The translations under genes were made by a program, and so were the position numbers. Shown here one piece after another: positions 1 to 32,432 of a DNA stretch of 32,432 nucleotides. The notes below the pieces were generated by a model. The model ran no database searches. It saw only the letters and a program-made list of their open reading frames with translations, and had not been told where the DNA came from. How positions within the stretch are numbered: the first letter of the stretch is position 1; each line of letters opens with the position of its first letter. Source of the stretch: a virus; the IMG/VR virus record IMGVR_UViG_3300043468_001598, positions 1-32,432 of that record, one strand, 5' to 3'.

Positions 1-2
1 AA

Positions 3-572
3 CAGCGTCCAGCTGAGCTAGCCAATTTGATTTATTTTCTTTTTAACAGAAAAGCGGCCGGTGAAAAGCTAGACTATTATGCTGAGATAGGTGCCTGTTC
101 TGGTGGTACTACATTCTCCATAAACAAATTTTTAAACTTCAAAGAGTTGTTGATTATTGATGACGGTGGAGCTGAAGCCGTTCATTATATCAATGCACGT
201 GGCAATCAACTAAGAAGTCAAAATCTAGGTACAATTCCTCGCATAGAAATCATAGGTTCCTCTGCTGAACAGCGTGTCATTGACATGAGCAAACATATAG
301 CTAGCAAACAACTATATGACATTCTTTTTATTGATGGTGATCATAGCTATGAAGGTGTAAAAAATGATACTATTAATTACCTATCCATAGTTAGGTCTGG
401 CGGTTATGTAATTTTTCATGACACTAACCACATCAAAGGCATCATGGATTGGATGCAAGAAATACCATCGAGAGTTCCTGAATTAGAATTTGTTAATAAA
501 TTTAGTTTTAAAGACTCATACACAGATAGATTTCCAACTGGTATAGGAATTACTATTTTCAGAAAGTCATAG
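3..572 (+). CDS. SAM-dependent methyltransferase, Methyltransf_24-like (5' partial)
   Basis: The reading frame is open to the left edge of the window, so the true start lies upstream; the first possible internal start is a TTG at 27. Visible motifs are an AdoMet-binding segment YAEIGACSGGTTFS followed by LLIIDDGG, and later DILFIDGDHSYEGVKND and GGYVIFHDTNH. The pattern DGDHSYEGV...GG...HD is characteristic of the Methyltransf_24/CmcI-like O-methyltransferases, which methylate sugars or small molecules. The stop is separated by one base from the next gene, so it is the first visible member of the surface-modification operon that follows. The substrate cannot be inferred. Confidence 0.75.
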   Translation, partial: QRPAELANLIYFLFNRKAAGEKLDYYAEIGACSGGTTFSINKFLNFKELLIIDDGGAEAVHYINARGNQLRSQNLGTIPRIEIIGSSAEQRVIDMSKHIASKQLYDILFIDGDHSYEGVKNDTINYLSIVRSGGYVIFHDTNHIKGIMDWMQEIPSRVPELEFVNKFSFKDSYTDRFPTGIGITIFRKS

Positions 573-573
573 C

Positions 574-897
574 ATGCAAGTAATGAAGTTGACAGATTTT
601 ACTAGAGGATGGTTCATAGGAAATTTTGACCCTAGTATTTTAAAAACCAAAGATTTCGAAGTTGGCGTTCTCACGCACAAAAAACATGAAGTATGGCCCA
701 GACACTATCATAAAATTGGTACAGAGTATAATGTATTAGTTTCAGGAAGTATGACAGTGGCCAATACCCTTATTGGTCCTGGTGATGTATTTGTGTTTAA
801 TCCCCTGGACGTTGCTGATCCTGTTTTTCATGAAGATTGTATTGTGGTATGCGTAAAGGTACCCAGTATACCTGGAGATAAGTATGAACTTGTTTAA
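574..897 (+). CDS. Small cupin-fold protein
   Basis: A 107-residue protein with a single cupin domain. The first cupin motif is seen as RHYHKIGTEYNVLVSGSMTV (His, His and Glu in metal-ligand positions), followed by GPGDVFVFNPLD, which fits the second turn. Cupins of this size act as isomerases, epimerases or binding proteins in nucleotide-sugar pathways, which suits the neighbouring methyltransferases and glycosyltransferases; the reaction is unknown. It starts one base after the preceding stop (a second ATG follows at 583) and its 3' end overlaps the RuBisCO-like gene by 14 bases, indicating translational coupling. Confidence 0.65.
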   Translation: MQVMKLTDFTRGWFIGNFDPSILKTKDFEVGVLTHKKHEVWPRHYHKIGTEYNVLVSGSMTVANTLIGPGDVFVFNPLDVADPVFHEDCIVVCVKVPSIPGDKYELV

Positions 898-2077
898 AGA
901 AAAGAGTGAAATAGATTCATCCAAATACTTTATAGCTACCTATGCTGCTATTTCAAAAACTACGCTCAAAGAATTGGCCTGGGATATAGCGGTTGGACAA
1001 AGTGTAGGTAACCCCAATGTTAGAAGTAAATGGGAAGACGATGCGTTATTTGAAACACATAGCTGTCTCATCCTAAACAATCAACAAGAGCTTGAAAACA
1101 CTAACCGTGGCATCATAGAGATTGCTTTTCCGGTAGCCAACATAGACCTAGAGACCGACGGCGTTAATCATTTAATCTGTCAGCTCATGGGTGGGCATAC
1201 TGACATAGATATCGTTCAGAGATGCAGGCTCATTGATCTAGACTTGCCCGATTGCATGAAAACAGTTTTCAAAGGACCTAAATTTGGTCTTTCAGGGCTA
1301 AGAAAAATAACTGGTAATTATAACAAGCCCTTGTTGGGCGGCATAATTAAACCTAAAATTGTACATAAGAAACATGTGCTTGAAGATATGGTCAGAGCAC
1401 TCATAGATGGAGGTGTCGATTTCATCAAAGAAGATGAAATCATGAGCAGTGTACCTCATCTTCCTCTGGAGCAACGTGTAGACATAGTTGCCAATCTACT
1501 TGCCAAAGCAAACTATAAGCTGGCCTATTGTCATACCATCAATTGCGATCCGCATGATTTACAAAATCGCATCAACACAGTTGTTGAATTGGGCGGCAAT
1601 GGGGTTCATATCAACATTTTGGGTGGCCTGGGTACGTATCATAGTGTGCGAAAAATGGATGTACCTATTTATATGCATCTGCAAAGTAGTGGTCAAAAGG
1701 TCCTGACTAATATTAATAATCCTTATAGCATAAGCTGGCCTGTGGTCTGCCAACTTGCTACTCTAATGGGAGTAGATACCATACAGACTGGTATGATTGG
1801 TGGATATAGCAATGACGATCCAGCAGAGATTTTAAAATGTTTGAACATTCTCAGAGCAGGCAATACTGTTCCAGCACTTAGTTGTGGGTTTCATCCAGGC
1901 ATGGTAGACTGGGTGACCAAACAGGTAGGTAATGATTATTTGGCCAATAGCGGTAGTGCCATACATGGCCATCCTGGCGGAACTCTGGCCGGCACCAAAG
2001 CCATGCGCCAGGCCATAGACAATGATCACAATACTGAATATGCTGATGCTATTAGGACCTGGGGGCTGGTGCAATAA
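884..2077 (+). CDS. RuBisCO-like protein (form IV-like RLP)
   Basis: A 397-residue homolog of the RuBisCO large subunit. Aligned by eye to plant RbcL, IIKPK holds Lys156 and Lys158 (RbcL K175, K177). GGVDFIKEDE holds Lys182, Asp184 and Glu185 (K201, D203, E204), so the carbamate/Mg triad is intact. His265 fits H294. The carboxylase residues are not kept: R295 aligns with Leu, H327 with Gln301, loop-6 K334 with Tyr308, SGG(379-381) is SCG (333-335), and N123 aligns with Gly. This suggests an enolase, isomerase or decarboxylase-type RLP rather than a CO2-fixing enzyme. Known RLPs act on 2,3-diketo-5-methylthiopentyl-1-phosphate or in acid-sugar catabolism. GGAG stands a few bases before the ATG, and the start overlaps the cupin gene. 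The substrate is unknown; the glycan-gene context hints at a sugar-derived compound (inference). Confidence 0.85.
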   Translation: MNLFKEKSEIDSSKYFIATYAAISKTTLKELAWDIAVGQSVGNPNVRSKWEDDALFETHSCLILNNQQELENTNRGIIEIAFPVANIDLETDGVNHLICQLMGGHTDIDIVQRCRLIDLDLPDCMKTVFKGPKFGLSGLRKITGNYNKPLLGGIIKPKIVHKKHVLEDMVRALIDGGVDFIKEDEIMSSVPHLPLEQRVDIVANLLAKANYKLAYCHTINCDPHDLQNRINTVVELGGNGVHINILGGLGTYHSVRKMDVPIYMHLQSSGQKVLTNINNPYSISWPVVCQLATLMGVDTIQTGMIGGYSNDDPAEILKCLNILRAGNTVPALSCGFHPGMVDWVTKQVGNDYLANSGSAIHGHPGGTLAGTKAMRQAIDNDHNTEYADAIRTWGLVQ

Positions 2078-2079
2078 TC

Positions 2080-2802
2080 ATGCTAAAAGACAGACTAACG
2101 AACTACATCTACAGCGGTCAAGAGAGCGTAGCTAGCCAAAAGATGCTACAGGTTCTGAATCATATTCAGGATCTTGATGTTAAATGTATTTTAGATGTTG
2201 GCAGCTGGCATCTAAAACAAAGCATGGAATTCTTAAATGCTTTTCCTGATGCTCAGGTACATGCCTTTGAACCTGCGCCCGATAATTTCAACCTCTGTAA
2301 AAATACTCACATGTACATGGATCCACAGAACCGGGATCGCTTAAAGGTATACAATGTGGCCTTAGGCGATGTCAATGGAACCATAGATTTTTATGTTATT
2401 GATGACACCAAGGGCGACAGCAACGCAGGTGCTGCCAGTAAGTTTAAATTCAAGCCTGGAATGAATGGCAGTTTTTATAACCAAAATTGGATTCAAAAAC
2501 AAGTAACAGTTAGTCAGTATAGATTAGATGATTTTGTTCCCAAGTACATTAATATGCCTGTGGATATTTTGTGGATTGATGTACAGGGCGCAGAGTTGTT
2601 TGCTTTTAAAGGTGCTGAAAGGACCTTGAAGGATACTAAAATGATTTTTACTGAGGTTGGTCTAGAAGCCTACTACGAAGGTCAGAGTCTTAAACCACAG
2701 ATTGATGAATATTTAAACAGTTTAGGATTCGAAGAAATTAAAGAAGCGTTTGAGCTGAACGGCTTTGCATACGAAGGCAACGCAGTGTATAAAAGAATAT
2801 GA
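2080..2802 (+). CDS. FkbM-family methyltransferase
   Basis: A 240-residue class I SAM methyltransferase. Motif I is CILDVGSWHLKQSMEF with the acidic ribose-binding stretch VHAFEPAPDNF. The FkbM signature is completed by VTVSQYRLDDFV and VDILWIDVQGAELFAFKGAE. FkbM enzymes O-methylate sugars or polyketides, and phage copies usually sit in glycan cassettes. It begins two bases after the RLP stop and its final TGA overlaps the ATG of the next gene (ATGA), so it belongs to the same transcript. Methylation of a host or virion surface sugar is an inference from context. Confidence 0.82.
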   Translation: MLKDRLTNYIYSGQESVASQKMLQVLNHIQDLDVKCILDVGSWHLKQSMEFLNAFPDAQVHAFEPAPDNFNLCKNTHMYMDPQNRDRLKVYNVALGDVNGTIDFYVIDDTKGDSNAGAASKFKFKPGMNGSFYNQNWIQKQVTVSQYRLDDFVPKYINMPVDILWIDVQGAELFAFKGAERTLKDTKMIFTEVGLEAYYEGQSLKPQIDEYLNSLGFEEIKEAFELNGFAYEGNAVYKRI

Positions 2803-3278
2803 AAATTATAGCACACCGAGGCAATACACAGGGCCCTAACACACAAGAAGAAAACTATCCTGATTACATACAAAATGCCATTAGGCTAGGGTTTGATGTA
2901 GAGGTAGATCTTTGGGTACAGGACAACGAACTTTGGTTAGGCCATGATGAACCTACTTATAAAATATATAAAGGTTGGCTCAACGAACGACATAATCGAT
3001 TATGGATACACTGTAAGAACCTAGATGCCCTAGAGTATTGCAGCATGTACAAAGATTTAAATTTCTTTGCGCACGATTCGGATCCCTATGTTGTAACCAG
3101 TAAAGGTTATATTTGGGCCTATCCTGGTCATTATGGTAAAACTGCTACAGTCATGGTCATGCCCGAATATGTGTTTCAGTTAGCACAGGCTACAGCTAGA
3201 TTGCGCACCCACTATGGTATCTGTACAGATTATGCTCAAAGGGTAAAAGATGAAACGGTCAGTAATAATACGAGGTAG
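2799..3278 (+). CDS. GDPD/PI-PLC-like phosphodiesterase-fold protein
   Basis: A 159-residue protein that starts MKIIAHRGNTQGPN, with the HRG signature of glycerophosphodiester phosphodiesterases. GFDVEVDLWVQDNELWLGHDEPTY then supplies the E-x-D metal ligands and the second catalytic His. It is shorter than full-length GDPDs (about 250 residues), so the barrel is minimal or truncated. It overlaps the upstream gene by 4 bases and the downstream gene by 29. Similar small HRG proteins occur among glycosyltransferases in polysaccharide loci, where they may cleave or remodel phosphodiester-linked sugars. Enzymatic activity is not assured. Confidence 0.65.
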   Translation: MKIIAHRGNTQGPNTQEENYPDYIQNAIRLGFDVEVDLWVQDNELWLGHDEPTYKIYKGWLNERHNRLWIHCKNLDALEYCSMYKDLNFFAHDSDPYVVTSKGYIWAYPGHYGKTATVMVMPEYVFQLAQATARLRTHYGICTDYAQRVKDETVSNNTR

Positions 3279-4050
3279 TCTGGGTAACAGTAAAAATCCA
3301 ACTAATTTTACCCAGCAAGTCGTAGACAGCATCAGAAGCTGGCATAATGATGAAATAATACTTAGCACCTGGGAACATCAGTTAGACCAAGCCCGACATA
3401 TACTGGGCATAGACAAGATTATACTTAGCAAAGACCCTGGTCATGATCCTGGCCATACCATGCGTCAATACATTACCTATGAGGCAGGACTCAACGTAGC
3501 TCAAGGTGAACAAATACTAGTAACTCGAACTGACATGCTGCATTTTAGAAATTTGTTTGAATTCATAGGCAGCAATGTGGCTCGTACACCAGAAAACATG
3601 GGGGCATTTACACACAAATTGGTCATAGGCAACATGATGACCATTAGGCCCGATAGTTCAGAGATTGTTAGAACCTTTAGACCCAGTGACTGGTTTCAGT
3701 GCGGTTGGGCTCAGGACATGCGCAAATGGTGCGGCATTGGTCAGGAAATTCGTAGTATAAATTGGAATCTATATGCTGATCTGTATGCCAGACAGCAGAC
3801 CTGTACTGAAAAATTGTGGTTTAGTTTGGTACTGCAGAAGTATTTTAACAATGATCTCACCTGGAATAATACTGCTGAGTTCGATGGGTTAGCCTGGCAT
3901 GCCATTAATGATAACTTTTTAGTTTTAGATAACATAAGTACAGCCCGCACCATGAATCTAAACTGGACATTTCAACCACAAAGATTGCACTGTTACTACA
4001 CAGAAAAACTTTATAACATGAAACTTCAAGAACTATGTACAAGGAATTAA
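3250..4050 (+). CDS. WavE-like lipopolysaccharide-synthesis family protein
   Basis: A 266-residue protein beginning MKRSVIIRGSLGNSKNPTNF, followed by SIRSWHNDEIILSTWEHQL, LSKDPGHDPG and EQILVTRTDMLHF. The early IRG segment, the ST.W stretch and the central R.D mark the WavE family, named for a Vibrio LPS core gene and usually treated as a glycosyltransferase. It overlaps the GDPD-like gene by 29 bases and ends one base before the next gene. A role in sugar transfer onto a surface glycan is likely. The donor and acceptor cannot be read from the sequence. Confidence 0.65.
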   Translation: MKRSVIIRGSLGNSKNPTNFTQQVVDSIRSWHNDEIILSTWEHQLDQARHILGIDKIILSKDPGHDPGHTMRQYITYEAGLNVAQGEQILVTRTDMLHFRNLFEFIGSNVARTPENMGAFTHKLVIGNMMTIRPDSSEIVRTFRPSDWFQCGWAQDMRKWCGIGQEIRSINWNLYADLYARQQTCTEKLWFSLVLQKYFNNDLTWNNTAEFDGLAWHAINDNFLVLDNISTARTMNLNWTFQPQRLHCYYTEKLYNMKLQELCTRN

Positions 4051-4051
4051 C

Positions 4052-5005
4052 ATGAAAGATTTTTTATTTTTTAATTATGATTGGGTAGCAAATAGTACAT
4101 ATTTGTTCAAAAGTTTCGAAGTGTCTGGTTACAGTTGTGATTTTGTAAATGAACAACAACTCCAATCTTTTGTACCACCATCTCAATATAGGGTAGTTGT
4201 TGCTTACCTGCATGAGCCCTGGCAGATTCCCATAATCAACAGGCTCATGTCTATGTACTTTAAGGATAGTTTCTTTGTACAGCATGATGACACTGACGAA
4301 GAACATGTACAACGTTGGTTTGAAAGATCTCCTGACCTAATCATGCAAAGGGAATTGACTGCTGCAAGCCAGAACCCTTATAATTGTCCTACGTACCCGC
4401 AGCATTTTCCCATACCCAGCATATACCGTGACAACAGCGAAAAGACCTTGGATGTGATGTTCATGGGAACGCCAACTAATCCTGGTAGAGTTCGATTTGT
4501 GCAGAAGTTGTTGGAACTTAGTACTGGTCCGCTTAAACATCTTAACTGGGGACTGCAGTATAGCAAAGAAAGAGCCAAGGGACGTAATCCAGATTTGTTT
4601 ATAAAAGCAGCAAATTCAACAAAGATTGGATTGAACTTTCCTGGTAACAGTCGTGATCAATGGAGGACCTGGGAGTTAGCCAGTGCTGGTTGCGCTATAC
4701 TTATGCCCCAGAGTCCACTGCTAAGTATCAGACCCGATCATCAGCCCTTTGAAGAATATGTTAGGTTTAAAGATGATTTGTCTGATCTAGAAGAAAAAAT
4801 TGTTTGGCTTTTGGAAGCAGATAGGTGGAAGGACTGGGGCAATAAGGCCAAACAAAGCTATGATTTATTTCATACACCGGAAAAATGCTTTGAGCACTAT
4901 CATGATTGCGTACTAAGGCATGCTCCGGTTCAGCCACGTACTATCATTCCACATAGTGCTGAAAGCTACTTTGACGCCTGGCGTAAAAACCCTAACAACT
5001 ACTGA
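4052..5005 (+). CDS. CgeB-like glycosyltransferase (GT-B fold)
   Basis: A 317-residue protein. The C-terminal half has LDVMFMGTPTNPGRVRF, then INFPGNSRDQWRTWELASAGCAILMPQ and a late FKDDLSDLEEKIVWLL segment. This layout (small Rossmann start, E-x-x-x-x-G nucleotide-sugar-binding helix, then an acidic helix) matches the CgeB/spore-maturation glycosyltransferase family of GT-B enzymes. The N-terminal half carries YLHEPWQIP and HDDTDEEHV. AAGGA precedes the ATG. It is the last gene of the surface cassette, six bases before the DUF3310-type gene, so the sugar genes and the replication genes may share a transcript. Confidence 0.72.
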   Translation: MKDFLFFNYDWVANSTYLFKSFEVSGYSCDFVNEQQLQSFVPPSQYRVVVAYLHEPWQIPIINRLMSMYFKDSFFVQHDDTDEEHVQRWFERSPDLIMQRELTAASQNPYNCPTYPQHFPIPSIYRDNSEKTLDVMFMGTPTNPGRVRFVQKLLELSTGPLKHLNWGLQYSKERAKGRNPDLFIKAANSTKIGLNFPGNSRDQWRTWELASAGCAILMPQSPLLSIRPDHQPFEEYVRFKDDLSDLEEKIVWLLEADRWKDWGNKAKQSYDLFHTPEKCFEHYHDCVLRHAPVQPRTIIPHSAESYFDAWRKNPNNY

Positions 5006-5011
5006 GGATAT

Positions 5012-5299
5012 ATGAAATACAAGTATCGAGAAAATGAGCTCATGCAACAACTACAGGCCTATGTTGACAGTACCTATGGTGAACATTATGCTCAGGGAAA
5101 AATTCAGACCACCGAATTCATCATTGATTGTGGTGATGGCATACCGCACACACGGAGCAACATCATCAAATATTCGCAGCGTTACGGCAGAAAAGGAGGC
5201 CGAAACAGAAAAGACATATTGAAGATTTTACACTATGCCCTTATAATGTTGTATGTGCATGATTTGGAAACCCAAGGAGTAGATAATGCAGATCAGTAA
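5012..5299 (+). CDS. DUF3310-type phage protein
   Basis: A 95-residue protein whose C-terminal half (IIKYSQRYGRKGGRNRKDILKILHYALIM, split here by description only) has the KY..RYG.K.G..RKD..K..HY pattern of DUF3310/SaV-like nucleotide-kinase-related proteins, found widely in phages next to DNA-metabolism genes. The N-terminal part has YVDSTYGEHYAQGKIQTTEF. A GAGGA Shine-Dalgarno lies just before the ATG and the 3' end overlaps the clamp gene by 14 bases. The function is not established; the location next to the replisome suggests nucleotide or DNA metabolism. Confidence 0.7.
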   Translation: MKYKYRENELMQQLQAYVDSTYGEHYAQGKIQTTEFIIDCGDGIPHTRSNIIKYSQRYGRKGGRNRKDILKILHYALIMLYVHDLETQGVDNADQ

Positions 5300-5948
5300 T
5301 GAGACCATCCAGCTTCTAAAGAACTTTGCTACCATCAATAGCAACATCATCTTTAGGCCTGGCGACAAGATTGTTACCATGAGTACGGCCAAGAACATCT
5401 TTGCGGCTGCTACGGTAGCTGAAAATTTCCCTCGCGAAGTAGCCATCTATGACCTGAACAGTCTTTTGGCACTCATGACCTTGAATGAGAAATGTGAAGT
5501 TGACTTTAATGAAGAAAGCCTCCGCATCGCCCGCAACGGTGGAGACTTTGAATATTTTTATTCGGACCCAAGACTAGTAACTGCGCCACCAGCCAACAAG
5601 AGCATCGAAGTAGACAACCACTTCCAGTTTAAGCTCAGCGCCGAAGACGTTCAGACCATGCAAAAGGCCATTGCCATTACGGCCAGCCCTAATATCTTCA
5701 TCACCAGTAAGCTAAACCAAGTAACACTTAGCATCAGTGATAAGAAAAACGCCAAGGCCAATAGCTATAAAAAGGTCATTGGTCCAGGCTTCGATGACTT
5801 CAATGTATTCTTCGGCGTAGACATCTTCAAGATCATCCCCGATGCCTATACGGTAACAGTAAGCAAGAAAAAATTCCTGCATCTCAAGCACGAGACCAAG
5901 AATCTTGAATACTGGTTGGCCTGTGATCCAGATTCGACTTTTGCCTAA
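5286..5948 (+). CDS. 45: Sliding clamp, T4 gp45-like
   Basis: A 220-residue protein, close to T4 gp45 (228). It begins MQISNETIQLLKNFATINSNIIF and keeps the clamp pattern TMSTAKNIFAAATVAENFP...VAIYDLNSLLALM in the first domain and AITASPNIFITSK..QVTLSISDKKN in the second. gp45 trimerises into a ring that tethers DNA polymerase to the template and, in T4, also activates late transcription. That matters here because TATAAATA late promoters are present in the window. AAGGAG precedes the ATG. It is followed by a micro-gene and by the clamp loader, the canonical T4 order 45-44-62-regA. Confidence 0.93.
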   Translation: MQISNETIQLLKNFATINSNIIFRPGDKIVTMSTAKNIFAAATVAENFPREVAIYDLNSLLALMTLNEKCEVDFNEESLRIARNGGDFEYFYSDPRLVTAPPANKSIEVDNHFQFKLSAEDVQTMQKAIAITASPNIFITSKLNQVTLSISDKKNAKANSYKKVIGPGFDDFNVFFGVDIFKIIPDAYTVTVSKKKFLHLKHETKNLEYWLACDPDSTFA

Positions 5949-6124
5949 TGAATTCGCAGCCCAGCAAAGCCGAAGAGAACATTCGATATGTCGCTAGAAT
6001 CATCAGCGAGCGCGAATGTGGATCTCAGGACCAATGGGAATATTATGTTCCACGCGCCTGGGAAGTAATTTTATTGGTCGAACAGTTAGGTTTTTTGAAC
6101 AAGAAACGTTTCTGGGGTGAGTGA
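5948..6124 (+). CDS. Hypothetical 58-residue protein between gp45 and gp44
   Basis: A small protein (starts MNSQPSKAEENIRYVARIIS, ends LGFLNKKRFWGE) whose ATG overlaps the TAA of the clamp gene by one base (TAATG), a coupling arrangement seen throughout this region. It is probably real because it fills the gap between gp45 and gp44 in frame without wasted bases and has a normal amino-acid composition rich in charged and aromatic residues. No domain is recognised. A role near clamp loading is only a guess from position. Confidence 0.6.
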   Translation: MNSQPSKAEENIRYVARIISERECGSQDQWEYYVPRAWEVILLVEQLGFLNKKRFWGE

Positions 6125-6148
6125 AGTAAAATAAATTATGGAGTTATT

Positions 6149-7087
6149 ATGGAAATTCGTGATGAGCAGTTTTTGTGGGTTGAAAAATATCGTCCTCAGC
6201 GCTTGGCTGATTGTATCTTGCCCTCAGACCTATTACAGATGTTTGAGCAGCAGGTCCAGAAGGGACAGGTCCAGAACATGCTGCTATGCGGCACACCAGG
6301 CACAGGCAAAACCACAGTAGCTAGGGCACTTTGTGAAGAATTGGGCGTCGATTTTATTGTTATCAATGGCAGTCTGGACGGTGGTATTGATACTCTTAGA
6401 ACCAAAATCAAAGACTTTGCCAGCACCGTCAGCTTCGGTGGCGGTATTAAGGTTGTAATTCTCGATGAGGCAGACTATCTGACTACGGCCACGCAGCCTG
6501 CGTTAAGAAACTTCATCGAAGAGTTTAGTGCTAATTGCAGGTTCATCTTTACCTGTAACTTCAAGAGTCGCATCATTGAGCCACTGTGGAGCAGGTTGGT
6601 AGTGGTGGAATTTAAGATACCCAAGTCCGACAAGCCCAAGATTGCCAGTCGCTTCATGAAGCGTGTCAAATTCATTCTGGACAATGAAAAGATTGCATAT
6701 GACGAAAAGGCCCTGGCCGCAGTAGTCATGAAGCATTTTCCGGACTATAGACGCACCATCAATGACTTGCAACGCTATGCCAGCATAGGTCGCATCGATG
6801 CCGGCGTGCTAAGCACCCTGGATGATGAAACCTTCAATGCTCTGGTAACTGCTCTGCGTGAAAAAGATTTCAAGGCCATGCGTACCTGGGTTGTGAACAA
6901 CAATGATGATCCACATGCAGTATTTCGTCGCATCTATGACAACATCACAGACATCATCAACGAAGTGCCACAGGCCATTCTGATCCTGGCTGACTATCAG
7001 TACAAGGCAGCATTCGTAGCAGATCAGGAGTTGAATCTAGTTGCCTGTCTGACTGAACTCATGGCCACAGTTACCTGGAAGAACTAG
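6149..7087 (+). CDS. 44: Clamp loader large subunit, T4 gp44-like AAA+ ATPase
   Basis: A 312-residue AAA+ protein (T4 gp44 is 319). It starts with FLWVEKYRPQRLADCILP, typical of RFC-type loaders. The Walker A is GTPGTGKTT near residue 50, the Walker B is VVILDEADYLT, and sensor/arginine-finger segments are FIFTCNF and LWSRL. It forms the 4:1 gp44/gp62 complex that opens gp45 using ATP. GGAG eight bases upstream supports the ATG at 6149 rather than the one at 6138. It is followed by a micro-gene and gp62. Confidence 0.95.
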   Translation: MEIRDEQFLWVEKYRPQRLADCILPSDLLQMFEQQVQKGQVQNMLLCGTPGTGKTTVARALCEELGVDFIVINGSLDGGIDTLRTKIKDFASTVSFGGGIKVVILDEADYLTTATQPALRNFIEEFSANCRFIFTCNFKSRIIEPLWSRLVVVEFKIPKSDKPKIASRFMKRVKFILDNEKIAYDEKALAAVVMKHFPDYRRTINDLQRYASIGRIDAGVLSTLDDETFNALVTALREKDFKAMRTWVVNNNDDPHAVFRRIYDNITDIINEVPQAILILADYQYKAAFVADQELNLVACLTELMATVTWKN

Positions 7088-7088
7088 C

Positions 7089-7265
7089 ATGGAAACTACC
7101 TGGACCAAAGACTACAAGACAGCCCTGCTTCGCACCAGAGGTACTGGCTGGCGTCTGGTGTTGATCAACAGCATCACTGAACATCAGGAAGAGCTTTTCT
7201 TCGACAACATCTTCGATGCTCGAAGCTATGCACAAAACTGGATAGATGAGGCTGTAATATCATGA
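7089..7265 (+). CDS. Hypothetical 58-residue protein between gp44 and gp62
   Basis: A short gene that starts one base after the gp44 stop (METTWTKDYKTALL..., ending ARSYAQNWIDEAVIS) and overlaps the gp62 start by four bases (ATGA). Its tight fit between two partner genes supports its being translated. No domain is recognised; it is acidic towards the C terminus and rich in Trp and Phe. It may be specific to this phage lineage, as T4 itself has no gene here. Confidence 0.6.
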   Translation: METTWTKDYKTALLRTRGTGWRLVLINSITEHQEELFFDNIFDARSYAQNWIDEAVIS

Positions 7266-7705
7266 AGTTCTTTGACGACGAAGTAGCTGATAAGCCCGTA
7301 TTCGAAGAAATCGATGTACGTGTTACCAAAGTCTCGCCCTTTGCCTGGGCCGACAGTATCTATCAGCATAACTACATGATGACCGCTGACAATGAGAAAG
7401 ATTATAGCTCATACATGGTGAATAGAGCGCTGAGCATGGGCGAAGATACTGTGGCTGTAGCCAATGCCATGAATGGTCGCACGCATCTTGACCGAAAACT
7501 ACAATATGATTTTCTTATAAATATCGTAAGAGCCAGAAAAAGATTCAACAAATGGATCAAGGCCGAGACTGTTGACGCGGTAGAAGTAATCAAAACATAC
7601 TATGGCTATAGCACTGATAAAGCCGTCCAGGTTTTGCCCCTACTGTCCGATGCAGACATTGAAATCATGAAAAAAAGGACAAGAAAAGGTGGCTTAAATG
7701 GCTGA
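7262..7705 (+). CDS. 62: Clamp loader small subunit, T4 gp62-like
   Basis: A 147-residue protein, shorter than T4 gp62 (187). The central segments YSSYMVNRALSMGEDTVAVAN and LDRKLQYDFLINIVRARKRF fit the gp62 pattern S.YMVNR.LS...D.....N.MN...L..K.Q.D.L...IR..KRF..W. gp62 has no ATPase site and completes the gp44 pentamer. It starts on an ATGA overlap with the preceding micro-gene and overlaps regA by 8 bases, the same gene order as T4. Confidence 0.88.
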   Translation: MKFFDDEVADKPVFEEIDVRVTKVSPFAWADSIYQHNYMMTADNEKDYSSYMVNRALSMGEDTVAVANAMNGRTHLDRKLQYDFLINIVRARKRFNKWIKAETVDAVEVIKTYYGYSTDKAVQVLPLLSDADIEIMKKRTRKGGLNG

Positions 7706-8129
7706 AGATTTCTTCAAAATTGATTTCCCTGGCTACATGCCCCTGGAAATCAGTCTAAATCAACCCGACGATTTTTTAAAGGTTCGGGAGACTCTGACTC
7801 GCATCGGCGTAGCATCACGCAAAGACAATACCCTGTATCAAAGTTGTCACATACTGCACAAGCAGGGACGTTACTTCATAGTACATTTCAAAGAGTTGTT
7901 TGTGCTTGACGGCAAACCCGCTGATCTTACGGACAATGATCTGGAACGACGCAATACCATAGCCAAACTGCTGGTTGACTGGGGTTTGGTAAAGGTCCTG
8001 GATGCTGAAAGCATTCGTCATCAGGCTCCTCTGAGTCAGATCAAGGTCATCAGTTTCCGTGAAAAGGACCAGTGGAATCTGGAAACAAAATACAATATCG
8101 GCAAAAAGAAACCCGACAAGACCTTATAA
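7698..8129 (+). CDS. regA: Translational repressor RegA
   Basis: A 143-residue homolog of T4 RegA (122). The core PDDFLKVRETLTRIGVASRKDN, LYQSCHILHKQGRYFIVHFKEL and LVDWGLV closely parallel T4 RegA, and the C-terminal VISFREKDQWNLETKYNIGKKK matches its end. It has an N-terminal extension of about 15 residues (AEDFFKIDFPGYM). RegA binds early mRNAs at ribosome sites and represses their translation, in T4 including genes 44, 45 and 62 of this same cluster. Its stop codon overlaps a perfect T4-type late promoter for hsp20. Confidence 0.95.
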   Translation: MAEDFFKIDFPGYMPLEISLNQPDDFLKVRETLTRIGVASRKDNTLYQSCHILHKQGRYFIVHFKELFVLDGKPADLTDNDLERRNTIAKLLVDWGLVKVLDAESIRHQAPLSQIKVISFREKDQWNLETKYNIGKKKPDKTL

Positions 8130-8132
8130 ATA
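8125..8132 (+). promoter_or_regulatory. T4-type late promoter upstream of hsp20
   Basis: The octamer TATAAATA is the exact T4 late-promoter consensus, recognised by the gp55 sigma factor with gp33 and the gp45 clamp. It overlaps the regA stop and would start transcription about 12 bases downstream, giving hsp20 a structured leader of roughly 100 bases. Confidence 0.75.
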
Positions 8133-8151
8133 AAAGTATCCCCGGGATGGG

Positions 8152-8236
8152 ACTAGCATGCCAGCGAAGGCTAGTAAAATATCCACTGGTGCCAACGCCA
8201 CATGGGTTGGCAATCATCAATCTCGCTTTCGAGGAG
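8152..8236 (+). promoter_or_regulatory. Structured 5' leader of hsp20, candidate RNA thermometer
   Basis: Three hairpins precede the hsp20 start: ACTAGC (8152-8157) with GCTAGT (8170-8175); TGCCAAC (8190-8196) with GTTGGCA (8206-8212); and a weak TCTCG-CTTT-CGAGG hairpin (8221-8234) whose 3' arm includes most of the GAGGAG ribosome site (8231-8236). Small heat-shock genes often carry leaders that hide the ribosome site at low temperature; that role is inferred here. Confidence 0.45.
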
Positions 8237-8243
8237 AACCATT

Positions 8244-8741
8244 ATGACACTTATGCTGAAAAACGGCACTTTCGACATGTTTAAAGACATTGAAAAATTT
8301 TTCGTAGGTTTTGACGACACCTATAATCGCATGGCCAAGTTCCATGACGATGTGACCAAAAATATTCCTAACTATCCTCCGTACAACATCCGCAAGGTCG
8401 AAGATAACCACTATGTTATCGAATTGGCTGTAGCTGGTTTTGCACGACAGGACATAGACATCACCTTTGAGGACAACAAGTTAATCATCAGCGGTAAAAC
8501 CGAAGATGATAACAATAATTTCCTTTTCAAGGGCATTGCCAATCGTGCGTTCACTCGCACCTTCTTCCTGGACGACACCATGGAAATTAATGATGCGTTC
8601 ATGATGAATGGCATGCTTAAGATTGCTCTGGAAAAGATCATCCCCGAGCACAAGAAGCCCAAGAAAATCGCTGTTGCCGATGGTGAAACCAAATCCAAAA
8701 CTAAAAAGACACTGTTGACCGAAGATGATACTAATATCTAA
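8244..8741 (+). CDS. Small heat-shock protein Hsp20 (alpha-crystallin domain)
   Basis: A 165-residue protein of the IbpA/Hsp20 family, common in aquatic T4-like phages. The N-terminal MFKDIEKFFVGFDDTYNRM is followed by the alpha-crystallin domain: YPPYNIRKVEDNHYVIELAV, AGFARQDIDITFEDNKLIISG, AFTRTFFLDD, and the conserved NGMLKIALEKIIPE (the A-x-x-x-n-G-x-L motif). It holds unfolding proteins for refolding, probably during virion assembly. The ATG at 8244 is chosen because GAGGAG lies seven bases upstream; the in-frame ATG at 8202 has no ribosome site and lies in the hairpin leader. The late promoter at 8125 suggests late expression. Confidence 0.9.
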   Translation: MTLMLKNGTFDMFKDIEKFFVGFDDTYNRMAKFHDDVTKNIPNYPPYNIRKVEDNHYVIELAVAGFARQDIDITFEDNKLIISGKTEDDNNNFLFKGIANRAFTRTFFLDDTMEINDAFMMNGMLKIALEKIIPEHKKPKKIAVADGETKSKTKKTLLTEDDTNI

Positions 8742-8850
8742 ACTAAACGACCTTTGGTTATGGTTTAGAAAATGGTCAACGCCTAGCAATCCCATAGAAG
8801 CTGATTATGTTGCTCGATTCAAACAACTAAGACACAGGGGATATCTATGA
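8725..8850 (+). CDS. Hypothetical 41-residue protein
   Basis: A micro-gene starting inside the last codons of hsp20 (17-base overlap) with protein beginning MILISKLNDLWLWFRKWSTP. Its stop overlaps the start of the next micro-gene. It is Trp-rich and basic with an amphipathic N terminus. No family is recognised. The unbroken chain of coupled starts and stops from 8725 to 9181 is the main reason for believing it. Confidence 0.5.
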   Translation: MILISKLNDLWLWFRKWSTPSNPIEADYVARFKQLRHRGYL

Positions 8851-8957
8851 TGGCATTTCTCAAAGCAGCCTATGATGTATGGTGTACGGGTCTTGTAGCC
8901 AGTCATCTTACTCGCCGAGGCAAATGGCAAAGCGCCAGAAAGTTAATGCAGAAATAA
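8847..8957 (+). CDS. Hypothetical 36-residue basic protein
   Basis: Starts on an ATGATG that overlaps the previous stop by four bases, after a GGGG ribosome-binding stretch. The protein reads MMAFLKAAYDVWCTGLVASH and ends RRGKWQSARKLMQK, with a hydrophobic N-terminal half and a strongly basic C-terminal half. No family is recognised. Confidence 0.5.
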   Translation: MMAFLKAAYDVWCTGLVASHLTRRGKWQSARKLMQK

Positions 8958-8958
8958 C

Positions 8959-9111
8959 ATGGAACTAGGACTACAAGTAGCTTTTTTGATATTGTTTGCT
9001 CTTTGCACCCTGGTGGCTCTAGAAGATGCCTTAAAAGAGAAACCAGTATTGGGTGAAGAATGGGATTTTACCAAACCGCACCATACCAGAAAGGTTCAAC
9101 ATGAAAGTTAG
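8959..9111 (+). CDS. Hypothetical 50-residue single-pass membrane protein
   Basis: Begins one base after the previous stop. Residues 3-21 (LGLQVAFLILFALCTLVAL) form one transmembrane helix, followed by a charged tail with EEWDFTKPHHTRK. The 3' end overlaps the next micro-gene by 11 bases. No family is recognised; a small inner-membrane peptide is the plain reading. Confidence 0.5.
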   Translation: MELGLQVAFLILFALCTLVALEDALKEKPVLGEEWDFTKPHHTRKVQHES

Positions 9112-9181
9112 CTTGAACTGGTGGCCCGTAACCGACGAAGAATGGGAACAGCTAAACTACCCAGATCGTAAAAAGCAGTAA
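9101..9181 (+). CDS. Hypothetical 26-residue peptide
   Basis: A very short gene (MKVSLNWWPVTDEEWEQLNY..., ending DRKKQ) that overlaps the preceding micro-gene and stops five bases before a strong terminator hairpin. Its start lies within AAGGTTCAAC ATG, which gives a usable ribosome site. The position as the last gene before the terminator supports it, but the length makes this tentative. Confidence 0.4.
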   Translation: MKVSLNWWPVTDEEWEQLNYPDRKKQ

Positions 9182-9185
9182 ATCC

Positions 9186-9207
9186 GGAGGCCTTCGGGCC
9201 TCCTTTT
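9186..9207 (+). terminator. Rho-independent terminator
   Basis: Perfect 7-bp stem GGAGGCC / GGCCTCC with a UUCG tetraloop, followed by TTTT. It closes the hsp20 micro-gene operon and sits three bases before the next late promoter, insulating the downstream unit. Confidence 0.9.
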
Positions 9208-9209
9208 CA

Positions 9210-9217
9210 TATAAATA
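9210..9217 (+). promoter_or_regulatory. T4-type late promoter upstream of LSm-like gene
   Basis: Exact TATAAATA octamer directly after the terminator and 12 bases before the ATG at 9229, with GGAG between them. The spacing is so short that the transcript would start at or just before the ribosome site. Confidence 0.75.
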
Positions 9218-9228
9218 ATGGAGTTATA

Positions 9229-9507
9229 ATGATTAAAATTGTTAAATTGATCTCTGGCGAAGAGCTCATCGGTGATGTTACTACATCCGATTCCAAGCTC
9301 AATATACAAAAGCCCGCCATCATCCAGCTCATGCCCAGCCGCACCGAACCCAACCAGATCATGGTAGGTCTGATTCCCTATGCACAATATACCAAGTCTC
9401 ATGCCATCGAAGTTGCTTCCAGCACAGTATTGTGGGTAGAAGAACCAGTTGATGATTTATACAACAACTATAATTCGATGTTTGGGACAGGTATTCAACT
9501 TGTCTAA
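9229..9507 (+). CDS. Small LSm-like phage protein
   Basis: A 92-residue protein. VKLISGEELIGDVTTSDSKL followed by IQKPAIIQL and, later, ASSTVLWVEEPVDDLYNNYN resembles the Sm-like beta-barrel pattern (hxLxxGEExxGxV ... xxxPxxI) of small proteins in marine T4-like phages. An RNA-binding role is possible but unproven. It has its own late promoter and GGAG ribosome site and is followed nine bases later by the epimerase gene, preceded by AAGGAG. Confidence 0.55.
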   Translation: MIKIVKLISGEELIGDVTTSDSKLNIQKPAIIQLMPSRTEPNQIMVGLIPYAQYTKSHAIEVASSTVLWVEEPVDDLYNNYNSMFGTGIQLV

Positions 9508-9516
9508 GGAGAACAC

Positions 9517-10527
9517 ATGATTAAAACTGCGCTTGTGTATGGTGGTGGCGGATTCATTGGTAGTCATCTGGTTCGTAAACTCAGAGCTGAAAATTACTTC
9601 ATTCGAGTCGTTGATCTAAAAAAACCTGAATTCAGCGATTCTCCGGCCGATGATTTTAAGGTCGGGGATCTTACAAATTACGATCTTGTCAGCCACTCGT
9701 TGGTCTTGCCCGCAGGATTAAACACTGAATTCAATGATTTTGATGAAATCTATCAGCTGGCTGCAGACATGGGCGGAGCAGGTTATATCTTTACTGGCGA
9801 TAATGATAGTGAAGTCATGACCAACAGTGCTGCCATCAACATCAATCTTTGCAAGGCCGTAGCCGAAAGAAATATGGCCAGGGGTAAAGTACATTCACGT
9901 ATTTTTTATAGCAGTAGCGCCTGTATCTACCCCGAACATAATCAAATGGATCCCAACAATCCTAATTGTGTAGAGGATTCAGCCTATCCTGCCAACCCTG
10001 ATAGCGAATATGGTTGGGAAAAACTTTTCAGCGAAAGACTTTTCTTGGCCTATAATCGCAATCACGGCATACCAGTACGCATTGCTCGTTATCACAATGT
10101 ATTTGGTCCCGAAGGCACCTGGACCGGTGGTCGTGAAAAAGCACCCGCAGCCATCTGCAGAAAGGTAGCTGAATGCACCACAGGTACCATAGATGTCTGG
10201 GGCGATGGCGAACAGACACGTAGCTTCATGTACGTAGACGAATGTGTTGAAGGCACGCTCAGACTCATGCGTTCGGACTTTACGGGCCCTGTGAATCTGG
10301 GTAGCACTGAGATGCTAAGCATCAATCAATTAGTTGATATGGTCGCAGGCATTGCTGGCAAATCCATTACCAAAAATCACATTCCAGGACCTTTGGGTGT
10401 CAGGGGTAGGGTCAGCGACAATCGCCTCATCCAGGAAAAACTTGGTTGGGCACCTAGTGCGCCCTTGCAAGCAGGCATGGCCAAAACCTATGAGTGGGTG
10501 CATGAACAAGTTCAACGTGCAAATTGA
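9517..10527 (+). CDS. NAD-dependent epimerase, GDP-mannose 3,5-epimerase-like
   Basis: A 336-residue extended SDR enzyme. The NAD site is YGGGGFIGSHLVRKL near the N terminus. The rest follows plant GDP-mannose 3,5-epimerase (GME) closely: YQLAADMGGAGYI, FYSSSACIYPE (substrate-proton Cys), EYGWEKLF (catalytic Tyr and Lys), NVFGPEGTWTGGREKAPAA, WGDGEQTRSFMYVDECVEG, and HIPGPLGVRGRVSDN. GME converts GDP-D-mannose to GDP-L-galactose and GDP-L-gulose, so the phage may supply an unusual sugar nucleotide for its surface-glycan cassette (inference). AAGGAG precedes the ATG. The 3' end overlaps the next gene by 26 bases. Confidence 0.88.
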   Translation: MIKTALVYGGGGFIGSHLVRKLRAENYFIRVVDLKKPEFSDSPADDFKVGDLTNYDLVSHSLVLPAGLNTEFNDFDEIYQLAADMGGAGYIFTGDNDSEVMTNSAAININLCKAVAERNMARGKVHSRIFYSSSACIYPEHNQMDPNNPNCVEDSAYPANPDSEYGWEKLFSERLFLAYNRNHGIPVRIARYHNVFGPEGTWTGGREKAPAAICRKVAECTTGTIDVWGDGEQTRSFMYVDECVEGTLRLMRSDFTGPVNLGSTEMLSINQLVDMVAGIAGKSITKNHIPGPLGVRGRVSDNRLIQEKLGWAPSAPLQAGMAKTYEWVHEQVQRAN

Positions 10528-10762
10528 CATTGTTTTAAAATGGCTGGCAACAGGCATGCTCATCATGGGCGCATTGTTGACCAGCGGTAACTGGTTTTAT
10601 CCTTGGAATGTAGCATTCTTCCTGGCAGGCAACATGGCCTGGGCAGCGGTGGGCATTCTCTGGCGCGAAACCAGCCTCATAGTTCTTAACGTAGGCATCA
10701 CCTTTATCTATGTTGGTGGTATGATCATTAAATACTGGAGTACATATGCAACGAACAGCTAG
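10502..10762 (+). CDS. Hypothetical 86-residue multi-pass membrane protein
   Basis: Starts at an ATG inside the last codons of the epimerase gene (MNKFNVQIDIVLKW). The remaining sequence has three hydrophobic stretches: WLATGMLIMGALLTSG, VAFFLAGNMAWAAVGILW and LIVLNVGITFIYVGGMII, giving a small three-helix inner-membrane protein. An upstream start at 10334 in the same frame would run through the epimerase gene and is rejected. No family is recognised; it overlaps the next small gene by 17 bases. Confidence 0.6.
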   Translation: MNKFNVQIDIVLKWLATGMLIMGALLTSGNWFYPWNVAFFLAGNMAWAAVGILWRETSLIVLNVGITFIYVGGMIIKYWSTYATNS

Positions 10763-10883
10763 AGTGGATTCAAGAGGTAAGGTCGTTAAAAAACGCACCA
10801 AGAGTGGTGGTCAGGTTCGTCGTAGCAGCATGAGCAAGCACGAAAAACGAAGCTACAAAGCCTATCGCGGTCAGGGCCGATAG
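10746..10883 (+). CDS. Small highly basic protein (45 residues)
   Basis: Begins MQRTARVDSRGKVVKKRTKS and ends KHEKRSYKAYRGQGR, with about 18 Lys/Arg and almost no acidic residues. Such tiny basic proteins are common in aquatic T4-like genomes; nucleic-acid binding is likely from composition alone. It overlaps the membrane protein gene by 17 bases and precedes the pstS control region. Confidence 0.6.
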   Translation: MQRTARVDSRGKVVKKRTKSGGQVRRSSMSKHEKRSYKAYRGQGR

Positions 10884-10888
10884 AAATA

Positions 10889-10944
10889 TTAAGTTTCTGT
10901 TAAGATTGGCACAACGGTGTTTTTTCATGGGTTAAAAATCTTAA
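10889..10944 (+). promoter_or_regulatory. pstS upstream region with TTAA repeats and inverted repeat
   Basis: Two TTAAG cores start 11 bases apart (10889 and 10900), the spacing of the 8-bp direct repeats in cyanobacterial PHO boxes, although flanking bases fit poorly. TTAAGATT (10900-10907) is also inverted as AATCTTAA (10937-10944). An operator for phosphate control of pstS is possible. Confidence 0.3.
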
Positions 10945-10975
10945 ATAATAGTATACCAACATTTTTGAGGAACCC

Positions 10976-11983
10976 ATGAAAAAATTACTTGCAATTTTAC
11001 TTTTCCCTTTGTTTTCATTAGCTCATGCTGCTGAGATAACTGGTGCAGGTGCTACCTTTCCCTACCCCATCTATGCCAAATGGGCCGAAGCATATAACAA
11101 GGCCACCGGCAATACCCTTAACTATCAGAGTATAGGTAGTTCAGGTGGCATTCGTCAAATCAATAATAAAACAGTTACTTTTGGTGCGTCAGATGCTCCA
11201 GTTAAAGGAGAGGATCTTGATAAACTTGGACAAGTTCAATTCCCTGCTATCATCGGTGGCACAGTGCCTGTTATCAATCTTGATGGCTTCAAGGCAGGTG
11301 AACTTCGCATCACAGGACCTGTACTTGCCGAAGTGTTCATGGGCAACATAACCAAATGGAACGATGATAAACTTGTTAAACTTAATCCTGGGAAATCCCT
11401 CCCCAACACCAATATTACAGTGGTTCATAGAGCTGATGGATCTGGTACTACTTTTAATTGGACTGATTATCTCACTAGTGTTAGCCCAGAATGGGAGAAA
11501 CGAGTTGGACGAGGAGCAGCAGTAAAATGGCCTGCTACCAGTTCAGTGGGTGGTAAAGGTAACGAAGGTGTTGCTGCCAATGTAAATAGAATTAAGGGTA
11601 GTATAGGCTACGTAGAATATGCTTATGTGAAAAAGAACCTAATGAACTACATGAAACTACAAAACAAATCAGGTAACTTCGTCGACCCAGATGATGCGAC
11701 ATTTGCTGCAGCAGCGGCAGGTGCAGACTGGTTCAGCGTGCCAGGCATGGGGCTGAGCATCGTAAATCAGGGCGGCAAAGATACCTGGCCCGTTACTACA
11801 GCCAGTTTCATCATCATGTACAAGGAACCTGCAGACAAAAAAGCAAGCTCTGAAGTCATAAAGTTTTTTGATTGGGCATTCAAGAATGGTGCCAAGCTAA
11901 GTGTCGAACTAGACTATGTTCATTTACCAGATAAACTACAGGCTGACATTCGTAGTCGCGTCTGGAGTCAGATCAAAAATTAA
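10976..11983 (+). CDS. pstS: Phosphate ABC transporter substrate-binding protein PstS
   Basis: A 335-residue periplasmic phosphate-binding protein. It has a signal peptide (MKKLLAILLFPLFSLAHAA, cleaved before EITGAGATFP). Phosphate-site segments are GAGATFPYPIYAKW, YQSIGSSGGIRQI, FGASDAPV and HRADGSGTTFNWTDYL, followed by GNEGVAANV and GSIGYVEYAY. PstS is a known auxiliary gene of aquatic phages and raises phosphate uptake by the infected cell, feeding phage DNA synthesis. GAGGAA lies upstream of the ATG. No pstC, pstA or pstB is present, so it must work with the host permease. Confidence 0.95.
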   Translation: MKKLLAILLFPLFSLAHAAEITGAGATFPYPIYAKWAEAYNKATGNTLNYQSIGSSGGIRQINNKTVTFGASDAPVKGEDLDKLGQVQFPAIIGGTVPVINLDGFKAGELRITGPVLAEVFMGNITKWNDDKLVKLNPGKSLPNTNITVVHRADGSGTTFNWTDYLTSVSPEWEKRVGRGAAVKWPATSSVGGKGNEGVAANVNRIKGSIGYVEYAYVKKNLMNYMKLQNKSGNFVDPDDATFAAAAAGADWFSVPGMGLSIVNQGGKDTWPVTTASFIIMYKEPADKKASSEVIKFFDWAFKNGAKLSVELDYVHLPDKLQADIRSRVWSQIKN

Positions 11984-11993
11984 TAGGTGATGT

Positions 11994-12209
11994 ATGGGTG
12001 ATGCAGCGGGTGGATTTTTGGGTGTGTTTGAACAAAGAGTAGGTCAATTGAGAAAAAGACTAAAAGAAGAATTAGACAAAGACAAACCCATCCGCTGTCG
12101 TAGAACACTTAAAAAGATTATAAAAGAAATAAAAGAATGGGAAGATGTTCTACATCAACATCGCAAAGATACAAGAAGGTGCCCGCATTGTGGTGAAAAG
12201 TTAGAATAA
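11994..12209 (+). CDS. Hypothetical 71-residue coiled-coil protein with C-terminal CxxC
   Basis: Starts MGDAAGGFLGVFEQRVGQL, has a long charged helix (LRKRLKEELDKDKP, TLKKIIKEIKEWEDVL) and ends RRCPHCGEKLE. The single CPHCG knuckle looks like half a zinc ribbon, suggesting dimeric zinc binding. It begins ten bases after pstS, with GGTGA as a ribosome site, so it may be co-transcribed with it. No function is assigned. Confidence 0.55.
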   Translation: MGDAAGGFLGVFEQRVGQLRKRLKEELDKDKPIRCRRTLKKIIKEIKEWEDVLHQHRKDTRRCPHCGEKLE

Positions 12210-12226
12210 TTTAAAGAGGTAACGTT

Positions 12227-12433
12227 ATGCAAGAACTCTTTTGGGATATAAAATTCAACGGTATGTACATAGGTACCGCTCCTGATAGTTTAAAAGATAT
12301 CTATGTGCGCTGGTACTTGCTCATGAACAATAGGCCCGATGTGCATTCTACAGACCACATTGAATATGCTCTAAGACACCCGGTCAATCTTAGAAATGAT
12401 CTAGATACCTGGAGAGTTCTTGATTTGGCTTAA
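12227..12433 (+). CDS. Hypothetical 68-residue protein
   Basis: Begins MQELFWDIKFNGMYIGTAPD with the ribosome site AGAGG eight bases upstream, and ends DLDTWRVLDLA. Aromatic and charged residues are well mixed and there is no membrane segment or known motif. It follows the CxxC protein by 17 bases and is probably on the same transcript. No family is recognised. Confidence 0.5.
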   Translation: MQELFWDIKFNGMYIGTAPDSLKDIYVRWYLLMNNRPDVHSTDHIEYALRHPVNLRNDLDTWRVLDLA

Positions 12434-12446
12434 AAATATTCAAGAA

Positions 12447-12481
12447 ACGGTCTTGACCGTCAGATAAAACATATATATAAT
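12447..12481 (+). promoter_or_regulatory. Sigma70-type promoter with palindromic site over the -35
   Basis: TTGACC (12453-12458), 17-base spacer, TATAAT (12476-12481). The perfect palindrome ACGGTC-TT-GACCGT (12447-12460) covers the -35 box, the position expected of a repressor operator. It drives the His-rich gene at 12505. Confidence 0.65.
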
Positions 12482-12504
12482 GTAAGCATCAAAAGGAGAT
12501 AATA

Positions 12505-12834
12505 GTGATCCGTAAACTAGCCGCAGCAGCAATTGCCCTGAGCCTCAGTAGCTCGGTGCTTGCCTACGGCCCACACGGACATAGACACTATCATCACCAT
12601 CATCGTCATGGGTCCCATTGGGTTGGTCCAGCTGTTGCCGGCGTTGTTCTCGGTACAGTCATAGCCAATGCCTATGCCAGACCACCGCTTGTGATCCAGG
12701 AGCCCGTCTATGTTAATCCGGTGCCTCCGACCATAGTAGTTCCAACGCAATGTTGGATAGAGTTTACAAATCCCTATACGGGAATCAGAGAGACCCAGCT
12801 AGTCGATTGTAAACGAATTAGTTCAGCGCAGTAG
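12505..12834 (+). CDS. Secreted His-rich protein
   Basis: A 109-residue protein translated from GTG with AAGGAG eight bases upstream. Residues 1-20 form a signal peptide (IRKLAAAAIALSLSSSVLA, cleavage before YGP). A block of about 12 His residues follows (GHRHYHHHHRHGSHW), then a small Gly/Ala segment VGPAVAGVVLGTVIANAYA that could insert in or against a membrane, and a Pro-rich tail with two Cys. The His block suggests metal binding in the periplasm. It has its own promoter and ends eight bases before the tRNA cluster. The family is not recognised. Confidence 0.65.
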   Translation: MIRKLAAAAIALSLSSSVLAYGPHGHRHYHHHHRHGSHWVGPAVAGVVLGTVIANAYARPPLVIQEPVYVNPVPPTIVVPTQCWIEFTNPYTGIRETQLVDCKRISSAQ

Positions 12835-12841
12835 AACAGTC

Positions 12842-12935
12842 GGTAGGTAGCACAGGTGTGCGGCGGGGTCTTATAAGCCCTGGAGACTGGTCAGATGGGC
12901 TGGAACGGAAAGGTTCGATTCCTTTACCTACTACC
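12842..12935 (+). tRNA. tRNA-like gene, noncanonical, apparent anticodon UAU
   Basis: Acceptor GGTAGGT pairs with ACCTACT before ACCA, and the T-arm AAAGG-TTCGATT-CCTTT is normal. The middle is odd: GCAC-AGGT-GTGC replaces a normal D-arm, the putative anticodon loop CTTATAA would read UAU (Ile), and about 26 bases separate anticodon stem and T-stem. The identity is uncertain. Confidence 0.55.
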
Positions 12936-12953
12936 AAATATAGAAAAAATAGC

Positions 12954-12982
12954 TTGACAACTAGAGCCTAAGGTACTATAAT
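12954..12982 (+). promoter_or_regulatory. Sigma70 promoter for tRNA genes
   Basis: Perfect TTGACA, 17-base spacer, TATAAT. It lies 13 bases before tRNA-Met and is preceded by AGC, as in the related promoters at 13082, 13604 and 16227 (shared GCTTGACAA). Confidence 0.8.
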
Positions 12983-12994
12983 TATGTTTTAAAT

Positions 12995-13073
<79 letters not shown>

Positions 13074-13081
13074 AAATTTGC

Positions 13082-13110
13082 TTGACAACAAGTTGTAGTA
13101 ATGCTAGAAT
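13082..13110 (+). promoter_or_regulatory. Sigma70 promoter overlapping the 5' edge of tRNA-Phe
   Basis: TTGACA, 17-base spacer, TAGAAT ending one base before tRNA-Phe. A start about 7 bases later would fall inside the tRNA, so this promoter probably serves the downstream protein genes and not the tRNA. Confidence 0.55.
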
Positions 13111-13186
13111 GCTTCCTAAGCTAATCTAGTGAAAGCGTCGGTCTGAAGAACCGAAGAGCCTGGAGCGAAACCAGGAGGGAGCACCA
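13111..13186 (+). tRNA. tRNA-Phe(GAA), divergent T-loop
   Basis: Acceptor GCTTCCT/AGGGAGC, anticodon arm TCGGT-CTGAAGA-ACCGA, encoded ACCA. The T-loop is AGCGAAA, not TTCRANY, and the D-loop has no GG, so the usual G18-U55 and G19-C56 contacts cannot form. The last A of CCA is the A of the next gene's ATG. Confidence 0.8.
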
Positions 13187-13320
13187 TGTACACTCGCAGT
13201 CCGAAGGATAGTTTTTTGAGATTCATGCAAAATGCCTATGCCGATACCAATCTAACTCTAGCAGAGATTGTTGTGTTGGTCTTATGCGTAATTTTGGGGA
13301 TATATTATGTCTTTGTCTAA
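13186..13320 (+). CDS. Hypothetical 44-residue membrane peptide
   Basis: The ATG shares its A with the CCA end of tRNA-Phe, and the ribosome site AGGAGGGA lies in the tRNA's T- and acceptor-stems. The protein begins MYTRSPKDSFLRFMQNAYAD and ends in one transmembrane helix (LAEIVVLVLCVILGIYYVFV). Its stop overlaps the GGQ-factor start by 14 bases. Mature tRNA and translation of this peptide would compete for the same RNA. Confidence 0.5.
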   Translation: MYTRSPKDSFLRFMQNAYADTNLTLAEIVVLVLCVILGIYYVFV

Positions 13321-13732
13321 AGAACCATTCTTCAGCATAACAGCTCGTGATTGTGAGTGGAGTTATACCCGGGGCACCGGTGCCGGTGGACAGAAGCGCA
13401 ACAAGACCAGTTCCGCTGTCCATTGCATTCACAAGGCATCCGGAGCCCACGGATATAGCGAAAGCAGCAGAAGTCAGCTTGACAATCGGAAAGATGCCTT
13501 TAAAAAGATGGCCGAGACCGATAAGTTTAAACGATGGATTCACATTGAATACATGAAGCGAACCGGAGAGTATTTAGAAGCCGAAAGACAGTTGGAAAAA
13601 AGCTTGACAAAAGTTCGTCTAGAGGTTAAAATAGATGGACGATGGACAGAAGTGCGAGCCGACCAGCTTGTAGATGATCCAGATAATTTTGATTTTAGTT
13701 TCCTAGAGGAGAGTCCAGATGGGCAGCGATAA
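13307..13732 (+). CDS. GGQ peptide-release-factor-like protein
   Basis: A 141-residue class I release-factor catalytic domain. It contains RGTGAGGQKRNKTSSAVHCI (catalytic GGQ near residue 28) and the downstream S.SSRSQLDNRKDAFKKM segment of RF domain 3. It lacks the codon-reading domain 2, so it resembles stalled-ribosome rescue factors (ArfB/YaeJ, also about 140 residues). Its C terminus is acidic (DDPDNFDFSFLEESPD), unlike the basic tail with which ArfB enters empty mRNA channels. Hydrolysis of peptidyl-tRNA on the ribosome is likely. It lies between tRNA-Phe and tRNA-Lys and contains a promoter at 13604 for the following tRNA genes. Confidence 0.82.
   Translation: MSLSKEPFFSITARDCEWSYTRGTGAGGQKRNKTSSAVHCIHKASGAHGYSESSRSQLDNRKDAFKKMAETDKFKRWIHIEYMKRTGEYLEAERQLEKSLTKVRLEVKIDGRWTEVRADQLVDDPDNFDFSFLEESPDGQR
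13604..13632 (+). promoter_or_regulatory. Sigma70 promoter inside the GGQ-factor gene
   Basis: TTGACA, 17-base spacer, TAAAAT, embedded in the coding sequence and preceded by AGC like the other cluster promoters. It would drive tRNA-Lys and the genes after it. Confidence 0.6.
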
Positions 13733-13747
13733 GGTACGAAAGATACT

Positions 13748-13822
13748 GCGGGTATGGCGAAATGGTATCGCATCAGGCTTTTAACCTGTAAGTTCGGGGT
13801 TCGAATCCCTGTGCCCGCACCA
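13748..13822 (+). tRNA. tRNA-Lys(UUU)
   Basis: Acceptor GCGGGTA/TGCCCGC, anticodon loop CTTTTAA, T-loop TTCGAAT, encoded ACCA. Its CCA is the first three bases of a 15-base hairpin arm that continues past the mature end. Confidence 0.92.
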
Positions 13823-13885
13823 TATTCAAGCACATTGCCGAACAGACAAATGGCGGCAAGCCGATGAGCAGTGTGTTTGAATATG
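13820..13885 (+). repeat. CCATATT-stem hairpin, copy 1 (compensatory variant)
   Basis: Left arm CCATATTCAAGCACA (13820-13834), right arm TGTGTTTGAATATG (13872-13885). Compared with copies 2-5, G-to-C on the left is matched by C-to-G on the right. The loop has its own stem TTGCCG/CGGCAA. It links tRNA-Lys to tRNA-Ala. Confidence 0.85.
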
Positions 13886-13888
13886 TTA

Positions 13889-13963
13889 GGGCTGGTAGTG
13901 ATAATGGGAGCACGGGGCCTTTGCACGGCTCAGGTAAGAGTTCGATTCTCTTTCGGTCCACCA
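13889..13963 (+). tRNA. tRNA-Ala(UGC)
   Basis: Acceptor GGGCTGG with TCGGTCC (three G-U pairs), anticodon arm GGGCC-TTTGCAC-GGCTC, T-loop TTCGATT, encoded ACCA. It starts three bases after hairpin copy 1. Confidence 0.8.
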
Positions 13964-13967
13964 ATTA

Positions 13968-14041
13968 GGGGTGTAGTATAACGGTCAGTACAACGGGCTT
14001 TGAACTCGTGGGTCTAGGTTCGATTCCTGGCACCCCCGCCA
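13968..14041 (+). tRNA. tRNA-Gln(UUG)
   Basis: Acceptor begins GGGGTGT and pairs with the CACCCCC end; anticodon loop CTTTGAA; T-loop TTCGATT; GCCA end encoded. The next gene's ATG starts at the following base. Confidence 0.9.
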
Positions 14042-14053
14042 ATGGAGATAGAC

Positions 14054-14278
14054 ATGGTAAGAAAAACTAAGGTGGCTGAGAAGCCTGCAAAGAAAGAAGC
14101 AAAAGTTGCACCAGTCAAGAAGCCCAAACAGGCCAAGATCGAAGTTGATGCTGTAGAACAAGTTAAAGATGGCACTTATAAAGGTGAATATAGTACTTCT
14201 TCATACAACAAAGGAGAACTAATTAGTTTTGATATTGATTGGGATCGATTGAAAGAACATTTACGGAAGGTTGGCTGA
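14054..14278 (+). CDS. Hypothetical Lys-rich protein (74 residues)
   Basis: The start at 14054 is chosen because GGAG lies five bases upstream; an in-frame ATG at 14042 abuts tRNA-Gln and lacks a ribosome site. The protein starts MVRKTKVAEKPAKKEAKVAP, is Lys/Ala/Pro-rich for about 35 residues, then has a more ordinary region (GTYKGEYSTSSYNKGELISF) ending WDRLKEHLRKVG. Its last 14 bases, including the TGA, are the 5' end of tRNA-Ser(GCU). No family is recognised; nucleic-acid binding is possible from the basic tail. Confidence 0.55.
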   Translation: MVRKTKVAEKPAKKEAKVAPVKKPKQAKIEVDAVEQVKDGTYKGEYSTSSYNKGELISFDIDWDRLKEHLRKVG

Positions 14279-14356
14279 GAGGCTCAAGGCAGCGGTTTGC
14301 TAAACCGTCGATTCAGGAAACTGGGTCCGTGGGTTCGAATCCCACACCTTCCACCA
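14265..14356 (+). tRNA. tRNA-Ser(GCU)
   Basis: Class II tRNA with a long variable arm. Acceptor GGAAGGT pairs with ACCTTCC; anticodon arm CGGT-TTGCTAA-ACCG; T-arm GTGGG-TTCGAAT-CCCAC; CCA encoded. The 5' end overlaps the Lys-rich gene. Confidence 0.92.
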
Positions 14357-14357
14357 G

Positions 14358-14432
14358 GCTGATGTAGATCAGTGGTAGATCGCTGACTTGGTAAGTCAGA
14401 GGCCGTGAGTTCAATCCTCGCCATCAGCACCA
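14358..14432 (+). tRNA. tRNA-Thr(GGU)
   Basis: Acceptor GCTGATG/CATCAGC, D-arm GATC...GATC, anticodon arm CTGAC-TTGGTAA-GTCAG, T-loop TTCAATC, ACCA encoded. Confidence 0.92.
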
Positions 14433-14438
14433 AAAGAG

Positions 14439-14945
14439 ATGAAAATGTTAGATCTACATGTATTTGACAATGTATTTGATGACAAAGTTTTAAATGCATA
14501 TCTGAAACGCATCACCGAACATTTTGCGGTACAGCAGCAGACCGGTGAAGTATTACAATGGCATCCGCATCGAAACATTAGATTGGATGTGCAAGATCCC
14601 ATGGTATTAGAAGTTAAAGAATTTTTGCAATCCAAACTAAGAATGCGTACCAGTTGTTATGATGTAGAACTACAGACCTGGCCCATAGGTTCCTACAGCG
14701 ATTTGCATTGTCATGACAAGACCAATTATGGACGTGCTGGTCTAGGAGACTATAACAGTTTACTGTATTTGAACGATGATTTTGAAGGTGGTGAATTTTT
14801 TACGGAGCACGGCATTACCATTGTACCAAAAAAGAATAGACTCACATTTTTTGATGGGTATAGAATAGCGCACGGTCTTAGGACTGTAGAAAAACGCAAC
14901 AGGCATACATTGATTTTTTGGTGGTCAAACACCATGTGGTTGTAG
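14439..14945 (+). CDS. 2-oxoglutarate/Fe(II)-dependent oxygenase
   Basis: A 168-residue prolyl-4-hydroxylase-type oxygenase, a family common in aquatic T4-like phages. The iron ligands are H and D in LHCHDKT and the distal H in FFDGYRIAHGLRTV; the 2-oxoglutarate Arg is in KRNRHTLIFWW. Between them, LGDYNSLLYLNDDFEGGEF is the usual core strand and turn. It hydroxylates a protein or small-molecule substrate using 2-oxoglutarate and oxygen; the substrate is unknown. The start follows AAAAGAG seven bases after tRNA-Thr, and the stop begins the gene-free RNA region. Confidence 0.85.
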   Translation: MKMLDLHVFDNVFDDKVLNAYLKRITEHFAVQQQTGEVLQWHPHRNIRLDVQDPMVLEVKEFLQSKLRMRTSCYDVELQTWPIGSYSDLHCHDKTNYGRAGLGDYNSLLYLNDDFEGGEFFTEHGITIVPKKNRLTFFDGYRIAHGLRTVEKRNRHTLIFWWSNTMWL

Positions 14946-15135
14946 TATCCCCGGACCTATGCCGGTTATCAGAGGCGCGACAAGACCAGCGTTAGGAGTC
15001 TTAGGTTTCTTTTTTCCTCCCTCTGGGCCATTCATCCAGCAGGGTAAAACAAAAGATAGGACGTGTCATCCGATACACAAGACACTGGACAGGGCAATAC
15101 CTCATGTCGGGGCTCTTGGGAAAGAGTAGCCGATA

Positions 15136-15237
15136 CCATATTGAAGCACACTTGAAGACCCGTCAAGGACCAACGCTACGATGCATAGACATATAAGCCG
15201 GGGCGAAAAAGTTTGGTATTAGTGTGTTTCAATATGG
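15136..15237 (+). repeat. CCATATT-stem hairpin, copy 2
   Basis: Arms CCATATTGAAGCACA (15136-15150) and TGTGTTTCAATATGG (15223-15237), with an extra C-G pair inside. The loop of about 70 bases holds CTTGA/TCAAG and ACCAA/TTGGT stems. Confidence 0.85.
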
Positions 15238-15359
15238 TAGCAATACCATAACACGTGGCCATCAGCGTGTATAAAGGCGGCGAGTCTTAAACGAAGTCGG
15301 TGACGGGATAGGTAGAACAGTTACTCCGAAAATGTAACGCCGGATTTTGTAACCGGCAA

Positions 15360-15459
15360 CCATATTGAAGCACATTCCTGCCGTATTGGTCTACGGTTCG
15401 AAAAGCGATAGGACCTAGAGTAACCGCCTAGGGAGTTTGAAGAGTGTGTTTCAATATGG
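15360..15459 (+). repeat. CCATATT-stem hairpin, copy 3
   Basis: Identical arms at 15360-15374 and 15445-15459. The loop holds CCGT/ACGG and CCTAG/CTAGG stems and is unrelated in sequence to the loop of copy 2. Confidence 0.85.
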
Positions 15460-15652
15460 TGAGTAGGAAGTAACCGTGAGCCGACTTGGTGAGGTTGCAG
15501 ACTAAAGATCAACTTCGACCGCGTAGATAGTCCGGACTATCGTTTGAAACGGAAGATGCATCCATCCCCTGCCCTACTGATCATAAGTCCGATGTGAAAT
15601 GAAGGTCAAAGTTTTTCGAGACTCAATTGGCAGTGATTTTCATCTTAGGACA

Positions 15653-15791
15653 CCATATTGAAGCGCATTTCAAAATCCCGAAACTTTCTAGCACGGGTCG
15701 ACACAACCTAGAAAGCAACCGAAAAAAGGGTAAGATTGCAAGAGTGGGATACTCGGCGGTGAGAATCCGCAGGAAGTGTGTTTCAATATGG
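15653..15791 (+). repeat. CCATATT-stem hairpin, copy 4
   Basis: Arms CCATATTGAAGCGCA (15653-15667) and TGTGTTTCAATATGG (15777-15791). The A-to-G change turns an A-U pair into a G-U pair. This is the longest loop, with CTTTCTAG/CTAGAAAG, GAGT/ACTC and GCGG/CCGC stems. Confidence 0.85.
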
Positions 15792-15982
15792 TAGATTAAA
15801 AATTAGTCCCGCCACACCTGTTGCTCAAATCCCTAGAGTTAGCGGTGCTCCCAGGGCGAGGCGGGTGCAAGCCCCGTCAACTAAAATACACTTGCAATTG
15901 GCGCTGCAAGGTACGGATGTCTAGCCTGAGGACTGTCGTCCAAGACACAGAAGACAATATGAAACCAGTTTAGGGACTGGTG

Positions 15983-16046
15983 CCATATTGAAGCACATTG
16001 CTGCGAACAGGTTGATCGCTGTATCTGGTAGTGTGTTTCAATATGG
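15983..16046 (+). repeat. CCATATT-stem hairpin, copy 5
   Basis: Arms at 15983-15997 and 16032-16046; the right arm's final GG is the 5' end of tRNA-Met. It has the shortest loop (34 bases). The left arm follows the ACCAGT/ACTGGT hairpin. Confidence 0.85.
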
Positions 16047-16120
16047 TAATGTAGCATAGCGGCTAATGCAGCACCTTCATACGGTGCCTATCGTCAGTTC
16101 GAGTCTGACCATTACTACCA
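16045..16120 (+). tRNA. tRNA-Met(CAU) or tRNA-Ile2(CAU)
   Basis: Acceptor GGTAATG/CATTACT (G1-U72), D-stem GCAT/ATGC, anticodon arm GCACC-TTCATAC-GGTGC, T-arm GTCAG-TTCGAGT-CTGAC, ACCA encoded. Its first two bases lie in hairpin copy 5. Confidence 0.88.
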
Positions 16121-16125
16121 GTTAT

Positions 16126-16217
16126 GGAGGGTTAACCGAGCTGGGCTCGGCACTGTCTTGAAAACAGAGGGATTGGCGATGAGCCGGTTGGAGTTCGATT
16201 CTACCAGCCCTCCTCCA
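16126..16217 (+). tRNA. tRNA-Ser(UGA)
   Basis: Class II. Acceptor GGAGGGT/GCCCTCC, anticodon arm CTGT-CTTGAAA-ACAG, long variable arm, CCA encoded. The discriminator base is U, where G is usual for Ser. Confidence 0.9.
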
Positions 16218-16226
16218 AAAAAATGC

Positions 16227-16254
16227 TTGACAACTAGCATCAAGGTGCTAGAAT
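16227..16254 (+). promoter_or_regulatory. Sigma70 promoter for distal tRNA genes
   Basis: TTGACA, 16-base spacer, TAGAAT. The context GCTTGACAACTAG matches the promoter at 12954. It would start just before tRNA-Asn. Confidence 0.7.
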
Positions 16255-16272
16255 AGTAGTTGTAGTAATTAT

Positions 16273-16349
16273 TCCAGGACGGCCACAAGGTGGGGCAGCG
16301 GACTGTTAATCCGTTCATCAGGTAGGTTCGATTCCTACTCCTGGAGCCA
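16273..16349 (+). tRNA. tRNA-Asn(GUU)
   Basis: Acceptor TCCAGGA/TCCTGGA, anticodon loop CTGTTAA, T-arm GTAGG-TTCGATT-CCTAC, GCCA end encoded. Confidence 0.92.
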
Positions 16350-16351
16350 AT

Positions 16352-16429
16352 GTTGGGATGGCAGAGAGGTCCAATGCAAGTGCCTGCAAAGCACTACGGT
16401 CGTCGGTTCGAATCCGACTCCCAACTCCA
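16352..16429 (+). tRNA. tRNA-Cys(GCA)
   Basis: Acceptor GTTGGGA/TCCCAAC, anticodon arm AGTGC-CTGCAAA-GCACT, T-loop TTCGAAT, discriminator U and CCA encoded. Confidence 0.92.
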
Positions 16430-16443
16430 GAATGTAAGAATTT

Positions 16444-16518
16444 GGTCTGTTAGTTCATCGGTAAGAATAGCGGCTTGTCACGCCGCAGAGACGGGTTCGA
16501 TTCCCGTACAGACCGCCA
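16444..16518 (+). tRNA. tRNA-Asp(GUC)
   Basis: Acceptor GGTCTGT/ACAGACC, anticodon arm GCGGC-TTGTCAC-GCCGC, T-arm CGGG-TTCGATT-CCCG, GCCA end encoded. Confidence 0.93.
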
Positions 16519-16525
16519 AGTTTAT

Positions 16526-16600
16526 GCACCGTTCGACTATCGGTTAGGTCACTAGACTTTCAATCTGGAGAGACGGGTTCGACTCCCGTACGGTGTACCA
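16526..16600 (+). tRNA. tRNA-Glu(UUC)
   Basis: Acceptor GCACCGT/ACGGTGT, anticodon arm CTAGA-CTTTCAA-TCTGG, T-loop TTCGACT, ACCA encoded. Confidence 0.92.
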
Positions 16601-16608
16601 AGAATTAT

Positions 16609-16682
16609 CTCGGTGTAGTATAATGGCATTACGTCGGTCTCCAAAACCGGTTATGGCGGTTCGAATCCGTCCACCGAGGCCA
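16609..16682 (+). tRNA. tRNA-Trp(CCA)
   Basis: Acceptor CTCGGTG/CACCGAG, anticodon arm TCGGT-CTCCAAA-ACCGG, discriminator G and CCA encoded. Confidence 0.92.
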
Positions 16683-16683
16683 T

Positions 16684-16760
16684 ACCACTGTAGCTCAGTT
16701 GAATAGAGTGCCTGGCTACGAACCAGGAGGTCGTGGGTTTGAATCCTGCCAGTGGTGCCA
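16684..16760 (+). tRNA. tRNA-Arg(ACG)
   Basis: Acceptor ACCACTG/CAGTGGT, D-arm GCTC...GAGT, anticodon arm CCTGG-CTACGAA-CCAGG, GCCA end encoded. Confidence 0.92.
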
Positions 16761-16768
16761 GTTTTAAA

Positions 16769-16857
16769 GGGACCTGCCCCTATCAGCGGACTGTAAATCC
16801 GTCGTCAGAAAACCGATAGGAAGTAGACAAGTGGAGCGTTACCACCAGGGCCCACCA
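16769..16857 (+). tRNA. tRNA-Tyr(GUA), D-arm replaced
   Basis: Acceptor GGGACCT/AGGGCCC (one A-G mismatch), anticodon arm CGGA-CTGTAAA-TCCG, ACCA encoded. Only about 11 bases separate acceptor and anticodon stems, so there is no normal D-arm. CCTATC there pairs with GATAGG in the variable region. The T-loop is AGCGTTA, the same AG substitution as tRNA-Phe. Confidence 0.75.
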
Positions 16858-16861
16858 GATA

Positions 16862-16935
16862 CTCGGATTGGTGAAATGGTATCATTCGTGCTTTGGGAGC
16901 ATGAGGCGCAAGTTCGATTCTTGCATCCGAGACCA
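16862..16935 (+). tRNA. tRNA-Pro(UGG)
   Basis: Acceptor CTCGGAT/ATCCGAG, anticodon arm CGTGC-TTTGGGA-GCATG, T-loop TTCGATT, ACCA encoded. Confidence 0.92.
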
Positions 16936-16940
16936 GTAAT

Positions 16941-17014
16941 GGTGTTGTTAGTGTAGTGGTTGCACACCTGTCTGTGAAACAGGTAGAGAGGGTTCGATTC
17001 CCCACTTCACCCCA
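16941..17014 (+). tRNA. tRNA-His(GUG), weak acceptor stem
   Basis: Anticodon arm CCTGT-CTGTGAA-ACAGG is clear and the 3' end is CACC-CCA. The 5' GGTGTTG pairs with the 3' strand except for two U-U mismatches, and the outer T-stem also has mismatches. It may be degenerate or need editing. Confidence 0.75.
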
Positions 17015-17018
17015 GTTT

Positions 17019-17095
17019 GCCCCGGTGACGGAATAGGTATACGTGTTGGTCTTAGAAACCAAATTTTGGGAGTTCGACTCTCCCCTGGGGCACCA
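17019..17095 (+). tRNA. tRNA-Leu(UAG)
   Basis: Acceptor GCCCCGG pairs with the CTGGGGC end (one G-U), anticodon arm TTGGT-CTTAGAA-ACCAA, T-arm GGGAG-TTCGACT-CTCCC, ACCA encoded. The variable loop is short for Leu. Confidence 0.88.
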
Positions 17096-17105
17096 TATAT
17101 ACGGC

Positions 17106-17744
17106 ATGAAACCAAAAGCCGCCGTATTTGTGCATCATCCTCAGTGCAGCATCCAAAGTGCACATGGCATAGTTAGAACGTTGTACGATGATTTTGACAT
17201 AGATTGCATAGGCAAACCGGATTTAAATGATAGGAAACTTAAGAAGTATGACATACTATGTGTGCCTGGTGGCATAGGCGACAGTGATACCTGGCATGCG
17301 ATCCTGGAAGATCAGGCCCACAGTCTGAGAAATTTTACGGCTAGTGGTCGACGTTACCTGGGTATTTGCATGGGGGCATATTGGGCCGGACAGCATTATT
17401 TGAAGTTGTTGGATGGTGTAGATGCAGTACAGTACATTAAAAGACCGGGTGCAGACATACTACGAAGTTTCGGCACCGTTGCCAGCATAGATTGGTTGGG
17501 TCAAAACGAAAACATGTATTTTTACGATGGTTGTAGTTTGCTGGGTGATGAAGCCCGGTTTAGAACCATAGCACGATATAGCAATGGCGATGCAGCTGCC
17601 ATCATACAGGACAACATAGGCTGCATAGGACCACATCCCGAAAGCGATGTGTATTGGTATAGCAAGAAGTTCATGCGGCCCTACTGGCATGAGTACAGGC
17701 ATCATGAACTGCTTAGAAATTTTGTAAAGGAAATGTTTGTTTAA
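17106..17744 (+). CDS. Class I glutamine amidotransferase-like protein (BPL_N type)
   Basis: A 212-residue protein starting MKPKAAVFVHHPQCS; an in-frame start at 17043 is rejected because it lies inside tRNA-Leu. The fold markers are LCVPGGIGDSDTW, the nucleophile elbow YLGICMGAYWAG (Cys88) and GPHPESD near the end (His177, Glu179), a Cys-His-Glu triad like that of GATase-1/DJ-1-PfpI proteins and the N-terminal domain of some biotin-protein ligases. No partner synthetase is nearby, so the activity may be hydrolytic or peptidase-like. It sits between tRNA-Leu and tRNA-Gly and its stop lies one base before the latter. Confidence 0.72.
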   Translation: MKPKAAVFVHHPQCSIQSAHGIVRTLYDDFDIDCIGKPDLNDRKLKKYDILCVPGGIGDSDTWHAILEDQAHSLRNFTASGRRYLGICMGAYWAGQHYLKLLDGVDAVQYIKRPGADILRSFGTVASIDWLGQNENMYFYDGCSLLGDEARFRTIARYSNGDAAAIIQDNIGCIGPHPESDVYWYSKKFMRPYWHEYRHHELLRNFVKEMFV

Positions 17745-17745
17745 G

Positions 17746-17816
17746 CGGGTTGTTAGAGGAATACGTTTGGCCTTCCAAGCCGAAAGATGCAGGTTCGATG
17801 CCTGTAGCCCGCTCCA
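17746..17816 (+). tRNA. tRNA-Gly(UCC)
   Basis: Acceptor GCGGGTT/AGCCCGC, anticodon loop CTTCCAA, T-arm GCAGG-TTCGATG-CCTGT, UCCA end encoded. Confidence 0.9.
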
Positions 17817-17818
17817 TA

Positions 17819-17893
17819 CCCGGATTAGCTCAGAGGAAGAGCAGCGTCTTGATAAGGCGAAGGCGGATGGATCGTTACCATCATCCGGGACCA
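17819..17893 (+). tRNA. tRNA-Ile(GAU)
   Basis: Acceptor CCCGGAT/ATCCGGG, D-arm GCTC...GAGC, anticodon arm GCGTC-TTGATAA-GGCGA, ACCA encoded. The T-loop is ATCGTTA, with A at position 54. Confidence 0.9.
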
Positions 17894-17900
17894 GTTTTTC

Positions 17901-17975
17901 GCAGGATTAATTCAGTGGTAGAATGTCTCGTTGCCAACGAGAATGTCAAGGGTTCGAATCCCTTATCCTGCTCCA
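17901..17975 (+). tRNA. tRNA-Gly(GCC)
   Basis: Acceptor GCAGGAT/ATCCTGC, anticodon arm TCTCG-TTGCCAA-CGAGA, T-arm AAGGG-TTCGAAT-CCCTT, UCCA end encoded. Confidence 0.93.
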
Positions 17976-17976
17976 T

Positions 17977-18051
17977 TGGGAATTAGCTCAGCGGTAGAGC
18001 AACGCCCTTACAAGGCGAAGGTCCACAGTTCGATCCTGTGATTCCCAACCA
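17977..18051 (+). tRNA. tRNA-Val(UAC)
   Basis: Acceptor TGGGAAT/ATTCCCA, D-arm GCTC...GAGC, anticodon loop CTTACAA, T-arm CACAG-TTCGATC-CTGTG, ACCA encoded. Confidence 0.92.
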
Positions 18052-18073
18052 AATGATGAAAGAGGAGATCATC

Positions 18074-18628
18074 ATGCCAGTGCTTGCCCTAGATGTTTCA
18101 GGTACACCACGACAGTGGATCAGCAACGAAGATGCCATTAGCTATCAGGCCACCGACAGCGTAGCCTGGAGCATGGGCGATGTCGTTGTTCGCTACAGAG
18201 GTGGTACTCAAAGGACCGGCACCAAAAGCTATCTAGAGTGTGCAAGCATCATAGCCATCAAGGGGCATGGGTTCAATCCACACAAGCATGCCAAGGTAGC
18301 TTTGAGCAATCGAACCTTATTTGGTCGTGACCGAATGATGTGCGCATACTGTGGTACGCAGCATGCCAGTGCCGGCAAATTAAGCCGTGACCACATTGTG
18401 CCACGCAGCCGTGGCGGCTCCGATGCCTGGATGAATGTTGTAACGGCTTGTCGTAGTTGCAACAGCAAAAAAGACAACTTGACCCTCAAAGAAAGTGGCA
18501 TGGAGTTGCTGTACGTACCCTATGTGCCTAACCATTTTGAGAACATGATACTTCAGAATAGAAATATTCTTACCGATCAAATGGATTACCTGATGTCTGG
18601 TGTACCCAGACACAGTAGACTGCTTTAG
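18074..18628 (+). CDS. HNH endonuclease
   Basis: A 184-residue protein. The start at 18074 (MPVLALDVSGTPRQW) is chosen because GAGGAG lies seven bases upstream; in-frame ATGs at 18038 and 18053 overlap or abut tRNA-Val. The C-terminal half has the McrA-type HNH signature: CAYCGTQHASAG, LSRDHIVPRSRGGSDAWMNV and ACRSCNSKKDNLT, with two CxxC zinc pairs and the DH catalytic motif. The N-terminal 90 residues resemble those of other stand-alone phage HNH proteins. It may be a homing-type nuclease associated with this tRNA cluster, which would fit its mosaic build. Its stop codon TAG supplies the first G of tRNA-Thr(UGU). Confidence 0.85.
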   Translation: MPVLALDVSGTPRQWISNEDAISYQATDSVAWSMGDVVVRYRGGTQRTGTKSYLECASIIAIKGHGFNPHKHAKVALSNRTLFGRDRMMCAYCGTQHASAGKLSRDHIVPRSRGGSDAWMNVVTACRSCNSKKDNLTLKESGMELLYVPYVPNHFENMILQNRNILTDQMDYLMSGVPRHSRLL

Positions 18629-18701
18629 CCCTCTTAGTTAAATGGTATAACATCGGCTTTGTAACCCGAAATTATCTGTTCGATTCAGTTAGGGGGCACC
18701 A
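18628..18701 (+). tRNA. tRNA-Thr(UGU)
   Basis: Acceptor GCCCTCT/AGGGGGC, anticodon loop TTTGTAA within TCGG/CCGA, T-loop TTCGATT, ACCA encoded. Base 1 is the last base of the HNH stop codon. The T-stem has a mismatch. Confidence 0.85.
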
Positions 18702-18705
18702 GCAT

Positions 18706-18780
18706 ACCACCGTAGTCTAATGGAAAGGCAACGCTCTTCTAAAGCGTCCTATGGGGGTTCGAGTCCCTCCGGTGGTGCCA
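18706..18780 (+). tRNA. tRNA-Arg(UCU)
   Basis: Acceptor ACCACCG/CGGTGGT, anticodon arm ACGCT-CTTCTAA-AGCGT, T-arm GGGGG-TTCGAGT-CCCTC, GCCA end encoded. Confidence 0.92.
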
Positions 18781-18782
18781 GT

Positions 18783-18857
18783 TGCGGGGTAGCTCAGTAG
18801 AAGAGCGCCGGGCTCATAATCCGGAGGTCGGGGGTGCGACTCCCTCTCCCGCTACCA
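18783..18857 (+). tRNA. tRNA-Met(CAU), initiator-like
   Basis: With base 1 at 18783, the acceptor starts with an unpaired U1/U72 followed by GCGGGG/TCCCGC. The anticodon arm CCGGG-CTCATAA-TCCGG carries the run of G-C pairs typical of initiators (one is G-U). ACCA is encoded. The T-loop is TGCGACT. Confidence 0.75.
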
Positions 18858-18868
18858 GCAAGAAGGGT

Positions 18869-18894
18869 GCGTATATGCCCAAAAGGCTATACGC
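18869..18894. terminator. Hairpin between converging units, candidate bidirectional terminator
   Basis: GCGTATA (18869-18875) pairs perfectly with TATACGC (18888-18894), extended inside by GCC/GGC. It lies between the last tRNA gene and the end of the leftward membrane-protein operon. A clear U-run is lacking, so termination is inferred. Confidence 0.5.
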
Positions 18895-18916
18895 GACCCA
18901 TACATCAATCCACCAT

Positions 18917-19321
18917 TCAACCGGACTTGGCTTCATCTTTTTTGTCTTTGTCCGCAGCTCTCTGAGCAGCAGCACCTGCCATGGCAGCTTCCTTGCCTGT
19001 ACCAGCCAGCATGATGCCGCTTAGTGTACCGCATAAGAAAGTGGCTACTGGTATGATGAGTTCAAAAAACTTCTGATCTATGGGACTGATGGCATTCAAG
19101 GGCTGAGTTACAAACATGATGCTGTATAGCACAGTAAATACAATGCCTATGAGAGTAAAGGCCAAACAGCATCCAATGATGAACTTAAGCCTGACCATGA
19201 GTTCGTTTTCGGTGTAGCGTTCACCCTTTTTGCTTCTAGCAGCATCTTGCTTGGGTGGTTCTGGTTTTGGTTCATCAGATTTTCCAAGCACCTTATCGAT
19301 CATATCTTGCATTATTTGCAC
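18917..19321 (-). CDS. Hypothetical two-helix membrane protein
   Basis: A 134-residue protein starting MQIMQDMIDKVLGKSDEPKP. A charged N-terminal third is followed by two transmembrane helices, FIIGCCLAFTLIGIVFTVLYSI and FELIIPVATFLCGTLSGIMLAG, and a tail rich in Ala, Lys and Asp. It is the last gene of a leftward run of membrane proteins and overlaps the lipoprotein gene by 10 bases. The size and two-helix layout are compatible with a holin, but nothing specific supports that. Confidence 0.6.
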   Translation of the reverse strand: MQIMQDMIDKVLGKSDEPKPEPPKQDAARSKKGERYTENELMVRLKFIIGCCLAFTLIGIVFTVLYSIMFVTQPLNAISPIDQKFFELIIPVATFLCGTLSGIMLAGTGKEAAMAGAAAQRAADKDKKDEAKSG

Positions 19322-19494
19322 TCCTTCTTGGCTTCTTCTTTAAAGATATGTTCAGGACAAGTTTTGTTGATGTCACACCAGGGTTTTTTGCATATGTCTT
19401 TGTCCCAGTTATCGGGGTTCTGGCATGGATAACGATAGTAATCAGAACACCCTGATAACAATACCATGCCCAGAATACAAAGATACTTTACCAT
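19312..19494 (-). CDS. Small Cys-rich lipoprotein
   Basis: Start chosen at the second Met (MVKYLCILGMVLLSGCSDYY), which gives a compact lipoprotein signal with the lipobox LLSG-C; the alternative start at 19509 adds five residues. The mature part, about 45 residues, has several further Cys and ends CPEHIFKEEAKKECK. Similar short lipoproteins occur in aquatic T4-like phages. It is anchored in an envelope membrane. An outer-membrane spanin or superinfection-exclusion role is possible from type alone. Confidence 0.65.
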   Translation of the reverse strand: MVKYLCILGMVLLSGCSDYYRYPCQNPDNWDKDICKKPWCDINKTCPEHIFKEEAKKECK

Positions 19495-20012
19495 GGCAAC
19501 CACATCCACAGAGCCTGGCTGACTATGACAGATCCTATGGCACCGACAATGGTACTGACATAGAACATGGGCATGCTGGCTGCTAAGATGCTGGCAGTTA
19601 ATAGTACAATGCTGATCTGAAGGATGCTACCACCCCAGGTAAACCATGGCGAACGTTTCTTGGCTTCATCACGTTCGGCTTCCAGTGCCTTGGCCTTTTC
19701 CTGGATTTCTTTCTTGTCATCGCTCATGCGTTTGGCTTCGGCAAGAAACTTATCTCGATTCTCGGGTTTCTGAGCTTCAGCAGCACTGATTTCATAAAGC
19801 ACGCCACGTACATTCTTAGCCTGATACCAGGCCCACATGTTGTTGGCTTGTATGGTGTTGTTTTGAATTTTACTGGAATTTGAACCACCAATCATGGTGT
19901 TGATGGCTAGCAGAGCCGCAAGAAACACAATTACAAAACCAGCTTTGTCTTTGATCCTAGCTTCTTTTTCGCTGCGAGTCAGCGGTTTTACTTCGGGTTT
20001 CTGTTCACTCAT
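19488..20012 (-). CDS. DUF4337-like membrane protein
   Basis: A 174-residue protein. It has a charged N terminus, a first helix AGFVIVFLAALLAINTMIGG, then the DUF4337 hallmark IQANNMWAWYQAKNVRGVLYE, a long charged coiled coil (KKEIQEKAKALEAERDEAKK) and two C-terminal helices (ILQISIVLLTASILAASMP and FYVSTIVGAIGSVIVSQALW). DUF4337 proteins are bacterial inner-membrane proteins of unknown function. It starts one base after the upstream gene's stop, so the four genes form one operon. Confidence 0.7.
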   Translation of the reverse strand: MSEQKPEVKPLTRSEKEARIKDKAGFVIVFLAALLAINTMIGGSNSSKIQNNTIQANNMWAWYQAKNVRGVLYEISAAEAQKPENRDKFLAEAKRMSDDKKEIQEKAKALEAERDEAKKRSPWFTWGGSILQISIVLLTASILAASMPMFYVSTIVGAIGSVIVSQALWMWLPW

Positions 20013-20013
20013 G

Positions 20014-20241
20014 TTATTTTTTCTCCTCTTGGGCTTCTTCGTCTAAAATTTCTTTGACCTGTTCCATATAACGAAGGTAAGTATCCAAGAAACCGTCAAA
20101 CGTACTGATGCGTTCTTTAACCATCTCATGATCTTGTACCAATCTATTAATCTGTGATTGCAATACATACAGACCGAACGACTGGAGCAAAATTACAAGA
20201 GCAAATACTACAAGTATTACATTGTCTCTAATCCAGTTCAT
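20014..20241 (-). CDS. Hypothetical single-pass membrane protein (75 residues)
   Basis: Starts MNWIRDNVILVVFALVILLQ, with one N-terminal transmembrane helix followed by a predicted coiled coil (LQSQINRLVQDHEMVKERI) and an acidic tail (EILDEEAQEEKK). GGGGATG lies before the start. It is the first gene of the leftward operon and has a late-type promoter about 30 bases upstream. The helix-plus-coil layout resembles inner-membrane spanins only in outline. Confidence 0.6.
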   Translation of the reverse strand: MNWIRDNVILVVFALVILLQSFGLYVLQSQINRLVQDHEMVKERISTFDGFLDTYLRYMEQVKEILDEEAQEEKK

Positions 20242-20268
20242 AACATCCCCAGAAAAAAATACTAAATA

Positions 20269-20276
20269 TATTTATG
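20269..20276 (-). promoter_or_regulatory. Late-type promoter for the leftward membrane operon
   Basis: The minus strand reads CATAAATA, one mismatch from TATAAATA, about 30 bases before the start at 20241. It overlaps the ATG of the divergent cyclase gene. Confidence 0.5.
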
Positions 20277-21506
20277 GAAACCAAATTAGCAACCATAGTT
20301 TGTAGCGATGTCATTGGCTACAGTAGTTTGATGCAGGCCGACGAAGAAGGCACGCTTCGTCGCCTGGATGCCTGTCGTGCCATCATAGATGGTTTAATTA
20401 GCGAACACAAGGGCAGATTGTTTAATACTGGCGGCGACAGCATCTTAGTGGAGTTTGCCAGCTCCGTAGACGCCGTGCGGTTCAGCATAGCCATGCAAGA
20501 ACACATGCGCAAACTCAACAATGGCATGCGTTGGCGCATAGGCATGCACATGGGTGAGGTATGGATCTATGGAACCAATCTCATGGGCGACGCAGTCAAC
20601 CTAGCAGCTCGCACCGAAAGTCTAGCCGACTATGGTGGGGTGACCATGACCAGCGAAGTTCATAAACTGGTAGCTTCCAAGATAAAAGATCAGAAATTCA
20701 TCAGCCGTGGCATGCAGGAATTCAAGAATGTTGCTCCCATGGAAATCTGGAGCATTGACATACCGGGTGCAGAACCCAATCCACATCTAGCCAAAGCAAC
20801 AAAACGTCCCGAAGTAACTTCAACCAAGAGTCATGCTGAATTGATAGCCGCAGTTGTCAACGATCAAGCAGCACGAAACCGAAATATCAACGATGCTCTT
20901 GCATTCAAACAAGATGGCAAGATGGGTCCAGCTACTCGCATACTCATGTGGCGTGTGAGTAAACGAGACATGCAGGCCCTGGATGAACTCATAAGCATGA
21001 GTCAAAAAAATCTAGTACCCACAGAACTCAAGCCCTATGTGTATGCAGTATTCAAAGAATTTTGCAACAAAATAACCAGTGATCTGGCTCTTAAGATTGT
21101 AGACATTGTAGAGAATGATAGTCGCAGTCTTGCCATGCAGTTTCTCAAACAAGCTGCCAAGGTCAATGAACAGGCCAGCTATAAACTAGCCATGATGGTT
21201 TTCACAGATCCGCATAGCAGTTCTACCGAAATCGATGGCGTCATAGGTGACTTAAAAGAAAGCGCCATGAAGCGCCGAGTACCGGCCATGATGAGTTTGG
21301 GCAAGTACTACATGCAGATTGGTGACAAGAAAAATGCTTTTAGATGGCTCTATGCTGCTCGTGCCGAGCACGATAAAGAAGCACAGAATTTGCTGGAATC
21401 ATTGAACAAGACCATTAGCAAAAGCGATTTCAATAACTACAAGACCGATGGTGATGCATTGGTGGATGAAATTAAATTCATTGATGAAAATAGGATGCGA
21501 CAATGA
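20274..21506 (+). CDS. Class III adenylate/guanylate cyclase with C-terminal Sel1-like region
   Basis: A 410-residue protein whose first 170 residues form a class III cyclase domain. TIVCSDVIGYSSLM holds metal Asp12; RLFNTGGDSILVEF holds metal Asp55; RIGMHMGEVW is the central strand; GDAVNLAARTESLA holds the transition-state Asn109 and Arg113. By eye the purine-specifying Lys and Asp positions are Asn51 and Gly100, so ATP, GTP or pyrimidine preference cannot be predicted. Residues 190-410 are helical with Sel1/TPR-like patterning (AMMSLGKYYMQIGDKKNAFRW). No membrane helix is present, so it is cytoplasmic. No ribosome site is seen before the ATG. It would raise a cyclic nucleotide in the infected cell. 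The 3' end overlaps a membrane gene by 4 bases. Confidence 0.88.
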   Translation: METKLATIVCSDVIGYSSLMQADEEGTLRRLDACRAIIDGLISEHKGRLFNTGGDSILVEFASSVDAVRFSIAMQEHMRKLNNGMRWRIGMHMGEVWIYGTNLMGDAVNLAARTESLADYGGVTMTSEVHKLVASKIKDQKFISRGMQEFKNVAPMEIWSIDIPGAEPNPHLAKATKRPEVTSTKSHAELIAAVVNDQAARNRNINDALAFKQDGKMGPATRILMWRVSKRDMQALDELISMSQKNLVPTELKPYVYAVFKEFCNKITSDLALKIVDIVENDSRSLAMQFLKQAAKVNEQASYKLAMMVFTDPHSSSTEIDGVIGDLKESAMKRRVPAMMSLGKYYMQIGDKKNAFRWLYAARAEHDKEAQNLLESLNKTISKSDFNNYKTDGDALVDEIKFIDENRMRQ

Positions 21507-21715
21507 ATACCCTGGGGTTCATTGTATATTATGTTCTCATTGTCTACGGTTCATTTTTTCTTGTTACAGGCATGCATGAGCTTAGCAAAGAAGCAAAAAC
21601 CAACATGCCGCCAGATCACATAGAACAATACTATGCTGAAATGAGTCAGAGGCGCATGATTGGACAGTTGCTTCTCGCCATACCTGTGTTTAGTTTTGTG
21701 GTATGGTTAATTTGA
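21503..21715 (+). CDS. Hypothetical two-helix membrane protein (70 residues)
   Basis: Begins on an ATGA overlap with the cyclase stop (MNTLGFIVYYVLIVYGSFFL). It has an N-terminal helix, a short charged loop (HELSKEAKTNMPPDHIEQYY) and a C-terminal helix (MIGQLLLAIPVFSFVVWLI), so both ends probably face the same side of the membrane. Translational coupling suggests a functional link to the cyclase, such as tethering or sensing (inference). Its 3' end overlaps the end of the converging leftward operon. Confidence 0.6.
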   Translation: MNTLGFIVYYVLIVYGSFFLVTGMHELSKEAKTNMPPDHIEQYYAEMSQRRMIGQLLLAIPVFSFVVWLI

Positions 21716-21895
21716 CTTATTAAACAGATCTTTGTTGAGTTTGTTGACCTGATCCCATAGTGCAGTTATCTGCCTGTCATAGTTTTTCTCAAGGTAATCC
21801 AATCTAACCTTTAACGTTACAGCATAGGCAGCTATGGCTACCACGCCTGCTCCCAAGAACCATAACTTACCTATTGCATCTGTAACGTTTTCCAT
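21707..21895 (-). CDS. Hypothetical membrane/coiled-coil protein (62 residues)
   Basis: Starts MENVTDAIGKLWFLGAGVVA, with one transmembrane helix (LWFLGAGVVAIAAYAVTLKV) followed by a coiled coil (LDYLEKNYDRQITALWDQVN). AGGAA precedes the start. It is the last gene of the leftward operon that begins at 26873. Its last 9 bases overlap the converging rightward gene, so read-through transcripts would be antisense. Confidence 0.6.
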   Translation of the reverse strand: MENVTDAIGKLWFLGAGVVAIAAYAVTLKVRLDYLEKNYDRQITALWDQVNKLNKDLFNKSN

Positions 21896-21903
21896 GATAG
21901 TTC

Positions 21904-22557
21904 CTATCTGTTGGCTAGTGGATTGTCCAAGGCCTTCTTAAGATCGTCATTGATCTTTTTATCCAAGGCCTTTAACCGAGCATCAACTTCTTTGTTGTTG
22001 GCAGCAATGGCCTTGCTGTTTTCAGCAGACATGCGATTGATTTCTTTGGTTGCAGCATTTATGCTTGCATCTGCTTGCTTCTGTATGTTGCGAACATCGG
22101 TTTTAACTTCGGCAACTGTTCGATCAATTTCTCGTTGCTGAGTTTTGTTGCTACGCTCGACTTCTTCTACGGTCTTTTCAATGCGACGTATGTCATTCTT
22201 GAGATCGTTCTTGATGTCTCGGGTGTATTCAGCAGTCTTGTCCGAACCTTCTTGAACTGCCTTCTGTGTTTTGGCAGCGTTTTCTTCTATCAAGGCCAAA
22301 CGTTTATCAAACTCTGTTAGGTCAGGTGCTATGTATTCGGCTATTTTTTTCTTCATACCCACATAATCTTTATATACTTCAAAGGCTCCGTATAGGCCAC
22401 CCAATATACTTGATACCAAAGTAAAGGCTACCATGAGCTTGGCTGGTGTGAATTCATAGCCACCGATGCTGATTACGGTATCAGCACTGGCATACTTTTT
22501 AACTGCTGCTTGGGCATCATCAATCTTTTTGTTTACGTCTTTAATTTCTTCCGCCAT
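21904..22557 (-). CDS. Membrane-anchored long coiled-coil protein
   Basis: A 217-residue protein with a charged N terminus (MAEEIKDVNKKIDDAQAAVK), one hydrophobic segment at about residues 36-62 (PAKLMVAFTLVSSILGGLYG) and then about 150 residues of unbroken charged heptad sequence ending KKALDNPLANR. Related-looking TM-plus-coil proteins are seen in marine T4-like phages. GAGGAAAAG precedes the start. It may span the periplasm or form a trimeric rod; no family function is known to me. Confidence 0.65.
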   Translation of the reverse strand: MAEEIKDVNKKIDDAQAAVKKYASADTVISIGGYEFTPAKLMVAFTLVSSILGGLYGAFEVYKDYVGMKKKIAEYIAPDLTEFDKRLALIEENAAKTQKAVQEGSDKTAEYTRDIKNDLKNDIRRIEKTVEEVERSNKTQQREIDRTVAEVKTDVRNIQKQADASINAATKEINRMSAENSKAIAANNKEVDARLKALDKKINDDLKKALDNPLANR

Positions 22558-22565
22558 CTTTTCCT

Positions 22566-22919
22566 CTATTTGTGAAATATTAACTCTATTCCAAGAACCA
22601 ATGCAGGATTTCTAGATTTGTTATCAACTGTAGGCATTGCAATAATATTAATGTTTTTATCAATCTGATATCTCGCCAAAACCATCGGTGCAATAGGAGA
22701 ATCAATTGGTAACTTATATCCTGTAACACCTCCTAAAAATATTTCCAATTTATCTTGTTTAAATGTTTTACCAAAATAACTAGAAATTGATTTATCTGTA
22801 TTGTAATAAAATCCACCTACTAAATCATTTTTGGATAAACTTAGATTTGGATGTATGCTATTATCCACATGTGCCACGCCTAAATGTAAGCTTAAAATAG
22901 TGCTGAATAAAAAATCCAT
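22566..22919 (-). CDS. Small predicted outer-membrane beta-barrel-like protein
   Basis: A 117-residue protein with a signal-like start (MDFLFSTILSLHLGVAHVDN) and alternating strand patterns: LVGGFYYNTDKSISSYFGKT, KLEIFLGGVTGYKLP, IAPMVLARYQIDKNINI, NPALVLGIELIFHK. The C-terminal hydrophobic/aromatic strand fits an outer-membrane barrel in the size range of PagL/PagP-like lipid A modifiers. I see no certain catalytic residues, so the enzyme label is not assigned. AGGAAATAAC precedes the start. Confidence 0.45.
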   Translation of the reverse strand: MDFLFSTILSLHLGVAHVDNSIHPNLSLSKNDLVGGFYYNTDKSISSYFGKTFKQDKLEIFLGGVTGYKLPIDSPIAPMVLARYQIDKNINIIAMPTVDNKSRNPALVLGIELIFHK

Positions 22920-22920
22920 G

Positions 22921-25422
22921 TTATTTCCTATACTGAGAATCTACCATTTCTTGATGCAACCTATCACTCGCTAATTGTCTCAAAGCTCTAACATTGTCTA
23001 CGGTCTTCTGGTTACGATATATTTCTCGTGGTGCATAGAAATTTGCATCCGTCAATGCCACCATATAGGCATTGAAACCAACAGGAGTTCTAGCAATATT
23101 AGCAATAGAAACACCAGCGGCTGCATCGTTGTCCTGAACATTGCTTTTTACCTGTTGTGTGTTGGTGCTTTTTTGTTCCTGATCAGAAACGGCTTGTTTG
23201 CTGTCTATGATTTCATTGATGGGGTTGGTTCGATCTGTGGTAAAATTAGTTGCGGTTAATGGAATGTCGGCTGTGATTACGGGGACTATTACGGTTGGCA
23301 CGTTATTGTTTGATTGGCCTGTGATGACCTGTGCTTGTGGTTGTAAAACATTAATTTGTAGGGCGCCAATATTGACTTGTTGATCGTTTTGAATTGTGTT
23401 TGTTTGAGTTTCGAATGGGCTTTGTTGTAGCGGTGGTTGATATGCAGCAACGGATGCTGTTGTAGTCTGAGATACTGCTGAACTTTGCAGAGGATTAAAT
23501 TCTCTTAATATTTGAACGGGCGTTACAGCCATGGCATTGAATTGCACAACTGCGCTGGTGCTTGTACTAGCTGCTGTTGTAGATGCAGTCTGTTCGTTAT
23601 CCATGCTTGTAGATTGAATATTGCGTTGCTGAATGGCCTGAGTCACTACGCTGACAGAACCCTGAGTGGGTCCTAAAGTTACAGAGGCATCTGATCTAGC
23701 AGCAGTCAAGTTATTTTCCGTGTGTGTTTCTGTTTGAATTTGTTGATTCTGACTTCTTGTAACCGCATCAAGAGCTAGACTTTCTGCTTGACGCATGCTA
23801 GCTGTTGCAATAGAAGCAGCATTTTGAATTGCACCTTGACTGGCCTGATTGGCCGTGGCCGCTTCTCGCTGCTGGTTGTTTCTTATGAGGCTAAGTGCTG
23901 CATTGGTTGAGTCCTGTGAGTCTAAACGAAGACCCGGTCTTGACGCTCCCGAAGTTGGGCTCATGGCATCACCAACCAAAGCAGTTGATGTTGCAGCAGT
24001 AGAGGTTTTGGTGTTAGTAACTGGCAAAGTACTGTTAGGAGTTTCTGTGGTCACAGTGACCGTTGGATTGGTTGTCGTGGCATCTATTATGGTTGTAGTG
24101 ACAGTGCTTGTAGGCGTTGTACTTATGCTGGCTACTGTTATCGCCAGCTGCGCATCCTGTAGAGCTTTTTGTTCGGCTGCCAATCTTTTGATTTCTGCAT
24201 TAAAGTTGCTGCAATTAGGACTATACAATGGTTGGCTGAAACATGGGTCAGGTGTCCAAATAGGTCTAGTCCAACCAACCCAACCAAAATGATTCCAAAC
24301 ATCACTAGTCCACCACTGTATTGAACCCATGTCTAGACTGTTGATGTTTTCAGTGAACAAGTGTCTATTACTATAACTACCACCCGAATTGTTACCAGCA
24401 ACATACCATTGATTTTGAAACAAGGTGGTATTGTTTTTATCGCTAATTCTAAAGTTAATATTGCCACCACCATTAGATCGCCAATCGGTACACCAGAACA
24501 TGAATGTATTATAACAGGCTCCATAGTTCCACCAATTGAAGCCATAATCATAGCCATGGAGGATAACACCTCCACCTATGTGAGGCAGAGACTGTGCTAT
24601 ATTATAACTATAATAAAACGCAGGACTTTTAGATCCTTGTAGTATGTTTTGAAATCCCGGGCAGCTAGGATTGAATGCTGGATTGAGTATACAAGGGTCA
24701 ACACTATAGTTTAATCTCATATAAGCATCTTTTATCTGAGGACCATAGCAGTCTGGATTGCAGCCCCAAAATCCAGCATCCATACCTGTTATACTTAGTT
24801 TAGCTGAACCCAGTAAATTTATACCTCTAGGACTAGAGAAAGTATATGTTTCAGCTAATTGTTGCCATGTTGGATTATACGCTGGATTACCATCATTTAT
24901 ATTTTTTAACCCTAATTGGTAAGTAGCTGTATAATCCACAGTATTATCAGACTTATATGCAGTAAATGTTGCATGTAGAGTATCTTGAGGACCATTCAGA
25001 TCACTACAGTCGTTGCCAGCTTCAACTAAATTTTTTACACCGCCTATTTGATTAGCACACTGAAATCTATACTTGAACCCATACATGATGCTAGTAGCAA
25101 ATACAGCACTTGTATTTTGATAACCAAAGTTTATAGCATTTAAGTTTATATTTTGCTCTGTAGTACTAGATGTATAACTAAAAATATAACCATCTGGTGT
25201 ATAAGAACCAGTCATCCCTGAAGTAGTCCAACCAGTTCCTGATGTCATTGTAGGATTTTGTATAAGATTCCCGGTTGTGCTATCAATACTATAGCCACTT
25301 GGTGTATTAGGTGAAGTCTGAGCATATACTGCACCTACTAGCAGGACCAAGGCCAAGAGTATGGCTATGCCAAAACCCTTGGTCCAACGATACTCATAAT
25401 GCTTATGGTTAAAGTCGTCCAT
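22921..25422 (-). CDS. Large secreted protein with Cys-rich and Ser/Thr/Gln-rich regions
   Basis: An 833-residue protein. A long N-region is followed by a hydrophobic signal or anchor (GIAILLALVLLVGAVYAQ) ending in a plausible cleavage site. Residues 40-240 look like a beta-sandwich (LIQNPTMTSGTGWTTSGMTG, ISDKNNTT-type strands). Two motifs of the form DPC...NPxxNPSC (DPCILNPAFNPSCPGF and DPCFSQPLYSPNCSNF) frame a Trp/Tyr-rich domain. A coiled coil (EIKRLAAEQKALQDAQ), a 300-residue Ser/Thr/Gln/Asn-rich low-complexity stretch and a conserved-looking tail (TPVGFNAYMVALTDANFYAP) follow. Its ATG overlaps the upstream stop (TAATG). A secreted or virion-surface role is inferred. Confidence 0.7.
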   Translation of the reverse strand: MDDFNHKHYEYRWTKGFGIAILLALVLLVGAVYAQTSPNTPSGYSIDSTTGNLIQNPTMTSGTGWTTSGMTGSYTPDGYIFSYTSSTTEQNINLNAINFGYQNTSAVFATSIMYGFKYRFQCANQIGGVKNLVEAGNDCSDLNGPQDTLHATFTAYKSDNTVDYTATYQLGLKNINDGNPAYNPTWQQLAETYTFSSPRGINLLGSAKLSITGMDAGFWGCNPDCYGPQIKDAYMRLNYSVDPCILNPAFNPSCPGFQNILQGSKSPAFYYSYNIAQSLPHIGGGVILHGYDYGFNWWNYGACYNTFMFWCTDWRSNGGGNINFRISDKNNTTLFQNQWYVAGNNSGGSYSNRHLFTENINSLDMGSIQWWTSDVWNHFGWVGWTRPIWTPDPCFSQPLYSPNCSNFNAEIKRLAAEQKALQDAQLAITVASISTTPTSTVTTTIIDATTTNPTVTVTTETPNSTLPVTNTKTSTAATSTALVGDAMSPTSGASRPGLRLDSQDSTNAALSLIRNNQQREAATANQASQGAIQNAASIATASMRQAESLALDAVTRSQNQQIQTETHTENNLTAARSDASVTLGPTQGSVSVVTQAIQQRNIQSTSMDNEQTASTTAASTSTSAVVQFNAMAVTPVQILREFNPLQSSAVSQTTTASVAAYQPPLQQSPFETQTNTIQNDQQVNIGALQINVLQPQAQVITGQSNNNVPTVIVPVITADIPLTATNFTTDRTNPINEIIDSKQAVSDQEQKSTNTQQVKSNVQDNDAAAGVSIANIARTPVGFNAYMVALTDANFYAPREIYRNQKTVDNVRALRQLASDRLHQEMVDSQYRK

Positions 25423-26873
25423 TATCTAAAAGCGCTGGCTGAATATTTTACTGGATCCATCTTGGGAACTTCACTTTCGGTTTTATAATCGTATTTGGGA
25501 ATCTTATGTGGATTGGCTGCCCAAAGTTCGCGAGCACGTTCGCCAATTTGACCTTCATAGGGGCAAGGTGTACCAGCTGCCATCATGGCTTCAAACACTC
25601 TGCGATCCTGGCACATGGTGGCAACAGCAGCAACCTTCATGCCCATGTCATATAGGGTTTTGCTCAACTTTAACCGTTCGCAGTTTAAATCACGACCAGT
25701 ACCACCCAAGGCCATGCCAAACATTTGTGTTTGTATGGCACCAGATTGACCTGTAGTACACAGATCCTGGCCGCCACCGCTCATCATGGCTGGCGCTATG
25801 GCCGTAGGTGGAGGCTGAATGACTCTTTGAGTAATTGTAGTTTCATTGATATTTCTATTGGTCATGTCACCGGTCTGAATGTTCTGATTAACAGCGGTGC
25901 TGGAGTTGATGTTGGTATTTTGATTGTTGGATGCTGATATAGATGTTGAATTGTTGATGTTGCGATTGGTCATGTCACCGGTCTGAATGTTGTTATTTGT
26001 ATTGGTTGTATTTGCAGTTGTCTGATTGATGTTACGGTTGGTCATGTCCCCGGTCTGAATGTTGTTATTTGTATTGACAGCCGTACTATTGCTTTGGTTT
26101 ACATTGTTGTTATTGTAGTTCATGGTACCAGTATTGATGTTCTCATTTTTATTCAGACTAGTACTGGTATTGATGTTGTTGTTAGTACTGGTGCTGGTAC
26201 TGGTATTGATGTTGCGGTTGGTCATGTCACCAGTCTGAATGTTGTTGTTGGTGTTTACACTGGTGCTGGTGTTGACGTTATTGTTGTTGTAGGTAACCGA
26301 ACCACTCATGATGTTGCGATTGGTATTGTCGCTTGTACTGGTATTTTGATTGATGTTGGTTATGCTGCCACTTTGAATGTTTTGGTTAACATTGGTGTTG
26401 GTATTGTTGCTGGTACTTGTGCTGGCATTGACATTGTTGTTGTTAAATGTCTGAGTACCGGAATTTATGTTGTTGTTGGTATATGTAACCGAACCACTCA
26501 TGTTGTTGTTATTGTTGTTGGTTACTGTACCGCTCTGAACATTGTTGTTGGTGTTGACATTGGTACTAGTGCTGGTACTAGTATTCACATTGTTATTGTT
26601 GTTGGTGCTGGTACTGTTCACCGTTGAGAGATTGGTGTTGGTACTAGTGCTGGTACTGACATTGTTGGTAGTAACCGAGCTGGTGCTGTTGCTTGTGGAA
26701 TTAGTATCAACCAGACTTTTGGAATCGTAGGTTCCTTGGTTGATGAGTGTGGTGTTGTTGGTAGTTGTGCCGTTGGTTGTACTTGTGGTACTAGAATTGG
26801 TCGTTTGCGCGTTGGCACCCAAGGTTGTGAACATAACAAGACATGCGCAGATTGCAGCGATAACTGCACGCAT
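25422..26873 (-). CDS. Secreted Asn/Thr-rich repeat protein (curli- or beta-solenoid-like)
   Basis: A 483-residue protein with a clear signal peptide (MRAVIAAICACLVMFTTLG..ANA, then QTTN). Residues 25-350 are almost only Asn, Thr, Ser, Ile, Val and Gly and contain at least ten degenerate repeats built on NNNIQTGDMTNRNIN (four near-identical copies) and variants such as NIQSGSITNINQN and IMSGSVTYNNNNV, about 25-30 residues apart. Such regular Asn/Thr ladders are typical of amyloid-like or beta-solenoid fibres. The C-terminal 120 residues are ordinary and Cys-containing (KVAAVATMCQDRRVFEAMMA, AGTPCPYEGQIG). AAGGAA precedes the ATG; it is the first gene of the leftward operon. Confidence 0.75.
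   Translation of the reverse strand: MRAVIAAICACLVMFTTLGANAQTTNSSTTSTTNGTTTNNTTLINQGTYDSKSLVDTNSTSNSTSSVTTNNVSTSTSTNTNLSTVNSTSTNNNNNVNTSTSTSTNVNTNNNVQSGTVTNNNNNNMSGSVTYTNNNINSGTQTFNNNNVNASTSTSNNTNTNVNQNIQSGSITNINQNTSTSDNTNRNIMSGSVTYNNNNVNTSTSVNTNNNIQTGDMTNRNINTSTSTSTNNNINTSTSLNKNENINTGTMNYNNNNVNQSNSTAVNTNNNIQTGDMTNRNINQTTANTTNTNNNIQTGDMTNRNINNSTSISASNNQNTNINSSTAVNQNIQTGDMTNRNINETTITQRVIQPPPTAIAPAMMSGGGQDLCTTGQSGAIQTQMFGMALGGTGRDLNCERLKLSKTLYDMGMKVAAVATMCQDRRVFEAMMAAGTPCPYEGQIGERARELWAANPHKIPKYDYKTESEVPKMDPVKYSASAFR
25848..26640 (-). repeat. Tandem coding repeats in the Asn/Thr-rich gene
   Basis: On the plus strand the unit appears as ATTGGTCATGTCACCGGTCT and close variants near 25858, 25970, 26038 and 26218, embedded in long GTTGTTGTT-type runs. 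Near-identity at the DNA level suggests recent duplication or recombination within the gene. Confidence 0.75.
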
Positions 26874-26948
26874 TCTGTTTTCCTTTTTGATGGTGATTTT
26901 CAGGGCCCATAACCATAAATACTCTTAGATTAGATGAAAAATAAGCTA

Positions 26949-26977
26949 TTGACAAATCCACCATGGTTATTTATAAT
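26949..26977 (+). promoter_or_regulatory. Perfect sigma70 promoter for DNA polymerase
   Basis: TTGACA, 17-base spacer, TATAAT: an exact match to the host housekeeping consensus, as expected of a phage early promoter. It lies 24 bases before the gp43 ATG and overlaps a late promoter on the other strand. Confidence 0.85.
26968..26975 (-). promoter_or_regulatory. T4-type late promoter for the leftward secreted-protein operon
   Basis: TATTTATA on the plus strand is TATAAATA on the minus strand, the exact late consensus. It reads towards the gene starting at 26873, giving a leader of about 85 bases, and shares bases with the -10 box of the rightward early promoter. Confidence 0.7.
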
Positions 26978-27000
26978 GTAGGGATTCAGGAGAACCCTTT

Positions 27001-29493
27001 ATGCGATTTTACACAAGCGTCGTCCAGTACGGCAACCGGTTGTTGGTTCGTGGCGTAAACAAAGGACGAAGCGTTCAAGAACGGCTAGAATTCAAGCCCA
27101 CTCTCTGGTTACCCAGCAAGAACAAACAAAGCAAACATCGAAGTCTCATGGGAGTACCCCTAGAGAGCATACGATTCGACAGCATCAACGAAGCCAAAGA
27201 CTACATGAAACGCTATGGCGATGTGGATAATTTTGCCATCTATGGCAATACCAACTTTGCCTATCAGTACATCACCGAACTGTTTCCTGGTGAAATTGAC
27301 TTTGATATTCGAGAAATTCGCACCCTGAGCCTGGACATCGAGACTACGGCTGAGTATGGTTTTCCAGATGTTCGCAACCCCGCAGAAAGCATTCTGTTGA
27401 TTACGGTGCAGGACTATGCCACCAAGCAGATTGTGACCTTTGGCTCCAGACATGCCGAACCCATTAAAAGCAATCATAGCTACATCCTTTGCAAGGATGA
27501 ATATGATCTCCTGAAACGATTCTTAGACTATTGGTCTGCCAACTATCCGCACATCATTACAGGCTGGAACATTGAGTTCTTTGACATGCCCTACTTGTTG
27601 AATCGCATCAAGCGAGTGTTGGGTGAAGATGCAGCCAAGCAGTTGAGCCCCTGGGGCATAGCCAATGAGCGTGAAGTAGAAAAGTATGGCAAGAGTCAGC
27701 TAGCCGTAGACATCCTGGGCATTACAGCTCTGGACTACATAGACCTCTATAGAAAATTTACTTATACTGCACAGGAAAGCTATAAACTAGACTACATTGC
27801 CAAGGTAGAGTTAGGCAAAGAAAAACTAAGCTATGATGAATACGACAGCTTCCGAGACTTTTATAAAAATGACTGGCAGAAATTCGTAGAGTACAACGTG
27901 GTAGATACCGAGCTTGTAGATCAGCTCGAAGAAAAAATGAAGCTCATTGAGCTCATCCTAACCATGGCCTATGATGCCAAGTGTAACTTTACCGACATTT
28001 TCAGTGCAGTTCGAACCTGGGATTGCATTTTATACAATCATCTCTGGAACAAGAACATCATTGTACATCAGCGTGACACCAGCAAACGTGCTCGCCAGAT
28101 CATTGGAGCCTATGTCAAGGAACCACGTCCTGGCAAGTATGATTGGGTGGTGAGTTTTGATGCCACCAGTCTGTATCCCAGCATCATCATGCAGTACAAT
28201 CTAAGTCCCGAAACCATGGTGCCAGGCTTCTTGCAGACCACCATAGAAGAACTACTGGATCAGAAGCACAATCTGCATAGCCTAAAAGAAGATGGATTGT
28301 GTTTAACGGCCAATGGTTATAACTTTAAAACTGATACTCAGGGCGTGTTTCCAGAGATAGTTCAAAAGTTGTTCGATGATCGACAGAAATACAAGAAGCA
28401 GATGATTGAAGCTCAAAAGCAGTATGAGCTGACCAAGCAGCCGTTCCATCAGAATCAGATTGCCAAATTTAATAACTTTCAGATGGCTCGAAAGATTCAG
28501 CTCAATAGTTTGTTTGGTGCCTGGGGCAATGAGTTCTTCAGATACTATGACGATCGCATCGCCGAAGGCATCACACTGACCGGACAATACATCATTCAGA
28601 CTGTTGGCCTGGAGTTGAATCGTTGGCTGAACCAGATCTGTGGTACCACCAATGTAGATTATAGTTTTTATTCGGACACTGATTCATGCTATGTTACTCT
28701 GGATCCTTTGGTGCAAAAATTCTATAAGGATCTACCCAAGGACAAGATTGTCGAAATACTAGACAAGATTTGTGCGGAAAAGATTGAATCTGTACTAAAC
28801 AAGGCCTGCGACAAGCTAGCCGACTATACCAATGCCTTTGACAAGAAGATAAAGTTTAAGCGTGAAGCCATTGCTGATAGAGGCATTTGGGTTGCCAAGA
28901 AAAGGTATGCCTTAAATGTTTATAATAACGAAGGTGTTAGCTATGCTGAGCCTAAACTTAAAGTCATGGGCCTGGAGATTGTTCGTTCAAGCACTCCTGA
29001 ATATGCTCGTAAGGCTCTTAAGAAAGCAGTTGGTCTTGCGCTTACAAAGAATGAAGCAACGCTTCAGAAATTTATTCAGGAAACCGAAAGCGAATACCGA
29101 CAGCTCAGACCCGAAGCCATAGCCTTTCCGCGTGGTGTGAATGGATTAACTGAATATGGTGATGCAGCCAAGATCTATCGCAAGGGAACGCCCATGCATG
29201 TTCGTGCCAGTCTGTTGTACAATCATCAGCTCAAGGTTCGAAGTCTGGAAAAGAAATATGAACGCATTCGCGAAGGTGACAAGATCAAGTTCATCTATCT
29301 AAAAGTTCCCAATAACATTGGTGAAAATTGCATTGCCTTCATAGGCAGCATACCCGCAGAGTTCGATCTGCAGAAGTTCATTGATTATGATACCATGTTC
29401 CAGAAGTCCTTTCTGGAACCATTAAATACTATTCTAGAAGGCATGGGTTGGTCAGCCAAACCACAGGCCACTCTAGAGAGTCTTTTTGCCTAA
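27001..29493 (+). CDS. 43: Family B DNA polymerase, T4 gp43-like
   Basis: An 830-residue replicative polymerase (T4 gp43 is 898). The 3'-5' exonuclease motif I is LSLDIETTAEYGFPD (Asp112, Glu114), with NIEFFDMPYLLNR for motif II. Polymerase motif A is SFDATSLYPSIIMQYN (near residue 387), motif B is KIQLNSLFGAWGN, and motif C is FYSDTDSCYV (near 557), with the two catalytic Asp residues. It is a single uninterrupted gene with no intron or intein. AGGAGAA precedes the ATG and a perfect early promoter lies just upstream. It works with gp45, gp44/62 and gp41 encoded in this window. Confidence 0.97.
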   Translation: MRFYTSVVQYGNRLLVRGVNKGRSVQERLEFKPTLWLPSKNKQSKHRSLMGVPLESIRFDSINEAKDYMKRYGDVDNFAIYGNTNFAYQYITELFPGEIDFDIREIRTLSLDIETTAEYGFPDVRNPAESILLITVQDYATKQIVTFGSRHAEPIKSNHSYILCKDEYDLLKRFLDYWSANYPHIITGWNIEFFDMPYLLNRIKRVLGEDAAKQLSPWGIANEREVEKYGKSQLAVDILGITALDYIDLYRKFTYTAQESYKLDYIAKVELGKEKLSYDEYDSFRDFYKNDWQKFVEYNVVDTELVDQLEEKMKLIELILTMAYDAKCNFTDIFSAVRTWDCILYNHLWNKNIIVHQRDTSKRARQIIGAYVKEPRPGKYDWVVSFDATSLYPSIIMQYNLSPETMVPGFLQTTIEELLDQKHNLHSLKEDGLCLTANGYNFKTDTQGVFPEIVQKLFDDRQKYKKQMIEAQKQYELTKQPFHQNQIAKFNNFQMARKIQLNSLFGAWGNEFFRYYDDRIAEGITLTGQYIIQTVGLELNRWLNQICGTTNVDYSFYSDTDSCYVTLDPLVQKFYKDLPKDKIVEILDKICAEKIESVLNKACDKLADYTNAFDKKIKFKREAIADRGIWVAKKRYALNVYNNEGVSYAEPKLKVMGLEIVRSSTPEYARKALKKAVGLALTKNEATLQKFIQETESEYRQLRPEAIAFPRGVNGLTEYGDAAKIYRKGTPMHVRASLLYNHQLKVRSLEKKYERIREGDKIKFIYLKVPNNIGENCIAFIGSIPAEFDLQKFIDYDTMFQKSFLEPLNTILEGMGWSAKPQATLESLFA

Positions 29494-29550
29494 TGGTCAT
29501 CGATTTTCATACATCAACATACTACAATACTAAAAATACAGGAGATATAC

Positions 29551-30612
29551 ATGTCACTCATAGATAGACTCAAAAAGAATTCAACCATCAAAGACACCGA
29601 AATACTTAACCGAAGCAAGTTCTTCAATGCCAAGGACATGATTCAGACTTCGGTTCCCATGATCAACGTTGCTCTGAGCGGCAGACTAGACGGCGGCCTT
29701 ACACCAGGGCTCACTGTATTTGCCGGTCCTAGCAAACACTTTAAGACAGCCTTTGCGCTCTTGTTGGCCAAGAGCTACATGGAGAAGTACAATGACGCCG
29801 TTGTTTTATTTTACGATAGCGAGTTTGGTAGTCCTCAATCTTATTTTGACAGCTTTGGTATTGATACCGGCCGAGTCGTCCATACTCCGATTACGGATAT
29901 TGAACAGCTCAAACACGATAGCATGGCGCAGCTTAATAGCATTGAACGTGGTGATCATATCATTATTATTGTTGACTCAGTTGGCAACCTAGCCAGCAAG
30001 AAAGAAGTCGAAGATGCACTCGAAGGCAAAAGCGTAGCCGACATGAGTCGAGCCAAGCAGCTCAAGAGTTTGTTCCGCATGGTAACGCCGCATCTGACCA
30101 TCAAAGACATTCCCATGATTGTGGTCAATCATACCTATAAAGAAATGGGACTGTTTCCCAAGGATGTCGTAAGTGGTGGTACTGGTGTTTACTATAGCGC
30201 CGACAACATCTACATCATCGGTCGCCAGCAAGAAAAAGAAGGTCAGGAGCTCATTGGATATAACTTCATCATCAATGTGGAAAAGAGTCGTCATGTTCGT
30301 GAAAAGAGCAAGATTCCCATTGAGGTAAGCTTCGAAGGTGGCATCAGTCAATGGTCCGGTCTCTTGGACATTGCCATGGAAGGTGGTTTTGTGGTCAAAC
30401 CCAGCAATGGCTGGTATGCACACAAGGGCTCAGAAACCAAGTATCGACAAAAAGATACCTATAGCAAGGACTTTTGGATGCCCATCATAACCAACAAAGA
30501 GTTCAGAGATTACATCAAGGATCAATATCAGGTCAGCAATACCAGTTTGGTGCAGACCGATCTCAGCACACAAGAATTAGATGAGGAGTTTGAAAATGCT
30601 GGTCAAGTATAG
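29551..30612 (+). CDS. uvsX: Recombinase UvsX (RecA/Rad51-like)
   Basis: A 353-residue homolog of T4 UvsX (391). The Walker A is FAGPSKHFKTAF near residue 55, the same unusual GPSK-x-FK form as T4 UvsX. Walker B is HIIIIVDSVGNLASKKEVED, followed by MSRAKQLKSLFRMV and VVNHTYKEMGLFPK. It forms filaments on single-stranded DNA for recombination-dependent replication and repair. AGGAGA lies seven bases before the ATG. The 57-base gap after gp43 has no clear promoter, so both genes are probably co-transcribed. Confidence 0.95.
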   Translation: MSLIDRLKKNSTIKDTEILNRSKFFNAKDMIQTSVPMINVALSGRLDGGLTPGLTVFAGPSKHFKTAFALLLAKSYMEKYNDAVVLFYDSEFGSPQSYFDSFGIDTGRVVHTPITDIEQLKHDSMAQLNSIERGDHIIIIVDSVGNLASKKEVEDALEGKSVADMSRAKQLKSLFRMVTPHLTIKDIPMIVVNHTYKEMGLFPKDVVSGGTGVYYSADNIYIIGRQQEKEGQELIGYNFIINVEKSRHVREKSKIPIEVSFEGGISQWSGLLDIAMEGGFVVKPSNGWYAHKGSETKYRQKDTYSKDFWMPIITNKEFRDYIKDQYQVSNTSLVQTDLSTQELDEEFENAGQV

Positions 30613-30886
30613 TCCCTGGAGACATGGTGAAGAAGTTTGGGGAGTAAAAATCGAAGAGGGGCAATTCAATGAAACTGTAATCAGCATCAACAGCATTGAT
30701 CTTTCCGATGAAAGCAACGACGTTGCCATAGATTTTAATTTCTTAAGTACTACACCGGGCACAGATCCCGAGCGCAACGACAAAGATGCTTTTGATGGCA
30801 TCTTGGCACCCATCATCGAAGATATCATTCACAAAGCCGTACAACACTATCAAGAGCATGAAGCTAGAAACACTGATACTCAGTAG
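30596..30886 (+). CDS. Hypothetical acidic protein between UvsX and gp41
   Basis: A 96-residue protein. The start at 30596 (MLVKYSPWRHGEEVWGVKIE) is preferred over 30581 because GGAG lies seven bases upstream. It is acidic (IDLSDESNDVAIDF, GTDPERNDKDAFDG) and ends EDIIHKAVQHYQEHEARNTD. It overlaps uvsX by 17 bases and gp41 by 29. No family is recognised; conservation of position between recombination and helicase genes would suggest a replication accessory. Confidence 0.6.
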   Translation: MLVKYSPWRHGEEVWGVKIEEGQFNETVISINSIDLSDESNDVAIDFNFLSTTPGTDPERNDKDAFDGILAPIIEDIIHKAVQHYQEHEARNTDTQ

Positions 30887-32252
30887 TTTGATTCACAACG
30901 TCGATTATGCCCGCAGCATTTTGCCGTTTGTTCGTTCCGAATATTTCAATGACGAAGCCGAACGACATGTGTTCAACATAATCGACGAATTCTACAAGAC
31001 CTACAACAAGGCTCCCAACATCGATGTACTGACCATTGAACTTCAGAACGATCGAAGTCTCAAGGAGAATGAATACAAGACACGAGCAGAAATTGTCATC
31101 AATCTCGAACCCAGCACAGCTGAAATGGACTGGCTCATGGCCGAGACCGAAAAGTTCTGCAAGGATCGAGCCGTGTACAATGCCATACTAAAGAGCATCG
31201 GCATCATTGATGGCAAGGATCGTGAACACAATCAGGATGCCATACCCAGCCTATTGCAAGAAGCTCTAAGCGTTGGATTCGACAATCGTGTAGGGCATGA
31301 CTATCTGGAAGATGCAGCCATTCGCTATGACTTCTATCACAAGGTAGAAAATCGCATTCCATTTGATTTGGATCTGTTCAATAAAATTACCAATGGTGGC
31401 ATGCCCAACAAGACTCTCAATGTAGCCTTGGCAGGGACGGGTGTTGGTAAAAGTTTGTTCATGTGTCACGTCGCAGCCAGCACCCTTACACAGGGCAAGA
31501 ATGTCCTGTACATTACCATGGAGATGGCCGAAGAGCGCATCGCAGAACGCATTGATGCCAATTTGATGAATATCACCATGGACCAGCTCAAGGATCTGCC
31601 CAGGCCCATCTTTGACAATCGTGTTGCCAAGATCACAGAAAAGACACAGGGCCGACTCATCATCAAAGAGTATCCAACTGCAGGTGCACATACCGGTCAC
31701 TTCAAGAGTCTGCTCAAAGAACTACAGCTCAAGCGCAACTTTAGACCTGACTTAATTGTCATAGACTACCTAAATATCTGTGCGAGCTCGAGGTTCAAGG
31801 CCGGAGCCAACATCAACAGTTATACCCTGATCAAGAGCATTGCCGAAGAGCTGCGTGGCATGGCCGTAGAACACGACGTACCCATACTAAGCGCTACTCA
31901 GACAACACGCAGTGGCTATGGCAATACCGAAGTTGAACTCACAGACACCAGCGAGAGTTTTGGTCTGCCAGCCACAGTAGACTTCATGTTTGCCCTGATC
32001 AGCACCGAAGATCTCGAAGCCCTGAACCAGATATTGGTCAAGCAGTTGAAAAATAGATACAATGATCCCACCATCAACAAGAAGTTTGTTGTTGGCATAG
32101 ACCGAGCCAAGATGCGACTCTATGATCTAGAAAACAATGCCCAGCAAAGCATTAGCAATTCAGGCATAAAACTAGACCCCGAGCAAATTGACAGCCTAAC
32201 CATGAAGAAAACGTTTAATAAGCTTCGTGACTTCAGTTCCATAAAAATCTAG
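30858..32252 (+). CDS. 41: Replicative helicase, T4 gp41-like (DnaB family)
   Basis: A 464-residue DnaB-type helicase (T4 gp41 is 475). The start at 30858 (MKLETLILSSLIHNVDYARS) matches the family's N terminus; the longer frame from 30786 runs through the upstream gene. The N-terminal domain has FVRSEYFNDEAERHVFNII. The RecA-like core has Walker A ALAGTGVGKSLFMCH, then YITMEMAEERIAERIDANLM, Walker B PDLIVIDYLNI, and ILSATQTTRSGYGNTE with DTSESFGLPATVDF. It moves 5'-3' on the lagging strand with the primase gp61, not seen here. Confidence 0.95.
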   Translation: MKLETLILSSLIHNVDYARSILPFVRSEYFNDEAERHVFNIIDEFYKTYNKAPNIDVLTIELQNDRSLKENEYKTRAEIVINLEPSTAEMDWLMAETEKFCKDRAVYNAILKSIGIIDGKDREHNQDAIPSLLQEALSVGFDNRVGHDYLEDAAIRYDFYHKVENRIPFDLDLFNKITNGGMPNKTLNVALAGTGVGKSLFMCHVAASTLTQGKNVLYITMEMAEERIAERIDANLMNITMDQLKDLPRPIFDNRVAKITEKTQGRLIIKEYPTAGAHTGHFKSLLKELQLKRNFRPDLIVIDYLNICASSRFKAGANINSYTLIKSIAEELRGMAVEHDVPILSATQTTRSGYGNTEVELTDTSESFGLPATVDFMFALISTEDLEALNQILVKQLKNRYNDPTINKKFVVGIDRAKMRLYDLENNAQQSISNSGIKLDPEQIDSLTMKKTFNKLRDFSSIKI

Positions 32253-32260
32253 GAGTAATC

Positions 32261-32419
32261 ATGTTATTCGATCCCAAGACACGTCAGGCTCAGGTAGATC
32301 AGGCCCTAAGCGAAGCCAAAAAAGTTTTGGCTGAATACGAACATCATGATGCCAACGTTCGCCCCCAGGTGAATCTCATTCAAGAATACGGCCAAGAACC
32401 CGAAAAGTTTACGGACTAA
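32261..32419 (+). CDS. Hypothetical 52-residue protein
   Basis: Starts nine bases after gp41 with AGGAG seven bases upstream (MLFDPKTRQAQVDQALSEAK, ending YGQEPEKFTD). It is a charged, helical sequence with no recognised domain. Its TAA overlaps the ATG of a further gene, in keeping with the coupled style of the region. Confidence 0.55.
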   Translation: MLFDPKTRQAQVDQALSEAKKVLAEYEHHDANVRPQVNLIQEYGQEPEKFTD

Positions 32420-32432
32420 TGAAGGTTTATGT
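32419..32432 (+). CDS. Start of a further gene (3' partial)
   Basis: ATG overlapping the preceding TAA (TAATG), reading M-K-V-Y before the window ends. Only the coupling arrangement supports it. Confidence 0.35.

Follow-up and report, generated by a model that had tools for sequence, protein, structure and literature searches.

A RuBisCO-like protein of uncultured aquatic phages, encoded in a nucleotide-sugar gene module and possibly acting in glycan decoration

The window analysed here is the whole stretch of 32,432 nucleotides of the IMG/VR virus record IMGVR_UViG_3300043468_001598, a contig with T4-like replication genes (clamp, phrog_223; DNA polymerase, phrog_262; UvsX). The gene for a RuBisCO-like protein (RLP; 884–2077, 397 amino acids) is located near its left end, and all genes of the surrounding glycan cassette lie on the forward strand. 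The contig edge cuts the 5′ end of a Methyltransf_24 family methyltransferase (1–572; PF13578, E = 6e-12), which is followed by a small cupin of 107 amino acids (574–897; family alignment A3, phrog_24762) overlapping the start of the RLP gene by 14 bases. Downstream of the RLP are an FkbM-family methyltransferase (2080–2802; PF05050, E = 4.6e-24), a short GDPD-like protein (2799–3278), a WavE-like LPS synthesis protein (3250–4050; PF07507, E = 2.7e-12) and a glycosyltransferase-like protein of the Glyco_trans_1_2 family (4052–5005; PF13524, E = 2.9e-6). The first-pass annotation of this DNA had named a cupin, two methyltransferases and sugar-transfer genes as the immediate partners; Pfam bears out the methyltransferases, WavE and the glycosyltransferase-like protein, and weak matches bear out the cupin.

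Two further genes were recognised. The protein encoded at 2799–3278 is shorter than known GDPDs and keeps their signature residues (HRG, EN, E-x-D and GHD). It matches the profile of the GDPD 7e0v (E = 1.4e-4) and phrog_34507; the AlphaFold model has a pLDDT of 95.7, and its leading Foldseek matches are mostly GDPDs (TMq about 0.4–0.6). A nucleotidyltransferase (NTase) gene is situated just outside the left end of the window, as seen on an overlapping contig, L003, with the order NTase, methyltransferase, cupin, RLP, FkbM, GDPD-like, WavE, glycosyltransferase. The DNA of L003 is identical over positions 1–900 of the window and thus comes from the same or a near-identical virus; L003 was therefore rejected as an independent relative and used solely for the left flank missing from the window.

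Elsewhere on the forward strand, an Hsp20-family small heat shock protein (8202–8741; PF00011) adjoins the replication genes, and an NAD-dependent nucleotide-sugar epimerase/dehydratase (9517–10527; PF01370, phrog_540) stands apart from the glycan cassette. A phage PstS phosphate-binding protein is encoded at 10976–11983 (394 bits; NCBIfam cut-off 339). The segment 12838–18857 holds 24 predicted tRNA genes among small ORFs, which include an RF-1 domain protein (13307–13732) and an HNH endonuclease (18038–18628). A 410-residue protein with an adenylate/guanylate cyclase catalytic domain (20274–21506; PF00211, E = 4.9e-10) is unexpected in a T4-like phage contig. On the reverse strand, 22921–26873 encodes two large proteins with no Pfam match, one of which (483 residues) is extremely rich in Asn/Thr/Ser repeats.

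The RLP gene is an intact ORF with an ATG start and encodes a complete two-domain RuBisCO fold. The product matches PF00016 with E = 3.8e-32 (112 bits; cut-off 30.1 bits) and the AlphaFold model, which covers both RuBisCO domains, is confident (pLDDT 92.9, pTM 0.92), in agreement with the original assignment as a RuBisCO relative. The top structural match in Foldseek is the CABP-bound type III RuBisCO 3a12 (TMq 0.88–0.90, 23% identity); the MtnW structure 2oem gives a TMq of 0.84. Matches were obtained to the NCBIfam models of RuBisCO, MtnW and OiaX alike, with every score at or below 38% of the model's own cut-off. The best is the type III RuBisCO model (158 bits, cut-off 497); the two MtnW models give 127.4 bits (cut-off 513.6) and 155.8 bits (cut-off 409), and the OiaX model 133 bits (cut-off 700).

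The active site was mapped by sequence (form I numbering) in 65 family members, 37–63% identical to the query, with the region around H294 and R295 being the least certain part of the alignment. K175, K177, K201, D203, E204, S379, G381 and G403 are retained in 65 of 65. In the query, K175 and K177 correspond to K156-P157-K158 (1349–1357), and the metal and carbamate triad K201/D203/E204 (Lys182, Asp184 and Glu185) is carried by F180-IKEDEI-M187 (1421–1444), all eight residues of which are invariant. The retention of these five residues, claimed from the query only, thus extends to the whole family. Four positions are changed in all members: N123 to Gly, H294 to Gln, K334 to Tyr and G380 to Cys. 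Tyr308 (1805–1807) takes the place of the loop-6 lysine K334, and Gln267 that of H294, which is conserved in every other form sampled. R295 is Ser268 in the query; 64 of the 65 members have Lys or Ser here. The E60/T65/W66 motif of RuBisCO is replaced by G38-QSVGNPNV-R47 (995–1024), in which G38, Q39, S40, G42, N43, P44 and R47 are invariant, giving the family signature G-Q-S-x-G-N-P-x-x-R. The first-pass annotation had listed loop-6 Lys, R295 and H327 as replaced and the P-loops as altered. The first two hold family-wide; H327 is Gln301 in the query, but the family is divided between Gln (36 members) and His (29). In the P-loops, G380 is Cys (Cys334 in the query) in all 65, but G404 is changed to Ser in the query member only. 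The changes at H294, N123 and the E60/T65/W66 segment were absent from that list.

The protein is an RLP (form IV in the broad sense), with a RuBisCO fold and the Lys/Asp/Glu triad and with the carboxylation residues lost. By analogy with RuBisCO chemistry, the residue pattern fits metal-assisted enolisation with no addition of CO2; enolisation is plausible and carboxylation is not. Given the change of H294 to Gln, the enolisation step may differ too. K177 is present in the RLP family and in forms I–III and absent from every other form IV sequence sampled, being Met in MtnW (2oek) and Ala in OiaX. K334 is Lys in OiaX.

A tree was built from 19 members of the RLP clade and 28 references. The family forms a single clade (support 100/100) whose stem measures 1.8 changes per site, and forms I, II, II/III and III cluster (100/97) to the exclusion of the RLP clade. 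The first-pass annotation had held that a position firmly inside a carboxylating clade would speak against its reading; the tree places the family outside forms I–III, and its view of a non-carboxylating RLP is sustained by this position and by the residue losses. Its suggestion of a new RLP clade stands in part: the family is a clade of its own against the references used, a set that lacks DeepYkr and IV-GOS sequences. The structure 2qyg was dropped as a DeepYkr reference; it is IV-Photo-like. The IV-Photo sequences (L153 and L175, of the 1tel/2qyg type) form a separate clade (100/100) within a group of other form IV sequences (98/97), and the RLP does not group with them. OiaX also groups elsewhere, with strong support. 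MtnW sits on a long branch of unsure placement, and the deep position of the RLP clade relative to the other form IV groups is unsettled in the tree.

These data bear on the possibility that the gene is an auxiliary metabolic RuBisCO fixing CO2 for the host. The PF00016 score above cut-off would agree with it, and one paper reports an active viral RbcL from soils (PMC12615777). Against this, Tyr at K334 and Gln at H294 occur in 65 of 65 members, R295 and the E60/T65/W66 segment are lost, and forms I–III cluster without the RLP clade. Carboxylating RuBisCO was rejected as the identity of the protein by residues and tree, and we regard CO2 fixation as highly improbable.

The RLP belongs to a conserved gene module. 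Among distinct RLP-seeded loci, the NTase is found in 68 of 71, the GDPD-like gene in 57 and the cupin in 48; unbiased clustering of the ORFs around the RLP gives the same three families (78, 64 and 53 of 84 loci, respectively). The usual order is NTase-cupin-RLP-GDPD. The NTase profile matches the NDP-sugar pyrophosphorylase 4evw (E = 1.7e-36) and heptose-pathway proteins. The recurrence of this module in many contigs ties the RLP to glycan and nucleotide-sugar genes and lends support to the glycan role proposed in the first-pass annotation. A single clade (SH-aLRT 98) unites the NTases of RLP loci, the long-branch L085 excepted, and is separate from the NTases associated with a phosphomannomutase (PMM)-type protein described below. 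Distances between RLPs correlate with those between the NTases (Mantel r = 0.60, p = 0.0005) and also track those of the cupin and the GDPD; the GDPD genes are more mixed between RLP and PMM loci (six label changes). Such joint inheritance of slot gene and NTase is what one would expect of an enzyme that delivers its product to the next, although as few as one or two evolutionary switches may lie behind it.

In phages lacking the RLP, the slot between cupin and GDPD is taken by a PMM-type HAD protein (PF03332), with the DxD Asp pair invariant. A search seeded with the cupin, and hence independent of the RLP, gave 65 distinct loci, with the RLP in 50, PMM in 12, neither in 3 and both in none. 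Over all 150 distinct loci from the cupin, PMM and RLP seeds, the RLP was present in 114 and PMM in 33, again never together (a single PMM sequence as seed gave 10 loci, the PMM alignment 36). Loss of the RLP in relatives that keep the cassette, which had been put forward as a sign against a functional link, does therefore occur, but a PMM-type HAD fills the slot; this is replacement rather than plain loss, and strengthens the functional reading. The exclusivity may reflect one or a few evolutionary switches rather than many independent events.

Other arrangements involve further enzymes. In the cyanophages Bellamy (a Synechococcus phage) and SynMITS9220M01, the NTase carries a fused RpiB-type aldose-ketose isomerase domain, recognised in Bellamy as PF02502 ribose/galactose isomerase (E = 3.9e-32) and in SynMITS9220M01 by similarity; a HAD gene and a weakly PfkB-like gene are nearby. 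The record annotation of these fusions (L259:5835-6992 and L260:4832-5989) is merely ‘phosphatase’. On bacterial plasmids, cupin and NTase are neighbours in loci for surface polysaccharides, together with WavE, a flippase, an ABC exporter or an O-antigen ligase. The plasmids of Roseinatronobacter, Ruegeria and P. alcaligenes carry an additional HAD protein, read as β-phosphoglucomutase (β-PGM)-like, and those of Roseinatronobacter and Ruegeria also a GDPD match. The cupin match on an Acetobacter plasmid is in no surface-polysaccharide context. The slot appears to hold an enzyme supplying phosphosugar to the NTase. PMM and β-PGM-like HAD enzymes move or remove phosphate. We know of no RLP that does so, and the sharing of the slot by RLP and PMM is consequently no proof of an identical reaction. 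As the NTases differ between the RLP and PMM variants, the sugar may differ as well.

It could be argued that the RLP is non-catalytic cargo, such as a protein with a binding or regulatory role riding in a glycan island, as several RuBisCO active-site residues are missing. We consider this very unlikely, since the triad and K175/K177 are invariant in spite of 37–63% identity to the query, the slot is otherwise occupied by enzyme families and the gene is maintained across very many contigs.

The RLP clade is common to many uncultured water-dwelling phages and is largely viral. Relatives occur in 167 IMG/VR stretches by query peptides and in up to 332 by profile; both counts include redundancy, and the larger may also take in other RuBisCO homologues. 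No match was found among 50,697 phage isolate records at 1e-5. Among 84,980 species genomes, three contigs match by the octapeptide FIKEDEIM, which is invariant in the clade, and a sampling of 981 genomes from three phyla for cellular relatives returned only these three; other hits score as canonical RuBisCO or other RLPs. One of the three, L085 from a ‘Sphingobacteriales’ MAG, was rejected as a cellular member, the contig reading by eye as phage-like (ssDNA-binding-like, ribonucleotide reductase and PhoH-like genes). The Patescibacteria contig looks cellular by eye, with Obg, ComM-like, DprA-like and YraN-like genes alongside; this chromosome carries all four module genes among glycosyltransferases. 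In a Pelagibacter single-cell contig (L083:107-2008), the NTase-RLP pair directly adjoins Mrp- and HflK/HflC-like genes, apparently on a SAR11 chromosome as judged by eye. Both cellular RLPs nest among viral sequences in the tree, which suggests that they were acquired from phages.

We propose that the RLP has no carboxylase activity and instead supplies the adjoining NTase with a phosphorylated sugar, in a four-gene core (NTase, cupin, RLP, GDPD-like) serving glycan decoration; we put the probability of this at about one half. Lys182 would be carbamylated and Mg2+ held with the help of Asp184 and Glu185, while Lys156 and Lys158 would assist. A keto-sugar phosphate would be converted to an enediolate in the active site. 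With E60, N123, H294, R295 and the loop-6 lysine gone, the enediolate would be predicted to be reprotonated elsewhere rather than carboxylated, yielding an isomer or epimer. The NTase would then activate the resulting phosphosugar with a nucleotide, and the surrounding glycosyltransferases and methyltransferases would attach and methylate this putative sugar on a surface glycan of host or virion. Isomerisation or epimerisation is favoured because aldose-ketose isomerase chemistry is possible for an RLP and because there is a precedent, the RLP of R. rubrum being a sugar-phosphate isomerase whose product goes to a cupin-type sulfurylase (PMC4958253).

The main chemical alternative is decarboxylation or enolisation: the RLP would act on a sugar-acid or keto-sugar phosphate as a decarboxylase, hydrolase or enolase, similar to the apionate enzymes but used for a glycan precursor. 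Other RLPs are annotated as 3-oxo-isoapionate-4-phosphate decarboxylases, the corresponding model matches at 133 bits, and C–C cleavage is still compatible with the loss of the residues for CO2 addition. The score is nevertheless far under the OiaX cut-off of 700 bits, the protein lies outside the OiaX clade, and K177 and K334 (Ala and Lys in OiaX) are Lys and Tyr here. In the phage loci we recognised no four-carbon acid sugar kinase, a neighbour of several related RLPs. We regard this alternative as doubtful.

A role with methylthio compounds had also been suggested, in which the RLP would be an MtnW-like enolase or a DeepYkr-like 5-methylthioribulose-1-phosphate isomerase of methionine/MTA salvage, with the cupin as dioxygenase or methylsulfurylase partner. 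The pairing of RLP and cupin in R. rubrum (PMC4958253) and the significant scores to the MtnW models point this way. These scores are, however, far under both cut-offs, and K177 is kept in place of the Met of MtnW. The cupin is not specific to the RLP, as it persists in PMM modules and cellular polysaccharide loci; the structure matches of its profile at an E-value threshold of 0.1 include no named methylsulfurylase, and none of the genes near the RLP was recognised as a salvage gene. Methionine salvage is thus unlikely, and this part of the first-pass annotation is not upheld.

To our knowledge, the functions established for RLPs are methionine salvage and sugar-acid breakdown. If true, the preparation of a phosphosugar by the phage RLP would extend what the RuBisCO family is known to do, in chemistry and in biology, to glycan building, with a testable operon, and one step of a phage sugar pathway would be open to unrelated enzymes (RLP, PMM-type HAD and perhaps the cyanophage isomerase fusion). 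We tentatively suggest that this largely viral clade is the first RuBisCO-family enzyme for nucleotide-sugar and surface-glycan synthesis, replacing a PMM-type enzyme with a remodelled site (H294 to Gln, loop-6 Lys to Tyr), and that it may account for orphan marine RLPs. Viral ‘rbcL’ genes called as carbon fixation by family models may be such enzymes, as the RLP scores almost fourfold over the Pfam cut-off with the carboxylation residues missing.

RuBisCO-type genes in viral contigs have been reported (PMC8506154, PMC12615777, PMC12607003 and PMC13390420). In their accessible parts, these papers mostly read them as carbon fixation, one with an ‘RbcL-like’ placement, and describe neither this module nor these residue losses. 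No report of an RLP with polysaccharide biosynthesis, of apionate RLPs or of this gene combination in phages was found in the open-licence literature, which is weak evidence of novelty. The phage RLP comes closest to type III RuBisCO (3a12, 8dht), both in structure (TMq about 0.89) and among the NCBIfam models, but lacks the loop-6 Lys, H294 and R295 and lies outside the carboxylating clade. With the form IV RLPs (MtnW 2oek/2oem; IV-Photo 1tel and 2qyg; apionate OiaX), it shares the two-domain fold, K201/D203/E204, K175 and changed carboxylation residues. Unlike them, it forms a long-stemmed clade of its own with K177 kept, H294 changed to Gln, K334 to Tyr and the G-Q-S-x-G-N-P-x-x-R segment, and it sits in phages inside nucleotide-sugar modules. 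The R. rubrum DeepYkr RLP with its cupin sulfurylase is likened to it by description, for the pairing with a cupin and the putative sugar-phosphate isomerisation; its context is methionine salvage, whereas the phage cupin also occurs without an RLP. The GOS study found 58–65 ocean RuBisCO homologues outside all known groups (PMC1821046). These homologues (IV-GOS clade) are marine and owner-less, with changes at N123 and H327; the phage RLPs are candidate members, likened by description, and phages carrying them could be the owners. The NTase-cupin-PMM-GDPD modules of other aquatic phages have the same NTase, cupin and GDPD-like families in the same order, with the PMM-type protein instead of the RLP, and the plasmid GDPD-HAD-NTase-cupin sets share the NTase and cupin families, with the β-PGM-like HAD in its stead.
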